DNA of 64,000 nucleotides, taken from assembly GCA_030068145.1 (NCBI GenBank), contig JAPJBO010000006.1:186001-250000 (forward strand), read 5' to 3'. Position 1 is the stretch's first letter. Each line of letters begins with the position of its first letter. Below the pieces are notes generated by a model. That model worked only from the letters and a program-made list of their open reading frames with translations. It had not been told where the DNA came from and ran no database searches. Both the position numbers and the translations under genes were made by a program. Origin of the DNA: Diplonema papillatum. Lineage: Eukaryota > Euglenozoa > Diplonemea > Diplonemida > Diplonemidae. Shown one piece after another: positions 1 to 64,000 of the stretch.

Positions 1-3000
1 CTGAACACCCCTTCGAACCCCCCATTGCTCAGGTCCGCGATCCACGTCAGGTAGTGACTCGCGTCCAAGTGTGCGCGGAGTGCGTCGTTGGCGCCGATGG
101 AGGTGAGTTCGAGCTTCGCGTAGCCGAGTTCGCCGAGGACGTGGGTGACCACGACGTCCATCACTTTCATCTCCGCGAGCTCCAGCGCGCTGCGGCAGGC
201 GGACCACGTCACGCACCCCAGGTCGGCGGACACCGTGGGGTAATCGTTTTCGTGGACGTCGGCTTCAAGGGATCCGACGACGAGGGTAACGTCCCCTTCG
301 ATCTTGAACTCCTTCAGGTCCACTGAGCACTCCCCCAGTGTCGTGACCGTCTTGTCGGCGAGGATCTGCTCGAGCAGTTCGCTGTCGGTGTAGAGGAGGT
401 TCGCGGCTGTCTGGCACCGCGTGTTCGAGACGATCTTCGTGCCGTTGCGGCTCATGAGGATGCCCTCGAACGGATTGAGCACCGTTTTCGCGAGGAGGTC
501 CTGCCCGAGGGTGACGGTCAGCGTCGCCGCCGTGGCGCCCTGGGGAATCATCTGCGAGAGGACCATCGCGTCGGACTCGAGCACCCAGCGAAGCTCTTCG
601 CCGTCGCTTTTGGGTTCCCACGTGGCGCCCGTGATCTCCATTTCGGCCCCGTCCTCGTTCTGCATCAGGAACAGCCCGGTCGCGTTCCTCCACCGGATGT
701 TGCTCTCGTCGACCTGCATCGCGGAGGTCCCGTCGGTGTACAAGACGGCCGACACGACGCCCTTCAGCAGCTGCTGGTTGATGACCGCGACAAGCGGGTC
801 GGCCCGAGAGAAGGCGCCGAAGGCAAGCGGCGCCGACGCCGCGGCGGCGATCCGGGCCGCGGTGGCTTCGGCAAGCTCGAGCACGCGGAGCGTTTTTTCG
901 AAGATAAACCGCGCCTTGGCGCTGTAGTCGGCTTCGCGTAGGACGTCAACCTTCGACTCGCAGTACCCCAGCTCCGAGCACGTCGGGTCCTCCTCCAAGT
1001 CGATCTGCACCTTCTTCTCGTGCGACTGCGCAGCGACGAACGGTTCGACGACCACCAGCAGCCACTGTTCGTGCGTGACGTAGCTGATGTCGAATTCCGA
1101 TATCTTCCCGGAGAGGGACGGGAGGGAAACGCGGGGGAGCGTTTTGATCTCCGTCGGCGAATCGTCGGGGAGGTGCTGGATGGACTTCGTGAGCTCGTGT
1201 CCGTAGACACCCTGCATTTTGTTCGCGATGACGGTCGATTCGTGCCGGTTATCCTTCGAGACCAAGTAGATCAGCGTCTCGGCCGTCACGTCCATCTCGT
1301 CAAGCCGTGCGGACACCCCGGCGACGTCCCTGCCCGCGACGACGAGCACTGTCTTCGAGAGGGTGTTCGACCGGATGTTCCAGGCCTCGAATTGGATGTT
1401 CGGCGCCTGCATCGACTCCGGCGCCGCCGTCGCCCTCGCATCCGGCTGCACCAGGTGCAGCGCGCACGACGCGTCGCCTCCGTCGCCGAAGCACTCGTAC
1501 AGCCCGAACTGCTTGAAGGTGAACACATCGGCCCGTTTGTCGACGTCGCTCAGGGAGGTCAGACGGTAGACGGCCATGAATTGCGTCGTCGAGCCCTTCG
1601 GGTGCAGGACGATGTAGTTGGCCTCTGGGTACAGAGCGAGGTGGTACACCATGATTTGGCGGACGTCCGCCACGTGCGACTGCTGCTTCGCAAACGGCTT
1701 CTCCAGCAGCGCCGAGTCTTCGAGCTGCAGGCAGTCTTGGAGGCGCTCAGCATCGGCTTCGAGCTCTTCCTTGATGCCGAGGACCAGCTTCTTCCGGTAG
1801 AATTTGAGCTGGGGGGCCAGGTTCGCCTCGCATGCCGTCGTACCCAAGCAGTAGCTTTCTACCGGGGTGCGCACGATGACGATGCCAAGGCTCCCGACGG
1901 CAGGCTGCGGGTTGTGCCTCCACGTCGGCGAGAAGTGGGCGAGAGCGGCGGCGGTGAGCCGGCCGTGCTCCTTGGTGACGATGGACGAGCTCTCGAAGAA
2001 GTCCTGCATGTAGACCTCCGACCCGCTCATTCGGTACGACGGGTTGCCGTCCAAAAACGCGCCGACGCAGGCCAGCGCGTCGACCCGGTTCGGCATGTTC
2101 GCGTCGGACATGAGGCCTGACGGCGTCGCTATGATGACATCGTACCCGGAGCCGGCCGAGATCGCAGCCTGAGTCGCCTCGCTCGAGTCGACGCCCGCGA
2201 CGAGGACCCCCAGCACGTCTCCGGTCGCCGCGTCGAACACCGGGCGAACTGCGTTCAGCACGAGGGCTCCGTTGATCTTCTCCGGCGCCGCCCAGGCCCA
2301 CATGTCGGCGAAGTGCGTGCCCATTTTGTGCTGCTCCGCGACTGTGTGCCGGCCCTGGTTCTGCCAGCGCAGCCCGAACGCCTCCGTTCCCTTCAGCTCG
2401 GCCACCTTCCCGTCCGCCCCCCGAGCGAACCCGACGTACGTGTCCTTCCCGACGACCGCCGCGGCCCACAGCAGGCTGGGCGTGTTCTTCACGGCGGACT
2501 GCAGCGCCGCCCGGAACTTGCTGTTCCCCGCGTCGAACGCCAGCAACCCGGCGCGGATGTAGCCGTGGGTCAGCAGCACCGAGCGCCGTGCGGTGTCGAC
2601 GTGGTCGGACCACGTGTCCACTACGTCCATGAGCACCTGGTCCCGCGTCGAAAGCGAGATCAACGAGTTGCTGCAGTCGATGCACGTGCCGTCCTCGTTG
2701 AGCGTCGGCTCGCCGAACTCCTCGTACGCGGACTCGAACTTGTGGCGGACGACGACCAGGAACCAGTTTTTGATGTCGGGATCGATGTACCGACGGTAGT
2801 CGGCGTAGTACTCCCCGACGTGTTTCGTGTGGACGAACTTATCACTCACCCGGATCCTGTCGCGCGATGATATCGCGAGGGCAGTGGTGCGGATGGCAGG
2901 ATCCACCAGAGTGTTGGTCACCTTGATGTAGTGCGCACGCTGGCTCTGCTTCGTGGCGACGATGAGCCTCAGGCCGGTGTCCACGATGTAAACGGTGGTG

Positions 3001-5108
3001 TCCGTCGCAGCGACGTGCCCCTGCAGCACGTCCCGCACGACGTGGTGGTCGATCCCCACGTTGATCACGAGCTTCGTGCTCCGCCTCTGCAGCCCCCAAC
3101 TCTGCCCCCAGCTCTTCTTCGGAATGTAGTTGTACGCCTTCATCAGCGGCCGCACCCTCGAGTCCCCCTGCACGCTCCTGAGGAACCCCCAGTCCACCTG
3201 CAGCGAGTCGCCGTCGACCGGCGTGTCCTCACCCCCCGGTACCACGAGATACTCAACCGCTGAAAAGCACTTCTCGTCCTTGCACTTCAGGTACGTGATG
3301 CTTCCATCCGGCTTCCTTTGGTAGGCGACGAGCTTCATCGCGGCGTAGTCTGCGATGTGGATGTAGGTGATCATTTCGAGGTCGCGAAGCTTTTCGTAGA
3401 CGTAGTTCGAGTGGAGGATGCTGCCCGGCTTCGTCTTTTCGTCCAAGAAGATGTAGTTGACGGCCTCCTTCCCGTACGAGAACCGGTGCCGGATGGCCCC
3501 GTGGAGCGCGTTGATTTGGTTCACCCGCCAGTCCATGACGGCGCCGCTCGCGGCGGCCTTGCACCCGACATTCGTGAAGCAGTCCCTCGTCGTGGATTTG
3601 ATCGGCTCCGGGTAGCTGGAGGTCGGCAGCATGTGGACGATGGTCCAATCGAGCCGGTGCGCCCGCGACCCCGCGAGAAGCTCCCGGATCCGGTTGGTCG
3701 TGGTAAGCTCGACGGACCAGTCGGTCGTCACGTGCTCGGTGCGGCCGCGTTCGTCCTTTTTGTTGACCGACGTCCGAATTTCGAGGGCCTTGACCCGGGT
3801 CAGCTCTTCGAACTCGACGTCCCGCGCGACGGGAGCCAAAATGCTCGGGAACTCCGCGATCAGCTTCGCGGCGGCTTGCGCGATCTCCGGGAATGACCGG
3901 ATCTCGGTCGCCCGTTGGAGGTCGCCGCCTTGCGAGGTGACGCGGTTCGACGCCACCAAGTCGCCGTTCGGCGCTATCAGGAACAGGACTGCTTTGCTGT
4001 CGAGCTGCAGGTCGTCCATGACGTCGGACATCAATCCGTTCAGGTAGAAATCGACTCCGATAACCGCGCGGCGGCCGTCGAGGTCGATCTGCCGCAGCAG
4101 CGACATGCCCACTTCGTTCACCTCCGGCGGCGAGAACTTGTACAGCCCGCTCCAACCCCACGAAAACCCTTCGGTCGTCCCCGTTTCGTACCACTCCCGC
4201 GACTTCAACGACCACGTTGTGTCCGTCTTCGAAAGCTTCGCCGGGCGACCATCCGAATGTGTCGTCCAGAACTGCATCCCTGACGAGTCGCCGTATGTGT
4301 ACAGCCTGCCCGACCGCGACGATCCGTGAGCTTCGCCCTTGTCAACTTTGTACCCGATGAACACGGGTTCGGGGTTCTCGGTCGCGAAGTACACCCACAG
4401 CAGCTCCTTCTCCGCGCCCTGCTCTCCGAACAGGTGCTTGAGGAGCGATTTGTTCGCGTCGTAGGCCTGCGTCGCGCCGGAAGCGGCGACGCCGGCGAAG
4501 TCGACGATCTTGAGGTTGTGCGACGACTCGAGAAGCGCCGCGAGCCGCGGCGCTCGGGCCAGCGGTCCGGACAGGCCCTCGACGACCTGGGCGATCGCCA
4601 GGCCTTCCGCCGCCGCTAGAACGCCTCTGAGCTCGCTGGTGCAGGCGCTGGTGCATTGGAACCGGGGGTCGTTTTCGATGTCGAGGTGCTGCACCTTCCC
4701 GCAGTGCGACGAGTCCACGACCGGCTGCTCCACGTCTAGGTCGATTTCGCTGAGTGCGTCGTCTTCCGCGAGCTCTTCGATGACGCGGATGTTTGCGTCG
4801 AGCATCTGCCGCAGGGTCGACGCCGCTTCGCCCGCCAAGTGGCCCATGGTCATGGATTCGGCCTGCTGGGCGGAACTGGTGCAGATGGCCGCCGGGACGT
4901 CACCGACGGAGCACGTCGCGTTGGTTTTCGCGTCTTCGGCATCCTCGAGGCCGAGCTCGCTGGCGACACGGACCATGGTCCGCAGCGTCCTCTCGCCCGC
5001 GAGCGCCGTCTCCTGCCCGAAGCTCCGCAGCAGCTTCACGGCCGGATCCTCCGCCGCGGCGCCGGCGGCCGCCAGCAGCAGCAGCAGCGCGGCTGAGCTC
5101 CCGCGCAT
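1..5108 (-). CDS. multi-Cache-domain secreted or membrane sensor protein, 3' end outside window
   Basis: One reading frame is open on the minus strand from the ATG at 5108-5106 to the window edge (about 1,702 codons, no stop), so the C-terminus is missing. Residues 1-19 look like a signal peptide (MRGSS, then a Leu/Ala run ending AAAED). Around residue 300 comes a Cache signature: SREWYET, then GWSGLYKF, then RRAVIGVDFYLNGLM. Further modules end in the usual Trp plus hydrophobic strand: LDWTIVHMLP near residue 489, NWFLVVVRHK near 781 and QWLLVVVEP near 1350. A Cache-like stretch (GDVLGVLVAGVDSS) lies near 950. Cache domains bind small extracellular ligands and usually sit before a membrane segment and a signalling domain; that part would lie left of the window, so the output is unknown. 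No intron is needed over 5.1 kb. The 5' end and upstream DNA are copied several times just upstream. Confidence 0.8.
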   Translation of the reverse strand, partial: MRGSSAALLLLLAAAGAAAEDPAVKLLRSFGQETALAGERTLRTMVRVASELGLEDAEDAKTNATCSVGDVPAAICTSSAQQAESMTMGHLAGEAASTLRQMLDANIRVIEELAEDDALSEIDLDVEQPVVDSSHCGKVQHLDIENDPRFQCTSACTSELRGVLAAAEGLAIAQVVEGLSGPLARAPRLAALLESSHNLKIVDFAGVAASGATQAYDANKSLLKHLFGEQGAEKELLWVYFATENPEPVFIGYKVDKGEAHGSSRSGRLYTYGDSSGMQFWTTHSDGRPAKLSKTDTTWSLKSREWYETGTTEGFSWGWSGLYKFSPPEVNEVGMSLLRQIDLDGRRAVIGVDFYLNGLMSDVMDDLQLDSKAVLFLIAPNGDLVASNRVTSQGGDLQRATEIRSFPEIAQAAAKLIAEFPSILAPVARDVEFEELTRVKALEIRTSVNKKDERGRTEHVTTDWSVELTTTNRIRELLAGSRAHRLDWTIVHMLPTSSYPEPIKSTTRDCFTNVGCKAAASGAVMDWRVNQINALHGAIRHRFSYGKEAVNYIFLDEKTKPGSILHSNYVYEKLRDLEMITYIHIADYAAMKLVAYQRKPDGSITYLKCKDEKCFSAVEYLVVPGGEDTPVDGDSLQVDWGFLRSVQGDSRVRPLMKAYNYIPKKSWGQSWGLQRRSTKLVINVGIDHHVVRDVLQGHVAATDTTVYIVDTGLRLIVATKQSQRAHYIKVTNTLVDPAIRTTALAISSRDRIRVSDKFVHTKHVGEYYADYRRYIDPDIKNWFLVVVRHKFESAYEEFGEPTLNEDGTCIDCSNSLISLSTRDQVLMDVVDTWSDHVDTARRSVLLTHGYIRAGLLAFDAGNSKFRAALQSAVKNTPSLLWAAAVVGKDTYVGFARGADGKVAELKGTEAFGLRWQNQGRHTVAEQHKMGTHFADMWAWAAPEKINGALVLNAVRPVFDAATGDVLGVLVAGVDSSEATQAAISAGSGYDVIIATPSGLMSDANMPNRVDALACVGAFLDGNPSYRMSGSEVYMQDFFESSSIVTKEHGRLTAAALAHFSPTWRHNPQPAVGSLGIVIVRTPVESYCLGTTACEANLAPQLKFYRKKLVLGIKEELEADAERLQDCLQLEDSALLEKPFAKQQSHVADVRQIMVYHLALYPEANYIVLHPKGSTTQFMAVYRLTSLSDVDKRADVFTFKQFGLYECFGDGGDASCALHLVQPDARATAAPESMQAPNIQFEAWNIRSNTLSKTVLVVAGRDVAGVSARLDEMDVTAETLIYLVSKDNRHESTVIANKMQGVYGHELTKSIQHLPDDSPTEIKTLPRVSLPSLSGKISEFDISYVTHEQWLLVVVEPFVAAQSHEKKVQIDLEEDPTCSELGYCESKVDVLREADYSAKARFIFEKTLRVLELAEATAARIAAAASAPLAFGAFSRADPLVAVINQQLLKGVVSAVLYTDGTSAMQVDESNIRWRNATGLFLMQNEDGAEMEITGATWEPKSDGEELRWVLESDAMVLSQMIPQGATAATLTVTLGQDLLAKTVLNPFEGILMSRNGTKIVSNTRCQTAANLLYTDSELLEQILADKTVTTLGECSVDLKEFKIEGDVTLVVGSLEADVHENDYPTVSADLGCVTWSACRSALELAEMKVMDVVVTHVLGELGYAKLELTSIGANDALRAHLDASHYLTWIADLSNGGFEGVF

Positions 5109-5221
5109 CGTCGCGACGCGATGTTTTTTGTTCTGCGTCAATTCGGGTATATTTGTCTTCCCCCCCCTTTTTTTTCACCCCTCCTAAGTTTGTATTACAG
5201 TGTAAGTTAGCTGTAAGTGCA

Positions 5222-6400
5222 TGGAAAGTAGTTTGATAGTCCACCGCGGGCTTGCGCCTGGCAAGAGCCTCTTTCTAACGAGCTCGGAGGAGATAAACTT
5301 TTTTAGACTTCCTTGTCTCCTCTTCTCCTGCGCGAAGCTCCAGCAGTTTCACGGCCGGATCCTCCGCTGTTGCTAGCGAGCTCGGAGTGGATAAACCTTT
5401 TTAGATGCTCGGCTGGAAGCGCGCTGGTCCATTTTCTTCGTGCTCGTGCGTCGATTCGGGTATATTAACAGCGTGTTGGTAGCTGCAACAATTTCGGTGC
5501 TCCCAGATTCGCACCGTGTATGCGCATGGAAAGTGGTTTGATAGTCCATCGCGGGCTTGCGCCTCGCTAGAGCCTGTATCTAACGAGCTCGGAGTAGATA
5601 AACCTTTTTAGACGTCCTCGTCCCCTCTTCTCCTGCGCGAAGCTCCAGCAGTTTCACGGCCGGATCCTCCGCTGTTTCTAGCGAGCTCGGAGTGGATAAA
5701 CCTTTTTAGACTTCCTCGTCTCCTCTTCTCCTGCCCGAAGCTCCGCAGCAGCTTCACGGCCGGATCCTCCGCCGCCGCCTGGCGGCCGCCAGCAGCAGCA
5801 GCGCCGTCGCAACGCGATGCTCGGCTGGAAGCGCGCTGGTCCATTTTCTTCGTGCTCTTGCGTCAATTCGGGTTTATTAACAGCGTGTTGGTAGCTGCAA
5901 CAATTTCGGTGCTCCCAGATTCGCACCGTGTAAGTGCATGGAAAGTAGTTTGGTAGTCCATCGCGGGCTTGCGCCTCGCTAGAGCCTGTTTCTAACGAGC
6001 TCGGAGTAGATAAACCTTTTTAGACTTCCTCGTCTCCTCGTCTCCTCTTCTCCTGCGCGAAGCTCCGCAGCAGCTTCGCGGCCAAATCCTCCGCCGCTGC
6101 CCCGGCGGCCGCCAGCAGCAGCAGCGCCGTCGCGACGCGATGCTCGGCTGGAAGCGCGCTGGTCCATTTTCTTCGTGCTCGTGCGTCTATTCAGGTATAT
6201 TAACAGCGTGTTGGTAGCTGCAACAATTTCGGTGCTCCCAGATTCGCACCGTGTAAGTGCATGGAAAGTAGTTTGATAGTCCATCGCGGGCTTGCGCCGG
6301 GCAAAAGTAAAAAAGCCTAACGAGCTCGAGTAGAGAAACCTTTTTAAGACTTCCTCGTCTTCCAGCCCGCAGCTCCTCGGCAGCTTCATAGCCGGATCCT
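5222..6400 (-). repeat. degenerate tandem copies of the 5' end and upstream region of the Cache gene
   Basis: A unit of roughly 310-410 bp recurs. The marker tggaaagt(a/g)gtttg(a/g)tag occurs at about 5222, 5527, 5938 and 6261. Sequence matching Cache codons about 15-35 (on the plus strand gaagctccgcagcagcttca or variants) recurs near 5331, 5638, 5738, 6058 and 6366. The copy at 5738-5820 retains most of the signal-peptide coding region but not the original ATG. Short reading frames run through the copies (for example 5608-5844, minus) and end after a few dozen residues, so I read them as broken duplicates rather than genes. Confidence 0.75.
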
Positions 6401-6461
6401 CCGCCGCACACAGGATGCGCGTATGCATACGTTTCCTTAGATGGTGTACGTAGCAGCAGCA

Positions 6462-6870
6462 ACGTATGTGTATGTATGCACACACCAACAAGCAGTAGGA
6501 GTATGTACTGCTATCCTCTACCGTATGGTATGTGGTACACGGTGCATGTAGCAGCAGCAACGTATGTGTATGCATGCACACACCAACAAGCAGTAGGAGT
6601 ATGTACTGCTATCCTCTACCGTATGGTATGTGGTACACGGTGCACGTAGCAGCAGCAACGTATGTGTATGCATGCACACACCAACAAGCAGTAGGAGTAT
6701 GTACTGCTATCCTCTACCGTATGGTATGTGGTACACGGTGCACGTAGCAGCAGCAACGTATGTGTATGCATGCACACACCAACAAGCAGTAGGAGTATGT
6801 ACTGCTATCCTCTACCGTATGGTATGTGGTACACGGTGCACGTAGCAGCAGCAACGTATGTGTAGGCATA
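6462..6870. repeat. 98-bp tandem repeat, four full units plus a partial one
   Basis: Units begin with acgtatgtgt at 6462, 6560, 6658, 6756 and 6854, an exact 98-bp period, and are almost identical. Each holds the segments cacacaccaacaagcagtag, tatcctctaccgtatggtat and cacggtgcacgtagcagcag. The period is not a multiple of three, so the open frames seen through it are a by-product. The near identity means recent expansion. Confidence 0.95.
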
Positions 6871-9537
6871 CACAGCACCTCCACACCACGAGGAGGACAC
6901 GCAGCGGTCATCCGCGTTTTGCTCAGAACAGGAGGAAACGTAGCAAAAAAAAGAAAAAGCAAGGGCTAAACCACAGAACACGGGCGATTTGGTCAGAACG
7001 AATAGCGGCGTCAGCGCCCGACATCCGGGGCGTTATACCGTGTAATAGACGAGAGGACGATTATATATATTGGCGCATTGCCGGTAGCGCAAGAACGCAA
7101 CCGTGAGTTCCGAGAGCAAGAGGGGGGAAGCATGCCAGCATGCATCCCTCCTCCCTCCTAGGATGGCAAGTAAACGACACGTTTCCCGTTTCCGTTTCCA
7201 AACTTTCAAGGGACACTGTGTTTCCATTGTAAAGGGCTGCTGCGCCGTGCTCGTGGAAGTGCGGAGCCAAGGAGACGTTTCCGTTTCTGTTTCCGCGTTC
7301 GGAAAAAATGAGTATGGCGCTTTCTTGTTTGTGCACACTAGCGGAACTCACCTGCTTTGGTAAGTTTCGTGTAGTACGCTGCTAACTACTAATTCTTAGT
7401 ACCAACGATGCATTGTTAACACAAAACAGCAGATGGAAACGCGTTTACGTGACATCATCGCCGCCCCCTGGCCCCATAAGTTCTGGGCACTGGGTGTATT
7501 TGGAAAACGCAGCTCCGCTTGTCCACCCTTGACGAATGACGGCTTTTCCCAGTAGGTCGGGACGACAAGAAAAAATCTCATTTAGCCTATTCGTCTTTTA
7601 CAAGAGGAAGCACTTGGCTACCTCTTGATCCTGATCTCTCAGCGTCGACAAGCAGGGCAGACAAAGATAGCCCAAAGAAATTCAGGTTGCCCACAATTTG
7701 GGGGAGGGGATGGGGTCGCCACCGACATCCAACAAAGCAAGGGCGCCAGGAGCTACGTCAAGCAGTTTAAAAGAAAAAGAAAGAGACAGAAAAAAGAGTG
7801 AGACAGTCAATCAGGCACCAGCGACCCCCGTCGACAGGCATCGTTTCCGGCGGCAAGCCCTTTTCTCTCTTCTCGTCGCACGGCCCTCTCGTCGCACGGC
7901 CTCCTTATGAAGGCCGTTGTCATCGTGCGTGGAGTCTACATGGGCTGGAGATCCCATTTCATTGCATCGAGCCGCACCGTTTTCCGCTAAGGGTCCAAGC
8001 TTTCTGCTCACGTGTCGACGCATGGAGACTACGGAGAGATCTCGTTTGTCTTTACAACAGCTTTACTGTTACTGACCACTTTCTCCAGACCGAAAGCGCC
8101 AAACAGGAAGTCCGCAGAGACCATTTCCTGCTGCACGGCCTCTCACTGACCGTTTTTCGGTAGCCCGAAGGTACCGTTCTACATCGATCGAGCCATCACG
8201 CCGCACTTTTCGTTGGAGACGCAACAACACTCGTTTGAGAGGCATCCAACCACCCAACGCGGCGGAAATGTTCCCCTCCGAAGTACAGCAGTGCTACCAA
8301 GAGCAAAAAAGCGCCAAGAAACCCGCCAAGAAACGCGTCCGCAGCATTGCGTGCCGCTGCACTACCCTCGGGGAACCTGACAGACGACTCGTGGATCCAC
8401 CCCCATCGCGTTGACCGGACCTCGCCTCTTCCGAGTCAATTGCGCTGTATTCAAGCCCGATCGGTACATCTTGTCCAGAGCCAGCCACGCGGCAAGGTGT
8501 TGCCTTGCAGCGCACGGCCTATACGGGTTACTTCTTGAGGCACGAAAAGAGCATTCGTCGAACTGGGTTGTCGTGCAAACCGGGGAACCCTGACGTAAAA
8601 GGCATCTTGGAAGATCTTCACATTTTGACGGACGACGAAGAGTAGCTACGAAGCGGAGTTGGCTAGAGCATCGACGGGGAAGGCAGGTGTTTCTTCTCCT
8701 CTGCTTCTTCTCGGCATGTGTGAACGTGTGAGCAACGTTGTTTTCAGACAGGGCCCATGGCACCCCCGTACAGTGCTACTGGTTTGTCGTATGTTTGAGG
8801 TGTTAGAGTGCCTGCCTCCCCCATGAGCAGGAAGCCGAGCTGAACGGCACACACGCCAGACGCATAGTTCTCAAAGCGTGTCACAGGCCCACCTGCCAGT
8901 AGTCCAGCCCAGTACATTGCTACTACCATTTGTGCGATCCCCTGCCGCCTCGGAGCTGCTCAGGAGCATCACGGTGTAGCTTGGCTAGTTCTTCTTCTTG
9001 CCGCGCTTCCGGTTACCCCGTTTTCTGCCTGCACCTGTGAGGAAAGGTGTTTCGAACCTTGAGCTGGGGAGGAGGCAACGCAAGAACGTGGTCGGAGCAC
9101 GTGCCCAACATATGGCCGAAGTGGAGAAGGTTTTCGTGTCGAGGAGCAATTGGACATGTCTGAGGCAAATGTGGGATCGCCTCAAAAAGCTTGCTCGAAC
9201 GTGCACAGGATTGTCACAAGGTAATGTGTGAGAATTCCACAAACCCGGATGCACCGATCTTATGTCACAAGGGAATGTGCGAACGTTCCGTAAACCCGGA
9301 TGCACAGATCTTAAAGCCACCGACGTCCGGGCGCAGACACCACATCGAGGCGCGCTCGGCGTTCGAAGAGGTGATCAGGCCGAGTGTAAAAGACTTGCTG
9401 GTGTCCGCCCTTTTTCATAGACCGTGACCCCGCGAACGACAGTGGCAGGCAATGCTATTGGCAGATCCGGAAGACAAGAATGGAACCCGAAAGACTGTGA
9501 TACACAACGTGATGGGACCGCGATACGCAGCGGCAGT
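6871..9537. other. intergenic stretch, no supported gene
   Basis: Only short frames without recognisable domains or consistent codon bias occur here. I see no RNA gene and no repeat with clear boundaries, apart from a 30-bp similarity (aattcttagt.ccaac.atg) between 7391 and 15543. Confidence 0.6.
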
Positions 9538-9801
9538 TTAACCACTTAAGGACGAACTACCACTATAGGGGTAGTTAACTCAAAAAAGTTCGCGGGTGTC
9601 AAGTTCGCGGGTGAGAGGCCAAAGAATGGTCGAGAGTGGTCGCCGTTTGCTTTATTGGAAAGATCTGACACAAATCTTTGAAATGCGTTCTTCGTCGGGC
9701 AGAAATCCTGCTCCGAGCTCTCAACGGATACCTGAGGTTTGCTATGGAGCCCGCCCTTTTCCCAAATTAACTCTCCCCCCCCTCCGTCCTTAAGTGGTTA
9801 A
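9538..9801. mobile_element. short TIR element with TTAA ends (piggyBac-type MITE candidate)
   Basis: The 17-bp perfect inverted repeat TTAACCACTTAAGGACG occupies 9538-9554 and, inverted, 9785-9801. The element is 264 bp long and has no coding capacity. If the outer TTAA on each side is the target duplication, the inverted repeat starts CCACTTAAGGACG, which fits the TTAA target and C-rich tips of piggyBac-type elements. Classification rests on the termini only; chance is unlikely for 17 bp at this spacing. Confidence 0.7.
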
Positions 9802-10212
9802 CTTAGTTGAGGTTAGAATGCAGAATATGTGAAGCGATGGCCTGCAATAGCCACTGGATTACTACCTCTTCGATCGATGCAGCGGCAGTTTAAGTTAAAA
9901 TGCCAATAATTTACGGCGATAATCTGCAGCGGCAGACAATCGGTCCAGTTCCCGAAAACAGCGGTGGACCGGCTTGCAAATGAACACCCGGAGGGCGGAC
10001 GGAAACGACATGCCGTCGTTTTTGCTCAGTGGCCGTCGTTTTTGCTCAGTGGATCCAGCATTCGCGCCGGTGCTCACCGTGCTGGTGCTTCGCAGAAGAG
10101 GAGCCCGGCTTTTCACTTTACTAGACTTTCGAGTTTAAGGTGTAGGTCAACAGTTGACAGGAAAGGCGGGTTTGGGGTTCGTAGTAGAAGAAATGCGTAG
10201 TTTTGTTGTATT

Positions 10213-10463
10213 ACACGGTAAACTCCAGCAACTTTTGCTCAAGTGAAACCAGACTCTCCAAAAGCGGGTGTGCCACGCCCGGAAATAGGGTGTGAAATGG
10301 AGTGTGCATACCCTATTTCCGGGTGTGGCCGGACTTTAGCTCGAGCAAAAGTTGCTGGAGTTCACCGTGCAATAGAGTGTGCACACCCTATTTCCGGGTG
10401 TGGTCACACCCGCACTTGAGGCCGGACTTTAGGTCGAGCAAAAGTTGCTGGAGTTCACCGTGT
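10213..10463. mobile_element. MITE-like element with 28-bp terminal inverted repeats
   Basis: The left end (10213-10240) begins ACACGGTAAACTCCAGCAAC; the right end (10436-10463) is its inverted copy with one mismatch over 28 bp. An extra inner copy of the right-end motif lies at about 10342-10368, and the segment caccctatttccgggtgtgg is also repeated inside, so the right part looks duplicated. No coding capacity. The tips start ACACGGTG-like, as do the CACTAGT-rich elements at 32848 and 36210. Confidence 0.7.
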
Positions 10464-10558
10464 ACTTTACTTGATAGTTGTCGACAACTTGTTTTGTGTT
10501 GAGGTGTCATTCAGATGTAAATCTAAGCTCGTCAAATTTTGTTAAGCATTGAGTTCTT

Positions 10559-13099
10559 TTAAGTACATGAACCACATGGATTAGCATGCACTTTGTTAAG
10601 CAGCGGCTGCCAAAACTTGCCCTGACACCTATGATCAAAGTAAGAAATGTGAAAACAAGGTGTGTGCATGCCTGGAGGGCGGTTCTGACCGCCTGGAGCT
10701 TGCTCCTCGTCGAGAGCATCTTTATCGCCGTCCGCGTCTTCAGCTTCAGGTTCGTTGTCCTTGTCTCCAGCAGCTTTCTCTGCGTGCGCGGTTTTTGCTC
10801 CTTCTTCGGCAGCTTCCGCAGATTTCTTCGTGTCTGCCTCTTCGCCGGTAGACTTCGTGCAGGCGGCGTCTGCGGCCTCCTTGGCGGCTTTCTCCGCCTC
10901 GCTGGCGGCTTCTTCTGCGGCTTTCTGGGCAGCTTCGTCTGCTTCTGCGACGTTTCTCGCAACCTTTTCTTCGTCCGCGCGTCTGGCGACCTCCTCCGCC
11001 TCAGCGGCCTGTCTAGCAGCAGCTTCCTCGGCAGCCTCTCTCGCCGCATTTTCCTCCGCAACCTTCTTGGCGGCTGCCTCTGCTTCTGCTGCCTGTCTTG
11101 CAGCTTCTTCCGCGGCCTTCGTGGCAGCTTCGTCTGCTTCTGCCACCTTTCTCGCAACCTCTTCTTCGCTCACGCGTCTGGCAGCTTCGTCGGCTTCTGC
11201 GGCCTTTCTCGCAGCCTCTTCGTCGGCAGCCTGCTTTGCGGCAATCTCGGCTTCTGCTTTCTGCCTTGCAGCTTCTTCTGCCTCCGCTGCCTGTCTTTCT
11301 GCTTCTTCTTCGGCGGCACGTCGGGCGGCTTCTTCGGCTTCGGCGGCCTTTCTCGCAGCCTCTTCGTCGGCGGCCTGCTTTGCGGCTATCTCGGCTTCTG
11401 CTTTCTGTCTTGCGGCTTCTTCCGCTTCCGCTGCCTGTCTTTCGGCTTCTTCTTCGGCGGCACGTCTGGCGGCTTCCTCGGCCTGTAGGGCCTCCTCAGC
11501 AGCCTTTCTTGCTGCTTCTTCCTTCTCAGCAGCTTTCTTCGCAGCTTCTTCCGCAGCAGCTTTTCTGGATGCTTCTTCCTCCTCAGCAGCTTTCTTAGCA
11601 GCTTCTTCTTCTGCGGCAGCCTTTCTCGCTGCTTCCTCCTCAGCCTTCTTAGCAGCTTCTTCTTCTGCGGCAGCCTTTCTCGCTGCTTCCTCCTCAGCCT
11701 TCTTAGCAGCTTCCGCAGCAGCTTTTCTAGATGCTTCTTCCTGCGCAGCAGCCTTCTTAGCAGCTTCTTCTGCGGCATCAGCCTTCTTCGCAGCAGCTTC
11801 CGCGGCAGCGTTTCCGGGTGCCGCGGCGTGTTTGGCGGCTTCGTCGGCTTTCCGAGCGGCGATCCGCTTCGCCTCCAGCGAGACCATCCTCTCGAGCTCG
11901 GCCGCGTCGTCCTTCCCGGCGGCCGCGTCTTCGGCGTGCGCTGACTCGGCGTCCTCCTCCGCCATGCGCGCCGCCTCGCCGGCCGCGAAGAGACGAACGA
12001 CTTCTTCGGCTTCCGCGACCTTCATGCGGGCCACCTCGCTGTTGGAAGCGGCGAGTTCTCGCCCGGCGGGGTATTCTGCGTCCACTTGGACGGACACCTT
12101 CCGCAGGTCGACGGCCGGCTGCTCAGTTGCGCCTTCGGCGTAGCAGTACGCCGCCGGGATCGTCGCAGCGAGCTCCTCCTGCTGCTGCTGCTCGTGCTTG
12201 GCGCGGTGCTCGGCCACGGGGCGGATGTACCCGGCTTCCGCGATGCCCGCGGTGACTAAGTCCGGGGCCTCAGGCATCCTGCCTTCGGCAGCGAGGACGT
12301 CCTTCGTCGCGCGGTGGAGCTCCCGGTCGATTTCGCGGTCCGCAGCTTCGGCCCGCCAGAGCTTTAAGTATTCGGAGTCGACCTCGATTTTGACCGACCC
12401 GATCGTGCGGCCGCGGTTCGACGCCTCGGACGTCAGCTTCACCCACGCGCGGACGGGGTCCTCGGCGCCGCCGGGGAACGAGAACATCCCGAAGCCGACC
12501 GCGAGGTCCGGCAGCAGGAACCTTTTTTTGAATAGTGTTAGGTGCACGCACACGCCGGTCTTTGCGCGCAGCTCGATCCGTTCCAGCCACTGCGTCTGCG
12601 AGGCGGGGCGCGGGCCCGTCCGGTACACCTCGATGGCTTCGTCCAACGGCGCGCCGGCGACGTCGCAGCGGATGTACATATACAGCTGATCGCCCGGGCG
12701 GGCGGCGGCTGGTTGCTTCAAGCTGACGGTTTGGATGATCAAATGGAGGTTCGGCGGCGCGACCTCTGCAATCGCGTGTTCAAGCAGCGAGAGGCTGTCC
12801 ACCAGGACCCGGAGGCTGTGCTCGATGTCCTGCTGGTCCTTCTTCGACATGACCAGCATGCCGTCTGCGTCGTATTCGAACCCGCACTCGAGGAGGAATT
12901 CGACGGCGCCGTCGACGCGGCCGATCTTGCGCAAAAAAACCGGGTTCGAAGGGTTGATGGTCGAAAAGCTCGGGTGGTTCGGGAACTGGATGGCGTTCTT
13001 CAGGTACACCCGGAGGAACCGGAGGGCGTTCCGGCCCCCTTTGTCGGCCTGGTCGCACAGCCGCTGCAGCGGCGCACGGTCGCTGTTCCGCATCGCCAT
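10559..13099 (-). CDS. PUB-domain protein with a C2-like domain and long Ala/Glu/Lys coiled coil
   Basis: 846 codons plus stop, no intron needed, starting MAMRNSDRAP. Residues about 15-95 match a PUB domain: FLRVYLKNAIQFP, NPSNPVFLRKIGRVDG, then FLLECGFEYD. PUB domains bind the C-terminal tail of the AAA ATPase p97/VCP/Cdc48, so a ubiquitin or ERAD-linked adaptor role is likely. Residues about 130-240 look like a C2-type beta-sandwich (VCVHLTLFKKRFLLPD, then GRTIGSVKIEVDSEYLKLW); this is less certain. From about residue 370 to 790 the protein is an extreme Ala/Glu/Lys/Arg coiled coil built from EEAARKAAE-like units, including a near-exact tandem duplication of about 48 residues (AEAEEAARQKAEAEIAAKQ occurs twice). 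The C-terminus is acidic and then hydrophobic. The upstream region is copied three times. Confidence 0.85.
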   Translation of the reverse strand: MAMRNSDRAPLQRLCDQADKGGRNALRFLRVYLKNAIQFPNHPSFSTINPSNPVFLRKIGRVDGAVEFLLECGFEYDADGMLVMSKKDQQDIEHSLRVLVDSLSLLEHAIAEVAPPNLHLIIQTVSLKQPAAARPGDQLYMYIRCDVAGAPLDEAIEVYRTGPRPASQTQWLERIELRAKTGVCVHLTLFKKRFLLPDLAVGFGMFSFPGGAEDPVRAWVKLTSEASNRGRTIGSVKIEVDSEYLKLWRAEAADREIDRELHRATKDVLAAEGRMPEAPDLVTAGIAEAGYIRPVAEHRAKHEQQQQEELAATIPAAYCYAEGATEQPAVDLRKVSVQVDAEYPAGRELAASNSEVARMKVAEAEEVVRLFAAGEAARMAEEDAESAHAEDAAAGKDDAAELERMVSLEAKRIAARKADEAAKHAAAPGNAAAEAAAKKADAAEEAAKKAAAQEEASRKAAAEAAKKAEEEAARKAAAEEEAAKKAEEEAARKAAAEEEAAKKAAEEEEASRKAAAEEAAKKAAEKEEAARKAAEEALQAEEAARRAAEEEAERQAAEAEEAARQKAEAEIAAKQAADEEAARKAAEAEEAARRAAEEEAERQAAEAEEAARQKAEAEIAAKQAADEEAARKAAEADEAARRVSEEEVARKVAEADEAATKAAEEAARQAAEAEAAAKKVAEENAAREAAEEAAARQAAEAEEVARRADEEKVARNVAEADEAAQKAAEEAASEAEKAAKEAADAACTKSTGEEADTKKSAEAAEEGAKTAHAEKAAGDKDNEPEAEDADGDKDALDEEQAPGGQNRPPGMHTPCFHISYFDHRCQGKFWQPLLNKVHANPCGSCT

Positions 13100-13183
13100 C
13101 TGCCGCCGCGTGAGCCGCCGCGGCGGGCCCTCGTCGCGGGTGGCGACCGCCGTGTACTGCCCCCTCCTCCTCGCCCGCCTCCG

Positions 13184-15225
13184 TAACCTTTCCAGCCCGG
13201 CTCACCCCTGCCCCTTCACCTCCGCTTTAACGCAGGTCCTTCCTTTCCCCTGTTTTTGTGCCACTTGTGAAGAGCCTTTTGTGGCATATGCCGGGTAGGG
13301 CTGACTAAAGTGCGGAATGCGTGCTTTTCTTTGTGTCTTCCGACAATTGTCAGATTATTGTCTGCCGCTGTGATAACACAGCTGCGAGAGGCTGTCGACC
13401 AGGACCCGGAGGCTGTGCTCGATGTCCTGCTGGTCCATGCCGTCTCTTTTCGAAAAACGGATCTGGAGCTTCCTTTGTGTGTGCGCACTTCCTTCAAACC
13501 TGTTTTGTTCATCTAACGGGAGTGAGGATAGTACGCTGCCATCGATCTGTTTTTGTTCTCGACGGATTGCATTTGTTAGACACCAAAAGAACCGGGTTCG
13601 AAGGGTTGATGGTCGAAAAGCTCGGGTGGTTCGGGAACTGGATGGCGTTCTTCAGGTACACCCGGAGGAACCGGGGGGCGTTCCGGCCCCCTTCGTCGGC
13701 CTGGTCGCACAGCCGCGCGGTCGCTGTTCCGCATCGCCATCTGCCGCCGCGTGAGCCGCCGCAGCGGGCCCTCGTCGCGGGTGGCGACCGCCGTGTACTG
13801 CCCCCTGCTCCTCGCCCGCCTCCGTAACCTTTCCAGCCCGGCTCACCCCTGCCCCTTCACCTCCGCTTTAACGCAGGTCCTTCCTTTCCCCTGTTTTTTG
13901 TGCCATTTGTGAAGAGCTTTTTTGTGGCATACGCCGGGTAGGGCTGACTCAAGTGCGGAATACGTGCTTTTCTTTGTGTCTTCCGACAATTGTCAGATTA
14001 TTGTCTGCCGCTGTGATGACACAGCTGCGAGAGGCTGTCGACCAGGACCCGGAGGCTGTGCTCGATGTCCTGCTGGTCCGTCTTCGACATGACCAGCATG
14101 CCGTCTCATTCGAAAAACGGATCTGGAGCTTCCTTTGTTTGTGCGCACTTCCTTCAAACCTGTTTTGTTCATCTAACGGGAGTGAGGATAGTACGCTGCC
14201 ATCGATCTGGTTTTGTTCTTGACGAATTGCATTTGTTAGACACCAAAAGAACCGGGTTCGAAGGGTTGATGGTCAAGAAGCTCGGGTGGTTCGGGAACAC
14301 CCGGAACCGGCTTCACCTCCGCTTTAACGCAGGTCCTTCCTTTCCCCTGTTTTTGTGCCACTTGTGAAGAGCTTTTTGTGGCATACGCCGGGTAGGGCTG
14401 ACTCAAGTGCGAAATACGTGCTTTTCTTTGTGTCTTCCGACAATTGTCAGATTATTGTCTGCCGCTGTGATGACACAGCTGCGAGAGGCTGTCGACCAGG
14501 ACCCGGAGGCTGTGCTCGATGTCCTGCTGGTCCGTCTTCGACATGACCAGCATGCCGTCTGCGTCGTATTCGAACCCGCACTCGAGGAAGAATTCGACGG
14601 CGCCGTCGACGCGGCCGATCTTAAAAAAACGGATCTGGAGCTTCCTTTGTTTGTGCGCACTTCCTTCAAACCTGTTTTGTTCATCTAACGGGAGTGAGGA
14701 TCGATCTGTTTTAGAGTTATAGTTCGGGTGAGTATCCGGGATTTTAGAGTCTCCGGTGACATTCGTCGAATGGGTTCTTTTAAAGCTAATACGTCCTGGG
14801 TGGGTTTGGGGGGGCATGCATGGCTTCTTTCGTGTACACTTTACTTGCTCGCTTTGGCGAGTCAGGTTCGAAACAATCTGTGACCGACACCAAGTCCTCG
14901 CAACCGGGTTCGAAGGTTGATGGTCGAGAAGCTAGGGTGGTTCGGGAACTGGATGGCGTTCTTCAGGTACACCCGGAGGAACCGGAGGGCGTTCCGGCCC
15001 CCTTCGTCGGCCTGGTCGCACAGCCGCTGCAGCGGCGCACGGTCGCTGTTCCGCATCGCCATCTGCCGCCGCGTGAGCCGCCGCGGCGGGCCCTCGTCGC
15101 GGGTGGCGACCGCGTGTACTGCCCCCTCCTCGCCCGCCTCCGTAACCTTTCCAGCTCGGCTCAGGACCGACCCCCCGTTCGTGAGAAAAAGCGAAAGAAT
15201 AAATAACCTGGAGAGCTTTTCGTAG
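13184..15225 (-). repeat. three degenerate tandem copies of the promoter and 5' coding region of the PUB gene
   Basis: The anchor cgtgcttttctttgtgtctt occurs near 13320, 13962 and 14416. Presumed promoter sequence next to the gene (ctccgctttaacgcaggtcc) occurs at about 13221, 13861 and 14319. Copies of codons 1-60 occur at 13590-13760, 14250-14310 (shortened) and 14903-15070, and of codons about 85-105 at 13396-13440, 14036-14105 and 14487-14620. Units differ by deletions, so intervals vary (642 and 454 bp). Reading frames such as MAMRNSDRAP survive at 15050 but end quickly. They are probably not functional proteins. Confidence 0.85.
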
Positions 15226-16824
15226 CATGTCGAGTGCGGAATACGTGCCTTTTCTGTGTTTTCCAACGACGACCCATGTGGATAAGCCGGTCCATCAATT
15301 GTCTGCCGCTGTGATGACACGGTACGATCGAAGAGATAGTCAGGTAGTCACCTGATGACTAATGCAGGCCATCGCTACGGATACACTGCATTGTAACCGC
15401 AACTGCCGCTGTGCACCACGGTCATTCAGGTCCAGCCCTATCCCACGGAGCTGCATTTGACGGTCCATGAACGCTATCAGGAGGGGACGAACCGGCTTTC
15501 GTGTCTCTTACATGCGGTTAGTTTTCCCTTTGCCACTTCACAAGATTCTTAGTGCCAACAATGCACTGTTAATACGACGCGCACCAGTACCTTCCTTGCA
15601 GAATAGGTATTCAAAACGAAGATGAGAAAGAGGTCGATGATGAGATATGCGCTGATACAGCTGGTCGGGCGACCGGGCAAAGCAAAGTTGAAGTTGTGCA
15701 CTGTAGCAACAGTGCGCAAACGCAGTACCCGCCGGGGTAACGTAGCCAATTACTTCGTCATCTAATGCATGAGATTCCTTCTGGCCCATGCAGCGGTGAA
15801 GGAGACGAACTCGATACAATTTGAGCGGGGAAAGAAGACCTTGCTGAGCTTGAGTCGTGCTAGCGGTGACAACAGAGGTGCAGAAGGTAGGATAGATTGG
15901 AGCCTCCAGCAACAAAGATTCACCAGTCTTGCTGCGGCTTCTTCCGATCCGTCCTCTGGGATTCTTCGACGGAATCTTTAGGAGAGACACTAACACATTG
16001 AAACTTTTTGATTGCGACGATTCTTTCTTTTCTTGCAGTTCGCGCCGGTGTCTACGATCGATTAACTTTCGGCGGTTTCAAGTAAGTCGCATCGCTGTTC
16101 GACGAGTTAAAGCACGACGCGTACGCGCACCCGGGCACGTCCGCGTGATCCCGCAACCTGCTGCACGACTTGTACAGAGAGCAGCTGTGGTCGTGGTGAC
16201 GCTACGTGAAAGAAAGCGGTGCACGATCTGACCCTGCGGTCGTGGCGAAGTGTGTCGCACTCGGCGTTGTGTCGCAGGTTTTGTAGCCGAAATGCTTTGT
16301 TTGCAGCTCGTACCCGTTGAGCAGCGGCGCCATGTTTTCCCTGGAGCACATCCAGGTGTCATGTCGGTCGAAGGGCAAAGCGGCCGAAGCTGGCGCTGCA
16401 AAAGCTTTGCATCGCTGCCGTCAACCACTGCGCTCTCGCCACGGGAACGAACTTGTTCTTGTTCTTGTTTGTACCGTTTGTCGACGACAATCTCATTGGC
16501 AAACGAGCGTGCTCTGTATAGGATCTTGAAATAACTCGTACATGGGCACGGTCAAGGATGGGGCAGACACAGCTTCTGTTCCTCCGGAGAGAGAGCGGGG
16601 GGCAGAGCAACACCATTTCATCAAACCTTGCGATTCAACTCCAGAAAACATGCGATGCTCGTTCTCGGACCCAGGATTTCGAACAGAGCATCGATCGGGT
16701 TAAGTGATCTTTGCACCACATTCTCATTCAAACCGATTCAACTCGATCGATAATGATCAGCAAGCCAATCACCGTCAAATCGAGAGTCGAACGCAGTTTG
16801 AGAGATTAAATTTTCAAGCGACAC
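15226..16824. other. intergenic stretch, no supported gene
   Basis: Frames of up to about 150 codons occur on both strands but share no family features. I see no RNA gene or bounded repeat. Confidence 0.5.
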
Positions 16825-16859
16825 TCAACTGCTGATGGGAGGTGGGGGCCAGAAGCTGA

Positions 16860-17346
16860 TTTCCGCGCGGAGCGTAAAAGTCCGATACGCATTGCTGGCC
16901 CCACCGTGATGCATTCCTAGGGAGTCAAAGGCTTCAGATTGGCACGCGGCGTCAGGACGATGAATTCGAAGGTGCAGAACCGGAGCAGAAATGCCAATGG
17001 GTACTGCCGAGCCAAACAGACAACCTCTGCACGCAGCTGTAAGGATGCATATTCGCACATGAGCGGCGCTGAAAGCAAAAGAAATCAGAGCCGGAGCAGA
17101 AATCTCTGGTATACACTGCTGAGCCAACAGACATCCTGTGCAAGCAACGGTAAGGATGCACATTCGCACGAGGGCGGCGTCAGATGCTGAAAACGAAAAT
17201 GCAGACGGTGCAGAAATATCTGGTACCCACCGCCGAGCCAACAGACAACTTGTGCAAGCAGCGGTAAATAAGCACATTCGCACGTGGGCGGCATCAGATG
17301 CTGAATTCGACGGCGCGGAGCTGCAGCAGAAAAGTACGGTACGCAT
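16860..17346 (-). repeat. degenerate tandem copies of the 3' end of the FUSC gene
   Basis: About four units of roughly 110 bp. On the plus strand the unit carries gtaaggatgcacattcgcac or variants (17037, 17149, 17262) and a gcagaaatatctggtaccca-like segment (16985, 17097, 17209, and as real coding DNA at about 17325). The unit equals the last 20 or so codons of the neighbouring transporter plus the DNA just after its stop. The frame through the copies differs from that of the gene, so they do not extend the protein. Confidence 0.75.
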
Positions 17347-20300
17347 TGCCGAGTCCGCAGATGGCCTTTGCGAGGCAGTACACTGATTGTACGAAGCAGT
17401 TGATCGCTTCAGATTCGCGCGTGTTGAAGGCGGGGGCGTCTCGCAGGCGGACTTCGTCGCCTATGGCGAGCTCGAAGGCGAAGGTCATCTCGCTCATAGC
17501 GCGGTGCGTCTTGTTGATGAGGGACATGATGGTCTGCGGCTCAGACGGGGCCGCCAAGTAAAAGTATTTGATCAGGTGCCGGACGCTCTGCAGCACCACG
17601 ATGACCGACTGGTTGAACTGCAGACGGAACCGCACCAGCTCCGCCCCGCTTCCGACCAATTGGTACACAGAGGTGGCCATGTTCTTCAAGGACGTTGCGG
17701 CGAACTTCGTGTGGTAGACCATGGTGCGGAGGGAGTCCGTGGGAATGTGCATGCCGGTGAAGCTCGGTTCGTCGTCGACTTCTTCGATCAGCTTTCGAAG
17801 CTTTTCGGAGTGTTGGAGCAGGGCGTGGACGGCGATGTCGTGCGTCTTCTCGTGGATCTCCCAGTCGAGGGTCGCGTTGACGGCTTGCGTGTCGGGGAAG
17901 AAGAGCTCGACGACGGAACAAAGCGATTTGTCGAGGGTGTGGGCAAAGGCGTCGAGTTCTTCGAAGAGAAGCTCCCGCGCTTGCACCGGGAAGAATAGGT
18001 GCACCACCACCATGTACACGACGCACGCCAGCATCGTCTGCAACGTGCGGGAGAACGCGATGTCGTCGACGGTATCCTCGTCTTCTTGCTTGATCGACGT
18101 CAGGATGATCGCACTCGTCAAGATCGACACCATCCCCGCGTACGAGTAGTTCTCGTTGCCCGCCCGGACGTATCCTCCGAGGAGGCAGATGCCGCCGTAT
18201 GCCGCCGTCACGACGACGTTGTCCACGGACGCGGACTTGAGCACTGAGTACGAGTACAAGCTGCCAAACACCGTGCCTTGGATCCGGTTCACGGCGGTGC
18301 TCAGCGACCCGCTGGTGCTGGGCGCTGCGAGGAAGCCGACCGTCAGCGGGCCCCATGCGGCCGGGGTCAGCTCGAACTCGAGCGACAGCACCGCGGTCAG
18401 CGTCACCGCCGTCGCGGTTTTGAGCGCCTCGCGGATCTGCTGCTTCGAGACCTGGAACACCTCGCGCGTGAAGAACTTCTTCGTGTTGTACGCGGCTTTG
18501 TAGGCGGTGTCGACGAACACGATCCGAAACGCGTTGTAAGGCTCCGCCACGGCTTCCGCCGACTTCGCGGCTCGGCCACCGCCGCCGCCGCCTGCGTCGG
18601 CATCGGGTTCGTCGGGGCTGGAGGTCGAGGATTCCCCGGGCGGCGAGGCTGGCGGCTCGTCGATGACGACGGCGGTGGCCGCGTCCGACGGCGTACTGCC
18701 CCCCGGGGTGGTTGCCCCCTGCGCCGGGTTTGCGTCCGGGTGCGGAGGGGCTGCCGAGCTGCTGCCGCCGGCACCGTTCGGCAAGCGGGCGGCGCCCGCG
18801 TCGTTGGGTTCCTCGGCGGACCCGTCGCCGGTTCGATACACGGTGAGGCTGTTGTCCAACGGGGACGACGAGTCCATCGGCGCTTCACTCAGCGGCTCCG
18901 TCGGGGAGATGGACGCCGAGAGCTTCGGGGGTTGCTTGTCCGTGAACGCGGAGGAATCGGGGGCTTGCTTGCTGAGGGCCTTCGCCTTGGGCGACGCGAA
19001 GTGGAAGATGGCGTCCTTGGCCTTCTGCGCGGTTTCGGTGACAGGCTCGCCGCCGCTGAGGAGCATGTCTTTGATGACCTCGCCCGGGATTGGAAACGTC
19101 TTCATGATGTGCCGGCAGAAGTGCATGACTTGGAACGCGACGGCCCGCAGCCCGACGGCTTGCATCATGAGGCTGTGCGCCTTGTACAGCCGCGACCGCC
19201 ACGCGTTGAGCTGGTCCTGCGTGCTGCAGCAGGCTTCGAGGATGAACCGTCCCTCTTCGCTCAGCGAGTGCAGGTACGGCTGCTCGTTGGCGGTCGCCGC
19301 AAACGGGATCGCCGAGGCTATCGGGCAGTACGGGTCACGGGCAATCAGGAATTCCTCGCACGCCGACGCGACGGTCAGCAGCGACCGGCGGAAGGACTTC
19401 GCCTGCCGGATGTGGAGCTGCGGCTTCGAGAGCCGGATCGCGTTGACCTGCTCGACGAGCATCGCGATCGAGTTCAGGCGCAGCGACAGCTTCCGCAGGA
19501 GGAACGCGTCCCTCCGCAGCCGCTCGAGCTTTTCCGGCGACGGGAATGGCTCCTTCCGGAAGTACAGCGGGAAGACCAGCACGATCGACAGCAGCGCGGA
19601 CAGGAAGTTGAAGACGAGGTCTTCAATCTCCGCCATTCGGACCAGCCGCTCTATGTCCGGGATGCTGGACTCGAGGTACTGCATGTGCAACTCGGCGTTG
19701 ACGTAGACGTACTCGTGGTCCGTCCGCTTCAACGCCGAGACCAAAAACTCCGTGAGGACCTTTCCCGCGATTGCCTTCCCTTTCCGGCAGGCCTTCGACG
19801 CTTTGGTCTTCGCCAGCCGCGGGAACGGCAGCAGCATCGCGATCAGCGCGACGGCGTTCGCGGTCCAAATGGTCAGCGCGAACTTGATCCCGAAGTACCA
19901 CGGCGGCCGCTCCTCAGTGCCAAGCAGCGAGCCTTGCCACCAGACCCACATGAAAACCACGACGAGGGCGCAGGACAGACGCTTCGAGATTTGGACGACG
20001 CTGAAGACGTGGAGAACCACGAGTCCGACGTTCAGTCCGATCCAGAACAGGTAGTCCTCGTTCGGCACCCAGGCGAAGAACGGGAGGGTCACCAGCGCAA
20101 GGCTGAGGACGATCTTCGTCGCGACCCAGATGAAGTCGAACGTGGCGCCCAGGGTGTCCTGCACACCCATGACCGCGATGATCGGCATCAACACGCCGAC
20201 GACTAGATTCTCCCGGAACAGGGACGTCGTGTACAGCCCCATGGCCAGCGCGCCGGCGCCGCCGACGCGTGCAGTGACCTCCACCCGCGCCCAGAATCGG

Positions 20301-20590
20301 GTGCTCACGCAGAAGTAGCAGGTCCGCTCGGTCGGGTTGTCGAAGAACAGCGCGTTGGGGATCGGGATGTCCGCCTCGTCGTCGCCGTTGGCCGTTCGTC
20401 CTTCGCCGCCGCGGCTCAGCAGGGAGTCGAGCTCGGACCCGCGAGTCGCGGCCCGCGGGATCCGCCGCGTTGTCGCCGGGCCCTCTTCCAGCTCGTCATC
20501 TTCCTCGTCCTCTTCCCCGCCGTTCTCCTTGTGTGCGCCGGCGATCACAGAGTGGTCGAGGCGAAACGGATCATGCCCCGAATACATCAT
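17294..20590 (-). CDS. FUSC-family (fusaric acid resistance/aromatic acid exporter-like) membrane protein
   Basis: 1,098 residues starting MMYSGHDPF, no intron needed. An acidic N-terminal tail (GGEEDEEDDELEEG) precedes the first membrane block at about residues 115-250 (ALAMGLYTTSLF, VVGVLMPIIAVMG, IVLSLALVTLPFFAWV, NAVALIAMLLPF). A long cytosolic helical region follows, then a Pro/Ser-rich linker (about 560-680), then a second membrane block with the FUSC-like order: REALKTATAVTLTAVLSLEF, WGPLTVGFLAAPSTSG, a Gly-rich GTVFGSLYSYS, and VVYMVVVHLFFPVQ. Two FUSC-type halves with a large loop are typical of the eukaryotic Bre4/ArAE relatives and resemble plant ALMT proteins. The likely role is export of organic acids or aromatic compounds; substrate and membrane are unknown. 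The 3' end is tandemly copied just downstream. Confidence 0.8.
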   Translation of the reverse strand: MMYSGHDPFRLDHSVIAGAHKENGGEEDEEDDELEEGPATTRRIPRAATRGSELDSLLSRGGEGRTANGDDEADIPIPNALFFDNPTERTCYFCVSTRFWARVEVTARVGGAGALAMGLYTTSLFRENLVVGVLMPIIAVMGVQDTLGATFDFIWVATKIVLSLALVTLPFFAWVPNEDYLFWIGLNVGLVVLHVFSVVQISKRLSCALVVVFMWVWWQGSLLGTEERPPWYFGIKFALTIWTANAVALIAMLLPFPRLAKTKASKACRKGKAIAGKVLTEFLVSALKRTDHEYVYVNAELHMQYLESSIPDIERLVRMAEIEDLVFNFLSALLSIVLVFPLYFRKEPFPSPEKLERLRRDAFLLRKLSLRLNSIAMLVEQVNAIRLSKPQLHIRQAKSFRRSLLTVASACEEFLIARDPYCPIASAIPFAATANEQPYLHSLSEEGRFILEACCSTQDQLNAWRSRLYKAHSLMMQAVGLRAVAFQVMHFCRHIMKTFPIPGEVIKDMLLSGGEPVTETAQKAKDAIFHFASPKAKALSKQAPDSSAFTDKQPPKLSASISPTEPLSEAPMDSSSPLDNSLTVYRTGDGSAEEPNDAGAARLPNGAGGSSSAAPPHPDANPAQGATTPGGSTPSDAATAVVIDEPPASPPGESSTSSPDEPDADAGGGGGGRAAKSAEAVAEPYNAFRIVFVDTAYKAAYNTKKFFTREVFQVSKQQIREALKTATAVTLTAVLSLEFELTPAAWGPLTVGFLAAPSTSGSLSTAVNRIQGTVFGSLYSYSVLKSASVDNVVVTAAYGGICLLGGYVRAGNENYSYAGMVSILTSAIILTSIKQEDEDTVDDIAFSRTLQTMLACVVYMVVVHLFFPVQARELLFEELDAFAHTLDKSLCSVVELFFPDTQAVNATLDWEIHEKTHDIAVHALLQHSEKLRKLIEEVDDEPSFTGMHIPTDSLRTMVYHTKFAATSLKNMATSVYQLVGSGAELVRFRLQFNQSVIVVLQSVRHLIKYFYLAAPSEPQTIMSLINKTHRAMSEMTFAFELAIGDEVRLRDAPAFNTRESEAINCFVQSVYCLAKAICGLGNAYRTFLLQLRAVEFSI

Positions 20591-22641
20591 CGGGTTGCTA
20601 AATCCTCTTTTTTGTGTGTCTTGCTAGAGTTGTGTGTTTCGGGGGGGGCGGCAGTTTTTCTTTCTTACGTTCGGTACCGACGATGGACCGTCAGCACCCG
20701 TTGTCCTTTCTTTCTTTTGCTCCCGACGACAGCGTAGCTGCCAGATCAGCCCACCCGAGGCGGGTTGGATCGATCCTGTAGGCAGGGTTTTTTTGTTCCT
20801 TCGCACTTTCTCTTGAGAGTCTCCGGTTTGCACGCGAGGAAACGTTGGACGAAAGTGGCGGGTGGGATGGGATCGTGTCCTTTTCGCGTGACCACTCACT
20901 TTGCGTAAAAGAAAATGAGGGTGAACAGTCGTTTCTTCTTTCTGTTCTTTAAAGCCGGATCTTCCTCCGTGAGGCGTTCTTCTCGAATGCCTGTGCAGCA
21001 ACCATAGCGGGGGCACCTTTTGCAGTACCCCGCGGGACTTCGCGCGTCACTGCAAAAATTATCGAAACAAGAAAGCGGTGTACGTTTGTGCGTGCCCGAG
21101 GAAGTTAGCCTGTTAGTGTGAACGTCATCGCTCGGCGAATCAATCACGCTGCCAGCGTCCTTTCGAGCTTCAACCGAAGCTGGCTGTCCTTCCCGCCCAG
21201 TTAGACAACCCGATCTGCGAGCGTATCCGGCTCTCTTTGGGAAAGCGCTCACCCTATGTTCGGAAGCCTCGTCTCATTTCATGCAATGCGTGTCGATGGT
21301 CCTGTGGCTCTCTTGTCGTTTCTCGAAACATGTAACGCGTGTCGATGGCCCTGTGGCTCCGGTCGTTTACACGCGACACTGATGTTGAGCTAATGCGAAT
21401 GACGACTTGCACTCCACACAAGCTCCTGACGTCTGGGCTATTGCCCACTTGGCGTAGTCATGGGCCACGCTGATGAGTACTGCCACTGGCCCCAGGAGTG
21501 GGTATCCAACGGCTGTTTCGGGCTTCTTTGCATCACTCCGTCCAGTACACACAGCTTGACTGCTGACCGGTGAATTGCACCTCATCTTTTGCAAGAAGAC
21601 CTCGTGGGTCCAACGGAACGGGAAGACATAATAAGATAAACAGAAACTGAAGGGACGAAACCCAGGAACTGGAAGCGAAGCTAGATTTTGCGGCGCGAAC
21701 TGTTCGTATTTGATCAGCGCATCGACGCTGTTGCTCTTCACTTGGGATTTGAGTGCAAGCGCCGGATGCACGACTCGGTGCGTATGACGAGGTAACCTGA
21801 GGTGACGGATGCAGACCATCGCCACCGGTTCAACCTCAAACCAACAACCCTGCAGCTGGTCCCGGGATCCGGGATCCGCGGAAGGGGGGAGCCAGATAAT
21901 CTGTTCGGTGAGCAGCATTACGCCACATGCGATGGACACCTACCAGCGTGGCCGCAGGCCCGTATTTGTCCAACTTGCCCCCCGAGCTTTGCCCGAGCTG
22001 TGCTTGCGTCGTAAGGTCCTCTGGACGATGGAATGGTGCGGTCGTTCCGTTGGGTACCGTGGGTACCGGTGACGTCGAGCCCCTTTGGTCTGAAGTCAGA
22101 AGTAGGGAAACCTCGTGCGCGGCAACCATCCCCCAGAGACGATTGAAACCCCGACCGTGATGGCCACAACCGAACTAGATGCCGAGGCGAGAGCCACACC
22201 ACCGCGTACTCAGCGGTAGCCTGCGGTTCCCAGGTTGCGAGCTACCAACTTCTCCAGGCATCGCGAGCCTTGAAGCATTGCGTGCCGGGATCCAGTTCCG
22301 ACTGAGGCAGAGATTCTACTGTCGAATCGTATCTCTTGCACACGATACACTGGGAGAACCCGCTGTGGCAGCCAACGCTGGGCACGGCGAGCTACAATTC
22401 CAGCCAGTCGGCCCCTTTGCCTTGGTATCATGACAAACTACTCGGACCGTGGCATGCAACCTTGTTTTCCAACTGACCAACACCAGGTGCACACTGACAA
22501 TGGCAACGCGCCATGCAAGATTGACTGTCTCGGAACGCACATATTGTGTCTTTCGTATAGTACTATATACGCTCTTGAACCCAATCCGGTTTGCAGATGC
22601 CAAGATGCTGCCTGCCTTTCACAGCTACTCTTGGAAGAGGC
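20591..22641. other. intergenic stretch, no supported gene
   Basis: No convincing coding region. A small tandem duplication carries gcgtgtcgatgg.cctgtggc at about 21288 and 21338. The 19-mer GGAAGTTAGCCTGTTAGTG at 21099 recurs at 23145 inside the CWC15 intron, so it belongs to a dispersed repeat. Confidence 0.55.
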
Positions 22642-23663
22642 TTACTTGATGTAGCGCTGCATGAACTTGCGGTGGAAGTCATTCCGGACGGTGTCGTTGA
22701 TGAAACGCCGCTTGACCTGCGGCTCGTCGCGGGCTTGGTTTTTGAAGGGCGTGTCGTCGTCCCACCGCCGCTTGGTCGTGAAGGCTTGGCCCTCCGTCGT
22801 GTCCTCGTCTTCGATGCTGACGAGGGGGTTGCTGCGCGTTACGAGCTCGTCTTCTTCCTGCTTCTTCCGCTCGCTTTCTTCTTTCTTTTTCTTCGCCGCT
22901 TCCTGCTCCCGCTCTCGTTTGACCTTCGCCAGCATTCTTTCCAGCTCGTCGTCAGAGTCGTCGCTTTCTGTTGTTAGTTGTCATAATCAGTTAATGTGTT
23001 TCCAGCACCGTTGGAACAGTCGTATTAGAAATGGATCATGATTTGGCCGGCGCCATGTTTAGTTGTACGGGCCGCTTCGCCCCACCCAGCTTCAGAAGCG
23101 TGAACGTCAGTTCGAGTAAGTGGTTTCTTTAGTTTACGTTGTCGGGAAGTTAGCCTGTTAGTGAGTGGACGATCATTATGAGCCGGTCCGTCCCAATCTC
23201 TTGAAACTGCATCGAAGTGCCTGCCGATGTGTATCACAGTGAATCACGGTCCAACACGGTGTATCATGCATCGAATTGCCCGGTGCTGTATTCTTCGGTC
23301 TATCACGGTCTATCAAGAGGGGATGGACCGGCCCACATTAGGCTAAGCTCCTCCCGAACACGCTGTCAGCGTTCACTTTCGAGCTAACAATTAACTGTTG
23401 ATACGAAGAATTGGACACGGGAGCGTACCTTCTTCGCTGCTGTCGAGGTTCACGTCCGGGTCCTGGACAGGCTTCTGCAGCGTCGACTTCTTGTCGTCTT
23501 TCTTCTCATCGCGGGGCGCCTCGGCTGCCTTGTCTTTGAGATCGTGCCTTCGCTTCAAGTTCAGCTCGCCTGGCAAATCTCTCGCTCGCAAATGGTGCGA
23601 CTGCAGCGCCCCTTTGTCGGTGGCGATCACGGAGTTGAACGTAGGCCTATGCGCAGTCGTCAT
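22642..23663 (-). CDS. CWC15: CWC15/Cwf15 pre-mRNA splicing factor (two exons)
   Basis: Exon 1 is 23663-23429 and exon 2 is 22967-22642; joined they give 186 residues. The N-terminus MTTAHRPTFNSVIATDKGA and the central LRARDLPGELNLKRRHDL match CWC15, and the C-terminus has the diagnostic KRRWDDDTPFKNQA, FINDTVRNDFHRKF and terminal RYIK. CWC15 is a component of the Prp19-associated (NTC) part of the spliceosome and acts in the nucleus. The donor is GAAG|GTACG and the acceptor is ctaacaacag|AAAGC. The codon split across the junction restores GAA inside an acidic Ser/Glu/Asp run, as expected for the middle of the family. The length is a little shorter than the animal protein. The following segment EREQEAAKKKKEESERKK is a charged helix. 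Confidence 0.93.
22968..23428 (-). other. intron of CWC15 (461 bp)
   Basis: GT-AG intron defined by joining two conserved halves of CWC15. A CTAAC branch-point-like motif lies only a few bases before the AG (ctaacaacag). The intron contains a copy of GGAAGTTAGCCTGTTAGTG also found at 21099. Confidence 0.88.
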
Positions 23664-24055
23664 TGTTGACTTTCCTTTTCCTGGCTGTTGCTAGTTGCCC
23701 CTTTTCAACCTGGAGGGCAAAGTCTTGAATTTGGTTCAGTGTTCAGGCCTGAATTACGCCGACATCCAGCGCGCTGGGGATAGTACAGCTTCATATCCAG
23801 CGGCCACTGGCGTCGACGGCTCAGGAGCAGTTGACTTTGTTAAAGGGGGGGGTCGAATATTAACACCTGTGCTATTATTCGATTTGTCGAAAAATAAGAG
23901 CTCGTCACTCGCACAACCGCGGCTGATACAAAACTAATGATGATGATGACGGGAAGAGAGAGTTGTTCTCGTTGAACGCATTTCCCGACAGGTCCGCGCA
24001 GCGGCAAGACAAACAGACGCAACAGCGGTTCTTAAATTTCCCACAAACACGCACT

Positions 24056-24690
24056 TCAGCACGTGCCCAGGAACCAAGAGACGAAAGCCGAGGAGGCGTG
24101 GAACCCCCCAATCCGATCTCTCAGGAGGAGTCCGGAACCGGGAAAAACCGTACACCCTCGCGTGTGCTTGTCCGCGCGCTGCACGTCTGTGGGCACCCAG
24201 ACAACGTCGATGATGAGGCCCGCAGATTCCACGATCTTGAAAAACAGGCACAGGACTTCGTTTGCCCAGAAATTCTTGCTGTGCCCCTTCTTCAGAGCGA
24301 ATACAGCTGCTTGGTTATCAACCTTCAGGACGAGAAGAGACCCCGGAGCCTCTAGAGATGCGAACCAGACCGCCTGCGTCGCAGCCAGCAGCTCCTTCAG
24401 GTATATATGGACCGACGGAACCCCCTGATAGGCGAGCTCCGGTCGTGTCTCGAGAACCACTGCCCACTCGCTGTCCGAAGCGTCAGACCAAGCCACTAAA
24501 CGACGCCGGTTCTGTCGACCTCTGTTTCCCATTCGTTCCTTGACAGGTCCGCGAGCACCGACCGCAGATCATATAGGGCCGAAGGGGGTACGTCGTACGT
24601 GTCATCCCATGACCACGTGCCGCCCCCCAAAAGCGATGCCGCCCGGCGCAGAAAAGCCATCGCCGAACGCGAAAGTTCGGAAAACAGCAA
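24056..24690 (-). pseudogene. relic of YR-retrotransposon RT connection and RNase H
   Basis: In minus orientation a first frame (24690-24496) reads AMAFLRRAASLLGGGTWSW and VPPSALYDLRSVLADL, matching the region after the polymerase in the complete element at 27709. A second frame (24532-24056) carries an RNase H domain: AWSDASDSEW, KELLAATQAV, LKVDNQAAVFALKKGHSKN and WVPTDVQRADKHTRG, with the acidic residues still present. A frameshift separates the two. No recombinase or gag lies next to it. It is a divergent, dead fragment of the same superfamily as the complete element. Confidence 0.85.
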
Positions 24691-24829
24691 AGTTCGGGCG
24701 AAACTAAGTTGCTAGGTTGTGGTGATGCAAAAGCAAAGTTCGGGCGAAGCAAACTTCGGGCGATGCTCAGTTCTGGTAGACTGACTCACGTTACCCAAGG
24801 GGACCCAAATACCGCGAGTTAATGAGAAA

Positions 24830-24975
24830 CTCTGCAACATTTCGGGCACGAAAACCAACAACCCCCGAAAATTATCTTTCGACCGGAAAAGTGTCCTTGG
24901 CCGGGTTCGAACCCGGGCCTTCAGGCCTGAAGTGTGCGGCAAATACCCGGTGCCCGAGTCACGGATCGAGAAAAC
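24830..24975 (-). repeat. tRNA-derived SINE-like unit
   Basis: On the minus strand a tRNA-like head contains the RNA polymerase III B box gggttcgaaccc (plus strand 24904-24915). The tail reads cacttttccggtcgaaagat and later ggttttcgtgccc. A related unit at 38780-38905 has the same B box, a similar spacing to an actttt..cgg tail and the same ttttcgtgccc. The acceptor arms do not pair, so this is not a working tRNA gene. Confidence 0.55.
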
Positions 24976-25031
24976 CCCGGAGTGTGACGGGGGAATTGAC
25001 TACTAGAAAAACGCGTACGACGGTAGGCTAA

Positions 25032-26096
25032 ACAAGTGCCCCCGGGCTTCGCCCCCGACCCCTAAAAAGTGGAGTTGGCTCGACAGAGCTATTAGCATAT
25101 CTCTCGTCTCGGACCAAGTAAACAATGTCCGATTCCACTGATTCCGACTCACGGATTCGCAATCCGCTGGCTCCGTGTCAACAACAGATTTCGTCGCGGA
25201 CCCGGAGTCCGATCACGAGCCTGAGGCTCACGAATCTTGAGGACCGTAACCTCGATGAGATGCCGGAGGCCGCAAAGCTCTTCCATGACAAAACCCATCG
25301 CATGTATATGCGAAGGGTTGTCTGCAGGATGCTCTGACACGTGCTTCAGTCACAAAGAAGTGGAGTCGGAGGTCGCAGACAAACCCCGTTTCGAAATGAA
25401 GCGGAACCGCGAGCAGGGTGGAGAGAGCAGCGTGTGTGTTGAACCAACCCAAGCTGAGAAGCGTTGTCGGCTTGTTCAGTCTGTTGCCTTACCTACATGT
25501 GAAACTGGCATAGGTTAAAGTCTACCAGAAGCGAAAAGGATTCCGGGTGCTACGGTGGCCGTGCACGTTCTTGGGCGCGTGCCTTGTGTTGGGCGGGTGT
25601 TTTGTAACCCGTAAAGTTCTTTTCTGGTGCAATCTGACGAGACTGGTGCCGAGTTTTGTCTCACAGCTGGTTTCCTTAGGCTGCAACTTTACGGGAGAGG
25701 CAACGACAGGCGCAATTCACCTCAAAAAGGACCACACACCCCCACTCACAAGGACAACGCACCGTCACTATTTTTTACAAAATTTCAAGATCTTTCTTTT
25801 TTCTTTTTTACACAAAGATGTAAAAAAGAAGTAGTTAATATTGAAAACCATGTGGAAAAATGCAAAGATCTTTGTAAATCCATGATGAAATGTTGGAGGA
25901 AATGAGAAGCTCGTCGCCGCAAACCGTGGCGTTTTCACTTGCGTCCTGAATCCAGCTTTACGTAAAAAACGATCAGGCCCTGCGTTCAACGAAAAAATAT
26001 AAAACACCGAAATGTCCACCATGTCATGGCGCACCCCGTCGAGAAAAAGCAAGTTCACGTACCCAAGTGAGCTAGGCGCTGCTTTCCTTTCGAGCG
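25032..26096. other. intergenic stretch, no supported gene
   Basis: Short frames only. The A/T-rich part at 25770-25890 contains tttcaagatctttc, which resembles the left flank of the complete YR element (27690-27708), so it may be another copy of that target sequence. Confidence 0.5.
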
Positions 26097-26296
26097 GGTG
26101 ACGGGGAGCAAACCCTTGAGAGGGGTGAAGCTCTTAACAAGCGAGGCGACCGCGTTCGTCAAGGCGCGTTTCTCACCCAATGAGGAGACTGCGGTACGTC
26201 AGCTACGCGCTGTGGTGGCTGGGGTCCTGGGGGTGGCACCGGCTGCAGTATCGAGTTTAGTCGGCTCCAGGCTTCTGCTGTCCTTCTGGCAGCTTC

Positions 26297-26780
26297 TTGT
26301 GGACACCGGAGGAGGTGGCGGCAGAAATGGCGCGCCTCGATGTCGATTACGACACGGGCCTGGAGGAAGACGAAGAAGATACGGAGGACAGTGCACAGGA
26401 GGACGAAACGCCGATAGCCGGTGGTGTGGAGGACTCGCATAGAGCCGCCTCAGCAGGCCGAGGCACCGGTTTGCGGCCCCCTGGTGTCCCGTCCCGTTTC
26501 CCGGTCGCGCTCACCCCCCATCACGCCCCCTCCGGTTGCCGACACCCTCATCGCCCTCATCGAGCGGATGGAGAAGGAGAGGAAGGCCGAGATGGCCGAG
26601 CTGCGGGCTGAGATAGCCCAGCTGAAGAAGGCGCAGCCAGCGGCTTCGTCTGGTCGCAGATGGCCGGAAACTCAACGCACTTATGAAGAAGCCCCCGGCC
26701 ATGCTCCTTCCCGGCATCGACGATGTTGTGAGCAGGTTCCTCGCGTCGAAGTTTGTAGCGCAGGCGGATGCTTTGAGCTA
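26297..26780 (+). pseudogene. relic of YR-retrotransposon gag fused to start of RT
   Basis: An acidic stretch (EVAAEMARLDVDYDTGLEED) and a coiled coil (ALIERMEKERKAEMAELRAE) resemble a gag. Immediately after, in another frame, is ADGRKLNALMKKPPAMLLPG followed by DDVVSRFLASKFVAQADALS. This matches the RT of the complete element just before polymerase motif A (CDGRKLNAVMPRPPPMLLPS). The recombinase and the RT N-terminus are absent. The frame ends at a stop at about 26775, where orientation flips: the next RT segment lies on the minus strand. Confidence 0.75.
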
Positions 26781-26783
26781 GTT

Positions 26784-27330
26784 TCACCAGTTCCCCTCGA
26801 GAAAACAGAGACGTCGCCTGGTCGAGAACAAGAAGCAAACCACGCCGCCGAACACAGCAAAAACCTGCCGGGGTGTCGCACGCCCGCTCATGACCGGCGC
26901 GAGGGCTTCGCCCCCTAGAAACTTTTTCACCCACGACGGCGCCGATCGGTAGCGAGAAGGCTCGGCCCCCAAATCGAACTCGAGACCGAGGGCCTCGAAA
27001 CGGCTGAGTGGGCGTCCGTACATGCTGTCGTGAGTATTCATGGCGGCGCCGACCAGCTGGCAGCGGTGTTGAAAACGCCGATAGCGCCTCTCGGCTTCCT
27101 CGTATGAGGTGCCAATCACAAAAAAGTTGTCGACCCAGCACACACCTTCGGACTCCGGCAACAGGACACGCGCTGTCCGCTGGGCTATACAGGGGGCCCA
27201 GTTCCAGCCCATGCACATCACAGAGAGCTGAACCTTCGTAAATCGACCCCTTGGGCCAGACAGGTTCATGCCGAAGAAACGCGAGACCGACAAACCCCGA
27301 AAATCATTGTCGACTGGAAAAGTGCCTCGC
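26784..27330 (-). pseudogene. inverted relic of the same RT, polymerase motifs A to thumb
   Basis: In minus orientation the frame reads FRGLSVSRFFGMNLSGPRG, then QLSVMCMGWNWAPCIAQR (motif B region), then CWVDNFFVIGTSYEEAERRY (motif C), SRFEALGLEFDLGAEPSRY, and ends in VFGGVVCFLFSTRRR. It takes up the RT where the plus-strand fragment at 26649-26780 stops, so an inversion breakpoint falls inside motif A. Motif C is VDN, as in the complete element. Confidence 0.85.
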
Positions 27331-27708
27331 AGGCTCATCTGATTGTCACGGTGAGCGTTTGTTGCAGTAGAGTGATTGTCAGGCCTTCGACTACCCTGAG
27401 CAACGCACTGTGCACACAGTCGGTGTCTACGTAACAGCAGATGGGTCGCGCTGCGGGCGCGGCTCATGGGTGAACGTCGTTGTGGCCGCAGAAGGGGGTC
27501 GTGCCGTGTCGGCGGGTGTTCGCCGCTTCTTCTCACGTCTTTTGCGGTGCCCTCGCCGAGCTTTATTGGCCGTGTGAGCAACCATTAAAGCACAGAAACT
27601 GCACTACTACCTTGACGTTTTTTCACAAAATTTCGTCGTCTTGTTGCGTTAGTGGGGAGTCATTTGCAAGCAAATGAGTACCACACTATTTCAAGATCTT
27701 TTTTTTTT

Positions 27709-27914
27709 ACATAAGCGCCAGCTTGAAAGGAAATGCTCGACGATGCTGCCCGACAAAGAACAGAAGGGATCCCAAGTGCTGTAACTACCGAACCACGTGT
27801 TGAACGGACGTGAGGTCATGCGGGTCTACCCCTACACGACAAATCACACAAACACAACAGGTCAAAAAATCCTGAGTGAGAAAACAACACACGGTGGTGT
27901 AAGCGAAGAACAAA
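27709..27914 (+). repeat. split direct repeat A1
   Basis: 206 bp starting acataagcgccagcttgaaa and ending with the 20-bp A/B core. One difference from A2. It carries the leader upstream of gag and ends six bases before the first likely gag ATG (27920). Confidence 0.93.
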
Positions 27915-27919
27915 AAGGG

Positions 27920-29371
27920 ATGAAGTGGAGTAGGGAGGCCGCGGTGGAGTGGGTGAAGCAGGCTACGGGGCTCCAAGTTCCGTCCGCTTTCCATTTTCGT
28001 CCGGACAATGGTCGACTGCGGCCGATTATCCGGTTGGCGGGGGAGGCCGGCGCTTCCGCGGACGCGTACCTGAGGTCCCTGCTAGGGGCCCTGGGGGGCG
28101 AGCAGCCGCCGAGCGGGACGGCGCAGTGGGTGTTGGCTTGGTTGGCATGCGCGTCCGCGCCCACGGCCACCCGTGCTGACTTCGAGGAACTGGTCCGGTC
28201 GGTGTCGCCGGACCGCGAAGACCCCTCCCCTCGACTGCCTGGCCGCTCCGCCGACGCCTCGCACTCAGACTCGGCGGATTACGCCGCCATCTCCGCCGCC
28301 GCGGCCACAGCGGCGGCCCGCGCCTCATCAACTGCCGCCACTTCTGCTGCTGCTGCCGCGGCCGACCCCTCCGCCGCCTCGTCTTCCGCTGCTGCTCCGC
28401 GCACCCCCTCGGGGATTCCGCTCCCGGGAACACCGGACGGAGACGAAGAGGTCGCCCGGGCCCTGCAGGTCGACGTGCAGGACACGCCCGCGAGGCGGGT
28501 GACGTTTGCGGAACGCCCGGACGACATCCGGCGCCTGGAGGGCCAGGTGGAGCGCCTCACCGCGATGGTGCTGGAGCTCGTGGAACGCTCCTCGCCCCCA
28601 GCCCCTCAGCGCCCATCTGTCCAGCGCAGCATGGAAGTGCCGCCCCCGCCTCCCCTCGTCGATGCCTCTCGCGTCCCGTTCGGGTCGCATCACGCGGGGG
28701 CAGGCCATGTTCCGGCGCCCTTCTCTGCCCCCCAGCCGCCGGCTCCCGCCCAACCGGTCCAGGAGAACCCATTCGCGGGGCAACATTTCTCGGCACCCTC
28801 CCAGACGGAGGTTTTTCAGCAGGACCCGCTCGACGCGCTGGAGCGCGGGTCCGTTCAATCCCAACCAGCGCTGATCACCCCGGGCCCCGGGCTCCTCGAC
28901 CCCCGTGTGTGGCTGTCCTACGGGCAGGTCGAGAAGTCGCTGCTCCTCGTCCACATCCGCGATATTTTCGCGGAAGTCCTCAACGGGTCGCAGACCCTGG
29001 CGAACGACGGCCAGCACCTCCTTCACCACCTCTCGTGCATCCTGCATCTGATGGACGACTCCTCCGACCCAGAGGGGATGGTGCAGCTCGCCGAGAGCAC
29101 CTTGCACCGCCTAGTGGTACTCAAAACAGGCCTCAAGGCGGGCTGGTCCGTTGCGGCGGACCTCCAGAAGGCGTACCACGAGGAGGACGTGGTGCCCGCC
29201 TTTCTCCGCCGGGGGTACCAGGCGATGCGGAAGGCGGACGAGCAGCCAACGAAGCCCGCCCGGTCTCGGGGGTTACCACAGACGAGGCGCGCTGCCCCTC
29301 CCCACAGCGCAGCCCCCCTTCCGCAGGCGGACGGGGCGCGCACCGGCAACAGGAGGAAGGGGTCTCGGTGA
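27920..29371 (+). CDS. gag-like protein of the YR retrotransposon
   Basis: 483 residues from the ATG at 27920, just after repeat A1; an in-frame start at 27797 inside A1 would add 41 residues. It begins MKWSREAAVEWVKQATGLQV. A low-complexity Ala/Ser/Pro region (about 120-215) is followed by a short coiled coil (DIRRLEGQVERLTAMVLELVE) and a conserved-looking helical C-terminal part (WLSYGQVEKSLLLVHIRDIF, GMVQLAESTLHRLVVLK). No CCHC zinc knuckle is present. Position and make-up suggest the nucleic-acid-packaging protein, but no domain proves it. The stop overlaps the start of the recombinase frame by GTGA. Confidence 0.75.
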   Translation: MKWSREAAVEWVKQATGLQVPSAFHFRPDNGRLRPIIRLAGEAGASADAYLRSLLGALGGEQPPSGTAQWVLAWLACASAPTATRADFEELVRSVSPDREDPSPRLPGRSADASHSDSADYAAISAAAATAAARASSTAATSAAAAAADPSAASSSAAAPRTPSGIPLPGTPDGDEEVARALQVDVQDTPARRVTFAERPDDIRRLEGQVERLTAMVLELVERSSPPAPQRPSVQRSMEVPPPPPLVDASRVPFGSHHAGAGHVPAPFSAPQPPAPAQPVQENPFAGQHFSAPSQTEVFQQDPLDALERGSVQSQPALITPGPGLLDPRVWLSYGQVEKSLLLVHIRDIFAEVLNGSQTLANDGQHLLHHLSCILHLMDDSSDPEGMVQLAESTLHRLVVLKTGLKAGWSVAADLQKAYHEEDVVPAFLRRGYQAMRKADEQPTKPARSRGLPQTRRAAPPHSAAPLPQADGARTGNRRKGSR

Positions 29372-30321
29372 GCGTCCTGGACCGCTTCCCCCCACCTCCG
29401 CGCGCGACATCCGGTGGTCGGGCGCTTTTGTTGGAGCCTCCGCTGTCGAACGGCGAGCGGGAGAGACTTGTTGGCAAGGCCAACTCGTACATCGGCGACG
29501 CGCTGGCGTTGTCGACGCGACGCGGCGTTCACTCGGTGTACCGGCGCTTCCTAGAGTTCCGCCATCACTGGGAGACGCGATTCGGTACGCCGTTGGACGT
29601 TCCGACGGCGGTCGTTCTGTTTGTGACGCGTCTCCTGTCGCGCGAACTGAACCCCATCTCTCCGTCCACCGCGATACAGTACGTGGTCAACGTACAATCC
29701 GCGGAGAAGCGTCTCGGTCGACCGATCGAGAGTCAGCTGGTTCGAGACTTCGTCAGGTCCCTGAAGAGGGCGGGTGCTTTGCGGCCGACCAAGCAGGCAG
29801 TTCCGGCCACAAAGGAGGATGTGGAGCGCGCCGTGCGCCTCGAATCAGATCCCGTGATGCGTCTGGCCATCACCCTCGCGTGGCAGGGGGCAGCCCGGGT
29901 GGACGATGTCCTTACCAGAGAGGCCCGAAACGTGACCGAGAGCTCCGATTTCTGGTCGGTGAACTGGGTCGGCTCGAAATCGGACCCTTTCCGTTTGGGA
30001 CAGGTGACCGGCGTGGTCCTTCCACCCCCGCAGGATCAGACTCTCCGATCCCTCCTCCGCTCCACGCGCCCGGGTCAACGTATTTTCGCGGGCGTCACGT
30101 TCCGCCGCGTCGTGGCGGCGCTGAAGAGGGCCAACCAGGCTCTGACGGGGCATTCCCTGCGCCGGGGGGCGCTGTTTCGCCTCCTGAGGATGGGCGTCGA
30201 CCTCGACACGCTCCGGAGAGTGTCCCGCCACTCGACCCAGGATGCCCTTGTGCGCTACCTCCCGGAGGCGGAGGTACCCCTCGTCCGGGAGACGGCAGGC
30301 GCGTCGGCAACCCTCCTGTGA
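29368..30321 (+). CDS. tyrosine recombinase of the YR retrotransposon
   Basis: 317 residues if read from the GTG at 29368, which overlaps the gag stop; no usable in-frame ATG precedes the catalytic domain. The N-terminal helical core-binding part is HSVYRRFLEFRHHWETRFG. The catalytic set is complete: Arg177 in GAARVDDVL, His262-x2-Arg265 in GHSLRRGALF, His288 in RVSRHSTQDA and Tyr297 in VRYLPEAE. It would cut and rejoin the circular DNA intermediate at the split repeats. It lies in the -1 frame relative to gag, so expression needs reinitiation, frameshifting or a non-AUG start. A relic of a related recombinase is at 53640-54500. Confidence 0.92.
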   Translation: MSVLDRFPPPPRATSGGRALLLEPPLSNGERERLVGKANSYIGDALALSTRRGVHSVYRRFLEFRHHWETRFGTPLDVPTAVVLFVTRLLSRELNPISPSTAIQYVVNVQSAEKRLGRPIESQLVRDFVRSLKRAGALRPTKQAVPATKEDVERAVRLESDPVMRLAITLAWQGAARVDDVLTREARNVTESSDFWSVNWVGSKSDPFRLGQVTGVVLPPPQDQTLRSLLRSTRPGQRIFAGVTFRRVVAALKRANQALTGHSLRRGALFRLLRMGVDLDTLRRVSRHSTQDALVRYLPEAEVPLVRETAGASATLL

Positions 30322-32141
30322 GCCTCCCTTTGGAACCGGTTTTCCCATACAGGCCGCCGAAGAGAGCTCCTCGTAACCCCCTGTCCAAGTGCTATCCTGG
30401 ACCCGATGCTTTGTCGCAGGATGTACCCCCCCCGGCGTTTTTGGAAGCGATCCGGCACCATGGGGGCATCGGCGATGCCCCGCCGTCGGATTTTACGCCT
30501 TTCGTCACCGTCGCCTACGGGGGCGACCTCATCGTCAACGAGCTTGCCGCTCCTCCGGCGCAGCGCAGCTCGGAGGGGTATTTAGCGCCCATCACGTCCT
30601 CCTTCATGGATCTCGACAGGCTCCTTGCCATGGATACACACGGCCTACTCGGAGGCGTGTTGGACGTTATCAGGTCGCGTGAGTCTTTCGAGTCCGCGCT
30701 AGTCCGCGACGCCTCCTCTTGGCACTCAGAGGCCATAGCGCGCGGGACCTCGAGGCGGATGTTACACCACCTTCCGGACCTGCTGAAGTACGGTGTCGCG
30801 GAGGTAGCACACGAGCATCCGAGAGTCGTGCTCCCCGCATTCACGGTTCCCAAGAAGAGCGGGGGGGAGAGGTTCGTATGCGATGGACGAAAGCTGAACG
30901 CTGTCATGCCCCGACCGCCTCCGATGCTCCTGCCCTCCATGCCCGACGTGATCGATCGGGTGCTAAGCTCGGCGGTCGTCTACCTGGCGGATGCGAAGAG
31001 CTACTTCTACCAGTTCGAACTGGATGAGGGCGTCCGCGGGTATTTCGGCATGAACCTTGCGGGCCCACGTGGGAGTTTCGTCAGAGCCCGTTTAAGGGCG
31101 ATGTGCATGGGCTGGAGCTGGGCTCCGGCGATAGCACAGAGAGCTTCTCGCGTCATCCTGCCGGAGACTGACGGTCTCCCGTGGGTTGACAATTTCATCA
31201 TCGTGGGCGATTCTTTGGCCGAGGCGGAAGAGAAGTTCACACGTTTCGCCCGGCGATGTCGTGAGGTGAACTGCGTCCTCAACGACGACGAAGGCCAGTA
31301 CGGGATCCCCCTCACGCAGTTCGACCTTTTGGGGCTGCGGTTCGATCTGGCCAGCAGCCCACCTCGGTACAGTATGGCCACTGCTTGGGTTGAAAAGCTG
31401 CTGCGGTCTTCCGAACTCGCCGTTTTCCGGGGCGGAGCCGTTTCTCCCCGGGCGTTCTACAGGCTGTTCGGCGCTCTGGTGTGGTTCGCGTACACAACGC
31501 GTTTTCCCTTGGCGTACGCCCGGTGCGCTCTTTCGTTCGTGCAGAGACTCTCCTCACGACTGTCGGTGGGAGGTCTGCAGGCATGGGACGTGCCGGTGAA
31601 CGTTCCGGCGTCGACAGCCCGCGAAGTTGAAAGCCTCACGGCGACCATCGGGGAGAACCGGTGGGTCACGCGAGTGGGCACGCGCGGGGGGCAGTCGATC
31701 CGACTATGGTCCGACGCCTCCTCAAAAGAATGGGCGGCGCTGCTCGAGGGTGAGCCCGAACGGGTGTCACAGGGCATTTTCTTTGGTCACTTCGCAGAAA
31801 AGCACATTTTTTTGAAAGAGCTTTTCGCAGTGTTGAAAGGCCTCGAGCTAGCCGTTAGAGCACACCGAGGAGTGTCCGTAGAGCTGATGGTAGACAACCT
31901 ACCGGCGGTTCATTGCCTGAACAAGGGCCACTCAAAGAATTACGCGGCGAACATAATACTGTCGCGCATTTTTGATCTGGCCCGAGAGTACGGACTTGAG
32001 CTCACGGCTACGTGGGTGCCGACCCACGAACAGAGGGCGGACGAGTACACCCGGGGTACCCAGGCGAAAGAGAACGCGACGCCTGGAGGGTGGTTACCGA
32101 AGGAGGAAGATCTCTCGCCTCCTCCGGATCTGACTACTTGA
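30318..32141 (+). CDS. reverse transcriptase-RNase H of the YR retrotransposon
   Basis: 607 residues if read from the GTG at 30318, overlapping the recombinase stop; the first in-frame ATG is 30606. Polymerase motif A is YLADAKSYFYQFEL (Asp225), motif B is MCMGWSWAPAIAQR and motif C is LPWVDNFIIVG, with Asp291 followed by Asn292 where most RTs have a second Asp. RNase H follows: LWSDASSKEW (Asp466), LKELFAVLKGLE, LMVDNLPAVHCLNKGHSKN and WVPTHEQRADEYTRG. No methyltransferase or integrase follows. The frame is -1 relative to the recombinase. RNase H motif spacing matches the relic at 24056. Confidence 0.92.
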   Translation: MSLPLEPVFPYRPPKRAPRNPLSKCYPGPDALSQDVPPPAFLEAIRHHGGIGDAPPSDFTPFVTVAYGGDLIVNELAAPPAQRSSEGYLAPITSSFMDLDRLLAMDTHGLLGGVLDVIRSRESFESALVRDASSWHSEAIARGTSRRMLHHLPDLLKYGVAEVAHEHPRVVLPAFTVPKKSGGERFVCDGRKLNAVMPRPPPMLLPSMPDVIDRVLSSAVVYLADAKSYFYQFELDEGVRGYFGMNLAGPRGSFVRARLRAMCMGWSWAPAIAQRASRVILPETDGLPWVDNFIIVGDSLAEAEEKFTRFARRCREVNCVLNDDEGQYGIPLTQFDLLGLRFDLASSPPRYSMATAWVEKLLRSSELAVFRGGAVSPRAFYRLFGALVWFAYTTRFPLAYARCALSFVQRLSSRLSVGGLQAWDVPVNVPASTAREVESLTATIGENRWVTRVGTRGGQSIRLWSDASSKEWAALLEGEPERVSQGIFFGHFAEKHIFLKELFAVLKGLELAVRAHRGVSVELMVDNLPAVHCLNKGHSKNYAANIILSRIFDLAREYGLELTATWVPTHEQRADEYTRGTQAKENATPGGWLPKEEDLSPPPDLTT

Positions 32142-32173
32142 AAGGCCACTGCGTGGTCCCTGGGGGTCCTGGA

Positions 32174-32280
32174 TGGTGTAAGCGAAGAACAAATCAGATT
32201 GTGTTTGTATTGTATTTGCCCCTTACCTCTATATTTCCCCCCTTCCATTCGGAGTCGAAGCAGCTACGTCGAGTATTTTT
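32174..32280 (+). repeat. split direct repeat B1
   Basis: 107 bp beginning with the 20-bp A/B core and ending gtcgagtattttt, directly joined to A2. Differs from B2 only inside the core. Confidence 0.92.
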
Positions 32281-32486
32281 ACATAAGCGCCAGCTTGAAA
32301 GGAAATGCTCGACGATGCTGCCCGACAAAGAACAGAAGGGATCCCAAGTGCTGTAACTACCGAACCACGTGTTGAACGGACGTGAGGTCATGCGGGTCTA
32401 CCCCTACACGACAAATCACACAAACACAACAGGTCAAAAAATCCTGAGTGAGAAAACAACACACGGTGGTGTAAGCGAAAAACAAA
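32281..32486 (+). repeat. split direct repeat A2
   Basis: 206 bp, identical to A1 except for one base in the shared core. Its last 20 bases are also the first 20 of B2. Confidence 0.92.
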
Positions 32487-32573
32487 TCAGATTGTGTTTG
32501 TATTGTATTTGCCCCTTACCTCTATATTTCCCCCCTTCCATTCGGAGTCGAAGCAGCTACGTCGAGTATTTTT
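32467..32573 (+). repeat. split direct repeat B2 and right end of the element
   Basis: 107-bp copy of B1. It ends in a T run that continues into flanking tttttttcaagatgtg. The left flank of A1 (tcaagatctttttttttac) is also a T run next to caagat, so the target looks like a T-rich site. Confidence 0.9.
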
Positions 32574-32654
32574 TTTTTTTCAAGATGTGAAAAAAAATGG
32601 GCAAATCCAACAACTTCTGAAAAGGAGTTTGTCAATCCATGTTTCATGTTTGGT

Positions 32655-32845
32655 AATAATAAAAAAAGTTCCGGGTAGCCGAACAGTAGCAGGATCAAAT
32701 AGTGATAGTGTTTTTAGACAACCAGACGTGTGTCTGAATAACAGTTATTATTCGATTTGTCGAATAATAAAAAAAGTTCCGGGTAGCCGAACAGTAGCAG
32801 GATCAAATAGTGGTAGTGTTTTTAGACAACCAGACGTGTGTCTAA
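32655..32845. repeat. 108-bp tandem duplication (1.8 copies)
   Basis: aataataaaaaaagttccgg starts at 32655 and again at 32763; both continue through gccgaacagtagcaggatca and agacaaccagacgtgtgtct. The second copy is cut off by the TIR element starting at about 32848. Confidence 0.9.
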
Positions 32846-32847
32846 AT

Positions 32848-35369
32848 ACACGGTGCACTAGTCAAGGACTTTTTTGACTTTGACTAGTGGTTTTACTAGT
32901 CAAAATTTTGACTCGTAAAATGACTAGTGCCACTAGTAAAAATGACTAGTGCACTAGTAAAAATGACTAGTGATTTAGACAAAATCCACCTAACCTGGAC
33001 CCAAGTCCTGGGTGTTTTGAGAGTTTTCGAGGGGTTCCACGGCACTACCGTGACCACCGGTGCCCAGACACCACAAACCACCTGGGCAACCCCAGTTTTC
33101 GCGAGACAGGCCGAGTTGCGAGGGTTTTGGTTGGTTTCTTGGGAAAGTCCCTGGCTTAGCAAACATAGTGCAAACGACAGTGCTATCCCTGCACGGTGAG
33201 GTCAGAGACATGTCGTGACAGGTTTCAGACACTGGAATAATGCGGGCTTCCGACCACATTCAAACTCTGGTCCGTAGATTCGGTTTGTCGTTCATAGCGC
33301 TCCTATCGCCTTGGCATCGCACCGGACACAGTGCATTTACAGTAGTGGGTTCCCTAAAACCCACGATTCTTGCCGAGCTTCCCAACATGAATGTGCAACA
33401 GGTGCTGGCTTTGTCCGCCTGTGAACTGTTTGCATGCAAGGCTTTGTGTTGCGCACATTCCACAAATAGTGTCGTTGCTCACTGCTATGTGCTCCGCTTT
33501 CTAGTGTTGGAGGCACTCTCCCATTGCGTGCTTCCTCTTTCACGCCGCCGCGGAAAACCAGTCTTGTAGCCTGTGGCGCGCGCGTTGTGTGCCAGTCAAC
33601 ACGTCGTGGTGCTTTGTCCAGGCATTTCGAATGCCTGGAAGTCACGTTTCTTTGTAGTTTCGGGACGTGCTAACGACCATTGAGCCCACCGATCAACTGC
33701 TCAAAGCTTTCGTCGGGTGGGACACCAGCAGGTTCTGGTTTCTACTCGTCGGGTCTACCGCACAGTAAGGTGAATCGCGTAGCCGGTGTACTATTTGTGA
33801 AAGCAGCTTCTTTCGCATCTTCGGTTGTTCACAACGACAATAAAAATCACCGCCTCGGATTAGCTTGAATTCACAACGCACTGTCTATCGGGCATTGAGA
33901 GCTACTAGTAGTAAGTGCGGAAGAGCATGAGGCAGGCAAGCTGTATAACGCTCCCAGTAGGCAACAAGTTCCCAGAAACTCCCCGTCCTCAGCTGTGGTG
34001 CTGCTTGCCTTCATGGCACTTGCACTTTCTAGAACTCAATACTCAGCCCGGTTCCTGTGGGGGAAGAGTCGGGGTGGCCCACCAAAAAAGCGACCACAGT
34101 TCTGCATGTTCAGCCGCAAAACACAAACCGACGAGTAATCGTAACTTATTCCTGCAGAACTGGCTTTGTTGAATGATGCTCGTGACAGACAACTGACCCC
34201 CAGCTTTCGTCTATCGCACAGTAAGGAATCGCGTTGGGAACCGCATTCGGAAAAATATTGGACCGGAACTTCTTTGGACCGGAATCTTTTTGGACTTTTT
34301 AGAGTTAAAGTTTTGGGCTTTTGGAGGTTCTGAAAGTTTTGGACTTTTCCCTGGGGTTTTCAGTTTTTGGCGGTATTTTGAAGTCTGACCGAAGCAGCTT
34401 TTGCACTGATTCATGTTTCCGTTACACCAATGATGGGACCGGCAGATTGTGCGAACATTCCAAAGCTTCCCGAATTCCGGGCCGCAAACGCGTCCAAATT
34501 GGTTCAGGTTACCTTTATTTCTGTTCGTCCTTAAAACTCGTGGTTGCATGATCATGACTATGGGCGTAGCCTGGGTCGCGTAGACAAGCAGCTCGGGTGA
34601 GCATGGCGGGGCGACTCATGAGATTGCCCCCGTCGCCGACCACGTGCCGGAACACGACGTCCGGGACTGGCTATACTGATCAACTCCTTGAACGCCAGCA
34701 GCCCGCTGTCGTCGGCATCCACCGTCAAAAACGCGCGTGACCGCCACTCGGCGGCCAGGACGTCGCCTTCACTCAGCGACGCTCGCTTCACTGCGAGCTC
34801 GCCGAGGTCGAGTCCTTCCGCGGGCATGCCGCCGGCCCTGCTCAGTATGGCCCGGCGACGCCGCGTGCCGACTACGCTCAGCGACTCGCCACCTTCTGCG
34901 TCTGGCTAAAGTAGCGACCTCCAAGTTGTAGGGCGCTGTTAACGGACTTGGGCGCGCCCTTGACTGTAGGCACCACATGTATCATATCTTATCGTATTCT
35001 TGGATTCTAAACTTCCCTGTGGGCGTGAACCCTACTGTAAAATATTTGGACCGGAACTTTTTTGGACTTTTGGGGGTTTTGAAAAGTACTTCGACTTTTT
35101 CCCGGTCCAACATTATTCCGAACACGGTTGTAAGCGCAACGGTAGGGTACAGTTGTGCCGTGGGACCCTCTGAAATCTACAAAATAGCCCAGATTTCGGT
35201 TCGGAACAGGTGGATTTCTACTAGGACACTAGTCATTTTGACTTGTGCACTAGTCATTTTTACTAGTGTTTTTACTAGTGCACTAGTCATTTTTACTAGT
35301 GCACTAGTCATGCTTTTTCACTAGTAAAATGACTAGTCAAAACACCTTTTTCACTTTTACTAGTGCACC
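32848..35369. mobile_element. non-coding TIR element with CACTAGT-rich ends, copy 1
   Basis: The left end starts acacggtgcactagtcaagg; the right end finishes acttttactagtgcaccgtg. Both ends are crowded with palindromic ACTAGTGCACTAGT units spaced by short A or T runs (left 32848-32985, right 35225-35369). The interior has no transposase-like frame. AAATA precedes CACGGTG and follows CACCGTG, a possible 5-bp target duplication, although the right flank is also part of a dispersed repeat (compare 61979). Compared with copy 2 it has about 365 extra bases at 33342-33707. Confidence 0.8.
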
Positions 35370-35398
35370 GTGAAATAGCCTGAGGGGGGGGGCTGATG

Positions 35399-36119
35399 GA
35401 TGCATCGGGTTTGCGTTTAGTCGCTCTCGGAGTATGCGGTTCCTCTGATGCTCGAGGGTCCCCCGTGCAAACCTGCCGATATTGTCAAGATCCCTGCTTG
35501 GGCAAAGCCTCCGTGCCGAAGCGTGTCGGGAAGTGGCAGGCATGCTCGGACCGACTGGAAGTATTCGCAACAGTCAGGTGGCCGCTTCTGCCCAGGGTTC
35601 GTCGCCATTGTAGAGTGTGTTTCACTGCTGTGAATTTGGCACGACACCACTCACAGTGCGTCTCTCTTGCCTCCGTTTCTTCTCATTTTGTAGACGCTTT
35701 TCCTCGGCAGCTGTCAACTAGCTCAACAAAAGTCTCAGGGTAGAGGGGCTGGACAGTGCGTACAGTTCCAGTTGGGTGCGCACTGCTCCTCTCATCCTTT
35801 TTCAACGGCGCGGCTGTATATCCGGGGAGATGATTCCCATCAAGGCTCCCATCAACCCTGCCCAACTCAGTCCGAGGGGAAGTGCACCTCGACCAAACCT
35901 CCCCAGTTTTCGATCTCGCAATTTTTCACGCAAAACCCATATAAATCACTGTTTTGGACTGAAAAACACCTGAATTCACTTGTAAAATTTACAAGTGCAC
36001 AAGTAAAATTTACTAGTGCACTTGTAAATTTTACTAGTAAAAGTGTAAATTTTACTAGTAAAAATTTTTACTAGTAAATTTACTAGTAAAAGGGTCATTT
36101 TACAAGTTTACTACTGCAC
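35399..36119. mobile_element. insertion of about 720 bp in a dispersed repeat, ACTAGT-rich right end
   Basis: The uninterrupted sequence at 61979-62046 (aatagcctgaggg, ctgatggatgga, gatggttcttaacaagatgc) is present here as two halves: 35370-35404 and 36120-36155. The 720 bases between therefore look like an insertion, flanked by TGGATG on each side (the site is a GGAT microsatellite, so the exact edge is uncertain). The right part (35970-36110) is full of ACTAGTAAA and ACAAGTGCAC motifs and ends gcaccgtg, like the CACTAGT family. No coding capacity. Confidence 0.6.
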
Positions 36120-38445
36120 CGTGTGGATGGATGGTTCTTAACAAGATGCCTGGGGGGAGGGGGGGTCCCTTGCAAAGTCGTTGGGGGCCCTCAGGGTAGT
36201 GTCAGCACTCATGGTGCACTAGTCAAGGACTTTTTTGACTTTGACTAGTGGTTTTACTAGTCAAAATTTTGACTAGTAAAATGACTAGTGCCACTAGTAA
36301 AAATGACTAGTGCACTAGTAAAAATGACTAGTGCACTAGTAAAAATGACTAGTGATTTAGACAAAATCCACCTAACCTGGACCCAAATCCTGGGTGTTTC
36401 GAGAGTTTTCGAGGGGTTTTACGGCACTACCGTGATCACCGGTGCCCAGACACCACAAACCACCTGGGCAACCCCAGTTTTCGCGAGAGACAGGCAGAGT
36501 TGCAAGGTTTTTTGGTTGGTTTCTTGGAAAGTTCCTGAGCTTGTATGGCTTAGCAAACATAGTGCAAACGACAGTGCTATCCCTACGGTGAGGTCAGAGA
36601 CATGTCGTGACAGGTCTCAGACACTGGATAATGCGGGCTTCCGACCACATTCAAACTCTCGTCCGTAGATTCGGCTTGTCGCTCATGGCGCTCCTATCGC
36701 CTTGGCATCGCACCGGACACAGTGCATTTACAGTAGTTCGTGGGTTTTCGTCGGGTGGGACACCAGCAGGTTCTGGTTTCTACTCGTCGGGTCTACCGCA
36801 CGGTGAATCGCGTAGCCGGTGTACTTTTTGTGGAAACAGCATCTTTCGGTTGTTCACATACGACGATATAAATCACCGCCTCGGAGCAGCTTGAACTCAC
36901 AACGCACTGTCTATCGGGCATTGGGAGCTACTAGTAGTATGTGCGGAAGAGCATGAGGCAGGCAAGCTGTATAACACTCCTAGTAGGCAACAAATTCCCA
37001 GAAACTCCCCGTACTCAGCCGTGGTGCTCGCCTGCCTTCATGGCACTTGCACTTTACAGAACTCAATACTCAGCCCGGTTCCTGTGGGGGAAGAGTGGGG
37101 GTGGGTGGCCCACCAAAAAAGCGACCACAGTTCTGCATGTTCAGCCGCAAAACACAAACCGACGAGTAATCGTGACTTATTCCTGCAGAACTGGCTTTGT
37201 TGAATGACGCTCGTGGCAGACAACTGACCCCCAGCTTTCGTCTATCGCACAGTAAGGAATCGCGTTGGGAACTGCGTTCGGAAAAAATATTTGGACCGGA
37301 ATTTCTTTTTGGACTTTTTGGAGGTTCTGAAAGTTTTGGACTTTTCCATGGGATTTTCACTTTTTGGCGGTATTTTGAAGTCTGACCCAAGCAGCTTTTG
37401 CACTCGTTTCGTGTTTCCGTTACACAAATGATGGAACCGGCAGAATGTACGAACATTTCAAAGCTTCCCGAATTCCGGGCCGAAATTCCGCGTCCAAATT
37501 GGTTCAGGTTACCTTTAGTTTCTGTTTGTCCTTAAAACCTGTGGTGCACGATCATGACTATGGGCATAGCCTGGGTCGCGTAGACAAGCAGCTCGGGTGA
37601 GCATGGCGGGGGCGACTCATGAGATTGCCCCCGTCGCCGACCACGTGCCGAAACACGACGTCCGGGACCGGCTATACTTGATCAACTCCTTGAACGTCAG
37701 CAGCCCGCTGTCGTCGGCATCCACCGCGTCAAAAACGCGCGTGTCCGCCACTCGGCGGCCAGGACGTCGTCTTCACTCAGCAACGCTCGCTTCACTGCGA
37801 GCTCGCCGAGGTCGAGTCCTTCCGCGGCTTGCCGCTGGCCCTGCTCCGTAAGGCCCGGCGATGCCGCGTGCCGACTACGCTCAGCGACTCGCCACCTTGA
37901 GTCTGGCTAAAGTAGCACCTTCTCCAAGTTGTAGGGCGCTGTTGACGGACTTGGGCGCGCCCTTGACTGTAGACACCACATGTATCATATCCTATCGTAT
38001 TCCCGGATTCTAAACTTCCATATGGGCGTGAACCCTACTGTAAAATACTTGGACCGGAACCTTTTTGGACTTTTGGCCCAAGTTTTGGGGGTTTGAAAAG
38101 TATTTCGACCTTTTCCCGGTCCAACATTATTCCGAACACGGTAGCAAGCGCAACGGTAGGGTACAGTTGTGCGGTGGGACCCTCTGAAATTTACAAACCA
38201 GCCCAGATTTCGGTTCGGAACAGGTGGATTTCTACTAGGACACTAGTCATTTTGACTAGTGCACTAGTCATTTTTACTAGTGCACTAGTCATTTTTACTA
38301 GTGTTTTTACTAGGGGACGCCGGATTATTACCCGGGCGGGCCAACTGCCCACTACTTTCGCCAAAATTTTGGTGGGTGGGTCCCCCCCCCCCCCCTCTGG
38401 TGGGAATATTTTTTCCCCAAAACTGTATGAAGATTTTCCGACGGA

Positions 38446-41290
38446 AACCCACTGCTACATCAATGTAATGGGCCGAATTTCACAGAAACCCACTGTTACA
38501 TCAATGTAATGGCCCAAATCTGACCGAAAACCACTGTTACATCGATGTAACGGGCAGAATTTGACGGAAAACACTGTTACATCAATGTAATGGGCCGAAT
38601 TTGACCGAAAACCACTGTTACATCAATGTAATGGCCCAAATCTGACGGAAAACCACTGTTACATCGATGTAATGGGCAGAATCTGACGGAAAACCACTGT
38701 TACATCAATGTAATGGGCCAAATTTGACGGAAAACCACTGTTACATCAATGTAGTGGGCCAAATCGGCTAAAATGACCAAAATCCGGATTTTTCGAAAAG
38801 TGGGCACGAAAACCGAAAAAAGTCTACTTGCGGGGTTCGAACCCGGGACGTTAGAGCTTGGTACCCAGGGTACTACTGCATCAACCACAGGAGCTCTGGC
38901 AAAAAAAAAAACTTTTTTTTTTTTTTGCATGAGGCACCACTTTCTTTTGGCGGCTCCGGAGAGCCGCGTTCCAGTTTTCGGGCAGGCTTTACGGGCCTCT
39001 TCGGGCCGGAAGGCATGCCAGACAGATTACATCAATGTAATGGCCCAAATCTGACGGAAAACCACTGTTACATCAATGTAATGGGCCAAATCTGACGGAA
39101 AACCACTGTTACATCGATGTAATGGGCAGAATTTGACGGAAAACCACTGTTACATCGATGTAATGGGCAGAATTTGACGGAAAACCACTGTTACATCGAT
39201 GTAATGGGCAGAATTTGACGGAAAACCACTGTTACATCAATGTAATGGCCCAAATCTGACCGAAAACCACTGTTACATCGATGTAATGGGCAGAATTTGA
39301 CGGAAAACCACTGTTACATCAATGTAATGGCCCAAATCTGACCGAAAACCACTGTTACATCAATGTAATGGCCAAATTTGACGGAAAACCACTGTTACAT
39401 CAATGTAATGGCCCAAATTTGACCGAAAACCACTGTTACATCAATGTAATGGCCCAAATTTGACCGAAAACCACTGTTACATCAATGTAATGGCCCAAAT
39501 TTGACCGAAAACCACTGTTACATCGATGTAATGGGCAGAATTTGACGGAAAATCACTGTTACATCGATGTAATGGGCAGAATTTGACGGAAAACCACTGT
39601 TACATCGATGTAATGGGCAGAATTTGACGGAAAACCACTGTTACATCAATGTAATGGCCAAAATCTGACCGAAAACCACTGTTACATCGATGTAATGGGC
39701 AGAATTTGACGGAAAACCACTGTTACATCAATGTAATGGCCCAAATCTGACCGAAAACCACTGTTACATCAATGTAATGGGCCAAAATTGACCGAAAACC
39801 ACTGTTACATCAATGTAATGGCCCAAATTTGACGGAAAACCACTGTTACATCAATGTAATGGCCCAAATCTGACGGAAAACCACTGTTACATCGATGTAA
39901 TGGGCAGAATTTGACGGAAAACCACTGTTACATCGATGTAATGGGCAGAATTTGACGGAAAACCACTGTTACATCGATGTAATGGGCAGAATTTGACGGA
40001 AAACCACTGTTACATCAATGTAATGGCCCAAATCTGACCGAAAACCACTGTTACATCAATGTAATGGCCCAAATCTGACGGAAAACCACTGTTACATCAA
40101 TGTAATGGCCAAATCTGACGGAAAACCACTGTTACATCAATGTAATGGGCAGAATCTGACGGAAAACCACTGTTACATCAATGTAATGGCCGAATTTGAC
40201 CGAAAACCACTGTTACATCAATGTAATGGCCCAATTTGACGGAAAACCACTGTTACATCGATGTAATGGCCAAATCTGACCGAAAACCACTGTTACATCA
40301 ATGTAATGGCCCAAATCTGACCGAAAACCACTGTTACATCAATGTAATGGGCCAAATTTGACCGAAAACCACTGTTACATCAATGTAATGGCCCAAATTT
40401 GACCGAAAACCACTGTTACATCAATGTAATGGCCCAAATTTGACGGAAAACCACTGTTACATCGATGTAATGGGCCAAATTCTGCCCATTACATCGATGT
40501 AACAGTGGTTTTCCGTCAAATTCTGCCCATTACATCGATGTAACAGTGGTTTTCCGTCAAATTCTGCCCATTACATCGATGTAACAGTGGTTTTCCGTCA
40601 GATTTGGGCCATTACATTGATGTAACAGTGGTTTTCCGTCAGATTCTGCCCATTACATCGATGTAACAGTGGTTTTCCGTCAGATTTGGGCCATTACATT
40701 GATGTAACAGTGGTTTTCGGTCAAATTCGGCCCATTACATTGATGTAACAGTGGTTTTCCGTCAGATTTGGCCCATTACATCGATGTAACAGTGGTTTTC
40801 CGTCAGATTTGGGCCATTACATTGATGTAACAGTGGTTTTCGGTCAAATTCGGCCCATTACATTGATGTAACAGTGGTTTTCCGTCAGATTCTGCCCATT
40901 ACATCGATGTAACAGTGGTTTTCCGTCAGATTTGGGCCATTACATTGATGTAACAGTGGTTTTCCGTCAGATTTGGGCCATTACATTGATGTAACAGTGG
41001 TTTTCGGTCAAATTTGGCCCATTACATTGATGTAACAGTGGTTTTCGGTCAGATTTTGGCCATTACATTGATGTAACAGTGGTTTTCCGTCAAATTCTGC
41101 CCATTACATCGATGTAACAGTGGTTTTCCGTCAAATTCTGCCCATTACATCGATGTAACAGTGGTTTTCCGTCAAATTCTGCCCATTACATCGATGTAAC
41201 AGTGGTTTTCCGTCAGATTTGGGCCATTACATTGATGTAACAGTGGTTTTCCGTCAAATTCTGCCCGTTACATTGATGTAATGGCCCAAG
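38446..41290. repeat. 41-bp palindrome-bearing repeats in two opposed arrays
   Basis: The unit is ccactgttacatcgatgtaa followed by tgggcagaatttgacggaaa and one further a, exact period 41 bp. By array length I estimate about 43 units in one orientation up to about 40480 and about 20 in the opposite orientation after it. Every unit holds the palindrome TTACATCGATGTAA or its near-palindromic form TTACATCAATGTAA. The CGA form usually goes with GGGCAGAATTTGACGG and the CAA form with GGCCCAAATCTGAC, so two unit types alternate. Around 40467-40510 the arrays meet head to head. Confidence 0.95.
38765..39020 (-). repeat. SINE-like tRNA-derived insert within the foldback left arm
   Basis: This stretch breaks the 41-bp array. 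In minus orientation it carries a D-arm-like ggttgatgcagtagtac, the B box cgggttcgaacccc (plus strand 38831-38844) and the tail ttttcggttttcgtgccc also seen at 24830-24975. On the plus strand an A run and a T run follow one another (about 38900-38933). Four of five T-stem pairs form; the acceptor stem does not, so it is a tRNA derivative rather than a tRNA gene. Confidence 0.55.
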
Positions 41291-41691
41291 TTTGGGCCAT
41301 TACGTTGATGTTTTTGGGGAGGGCCAGTGCAACTTGGACCTGATAGAGCCGTACCGTTCGGCCGGGGGGCAAAGCCCCCCGAACCCCCCCTTATTTCGAC
41401 TTTCCAGAACAAACCAAACCCGTACATTTCAGCTGTGTATGGCGGTGTCGGAAGCCAAGAAGGCAGGTGGTGAAATTGGAAACTGAAAAAAAAAAAATTC
41501 CCACGGGCTCGGGAGATTTGGGGGTGGGTGGGTCCCCCCCCCCCCCCCTTTGGGCGGGCAGTTGGCCCGCCCGGGTAATAATCCGGCGTCCCTAGTGCAC
41601 TAGTCATTTTTACTAGTGCACTAGTCATGCTTTTTCACTAGTAAAATGACTAGTCAAAACACCTTTTTCACTTTTACTAGTGCACCGTGTA

Positions 41692-44600
41692 GCTGTTACT
41701 ACCCCCCCCCCCGTTAAAGCAGGATACGAATCTGTTATAACGGTTCTGCCAGGATGGGGGGGAAAGTGTGGTGCCCCGGCTATGCCTGCAAACTCAGCAC
41801 CGGGATAGTGCCGTGATGCTACCACTGGATGGATTATGGCTGCACGCCTCTACAGTCGAGAGGAATGCGTGAGTTTCTCAGGGCACATCGGATTTATCAG
41901 GCCACGACTAGCTTCGGCGAACGGCAACTTCCAAATTCACATCCAGATCCCGTGTCTCCGACCGGGTCTGTACGAGTCCGAATGGACCGGCCGGCGTACC
42001 GCACTGAGGAGCCTTGTTGTTCCGAGGTTCCTACGGTTATCTCCCACTCGAAAGAGTGGGGTCGGATCAGGAGAAACCCGGCACGAACTGCGCAATAGAC
42101 ATTCCACGATGAGATCTTCAGACCTTGCACGCGCCTTCGCGAGGTTGTGAACGTGCTCAGTTCGGGTGTGACGCGTGCAGCTTCTAGCCTGTTTCGAGTT
42201 ATAAGGATCCGTGTTTTGTGTCTTCGGTCGACAGTCAAGGCGGGTTGGTGTTCTTTCCTTGGGTGTGGGTGTAGCTGGTACCTGCTAGTTTGTCTGCTGG
42301 GTGGTCTTTGCTGCTATGTTTTCTATGTCTTACTCACACTTTGGTACGTTTGTACTTTTTCGTTCCCTGCGAAGGTGGTAGGGATCGAATTCTTCACAAA
42401 CTGAGCGACTTGTGCTAGCAAGGGGTTAACCAACATGGCTCGTCCAGGAAATACGGGACTCTCTGTGGATACAGACTGACTTCGACGCTAGCCGTGTGCC
42501 CCAAGCAGCTTGCACCACATTCCGGATGTCCGGCGCCCAAATTCACAAGATGCGCGCTGGACAACACCTCCGATAAAATCGCCACCACGAGAGAGAGCGC
42601 AAAACTGAAATGCCGAGAGAGAAGAAGGTCTGCAACAATTGTGTGCCTGTGTGCGTGTCTGAGAGAGAGAGAGGGAGAGCGAGGGAGCTGGAGTATACGC
42701 CTGCCGCGTGCTGGAACTTCGAATGAGGGGTTACGAGGAGCCAGAAATGGCAAGGCATCAAAGGGGCGGCAAAAAAAAAGCGACTCGTTGCCTGGTGATG
42801 GCACGAAAGGCCTTTGATGTTTGCTGCGAGAGAAAGAGTGGCCGACAGTCGTTGCCTGGCGACGGCACGAAATGCGGTTGATGTTTGCTGCGAGAGAGTA
42901 AAGTAGTCGAAGGGCGTTACACACAAGGTCTGGCCCTCGGCTGCCGAAGTCTTCCGGGCAGAATTGCGTTTGACAACAATTCATCCCAACCGGTTTCGGT
43001 ACCGGGAAGCCGGCCTGACGTAAGCCCTGTTTTCGGTGGCCCCCCTGAACAAATTGCAAAGCCATGAGCAAAAATGAGGTCCCTCAGCTGTTGACAGGCG
43101 GAGGCTTCCCGCTTGTTTGCGTGGTCGGTCCCACGCTAGACGAAAAGGTAACAACCGCTGATCGGTGTACAACTGTAAGTCGCAGTGTGCTGCTGTCGGA
43201 CCTGCACAATGGCCCGTGCGAAGCGCAATGCGAACGTTTGCATTCAACAACCGCTAGGTCTCGAACAGGGTCATTGGCATCCGCATTATTGCGCATAAAA
43301 GAAAAGGAAGTGTATGTGGGTGTTTGCGTGAGTATGGATGTGTGTGGGTATAAAGTACTCGGAGGGCGGTCCGGTGCCTATTTCGATGGAGGCTGCAGAA
43401 GTGAAGGCACGATACAAGAACTGCGTAGTTTTGTGTTCTTTTGGTAGGAAACGAAACTTCTTTCTTTGAAGACTGGTCGTAATTCGTAGGCTCCAACTGT
43501 CCAGAGAAACAAAAGTAGCTTGCACCACTTCACGTGGTCAGCAAGATCAGCAGCATTCTGGCTTCACCTTTACTCGGCGCGCGGCAAGCGGACAGGAGCG
43601 GTGGACGAGAGTGACAGACTCAAGCATAAGAGTGAGGCTTTTATTACTCATTCAGTGCAAAAATCGTACTCTTTTTACGTTGACTTCTGCGGCTATCCTT
43701 CGTAATTACGGGCTCTTGGTTGTGTCAGTGGAGGGGAGTCTTGCATGCAGATGGGTGCCCCACTTTTGTGTTCCTGGCGGTAATGCGAGTTCTTTTGATT
43801 GGGGCTCAAATGTTTTTCGGACCGTCGCAACCGACTTCCTACGAAGCGGATGCTTGCGTTTGAAGAAGAAGAAAATATTCTCTTCGAGTGGAAAATTCAG
43901 CAGAGATCCGGCGGACAACAAAACAAAACCCCCTCCACCGACCGGTCCATTCGAGCGTCAATTTTCTGAACCCTGGTTTTGAAGCGCAATGAATTGGTTG
44001 TCGCTGTACTCGTGAGTTGTCCGACTGGTATGGCAACCCTTTTCCATTTTGAGCAACGGCTAACTTAAAAAAGGAAAAGAAATGCGTAGCTTTGTTAAAA
44101 GAAGAGAATGTGTCACATTTAAGAAGAGCAGGACGACGGATGGGAGTGCGATTTATATCTGATATCCCAACCGGCGATTGGAGTGAGATTGTAAGACTGG
44201 CTTGCTGAAACAACGAGAGGAACCCAAGGAGACGATATTTGCGTGCACCCGTCGGTACCTTCATCCTCGTCAGGCAGACTTTACGTAGAAAGTCCTTTTT
44301 TTGGTTGGCTGGGAACGCTTCGATTTGCGTTTCCGACGATCCCGTGGGACGTACAGATTGGTGTCTTTCGACTTTTTTTGCAGGGGGGATAGTTTGTCGG
44401 GGGAAGAAGCATATCGGCTTTTCTCCGTTGGCTGGTTGGACCGTGGGATGGAAGGTTCGTTTAAGTTTGCTTGTTCGGTTTCAAAATAAAAGATCCAATT
44501 GAATTCCAGAGGTGACTAGTTGCACTCGATGCAGAGCCTGGTGGCCATTGGCTTGGTTCGCCAGTGCGAATACCTTTCGGAGTCAAAACGTGAGTCGAAA

Positions 44601-45126
44601 CAGAGGGCTGCACTTAGACTGTGAAGAAGAGATTCTCCTGCAAGGAGGCGGATGTGATTGGTACGATCACTGTTGAAAGCAGTCCATCTGCATCCCTTCA
44701 GTTCATTCCTACCTCTATTCAGAAGATAGGAAGAGACCTGATAGACCGGGCCGCGTGAAATGCAAAACACTCGTAGTGATGGCCTGCATTCACACACACG
44801 TCATGAACCGTGATAGTCGGTGGCACGTGGGACTACACTTCTTTCACCTACTATAGGCGAGTTGCATTGGTGCGACAAGATTGTTCTTGTTGTTGGCTGC
44901 ATCGAAGAGCTCATCGTTCAATGATGATCTTTGTACGGCATAAACATGCTTATTACGAAGTAGGGGTGCCTTGCTCTTTGAGTTGGAGGGAAGTTCGACG
45001 AACCGAAGAAGTAGGGTCTAAAAGTTCTCAGGCTATCTTCGGTCAGGGTTACCCTCGTCTGGTACGAACCCCGGGCACACAGTGAAACTGACCGCAGGTA
45101 GTCAATCAAAAATGGTTGGGGTACTC
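41692..45126. other. intergenic stretch, no supported gene
   Basis: No frame has recognisable domains. A 64-bp tandem duplication (cgttgcctggtgatggcacg and variant) lies at 42786-42898, next to GA-rich low complexity at 42660-42690. Confidence 0.55.
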
Positions 45127-47222
45127 TCAGAGAGAATGGTACAACAGGTACCGGTCCTTGTAGTCGCCGCTTTCAATTTTCATGAGCTGCTCGTGGCTGC
45201 CCTGTTCAATGATGACGCCGCGGTCAAGAACCGTGATGACGTCCGCGTTTTCGATGGTGGTGAGCTTGTGCGCCACTGTGATGGTCGTCATCGACTGCGT
45301 CTCGATGACGTGATCCAGCGCACGCTGCACGAGCCTTTCGCTCGCGTTATCCAGCGCGCTGGTGGCTTCGTCGAGAAGCAGGAACTTCGGCTTCTTGACG
45401 ACGGCTCGCGCTATGGCAACCCTCTGCTTCTGGCCCCCTGAAAGCATCGAGCCGCGGGCGCCTACTTTAGTGTTGTATCCCTGCGGCAGCCGCGTTATGT
45501 CGTCGGCGATATGCGCAAGCTCGCAAGCCTCGATCACCTCTTCGAGCGTCGCGTTCGGCTTTCCGAGCCGAACGTTTTCGAGCACCGACATGTCGAATAG
45601 CACAGGTTCCTGCGACACCACTCCGACCATCGATCTCCAGTACCCCAAGCTCAGCTCCGCGATGTCTATCCCGTCCACGGTCACCGAACCACTCCCGCAC
45701 TGCGACAGGCTGTACAGCCGTTCGAGGAGCTGCAGCGTCGTCGACTTCCCGGAGCCGGTGGAGCCGATGAGGCCGATTTGCGTGCCCTGGCGGCCGCCGG
45801 CGGGCGCGATTTTCAGGGAGAAGCGCTTCAGCACGTCGACATTCGGCCGGGCCGGGTACGCGAAGGTCACGTCCGAGAACTCGACGACGCCGCGGGTCAC
45901 GCCGTCGGACCTCCCGCGCTCGCTCATTTGATCGAGGCTCGGCTTCGTGTCGAGGGTTTCGAAGACCACGGCTGCCGCTTCCTTCGCGTTCGCGGCAGAT
46001 GCCTGCATGCCCGCCGCTTCACCGATGCCGAGGGACGCCATGACCACTTGGATGACCGCGGCCTGGATCGACGAGAAGTCGTCAGTCCCATCGGAGATCA
46101 GCTTGCCCCCGTACAAGAACCCGATTCCGAAAACCGCGAAGATCGCGAACTGCCCCATGCCGAAGGTCAGCGCGTAGGCGAATGCGTTTCGGTACTGCTT
46201 CTTCAACGCGGCGCTGCTGGCCGCTGCGAACGAAGCGACCGCGTCTGCTTGCGTGTTCAAACTGACGACCGTTTTCACATTCGCGATCGACTCCCGAGCG
46301 ACGACGCTGGTGGACGAGCCTTTCGAACCGAACCCCGATGCGGCGATCGCGACGGAAAGCCAGCCCGTCACTATCAATACCGGCACCGCTGTCAGCACCA
46401 TGAGCGTGACCCTCCAGCTCCTCACGAACGCCATCGTGAACCCCAAGCCCAGGGCGACCAGCACCCGCAACAACATGCCGATGTTCAGCCCGAACAACCC
46501 GTGGATGACCTGCGCCTTGCCGCTGAGCACTGTCGTGAGCTCGCCGGTCTCGTGCCCGGGCGCGTCGAAGAACGCCACGTCTTGCGACAAATAGTGCGAA
46601 AAAAGCATCTTCCGGATCCTACACGTCAGCTGCGTGCCGACGTATCCAAACCCTCCATTCAGCAACACGTGCCCAAACCACGCACCGACGGCGACGAAAA
46701 GCATGTAGACGGCGTACTTATCGATGTCTGAGCGGTCGGTGACTTTGTAGTTCATCGAGCCGAGGATGTCGAGGGCCTCTGAAAAAACCAGGGCGAACAC
46801 AGGGTAGACCGCCCCGGTCAGCAGGGCGCCGGCGATGCCGGGTACCAGCCACGAGTTCCAGGGAGCCGCCAGGCGGGCGATCCGGAGGAAGCTGGTCTTG
46901 TTTTTGATCTTCTCTTCCATCTGCTTCTTCTGCTCTTCTTCGAGCTCGTCAGCGGTCTTCGTTTGCACGGGGGCCTCCAAGTCCGCGGCTGCGCTCTGCA
47001 CAGCTTCCCCGCTGGCATCATCAGCGCGACTGTCCGTCGTTCGGTTCTGCGAATTCCAAAGCTTCGCGTAGTATCCCTGTGTTGAGGTTTTGCGGTCGTC
47101 CTTCCCGAAGGCTCCGAGAACCTTGAGAGAGAGAGAGAGAGAGTTGTCACGCCTTAGCAGTCCCAGGGCCTCTCCCCTCCCACCTATATGTGTTCTCGCT
47201 GTCATCGCTACCGCGCTGACAT

Positions 47223-47264
<42 letters not shown>

Positions 47265-50200
47265 ACAGAAAACAAGGCAAAGGGTGCGGGGCTCCACCGT
47301 CAAGTGGGCCCCACCGCAGTGGGCCAGGCTAGATTCGGGGTGGCTCTCTGGGAGCGACAGGGGCGGGGGTTGTCATGCCTTAGCAGTCCCAGGGCCTACC
47401 TACATGTGATCTCGTCGTCACTGCTACCGCGCTGACCTTACAAGAGTTTGCATTCTGCAGCCATTATTTCAGCCTATACGAGCATCCGACCAGTTATTCT
47501 GGATTTCCCGAGCATTCTAGGACCACCTGAGTGGTAGGTTGCGAGTTTTGGGTTGCTGGGGGCCCCCCTTTTTCCGGCAAAAACAGGGGTTTTTCAGGGT
47601 CCCCGCGGTTTGGCGACACGTTTTGTGGGCGTCGTACTCCGCCCGCCAGGCACGGGGACTGCGGGTTGGGTTTTTGATGTTTTTCCCGAAAGAACTGCCA
47701 AGGAATTGCCTTGCGGGGGTGATTTTGCCTTCTTTCCGCATTCTGCAGCCGCTATTTTAGCCTAAACGAGCGTCTGACCACTTTTGCATTTTCGGAGCGT
47801 TTTACGGCCACCTGAGTGGTTCACTCCAAGCGCCGATTCACAAATAAAAATGGCCGCTTGGTAAAGGAACTCTCTTTGGGTGTAAGATCTTCCCCGCCGG
47901 TGGAGGGGGTTTCTCGTATCTACGAGAAAATTGAAAAGGAACTAGCCCAACACACCCCTAGCCCCATTTGTTTCCCGTACGATGCTCCCAGTTGAAAACC
48001 TTAGAAAATACTCGAGGGGCTGCCTTGTGCTTACTTCGAAGGAGGCAAGAGGGAGAGAAACAATACAACTACAAAATGGGTCTTTTTTGTTGAACGCTTA
48101 CGCACACCACTGAACCCAGATTTACCTGTGTTTCGTGTGGGCTACAGCACATTTACCTCCTTTGATCTTTCGGGCCGGGGGCACAACTCCCCGCACCCCC
48201 CCAGTTGTTTTTAGAGTAAATAACCCCGACCTGCGTCTGATTCGGACTGGGGGTAAACCCTTAGTTTGTATGGTTGGGGTGCGGTTATTTGCACCACTGT
48301 TGGGAGGGGGTTAGGGGCTATTTTCACTGCTGGCACCCGGACCGCCGCCTGGGGGCGTGCCCCCGGACCCCCCCCAGAGTCGTGCGCGTGGGAGGCCACC
48401 ATAATACTCTCCTCCTCGCCCGTCTCGCTGCTCCGTACTCGCTGCTCTCGTCCTTGCTGCTGCGTGATGCAAGATTGATGGTGCGTAACAACCGTAGAAA
48501 GGTCATGCAGAGATTCTCGTGTGTATGCCACGAACTTCTTCGTGACGCCTCAGGACACTGGACTTGAATTTTATTTCCCTTCACTAAGATGGCTGCCGTG
48601 ACGAACCTAGCTTCTTCGTATCACATGCGGAGAGAGAGAGAGAGTGGAGAGAACGACTGAGCGCCTGGGGGCTGATCGCTGAGGGAAGTCGAATCAACAT
48701 CGAAGTGCTGCACACATTCATGGCGGAAGTCATGCAAGAGAGACGACGGCTGGAGAGAGAAGGAAGAGACCGGGCAGTCGGCCACCCCTGGAGACAACTG
48801 CACCCTGACGACTGCCCCCCGCGCCGGCTGAATTTCGAAGCGATCGCTGGACCGGGGACCTTCACGGCGGTCGCAGGAGAGAGGTGGTTCCGGGCGCTGC
48901 AGTATTGGCTGGATGGGATGTGCTGGTCGGTAGCGGGTGACGTCTCGACGGCAGAGCTCGCAGTAGACTTCGAAGTGTACACCGGGCTCGATCTACCGGG
49001 CAGTTTAGTGGCGACGACAGGTGGGACGCCGCTGTGTATCCGTGCGAGAATGTTGGCGCGGATGCTGAAAACGATCGGGGAAGCGCTTGAGCGGAAAGGG
49101 GTGGGGCCGCTTCTGCCGGGTAGAAAGCTGGAGAAGATAGGTTCATTGAGAACGGTAGGGGCCCCCCCATGCCTCACGGGCTACGAGATGAGGCCAATTT
49201 TCCGCGGCGGCGAGGAGACGATGGGAATCTTGGAGACGCAGCTGAAGGCGAGCCGGCATGCGTTCACCGGCGAGGCGTGGGGGATGGACCTTTTCCCGAC
49301 GTACGGAAGAGAAAGGGCGGAGCGTGCGGCGAGATGGGCGGCCTTCGATGACGCTACGGAGAAGAAGAGAGGCAAGAAGTCGGCTGTCGTCGGAGGGGAT
49401 CCGTGGCTCGTGCCGGAAGGGATTCCCCGACACGAAAAGTGGGGTGAGCGGGTGTGCCCCGGGCACCAAAAGGTGAAGTGCGACGTGTGCAAGCGCCGGG
49501 GCAAGTCGGTGGCGTGGTGCTGCCAGGCCCATCACAGGGAGGGTGATGGCCTAGCCGTAAAAATGTGTGCCGAGCACCGGATGACGCAGTGCGCCACGTG
49601 TAAGACGACAGCGGAGTGCTGTCGCAACCATCACCACCGATGCCTCGACCATGGCATGCCGACGTGCGACGGCTGTAAGAAACACGCCGACCTGAGGAGT
49701 AGGAGACCCGGGCACTGCTGCAGGAAAGGGCACCACCGGGCGGCCGTGGCGAGAGGTGAAGAAACAACAACGGAGAAGAGGAAGGCGGAGCCGGAGGGTC
49801 CCGCGCCAGCGCCGAGACAGGCGAAACGTGAGAACGTGGTGCTCGTTCTGCCGGAAGCAGAGGAAGACGAGCGAGAACCCGCAACATCAACGCCGACATC
49901 AGCAGCGAAGGTCGGGAAGACGGCGCCAACGCCAGCGAAGAAGCGGCAATCAGACTCCGCGGCGGAGCCGGTACCGAAAAGACGCAAAGGACGCGTCGAT
50001 GCGCCACGACCATCGCCCAGGCGCCGAGAAGAAGCAGATATCGACGCGCAACCGATGAACCTCGACGAGCAATCGAAGAAGAAGCGAAGCACCAAACGCG
50101 CGCCTGAGCGCAACGATCAAGACGAGCTAAAGAGGCGAAAGCATGACACTTCACGTGCGAAGAGATAACCGCGCAGTCGGCGATGCAGATTATCGCCACA

Positions 50201-53200
50201 GATTCTTTGCATTCTAATCCAAACGATTACACTATATTACACTCGATTACGCTCGATCAGGGGGTGGGTGAATTGGCTCATTATTTCCTCCAACATTGCA
50301 TGTTTGGTAAAAAAAAAAACCCCCCCTCGAGTCTTTTTTTCGGTGCGTCGGGGAGCTAGCAAGCCGCCGCTCTTCCTGACGATGCTCGAGAGGTTGCTGG
50401 CTGAGGAGCCAGGTTCGTGGCGGATGGAGGGGAAAGCTGCTTCTGCATTCCCTGCCAGAGCGCCGTTGCGTTGGCACACGTGCGGCGGCACCAGCAATCT
50501 GTGCCGCACCTGAAGGACAGGCTCAACAGATTGTTGAAGGACGAACCGGATGCGTGGCGGATGGAGGGGGATTGTTTCTTCTGCATCCCCTGCCGGAGCG
50601 GCTTCAACTTCAAGCACGCGCGGCAACATCAGAAGAAGACACCGCACCGGGAGAAGTTTGCTCCGCAACCCGCCGTCTCAACAGAATGTTGAAGGACGAA
50701 CCGGGTGCGTAGCGGATGGAGGGGGATTGTTTCTTCTGCATCCCCTGCCGGAGCGGCCAACTTCAAGCACGCGCGGCAACATCAGAAGAAGACACCGCAC
50801 CGGGGGAAGTGTTTGCCCCGCAACCCGCCGTCTCAACAGATTGTTGAAGGCGAACCGGATGGAGGGGGATTGTTTCTTCTGCATCCCCTGACGGAGCGGC
50901 TTCAACTTCAAGCACGTGCGGCAACATCAGAAGAAGACACCGCACCGGGAGAAGGGTGCACCGCAACCCGCCGTCTCAACAGAATGTTGAAGACGAACCG
51001 GGTGCGTAGCGGATGGAGGGGGATTGTTTCTTCTGCATCCCCTGCCGGAGCGGCTTCAACTCCAAGCACGTGCGGCAACATCAGGAGAAGAACCCGCACC
51101 GGGCGAAGTTTGCCCCGCAACCCGCCGTCTCAACAGATTGTTGCAGGACGAACCGGGTGCGGGGCGGATGGAGGGGGACCGCTTCTTCTGCATCCCCTGC
51201 CAGACCAGCTTCGCCTACACGAACGTGCGGCAGCACCAGGAGACGGAACCGCACCTGGAAAAGTTTGCGCCCCCGCCCCCGCAACCCGCCGTGCCGAACG
51301 GCCAACTCCGTGCACAAGTGCAGGGGCGATGCTGGACCTGCTGCCCTCCATGTGTCCAGCTGTTGAGAGCCCCCTGCGCGATGTCGGGCCGGACCTCGCG
51401 AAGATCGTCGAGCAGTACCGGAAGCTGTTCGAGGACTGGGAGGCGAAGGGGTGTGCCGTGTGTGTGCGGGAGGTTCATCTCTCCGTGTGCAGGTTGGACT
51501 ACTAATATTATGTGCGCCACAAACTTCGTGACGCCTCAGGACTCTGGACCCTTTAAGAGACAGGAGCACGCGACAGTGAATGTGTACTCGTCAGTTCTCG
51601 TCGGAATGCGATCAAAAAAATATAAACGGGGATGCACGAGTGCACGCGTGTTGCGCCGCAGCAGCGAAGGTTCTAGCGGCAAGCCTTCTAAAAAGGTTGC
51701 TCTAAGCGCTGCCAAGACAAGTCTACTTCAAGCCCGCGGCGGCGAGCACGCCGTAGCTGCCAGAGCAGAAGACGAGAAAAGGAACGAGCTATTTCGTCAA
51801 CGCAAGCTAGCGCCTCCAGCAGTTGCAAAAGATGTCAGAAGCGATCGCGGCTGCGAGCAAAGCTTTGGTACTGAGCTTGAACAACTCCGCCGCCACATCC
51901 ACCAGGACAATGTCGGGGCCTCGATCACCTTCTCGTTGTATGCCGATGACGATGGAGTAGCTGTCGAAGCTCGGACGTTCGCCGCCCTCGAGCGGTATAC
52001 CCAAGATGTCGTCGACGTGGTGGAGCGCTGGACGGAGAACGCGCTGATGGTTCTCTCCAAAAGGAAGACCAAGGGTGTCCACTTTCTTGGAAGGAATGCG
52101 GTGAAAAGACTCTCGTCCCGTTTGAAGTCAGAACCAGCTCGCTGAGCTACGCCGGGCGAAGGTCCATGTCTTGTGGTGACAAGTACGTAATGCTATAAGA
52201 AGAAGCATGATAAAAATAAACGAAAAGGCGCCGAAAACGGAAACAACCTCAACAACGAGCTGCTCCAGGATACGTAAACCAAATCATTTGGACTTTCGGC
52301 AAGAAGTAATGGTTTCGTAACCAGTACTGATGAGGATTGTCGAAGATGCGTGCTTGTCTGGAAAGTTATTCTCGAGGAAAGACTGCAAGATTGATATTGT
52401 GAAAAAGGTTGCTCGCCGTTGATGGTGTAGCGAACATGCGCATGGTGAGCTGGCACTGCTTGAGCACTTTCGAATTGTCGGCAACCAGCGACAGTCAGCC
52501 CGGTGGGTTCTCAGAACCGGGGCGTGCAGACTAGAAGTAGTATGGGTCGTCTGCCGAAGCAGCCGGAGACAGCAGGCGCAGGGGGGCATCTTGCTTTACT
52601 TTTCTCTTCTTCATAGAGACCCGCCCCCGGCATCCCGACTGTTCAATCACTGTCGAGAGGTTTGTGCCTATCGTGATGAGGCGGTTGACCAGAACCCCAT
52701 GAAGCCTTATACACAACACGGCTACAACACGAGGAACCAGCGACGGTCAGCCCGGTGGGTTCTCAGAACCAGGGGGTGCAGAACGGTTGCGGTTGCGGTT
52801 ACTCCCAATGCTACTCTTTTGTGTCGTACAACAACGGCCCGATACTACCTGTGAAAAGTCGCTTTCTACCTGCGCTAGATGCAGATGTACACAAGAAGGG
52901 CATCCTCCAACTCAAAAAGGTTCCAACTCTAGGAGTTGCTCTACACTACTATGGCACCCAATGCGGAGCCATTTGTGAGTACTTTAATCGGCAGGCGCGT
53001 CTCCCTCCAAACACACCTCGCTGCGGAGCTCGTGTCCGAGGCACAAAAATGTGTGCGTGCGGGTGGGTACTGGGTGGGCGGTAGAAAGTACGCGCGCTGG
53101 GTTTTATTTCCCTTCTCTGGGATGGCTGCCGTGACGAACCTAGCTTCTTCGTATCACATGCGGAGAGATGTGGAGAGAACGACAGTGAGGGTTTGGAGGA

Positions 53201-56200
53201 GGACTCGGCGTGCGTCGGGGCCCGTGAGGAAGCACCGGGCAGCAGTTAAAGTTCGGGTACGTACCCACACCCCGATTAGCAGATAAGTTCGGGCGATGCA
53301 AAGTTTGAGTGCAAAGTTCGGGCGTCGGTAAGTTCGAGTGACGATAATGCTCTCCAGGTGTGAAGGCCGACGCCGGTCACTCTGCCATTCCGATCGCAAT
53401 TTTGGCGGGAAAAAAAGTTACGTCCGCACAAGTCTCCAACCACCAAAAACAACACACTTTTTTTCAGTGTACCACTCATTCCACGAAAAAGTGTCACAGA
53501 TTTCGACTTTTTTCGGGCTTCTGCCGAAAACTTTCGTCTGCACGTCCGAAAATGGCCGGTTTCGAGATTTTGAGGACACGATTGAATCCATTTCCGAACA
53601 TCTGGCCCCAGTGAGGGGTGACGCCCGGGTGTCTCAGCTTTATGGAGGAGGCCAGTTTCCGATAGGAGATGTGTGCCGGGAACAAATTCTCGTGTCCCTG
53701 CCGTTCTCTCCGCGTTAACACGGCTTTTAGCCTCGGTCTCCGGGTCCAAATGGACTCCTGTCACCCTGCCTTGCCCGTGGGGGTCGGACTTTGTGACCTC
53801 CCATAGCACTGAGCTCCCCCCTCCGTCTTCAACCGTATTACGTCGCTCGCTCTTGCCGCCCCGCACCACATGAATGCCAACGCGATGCTCACCCATGCGT
53901 CCTCCGCTGCATGGATCATCTCCCACGCTTGCTGCTTTGTTGCCGGCAGCGCCTGTTTCGCCGAAACAAAAAAAAAGTCCCCCACTATTTGTAGGTGGGG
54001 AGTCACGTTTTCGAAACGCCGAAGGACCATCACGATGTTGTTTAGGTATTGTAAACTTCTTTTCTGAGGAAGGAGATCCACAGAACGATCGCCTCCTCGT
54101 CGCTCACTGGGCCCTCCGCGCGTTGCCATTCCATCTTGAACGCCTGGAACCTCTCGTGAGTCCGTTGGAGGGTACTCCAGTAACTCCCCGACAGCGCGTG
54201 TTTTAGAGCCCTTTGAGCCTCTTTTACGATAGCCTGGCGCTTCTTTCTCTCCATTTCCTTCGGAAGCCCGGCCCGTCTTTTTCGCTCTCGTCTTTTGTGT
54301 TCCGTAAAACGGGAACGCTCGAGGGGATGCTTGCAGTCACTTCGCTCCTGCCTTCCTTCCGGCCCCGCTCCCCTTTCCCGAAGTCCGGGGATTGTAGGGC
54401 TCGTATCTGGGGTTGCGGCACCAGTGATCTTCGCGTGTTTGCCAACTTTCCATCGTGGAGCCTCGAGGACACGGAAAGCCAGAGGTGGGAGAATCATGGG
54501 GATGGACGCTCACGCTTTCGGTAAGCAACCTGCGTGAGGTATACCTGGATCACAGTCTGGTACTATTTAGTCAGTGAGTATCAATCTACACAAAAAAAAA
54601 AAAACCCCTTATTGCGATGCGAAGGCGTACCTCATTGGCGAGCAACTCTGCGTGGCGTCCCGTTTCGACGATCTTTCCTCCTTCATCATCGTTTTCACTG
54701 CTGGGTGGCTGCATGACGACAATCCTGTCAGCGTGCATGACAGTTTGCAGCCGGTGGGCTATCACAATGGTCGTGACTTTCCCATTGTCAGAGTTCATGA
54801 TCGACTGCAGAGCTTTCTGGACTTTGACTTCAGACTCCCTGTCAAGGGCTGAAGTCGCTTCGTCGAGGATTAGAATCTTGGGACGCTTGATGATGGCACG
54901 CGCGATGGCGATACGCTGCTTCTGCCCACCAGAAAGTTGGCAACCGCCTTCGCCAACCTTTGTCTCGTAGGCGTCAGGCCAGCGTTCGATAACGCTGTGG
55001 ATGTGAGCTTGCTCGCAGGCTTCGACCACTTCTTCACGGGTCGCCTCCTTGCGACCCATCCGGATGTTGTCGAACACGGTACCACTGAAGAGCACGGGTT
55101 CTTGAGTGACCATTCCGATGTTGTCTCGCCACCAGCCGATGTCGAGTGACCCCAGACGCTCGCCGTCTACGGTAATGGCCCCGTTCTTCTGGTACTCGAC
55201 GGGCTGTTCCACGTTCGTCCGGGTTCTCTTGTACATGTCGATCTTGTACCGTCCGAAGGCCAGGTCTACCTCGACGAAGGGCCGTCCAGCCGTCTCCGCC
55301 TCGCTCAGCAGAGCGCTCACGCGATCCGGGAACGCAAACTCCAGGTCCCCCGCAGGCTCCTCTTCAAACTCGGCGAAAGGGTCGGAGTTCGACTTGGTCG
55401 CGGAGCCCTTCGGTCCGCAGCACGCGGAGAGCCCGGGTTTCGCCGCGCGGCGCTCGATCCAGTACCACTTGCCGCCGTCCCACCGGATGGGGCCGTCGGA
55501 CCCCTGCACCGTGCGGCTCAGCGCCCCTGTGCCAGCGAGGCGTACAGCCATCGTCTTGCTGCAGGTTGCGGCCAGGCTGATGGGGAGGGTGACGTCGACG
55601 GTTTGCGGGCATCCCGCCCCGCCGCCGCCCATGCGCAGCTTTTCGAGGAGGACGGCGTTCGCTTCGTACGGGAGGGGTACGAAGCTGCCGCCGGGGCCGC
55701 GGACCCCGAAGTAACCGGCCGCGGGCTCGTAGAACCGCTGGATCAACGACACCAGGGACGACTTGCCGCAGCCCGAGAGCCCGACGAAGGCGACGGTTTC
55801 CCCGGCGGGGATTTCGAGGGAAAACTCGCGGATGACCGGGCGGTGCATCCTCGTCGGGTAACGGAAGGTGACGCGGTTGAAGCGGATGTTGGCCTTCAAC
55901 TCGGGCAGTTTCCGCGTCCCCTGCTCCACCCGGGGCTCGCGGTCGATCACGCGGAAGATGCTGTGCGCGGCCTGCTGCGCCTGCGCGAAGGACGTGATGG
56001 GCGGGATGATCTGTCCGAAGGAGACCGACGCGAACAGAACAGCGATGAACGCCGTCAGCACCTCGGAGATGGTGCTCAGCTCCCAGTCGACGAGGAAGCT
56101 CGAGTACCAGAGCCCCAGAGCGTAGGTGCAGAACATGCAAAAAAAGGCGGAGCCGATGCCGGCCCCGCTGACGAACCCCGCGAACCGCGAGGCTGCGCAG

Positions 56201-56985
56201 GCGCCGTCAATCTCGGCGTGGTACGCCCCTTCGAACCGGCGGTGGGCGGACAGGGAGTGGACGGTGCGCACGGACGACAGCACCTCCTCCGCGATCGCCC
56301 CTGCGTTGGCATACGCGGCGCTGTTCTTCTTCCCCATCGCCGTCAACGCGTAGAACATGGCCACGGCGCTGAGTCCAGTCAACGGGGCCATCGCAAGGAG
56401 AACCAGCGTGAGCCGCCAGCACTTCACGAAACTGATGGAGAACGACGCGATGATCGTGAACAAGTGGTAGAAAAAGAACGAAGCGCGCTCGGACAAGCCC
56501 TGTTTGATGATTTCCGTGTTTCCGTGGAGGCGGGACGTGATGGAACCCGTCTTGTGCAGGTCAAACCAGGCAGACTCTTGACGAAGAATGGCGTCGAAGT
56601 AGGCTGTCTTGATCCTGTGCACCTGATTGTCGCTCGACAATGAGAAGCACGCGGACATTATGAAGCCGGCTGCAAACACTAAACCTCCGGCGATGAACAT
56701 CCACTCGCCCAAGTCCCCAACACGGTCGCCGATGCTGTCGGTATTCAAGCTGTTTCCTTCCTCAACCAACTCACCGAACAGCAAGCTGAAGATGGGGAGT
56801 GCCATTCCGACCCCCATGGCCGCGACGATGCCGAGCATCAGAAGGGCGAAATCGTACCCTTTGGCGAATTTGAAGAGCTCTGAAAAAGACACGCTCTTCC
56901 CGACTTCCTCCTCCAACGGCACCGAATTCAGCGCGTCGAGCAGGACGTCGTCCGCCGCCGGCTGTGCGTCGGGCTTCGCTTCCAT
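45127..56985 (-). CDS. full-length ABCB (MDR/P-glycoprotein-type) ABC transporter, two exons
   Basis: Exon 1 is 56985-54631 (785 codons), exon 2 is 47076-45127 (649 codons plus stop); joined in phase 0 they give 1,434 residues. Exon 1: MEAKPDAQPA, six-helix TMD1, then NBD1 with Walker A GLSGCGKSS (about residue 401), Q-loop VTQEPVLFSG, signature LSGGQKQR, Walker B ILILDEATSALD and switch His in IAHRL. Exon 2: linker, TMD2, then NBD2 with GSTGSGKST (about 1222), VSQEPVLFD, LSGGQKQR, FLLLDEATSALD and VAHKL. Both sites look catalytically complete, so it should be an ATP-driven exporter of lipophilic compounds; substrate unknown. NBD1 carries about 160 extra residues between Walker A and VDGERLGSLD. 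Across the junction HAELLANE joins GYYAKLWNSQ, as the family requires. The frame running upstream of exon 2 (SLSLSL) is intron. Confidence 0.92.
48004..48170. repeat. dispersed repeat, copy in ABCB intron
   Basis: Shares caatacaactacaaa, cactgaacccagatt, cctgtgtttcgtgtgggct and agcacatttacctcctttga with 57259-57420; a third, more diverged copy is at 63807-63940. No coding meaning is visible. Confidence 0.85.
48720..50168 (+). CDS. Cys/His-rich putative zinc-binding protein, probably mobile-element-derived
   Basis: 482 residues from the ATG at 48720; the frame is open further upstream (to about 48590, through a GA repeat), so the true start is uncertain. The N-terminal 230 residues match nothing I know (MAEVMQERRRLEREGRD; LQYWLDGMCWSVAGDV). 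Residues about 245-345 contain three copies of one pattern: C-x2-H-x4/5-C-x2-C-x(6-16)-C-C-x2-H-H, seen as CPGHQKVKCDVC, CAEHRMTQCATC and CLDHGMPTCDGC, each followed by CC..HH. The C-terminal 130 residues are basic, with nuclear-localisation-like runs (KKKRSTKR, KRRKGR). It lies antisense inside the ABCB intron, and its 5' flank (ggctgccgtgacgaacctag) is repeated at 53124. An ORF1-like nucleic-acid-binding role in a retroelement is inference. Confidence 0.6.
   Translation: MAEVMQERRRLEREGRDRAVGHPWRQLHPDDCPPRRLNFEAIAGPGTFTAVAGERWFRALQYWLDGMCWSVAGDVSTAELAVDFEVYTGLDLPGSLVATTGGTPLCIRARMLARMLKTIGEALERKGVGPLLPGRKLEKIGSLRTVGAPPCLTGYEMRPIFRGGEETMGILETQLKASRHAFTGEAWGMDLFPTYGRERAERAARWAAFDDATEKKRGKKSAVVGGDPWLVPEGIPRHEKWGERVCPGHQKVKCDVCKRRGKSVAWCCQAHHREGDGLAVKMCAEHRMTQCATCKTTAECCRNHHHRCLDHGMPTCDGCKKHADLRSRRPGHCCRKGHHRAAVARGEETTTEKRKAEPEGPAPAPRQAKRENVVLVLPEAEEDEREPATSTPTSAAKVGKTAPTPAKKRQSDSAAEPVPKRRKGRVDAPRPSPRRREEADIDAQPMNLDEQSKKKRSTKRAPERNDQDELKRRKHDTSRAKR
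50422..51290 (+). repeat. six tandem copies of a roughly 155-bp zinc-finger-coding unit
   Basis: Units begin ggatggaggg at 50422, 50559, 50714, 50857, 51011 and 51166. Each codes for a C-x2-C...H-x3-H finger: FCIPCRSGFNFKHARQHQKK followed by TPHREKF, then a linker RLNRLLKDEPDAWRMEGD. Copies 1 and 2 share a frame (50417-50692). Later copies are shifted relative to one another because 155 and 143 are not multiples of three, so no single long polyprotein is readable. The array looks like a decaying or frame-scrambled fusion. Confidence 0.8.
51024..52145 (+). pseudogene. zinc-finger end fused to a non-LTR-type RT fragment
   Basis: The frame starts in the last finger copies and runs to a segment with LYADDDGVAVEARTFAALER (polymerase motif C, YADD at 51939) and ERWTENALMVLSKRKTKGVH, the motif D/E region of LINE-type RTs. 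The preceding fingers and palm are missing, and the protein stops soon after. I read it as a truncated relic. It shares plus orientation with the Cys/His ORF at 48720, so both may come from one retroelement family. Confidence 0.65.
52481..52790 (+). repeat. pair of 50-bp direct repeats
   Basis: accagcgac.gtcagcccgg followed by tgggttctcagaacc occurs at 52483-52530 and 52736-52785. The 250 bases between them include a cccgcccccggcatcccgac stretch typical of element ends, but no boundary is clear. Confidence 0.7.
53120..53190 (+). repeat. second copy of the 5' flank of the Cys/His ORF
   Basis: ggctgccgtgacgaacctag, then cttcttcgtatcacatgcgg and agaga, matches 48590-48640 almost exactly and is likewise preceded by ttttatttcccttc. 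Here it is not followed by the Cys/His ORF. Confidence 0.85.
53640..54500 (-). pseudogene. relic of a YR-retrotransposon tyrosine recombinase
   Basis: In minus orientation three frames join up: 54497-54042 gives the N-terminal part (GSYWSTLQRTHERFQAFKME, EEAIVLWISFLRKEV); 54129-53761 gives QYLNNIVMVLRRFENVTPHL and the first catalytic Arg in MWCGAARASDVIRLK; 53926 onward gives WEVTKSDPHGQGRVTGVHLD, matching KSDPFRLGQVTGVVLPP of the complete element. At least two frameshifts are present, and the HxxR and Tyr parts are not clear. It lies in the ABCB intron in the sense of the gene. Confidence 0.8.
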
Positions 56986-57258
56986 TTTAGAGCGAAGATC
57001 CTTGCTTGAAACTCCGGGGATTCAAAGTCTCCGGGTGATTGACCTTTCTGTTCCGACCCCCCCTTCCAGCCCTTTCGATCGTTCTCGATGTCGTGATCTG
57101 AAAAAGGAGGGTATCTTTGTACTTCTTTCTTTCGAACGAAACGGGTGCCTTGGTTTAGAAATTCCGCAATGGTAATCAAGAGGTTCCCACGTCTGCAGCA
57201 CAAATCAAAAAGTATTCCCCACTGTCTCTTTCGAGTGTACTATCCATTGTCATTGCAA

Positions 57259-57420
57259 AAAAACTCGAGGGACTGCCTTGTGCTCGTTTCGAAGGAGGTT
57301 AGAGGGGGAGAAAACAATACAACTACAAAGTGGGTCTCTTTTTGTTGAACACTTTTGCCACTGAACCCAGATTCACCTGTGTTTCGTGTGGGCTGCAGCA
57401 CATTTACCTCCTTTGATCTA
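57259..57420. repeat. dispersed repeat, copy upstream of ABCB
   Basis: Second member of the family at 48004-48170; both share the order cgagg..ctgccttgtgct, ttcgaaggagg, caatacaactacaaa and cctgtgtttcgtgtgggct. The match extends weakly to about 57480 with 63940. Confidence 0.85.
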
Positions 57421-59019
57421 TCGCAACTGGCAGTCTCCTCAAGCATTTCCTACAACGCGGGTGCTTATACAAAAAAACAGCATTCGAAGGGATGTCACTT
57501 ACTAGCCCAAGCGGCTTCAGCGTCTACCCGTCCGAGCTTACAGGTTGTCAGGAGGGGGGGACTAGTTGCCTATTACTGCGGCGCAGTGCTTGAATGCCAT
57601 TTGCGGGCAACGCGTCGCTACTTTGCAAGCTTCCTGCTGCAACGTGCGAGAATCTGGCAAAAATGAGAACGCAGAACGCAGAAGACAACAACAAAACGCG
57701 AGGCATCGAGCACACATGCGGCCGGGGTCAGAGCCGCCTTGGCTCGGCGTGATCAGGGCGCAGCAGCAGCCGCGACGGCACCAATTGTCTCGGTTCCGAT
57801 GGGGGAGGTGAGGGGCACCGGTTCAGGACGGTGGCACCTGCCCTTTTTTTTTTTACCGGGGAAACACGGGGACCAAGCTCACGTACGTCTTTGTAACTGA
57901 TAGCACTAGCGCAAGGGAATGTTGAGTGACTGCCTTAACCCGGGGAAACGAGCTTGGCGAGGGCACCTTTCCATCCACTTGAACTTTTCTTTGAACCAAC
58001 CACACCCTGCAGGCTGTGTGAAGTTCTCTAATCAACTCTTCGTGGTGCATCAACTCCCTCAGTGAAACTGTGATACTGACTACTTGGCCGCAGGCCCGCA
58101 GCTCTTACATTCCTCTCCGGGGCCGAGCTCCAGCCGGCCAGCCCGGGGCCATCCCCCACACTGACCTGGGCGCTACATGATCGGCCCCGTAAAGACAGTC
58201 CGTGAAGACACAAGGTAGAGCAGATGTCAGTTGATAAATACACACTCCCGGTGCGCGGTTCACCCTCTCTTGACACCCATGTACGGCAATATTCCGTGGA
58301 AGATTTGAGGTTAGAGTGCAGAGAATCCGGATTGACGGTCTGCCATCTTCCTCCGTTGAATAATGCACCGTAAGACAGCAGCACGCGATCGATGAACCAG
58401 GGGGGATGGGATAAAAGACTCAGCTTCCGCCGCCATCCTATACTACTACTTGATCAATAGCACCGGTTCCGAAAAAAATCGCGGCGGGATGGTTAACCTT
58501 CTCTTAAATGTTCTGCCTGCGAGCGTTTAGCCAGGTCAGGCCAGCGGGAGCAAGGATGTTGTCCGAAGACGCCGACACTTACCCTTCGCTGACGATGCCG
58601 CGGGTCACCTCCTCAACTCATTCCTATCCTAGTCGATCTGAGCAAAACTGAGGCAGGCCGGGAAACAACTGTCGCGCACGCTTGGATACGGATTGGGCAC
58701 GGTCGCATCCGTGTCTTCTAACGTCACGAGAGGCTCACCTGTACGCTACGAGAGAAAGAGTGCTCGGTGTATCAGGTGATGGAAGCTGCCAGTTCTCGGC
58801 GACTGCGGAGAGCTACAGCAGGATCGACGCCAGCACACGCAGGCAAAAAAGGTGGTTCGCAACACCGAACCGCAAGGATCGGTGTCACCGCGGGGTGACG
58901 TTTGCTCGGGGTGTGGCCTGCAATCTAACCAGCATGCGTGGCAGATTCCCCGCCCGCAGGGGCCGTGTGCGTGTCCTTGCGACTCATCCTCAGTCTTCGC
59001 CGTCTCAGCGCGCGAGCCT
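57421..59019. other. intergenic stretch, no supported gene
   Basis: Short frames without domains; no RNA gene recognised. Confidence 0.5.
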
Positions 59020-59241
59020 GCGGGGCGGCCGCGACGTTTTCGGAGCGGGTTGAGCGGGCCAGTTCAAAGACACATTGCTCCTTATGATGGGCACAATGTC
59101 GTCGTCCGCAGCACTCGTGACGTGCAGAAAGCCTTCGAAACATGCATTGAGTTGCAGATACTCGCTACGCGGATAGTTGAAGCATTCGACACGCATGAGG
59201 TACTCGTTGATGGGCACCATTTCGTTGCCGCAAGCACTCTA
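59020..59241 (-). repeat. diverged copy of the 3' part of the neighbouring small gene
   Basis: 59040-59220 matches 59535-59710 inside the gene (gggccagttc.aagac, gt.gcagatactcgct). In minus orientation the copy still reads SEYLQLNACFEGFLHV, against SEYLQVNAYFEGSLHV in the gene. It lies downstream of the gene stop. Confidence 0.85.
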
Positions 59242-59407
59242 GGCGCGCGATGAAGACTTCCGCTCACTGCGTGGGCTTCAGCACGCACCTTCTGCCGTCA
59301 CAAGAACCACAGAAACAGCCGTGTTCCGCGAGGAAGTCTCGCTGCCGTTGCTTCGCGTGGAGAGGCCCGACGAAGACTGGGCGCGGGAAGGACGAGCCTG
59401 CCCTTTT

Positions 59408-60094
59408 CTACCGATTTTCGGTTGCCTGCTGCGCGGCGGCGTAGAAGTGCGGGTCGACTGCGTCCTTCCCTATGCGATCGCCGCGGGTGTCGTAGCGGCC
59501 GCAGATCTTCAGCGGGGCCGCCACGACGTTGTCGGCATCGGTTGAGTGGGCCAGTTCGAAGACGCAGTACTCCTTGATGGGAACCGTTTCGTCGCCCAAA
59601 GCACTCGCGACGTGCAGGGAGCCTTCGAAATATGCGTTGACCTGCAGATACTCGCTGTGTGGGAAGTCCAAGCGTTCAGCATGCAAGAGGTAGCACGTCG
59701 TGATGTCGCATGTTGCCGTCACCTTGTTCGTGAGCTGCTTGAGGGACATTTTCGCCTTCTCGGCTTTGATGTCTTTGCGCGTGTAATCGAACTCGTAAGC
59801 GGAAAGCACAGCTTTTAATTTCTCCAAATCCATCTCCGCGAGTGCTATCCGGTAAGTTTTGTATAGCTGCTCCAAAGCGGGTCTGTGCAGATCGTCTCGC
59901 CTCCTTCGTATATCTTGCAGGGACCACCAGACGTAAAAGATGCCCTTCGCCGACTTGAGAGCGGGCAACACCCCGTCCGACCACTGCAAGGTCTTCCGCT
60001 TTAGCACGCAACCCAGCGACTGCAACGCGGGCTGCCCTCCGGCACGTCCCATTCTGCCCATCTGCCCCGTCGGTTTCGACAAATTGCCGCCCAT
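59408..60094 (-). CDS. small protein of unknown function, predicted N-myristoylated
   Basis: 228 residues from the ATG at 60094-60092. I chose this start because MGGNLSKP is a strong N-myristoylation signal (Gly2, Asn4, Ser6, Lys7); the frame is open about 100 bases upstream to another ATG (60196). After a Gly/Met-rich stretch (GQMGRMGRAGG) comes a helical part: VLPALKSAKGIFYVWWSLQD, IALAEMDLEKLKAVLSAYEF, AEKAKMSLKQLTNKV. The C-terminal part (EYLQVNAYFEGSLHV, KEYCVFELAHST) may be a small beta domain. I do not recognise the family. A membrane-anchored peripheral protein is inferred from the signal alone. No intron is needed, and part of its 3' region is copied downstream. Confidence 0.6.
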   Translation of the reverse strand: MGGNLSKPTGQMGRMGRAGGQPALQSLGCVLKRKTLQWSDGVLPALKSAKGIFYVWWSLQDIRRRRDDLHRPALEQLYKTYRIALAEMDLEKLKAVLSAYEFDYTRKDIKAEKAKMSLKQLTNKVTATCDITTCYLLHAERLDFPHSEYLQVNAYFEGSLHVASALGDETVPIKEYCVFELAHSTDADNVVAAPLKICGRYDTRGDRIGKDAVDPHFYAAAQQATENR

Positions 60095-60402
60095 GCCGGT
60101 GGCGTTATTCCCTGTCGCCCTCGGCCGCGACGGGTAGTGCCGGCGTTGGCAGGCGCCCACTGCACTCTGTGCTGAGCGCATCGGCACTCGGAGCATTGCG
60201 AGAAATGCACTTACCGTCGCCCCTGCCCAGCTCTCCCAGCTTGTGTGGGTGTGTGTGTGCGTGTTCTCAGTAGGGTGATCTCAGTGATGGGTAACCCCTG
60301 AGCGGAGTCTAGCCCAGAAGGTGTGCGTGTGGGTGTTTGAGTTCAGGGCTTTGAGTGGGTAACGGCTGAATCGAAGTACGGCCCACTTGTCACTTTCACC
60401 AG

Positions 60403-61150
60403 TCGGCTTTGAGTTTCCGACACGCTGCTTTTGGGTCCTGACTCCCGAAGGGCGGCCTTCGGGGGACGGATAGAGTAGGATAGCGCGGGGGGCTGTCAGC
60501 TTCTCCATCCGGCACTCGGCTCAAGACTTCTGTTTTCATCTTGCGGTGTTAGCTGCGCGGGGTTTTCGGCCCCGTGCAACAGCTGAGTGTCTTTACACAG
60601 GCGGCACATCGCCCGAGGATGTGGCAAGCTCTCTCCGTGCAATGAGCTTGGTCTGACTAGCTGTTTAAAACTCCTGAGTGCAAGCACCCGTCATGGCACC
60701 TGGGTCGCAGTTTTGAGTCCTGTTCCGAGACTCGCTCGCACGGGGAGTGGCACGAATCACTTATCGCCAAGCTTTCTGCAATGCTGACGACTGCTACCCC
60801 GGTGTGTGTTGAAGTTCATGGCTTAAAGTGAGCAACATCTGAAGCGAGATCCCGGTAGAGCTGTGGCATAGCTGGGCGAAACACTGAGCGCACCACCGAC
60901 GTTGATGTTTTTGATCACCAGTGCAACTGGTTCTGTGCAGGTTGTGGTTCGGACCCACACCAGAGGTTCTTGTCATTGCAACGTAGTACAAGCCTATCTT
61001 CAGCTACTCGTCAGTTTCGTCGGTTTTGAGGTTCCGACAAGCTGAAGGGTGGTATCCTTCGGGAGGATAGAGCGGCGTGGTTGGCTGCATCCGGCGTTCT
61101 CAAGACTCTCTTCTGTTTTCACCAGCTGCACGGGTTTTTCGGCCACCAAT
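60403..61150. repeat. two diverged copies of a dispersed repeat
   Basis: 60403-60572 and 61018-61145 share, in order: gtcggttttgag or gtcggctttgag, ttccgaca, cttcggg, ggatagag, ctgcatccggc or ctccatccggc, tcaagac, tctgttttca and cggggttttcggcc or cgggtttttcggcc. No coding capacity is evident. Confidence 0.7.
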
Positions 61151-63806
61151 GGCTACCTATTCATCAACATCTACCTATTCACCGACAACCACCGACCCCC
61201 TCCCCAAATATCCGACAACATGTGCCTACCTAAAACGTACCTAACGGGGCAATTCCGCAGGACCGGCCGTGCTCGTGGATGGGTAGATGATGAGGCCGTG
61301 ATCCATTGCCCGGTTGCCCGGATCACCTTTTTGACCGGCTGCATTCCGAGCATCACAATTGTTACGTGCGAAAGGGCTGGACCGCCTGCACGACCATGCC
61401 TTTCGCGACTTAGCGAGCCAAACGCAGAGGAAAGCGCAAGGCGAACGGAATTTCTGCCAACACAAAGACGACGGAAAGGACGATGGAAAAAAAAAAACAG
61501 AAAAACGAAGAAAAAAAGAAGCTACGGGCTGGGGGGAGAAGGGACAACCAAGGGGGGGGAATCTTAGTATATTGTTTAGACAGCTGCCTGTCAATGTTTG
61601 AGAGAGAAGGGCCAACCAAGGGGGAAGACCTTAGTTCAATGTTTAGACAGAGCACAGCCTGTCATGCATGTTTGATGATAGCCTCACAGGGGGGCTATTC
61701 AGCGCTCTTGTTAAGGATCAGCCACTTTGGCCGGATGGCCGGATAAACCAGACCCCCCCCCCCCCCCCCCCTCTACAGTGCAGTTGCCTTGGAGGCTGGG
61801 TGGTCAAATTCTCTAAGGTGAAATGGTCAAAATTCCCTGCCAAAAGTGGGCCCACAAAATTTTTCCAAAGTGTGGTATTTGGGGTATTTGGGGCAAAAAA
61901 AAAATTTTTTTTTCTGACCGCCCACCGTGGTGACCACCTTAGAGTGTGACAGGTAGCGTCTCCCCCCTCCACAGTGAAAATAGCCTGAGGGGGGGGGGGT
62001 CAGCCGGCTGATGGATGGATGGATGGTTCTTAACAAGATGCCTGGGGCTATTTAGGTAGAAACTGCCAGGTGGGCCTTTTTACCGCCGAAGTTGGAGATC
62101 TTTCCCCACGAATTTTGGGCTTAAGAGAAGAGTCCAGGGAGACCTCCAGGGAGGCCGCAAGCACACCACTAGTGCAACAGGTCGTTTCTCCGGAGGGACT
62201 GGCGCACTGAAAACTCGCAAGCATTGAAAGCCACTGCGAGAAGGCGAACACGCCGCACAGGTTTACCTTATGGTTTTGAGCTGGTGGCTCTTTTTATCTG
62301 CACCCACCCATGCTTTCATGCACTGGTGCTGTGGTTCAGGGTTTCGTCGTTATTCGGTGTGCCATTGCAGCAACCTTGTTGTACGACTTTTGCCTCCTCT
62401 AGCTGAGAAATGTGAAAACGGGAAACGTTGCTTGGATTCGGGGGCTGAACGTGTTGCCAAGAACGAGCTTCTCCCTCTCTGAAGCTCTATCCCACTGTAT
62501 TCCAAGGGGCGAACGAAGCCCGCGAGCAGTGGTGACCCCTCCGAACAGCCTCCCTGGCCCTGGCCCACGCCGGATGCCGCAACCCCTTGACCCGGGCGGC
62601 GGCGCATGGCATGAACCACGAACCTCAAGGGGAGCAGCGCAAGAGGCATCATCTACGCTTCAACAGCCCATCCACTGGGCGAACAAGAATCGTCAAAGCG
62701 ACGCGTAGACCCGCCTTGACGATTGTCCAGAGACAGGCGGAACAATGTCCTGTGGCAAGTAGCAGGTATTCGGTCTTACGGCATTTGCCAGGCAATGCTA
62801 CCCTCCGCTGTCCCCTACATGGTCATGAAGCGTTGGGGTTGTTGGCCTGTTCCCTCTGCAGGATTTTACACACCGCTACGACCCAAACAAAAAAACTCAC
62901 AGGAGCCGCCCTGGTGCTATTTCGAGGGGGGCGGGTAAATCTTAGATCACACGGTGGAGTCACACCCGCATTTCAACGCCTTCCGGTGTGACTCGGTAAT
63001 GTTTAGACAGGACACTGCCTTCCATCATGTTTGATGCTGGCTGAGGGTGGGGGGATTGCAAGAACGTGCTTGGAATGGGTATGTGCTCAACACCGCACTG
63101 GTCCCGTCCGCGCCGTGTTTCGGTCCTTTAAGCCACGGACACATAAGGCGGACCATCATCAGCGTGGAACCTGAGTGTCTGCAGACAGGACTGCGGTGTG
63201 AGTCTGGTTTGTCAGGCGGCTGATCGTAGCTCGTCACAGCCAGGACCACCCGTGCTACTAGAGCACAGGCGAATCCGTCACGGGGAGAAGGCCCCTGCAA
63301 CCGTGTCTGAGCAATCAGTTAAAAAACTCAGGGCACTCGCCCTGATTGTGACTGCGACTCGCTAGGCAGCACTGACTGAAGGGTGGGGGGGGAGTTTACG
63401 GTACGTGCTCCATTTTGAGCGGAGGCAACGCCGCTGAACTTCTCGAAAGGAAGCGGTAAGAAAAGCGGTGGAAGCAACGGTTCTGGCCGTTTTTCTAGAC
63501 TGTTTCTTGTAGTAAGCGGTCGGTTTTTTGAAGTCTCCGTTTGACTTGTGAGGCGAGTTTCTTTTCTTTTGGACGGGGGTGAGAGGGGTTCCGCCTTCAT
63601 TGGCTGCATATCCGTCAGAGGCAGGCACACGGGGTGACGGAGCTTGCATGGTGCAGCTCTGATCTCGATCGCATTCGGGGCCTCATGCACGGTGAGTTCC
63701 AGCCACAGAAGATGGAGAGCGAAAGAGGGTGCGAAAGAAAGAGAAGTACTCAGAAGGACCGCTCTTTTCGACGGAGGCTGGAGGGCGAGACACAGTAAAA
63801 CACTCA
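61151..63806. other. repeat-rich stretch, no supported gene
   Basis: Contains short reiterated segments (caaccaaggggg and ttgtttagacag near 61545 and 61612, and again near 63000), poly-C at 61747-61770, and the uninterrupted version (61979-62046) of the repeat that is split at 35370 and 36120. No frame has a recognisable domain. Confidence 0.5.
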
Positions 63807-63940
63807 CAAATTGGTCTTTATTGTCGAAGACATACGCCCGGCACCAACGAAACCCAGAAGTGCCTGTGATTCGTGTGCTGCGACAAGATTTTCCCTCCTT
63901 TTGTGGCTTTCCTACAAAGCAGGTGCTTATAGAAAAATGT
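63807..63940. repeat. third, diverged copy of the 48004/57259 repeat
   Basis: Shares gaaacccag, cctgtg.ttcgtgtg, tttcctacaa.gc.ggtgc and ttata.aaaaa with 57330-57480. Confidence 0.6.
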
Positions 63941-64000
63941 GGGTGTGGCACCGCCTCCCGGGGTCCGAATGGTCCGTGTATATTGTCCTTGCATATTTCC

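Follow-up and report, generated by a model that had tools for sequence, protein, structure and literature searches.

Diplonemids are marine single-celled eukaryotes and the sister group of the kinetoplastids, the hosts of the tyrosine recombinase (YR) retrotransposons VIPER and TATE. These elements are described as carrying gag, YR and reverse transcriptase/RNase H (RT/RH) in that order, as having direct repeats split in the pattern A1 ... B1A2B2, and as inserting without duplicating the target (PMC6681497, PMC12278014); the repeats are described for several copies, and gag is presented as lacking a clear domain. SIRE, the short VIPER form in Trypanosoma cruzi (PMC6681497), corresponds by its description to A2 plus B2, and in L. 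braziliensis TATE has been reported from telomeric repeats. The account of Ngaro in Cafeteria burkhardae (PMC8547959) gives the same repeat plan together with solo AB repeats, but with RT/RH before YR and in another host group. DIRS-1, also a YR retrotransposon, is modelled as inserting from a circle at a short, often T-rich junction with no duplication, and is described with inverted terminal repeats, internal complementary regions and a methyltransferase (PMC3266345). For Diplonema papillatum itself, more than 60 ORFs are reported to resemble DNA transposon proteins, including TATE, MULE and Helitron, with the rigorous identification of transposable elements left for later (PMC10161547), and PMC12278014 takes that report as a sign of low transposable element diversity.

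The window (the whole 64,000-nt stretch of D. papillatum DNA analysed) holds at 27709-32573 a complete YR retrotransposon of the order A1-gag-YR-RT/RH-B1-A2-B2, with three open frames and the following features:

27699..27708, + strand: left T tract of 10 T (read as target plus circle core), insertion point
27709..27914, + strand: repeat A1, 206 nt, 5' leader of the element, with the same boundary in nearly all other copies
27895..27914, + strand: first copy of the 20-nt A/B overlap, TGGTGTAAGCGAAGAACAAA, at the end of A1
27920..29371, + strand: gag-like ORF1, with its ATG at 27920, five bases past A1; dN/dS about 0.2 in the unshared part
28909..30321, + strand: ORF2 open frame, tyrosine recombinase from about 29431 (PF00589, E 3.3e-6; residues R, HxxR, H, Y); dN/dS 0.11
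29151..32141, + strand: ORF3 open frame, RT and RNase H in 30321-32138 (RVT_1 at E 2.6e-5, under the cut-off); dN/dS 0.17-0.22
32174..32280, + strand: repeat B1, 107 nt, starting with the overlap and ending in TTTTT
32174-32193, + strand: second copy of the 20-nt overlap, at the start of B1
32276..32280, + strand: TTTTT core of the internal B1-A2 junction, identical to the inferred circle junction (from genomic junction matches and empty-site accounting)
32281..32486, + strand: repeat A2, from the repeat comparison
32467..32573, + strand: repeat B2, whose first 20 nt are the third overlap copy, with A at 32480
32569..32580, + strand: right T tract of 12 T, the first five counted in B2, insertion point

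Comparison of the window with itself gives two pairs of direct repeats, A at 27709-27914 and 32281-32486 and B at 32174-32280 and 32467-32573, just where the initial annotation had placed two 206-bp and two 107-bp split repeats with a single base difference. The 20 nt common to A2 and B2 (32467-32486), TGGTGTAAGCGAA[G/A]AACAAA, also end A1 and begin B1. The sole repeat difference, A at 32480 against G in A1 and B1, falls inside this stretch and is counted once in each repeat pair because A2 and B2 overlap by these 20 nt. Of the 22 full copies compared, the window copy alone has this A; among the matches listed, it is also found in a few other AB units, e.g. C1:374108.

The frames are staggered, with ORF2 at -1 to ORF1 and ORF3 at -1 to ORF2. 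By eye, the catalytic residues of the recombinase can be read as R (GAARV), HxxR (GHSLRR), H (SRHS) and Y (VRYLP), and the D-E-D-D of RNase H as SDAS, KELF, MVDN and RADEY, which bears out the three intact ORFs with full recombinase and RNase H residues claimed beforehand. In Pfam, the Phage_integrase match reached 27.4 bits against a cut-off of 27.1 and the RVT_1 match 24.5 bits, under its cut-off of 29.6; the RT frame also gave a profile match to retroviral and Ty3 RT. The same Pfam search returned no match for gag, nothing convincing for RNase H, no methyltransferase (ORF3 stops shortly past RNase H) and no DDE integrase, and the combination of YR and RT/RH in one element is that of a YR retrotransposon (order DIRS). 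Motif C of most polymerases contains two Asp. Here the RT has WVDN instead of xxDD, a feature unmentioned in the initial annotation, as was the lack of an ATG upstream of the catalytic domain in the YR frame. No ATG accounts for the start of YR, and we counted both this and the WVDN motif against our best explanation. Given the -1/-1 frame order, YR and RT/RH may be made by frameshifting or by coupled re-initiation. A dedicated stop-start signal was considered, both stops in the window lying in GTGAGC, and rejected: the 95% subfamily (L044-L046) has TAA at the second stop and a second family differs at both stops, leaving the -1/-1 order alone.

The genome searched comprised 271 Mb in 2910 contigs, and our copy set consists of 40 scored places matching A1 plus internal sequence (A1-I), 39 of them fetched and one the window copy. 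The whole A1-I-B1A2B2 order is present in 22, ten are of the form A-I-B, three are cut in or right after A2, and five have no recognised B end of their own; with 40 such matches and 22 whole elements, a chance origin is excluded. The whole B is kept in nine of the ten A-I-B copies, the other (L018) having B's last 15 bases and T only. Pairwise differences between twelve young full copies range from 0.021 to 0.206%, with a mean of 0.097%. Among the 22 full copies, A1 and A2 show zero mismatches in ten (with small gaps in three of these) and at most one in 16, and B1 and B2 show none in 16. The exact three frame lengths of the window copy recur in 13 of 25 long copies, the window included. A query with YR gave 120 scored matches out of 1681 candidates, none with a stop; 41 of the 120 are 98-100% identical, 32 are at 93%, 42 at 72-73% and five at 87-91%.

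Measured against the 95% subfamily, the dN/dS values given above indicate that all three proteins are under purifying selection. In the overlap of gag and ORF2, the gag frame has 17 changed codons with an amino-acid change and 16 without, and the ORF2 frame 25 with and 10 without, which suggests that the overlap is of more use to gag than to YR. The dS against the same subfamily is 0.11 for the unshared part of gag, 0.32 for YR and 0.02 for RT/RH, and exchange of modules becomes visible since RT/RH is near-identical in L044-L046 while YR is divergent. The number of differences drops at the YR/RT border, from 22 in 30109-30308 to 2 in 30309-30508, and by this pattern the 95% subfamily is a mosaic with its switch at about 30309. 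The element has, judging from its copies, recently multiplied and is young and probably autonomous; 0.1% divergence and intact frames make it likely to be still mobile. Full-length copies and empty sites elsewhere in the genome, proposed at the outset as the check on a young, complete YR retrotransposon with split direct repeats, were both found, in the 22 full copies, many of them near-identical, and in two insertions with empty relatives.

All 31 two-ended copies have a left flank ending in at least two T and a right flank starting with at least one T. Three empty relatives of L017 read GTGTTTTGGTG, with TTTT, and the filled site has 4 T on the left and 5 on the right (TTTT + TTTTT); two empty relatives of L014 read ATGTTCCCG, with TT, and the filled site has 4 T and 3 T (TTTT + TTT). 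These empty sites are related repeats elsewhere in the draft assembly, not alleles, and the left flank of L017 has one extra GT against all of them. At both insertions the gain relative to the empty relatives is the element plus five T, with no target duplication. Five is also the number of T in the B1-A2 junction. The sites of L039 and L043 show the same kind of T gain with the exact count off, and L037, with 28 T in total, fits a five-T core poorly, which suggests a longer target allele or slippage. Across 29 distinct two-ended insertions (L021 and L022, which share the site of L009, were left out), the median length of the inferred target tract is 8 T, with at least 7 in 20 and one T in three, numbers that presuppose the five-T core and that slippage can inflate. 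In the window, A/T runs of at least 6, edges included, take up 0.95% of positions. The empty sites fit recombination of a circle, through a B-TTTTT-A junction, into T tracts.

There are three genomic product types, A-I-B-A-B, A-I-B and AB, and one recombination core can serve them all, since each starts with T(n)-ACATAAG and ends with GAGTA-T(n). We hold with considerable confidence that the element is a young, probably autonomous YR retrotransposon of VIPER-type architecture, which would insert as a circle into T tracts. An mRNA would run from inside A1 to inside B2, and RT/RH would make cDNA from it. The internal B1-TTTTT-A2 block would then template the missing ends and close the circle with a B-TTTTT-A junction, whose T core YR would recombine with a genomic T tract. 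Solo AB units might come from YR or homologous recombination between cores, or directly from reverse transcription.

The A2-B2 joint has 3,390 genomic matches at up to two mismatches, and the B1-TTTTT-A2 junction 132, of which 98 are exact; the reversed controls gave zero in both cases. With AB joints thus outnumbering B1-A2 junctions by about 26 to 1, most AB units (more than 3,200) must be solo. SIRE may be set against these 3,390 joints as a short form in another genome. Among ten solo units fetched, nine align over at least 240 nt and are 81-98% identical to A2B2 of the window, a spread that makes them of mixed age; the tenth, L059, had no match of at least 240 nt and was left out of this range. 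Most of the fetched units adjoin T runs, and a tandem AB-AB is present in L067.

A circle with two identical B-T5-A junctions should give AB-A-I-B insertions as well as A-I-B-A-B, and the former count against the model by their absence: a same-strand B end was found within the 500 nt before A1 in none of the 40 copies. A junction probe gave a similar picture, with 38 of 40 scored places being A1-I without B in front (at two places up to 12 nt is possible) and the remainder a tandem AB (C5) and I-B-T5-A-I, a head-to-tail joint (C75). The two places in question, C2594 and C1085, match from query position 49 onward and might include a short piece of B. We also considered that full copies arise from a circle landing beside an old AB unit. 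This was rejected as a general route because A1 and A2 differ by at most one mismatch in 16 of 22 full copies, against 81-98% identity for solo AB.

Of the ten A-I-B copies, nine have an internal deletion and keep B, in L018 only in part. In eight of these nine the right joint falls no more than 3 nt from the left edge of B's 20-nt overlap, with 0-6 extra bases or a 5-nt microhomology; their left joints are spread from element position 295 to about 4371. L018, the ninth, has its joint inside B. In L028 and L032, the base A and a T tract lie directly past the break, with a possible joint at B's last base (a weak case, of one base); large deletions inside I with differently placed joints are present in L036 and L043, and an inverted stretch in L042. 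The left B edge thus acts as a preferred, almost constant end. L009 shares its flanks with L021/L022 but lacks A2B2, the flank identity being 98.7% on the left and 93.4% on the right, where one 12-nt gap makes up most of the difference; the flanks of L021 and L022 are identical to each other, and the two may represent a single locus.

The solo units may be nothing more than scars of recombination, as solo LTRs are, and the copies with a joint at the B edge products of ordinary broken-DNA repair, a reading to which we give somewhat less than an even chance. L009 compared with L021/L022 resembles the loss of A2B2 at one site, and the solo AB repeats of Cafeteria are interpreted as such scars in the account given in PMC8547959. 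The inserted bases and short homologies at the joints resemble end joining, and with L018, and perhaps L028 and L032, the B edge is not the sole joint. Against this, the clustering of eight of nine right joints at that edge is unlike random breaks, so that one end looks defined, and the excess of AB joints over B1-A2 junctions also speaks against it.

A more speculative possibility, which we think unlikely, is that the 20-nt sequence ending A and starting B is the primer site of reverse transcription and the source of both solo AB and deleted copies. The overlap occurs three times, at A1/I, I/B1 and A2/B2. Priming at the first site, with transfer from A1 to A2, would yield AB minicircles, priming at the second A-I-B circles and at the third the full element, and mispriming inside I would account for the deleted A-I(n)-B copies with their joint at the B edge. 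If true, such priming, and not recombination, would be where most of the more than 3,200 solo AB units come from, and it might explain the absence of AB-A-I-B insertions. Binding sites for tRNA primers start with TGG. The overlap begins with TGG, which, by eye, the second family has not retained. The complement of the overlap, without a C after it, was found at 123 places; all ten that were fetched carry the element's own repeats and are mostly AB units, and ARAGORN detected no tRNA in these ten. From 10 places read of 123, a tRNA primer for the element is unsupported.

By structure, and set beside VIPER/TATE by their descriptions, the element is VIPER-like: it has the order gag, YR, RT/RH, direct repeats A1 ... 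B1A2B2, no target site duplication, and a gag without a clear domain. The host is a diplonemid and not a kinetoplastid, a matter of taxonomic habit and not of structure, and the insertions target T tracts instead of the telomeric repeats reported for TATE in L. braziliensis. The initial annotation had given YR before RT/RH as the VIPER order; the order itself is as it said, but it is not unique to VIPER, since DIRS1 is listed as GAG, YR, pol (PMC3266345). A pattern that we take to be the diplonemid spliced leader has 628 genomic matches (reversed control 0), and in all eight loci returned the leader is joined to other sequence.

A second family is represented by L039 (1575-6001), which reads A1-gag-YR-RT/RH-B1-A2 up to the end of the fetched stretch. 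It is 46% (RT/RH) and 50% (YR) identical to the window element and shares its -1/-1 frames, TTTTT junction and WVDN. The WVDN motif was read 29 times in fetched DNA, mostly in copies of one family, and is also found in a fragment at 26784-27581 of the window, which belongs to families rich in long open frames (144 of 2832 candidate matches scored); a more distant RT, in L054, has WYDD. No relatives of RT or YR were confirmed in prokaryotic and viral contigs. Module exchange as seen in L044-L046, together with the homoplasy of such structures noted in PMC4157794, would allow an independent lineage of Euglenozoa that came to the VIPER arrangement in this way without being a sister of VIPER/TATE. 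We regard this as improbable, though deserving of weight, because the host group is sister to the known VIPER hosts and descent is the simpler reading.

Membership in Ngaro, PAT or DIRS is considerably less probable. Repeats of the form A1-...-B1A2B2 are also described for Ngaro and PAT (PMC8547959, PMC4157794), and DIRS1 is likewise listed with YR before pol (PMC3266345). The Ngaro order is gag, RT/RH, YR, as given for Cafeteria, whereas YR comes first here; PAT and DIRS are defined with a methyltransferase in the treatment of PMC4157794, whereas the window element has none by Pfam and by the end of ORF3; and the repeats of DIRS are inverted, with an internal complementary region, whereas those of the window element are direct. 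That an assembly artefact duplicated A and B, as a draft assembly with many repeats might lead one to fear and as the initial annotation had named, beside a lack of other copies, as grounds for giving up its reading, can be dismissed almost outright, given the same order in 22 of 40 copies with different flanks (except L021/L022) and in the second family up to A2, where the fetched stretch ends.

No prior description of the window element was found among the matches listed, in the literature outside subscription papers. It is a new element of an already known, VIPER-like architecture, real and young. The same plan in the sister group of the kinetoplastids would mean, if the lineage proves common, that this architecture predates the split between the two. 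To our knowledge, the priming and circle closure of split-repeat YR retrotransposons have not been settled by experiment. In D. papillatum, described as haploid and amenable to gene replacement (PMC10161547), the near-identical copies, the empty sites, the derivatives with deletions and the AB units in their thousands make this question testable.

Just upstream of the YR retrotransposon lie three fragments of related elements:

Window 24152-24490, (-): related YR-retrotransposon RT/RH gene fragment
Window 26653-26793, (+): related YR-retrotransposon RT/RH gene fragment
Window 26784-27581, (-): related YR-retrotransposon RT/RH gene fragment, reading WVDN at RT motif C

A genome search returned many open copies in the families to which the last of these belongs. 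Immediately 3' of the element, window 32655-32848 and 32883-32972 hold two 86-bp direct repeats together with short palindromic CTAGT repeats.

Copies of the element were also found within other repeats. Comparison of flanks, covering those of L037 and loci L040 and L032, placed the L037 copy at a T tract within sequence matching the repeats of the second, related family; judged from these flanks, the site is one family nested in another. The copy at L039 is surrounded by yet another, third type of repeat, which is present also at window 48058 and 57311. Inspection of its left flank and of the sequence beyond element position 293 showed that this copy lacks its right-hand portion along with some bases of the target, which looks like a deletion after insertion. 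Two further copies, L021 and L022, carry an additional stretch of about 440-460 nt within the element and have identical flanks, and represent either a duplication of the region or a single locus that entered the assembly two times.

Elsewhere in the window, three other ORFs were noted:

Window 45127-47280, (-): long intronless ORF, resembling an ABC half-transporter by eye
Window 48705-50168, (+): ORF in which Cys/His-rich motifs recur
Window 54586-56985, (-): long intronless ORF, resembling an ABC half-transporter by eye

The Cys/His-rich ORF, for which a Pfam search gave no match, is perhaps ORF1 of a LINE.

A pattern search for the spliced leader gave 628 matches across the genome, whereas 110 leader genes are published for D. 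papillatum (PMC10161547). At L048, positions 300-620, close to a leader, read by eye similarly to the Cys/His-rich ORF. The leader is fused directly to other sequence in all eight loci returned (L048-L055), which, from this arrangement, are apparently retrocopies of trans-spliced mRNAs.
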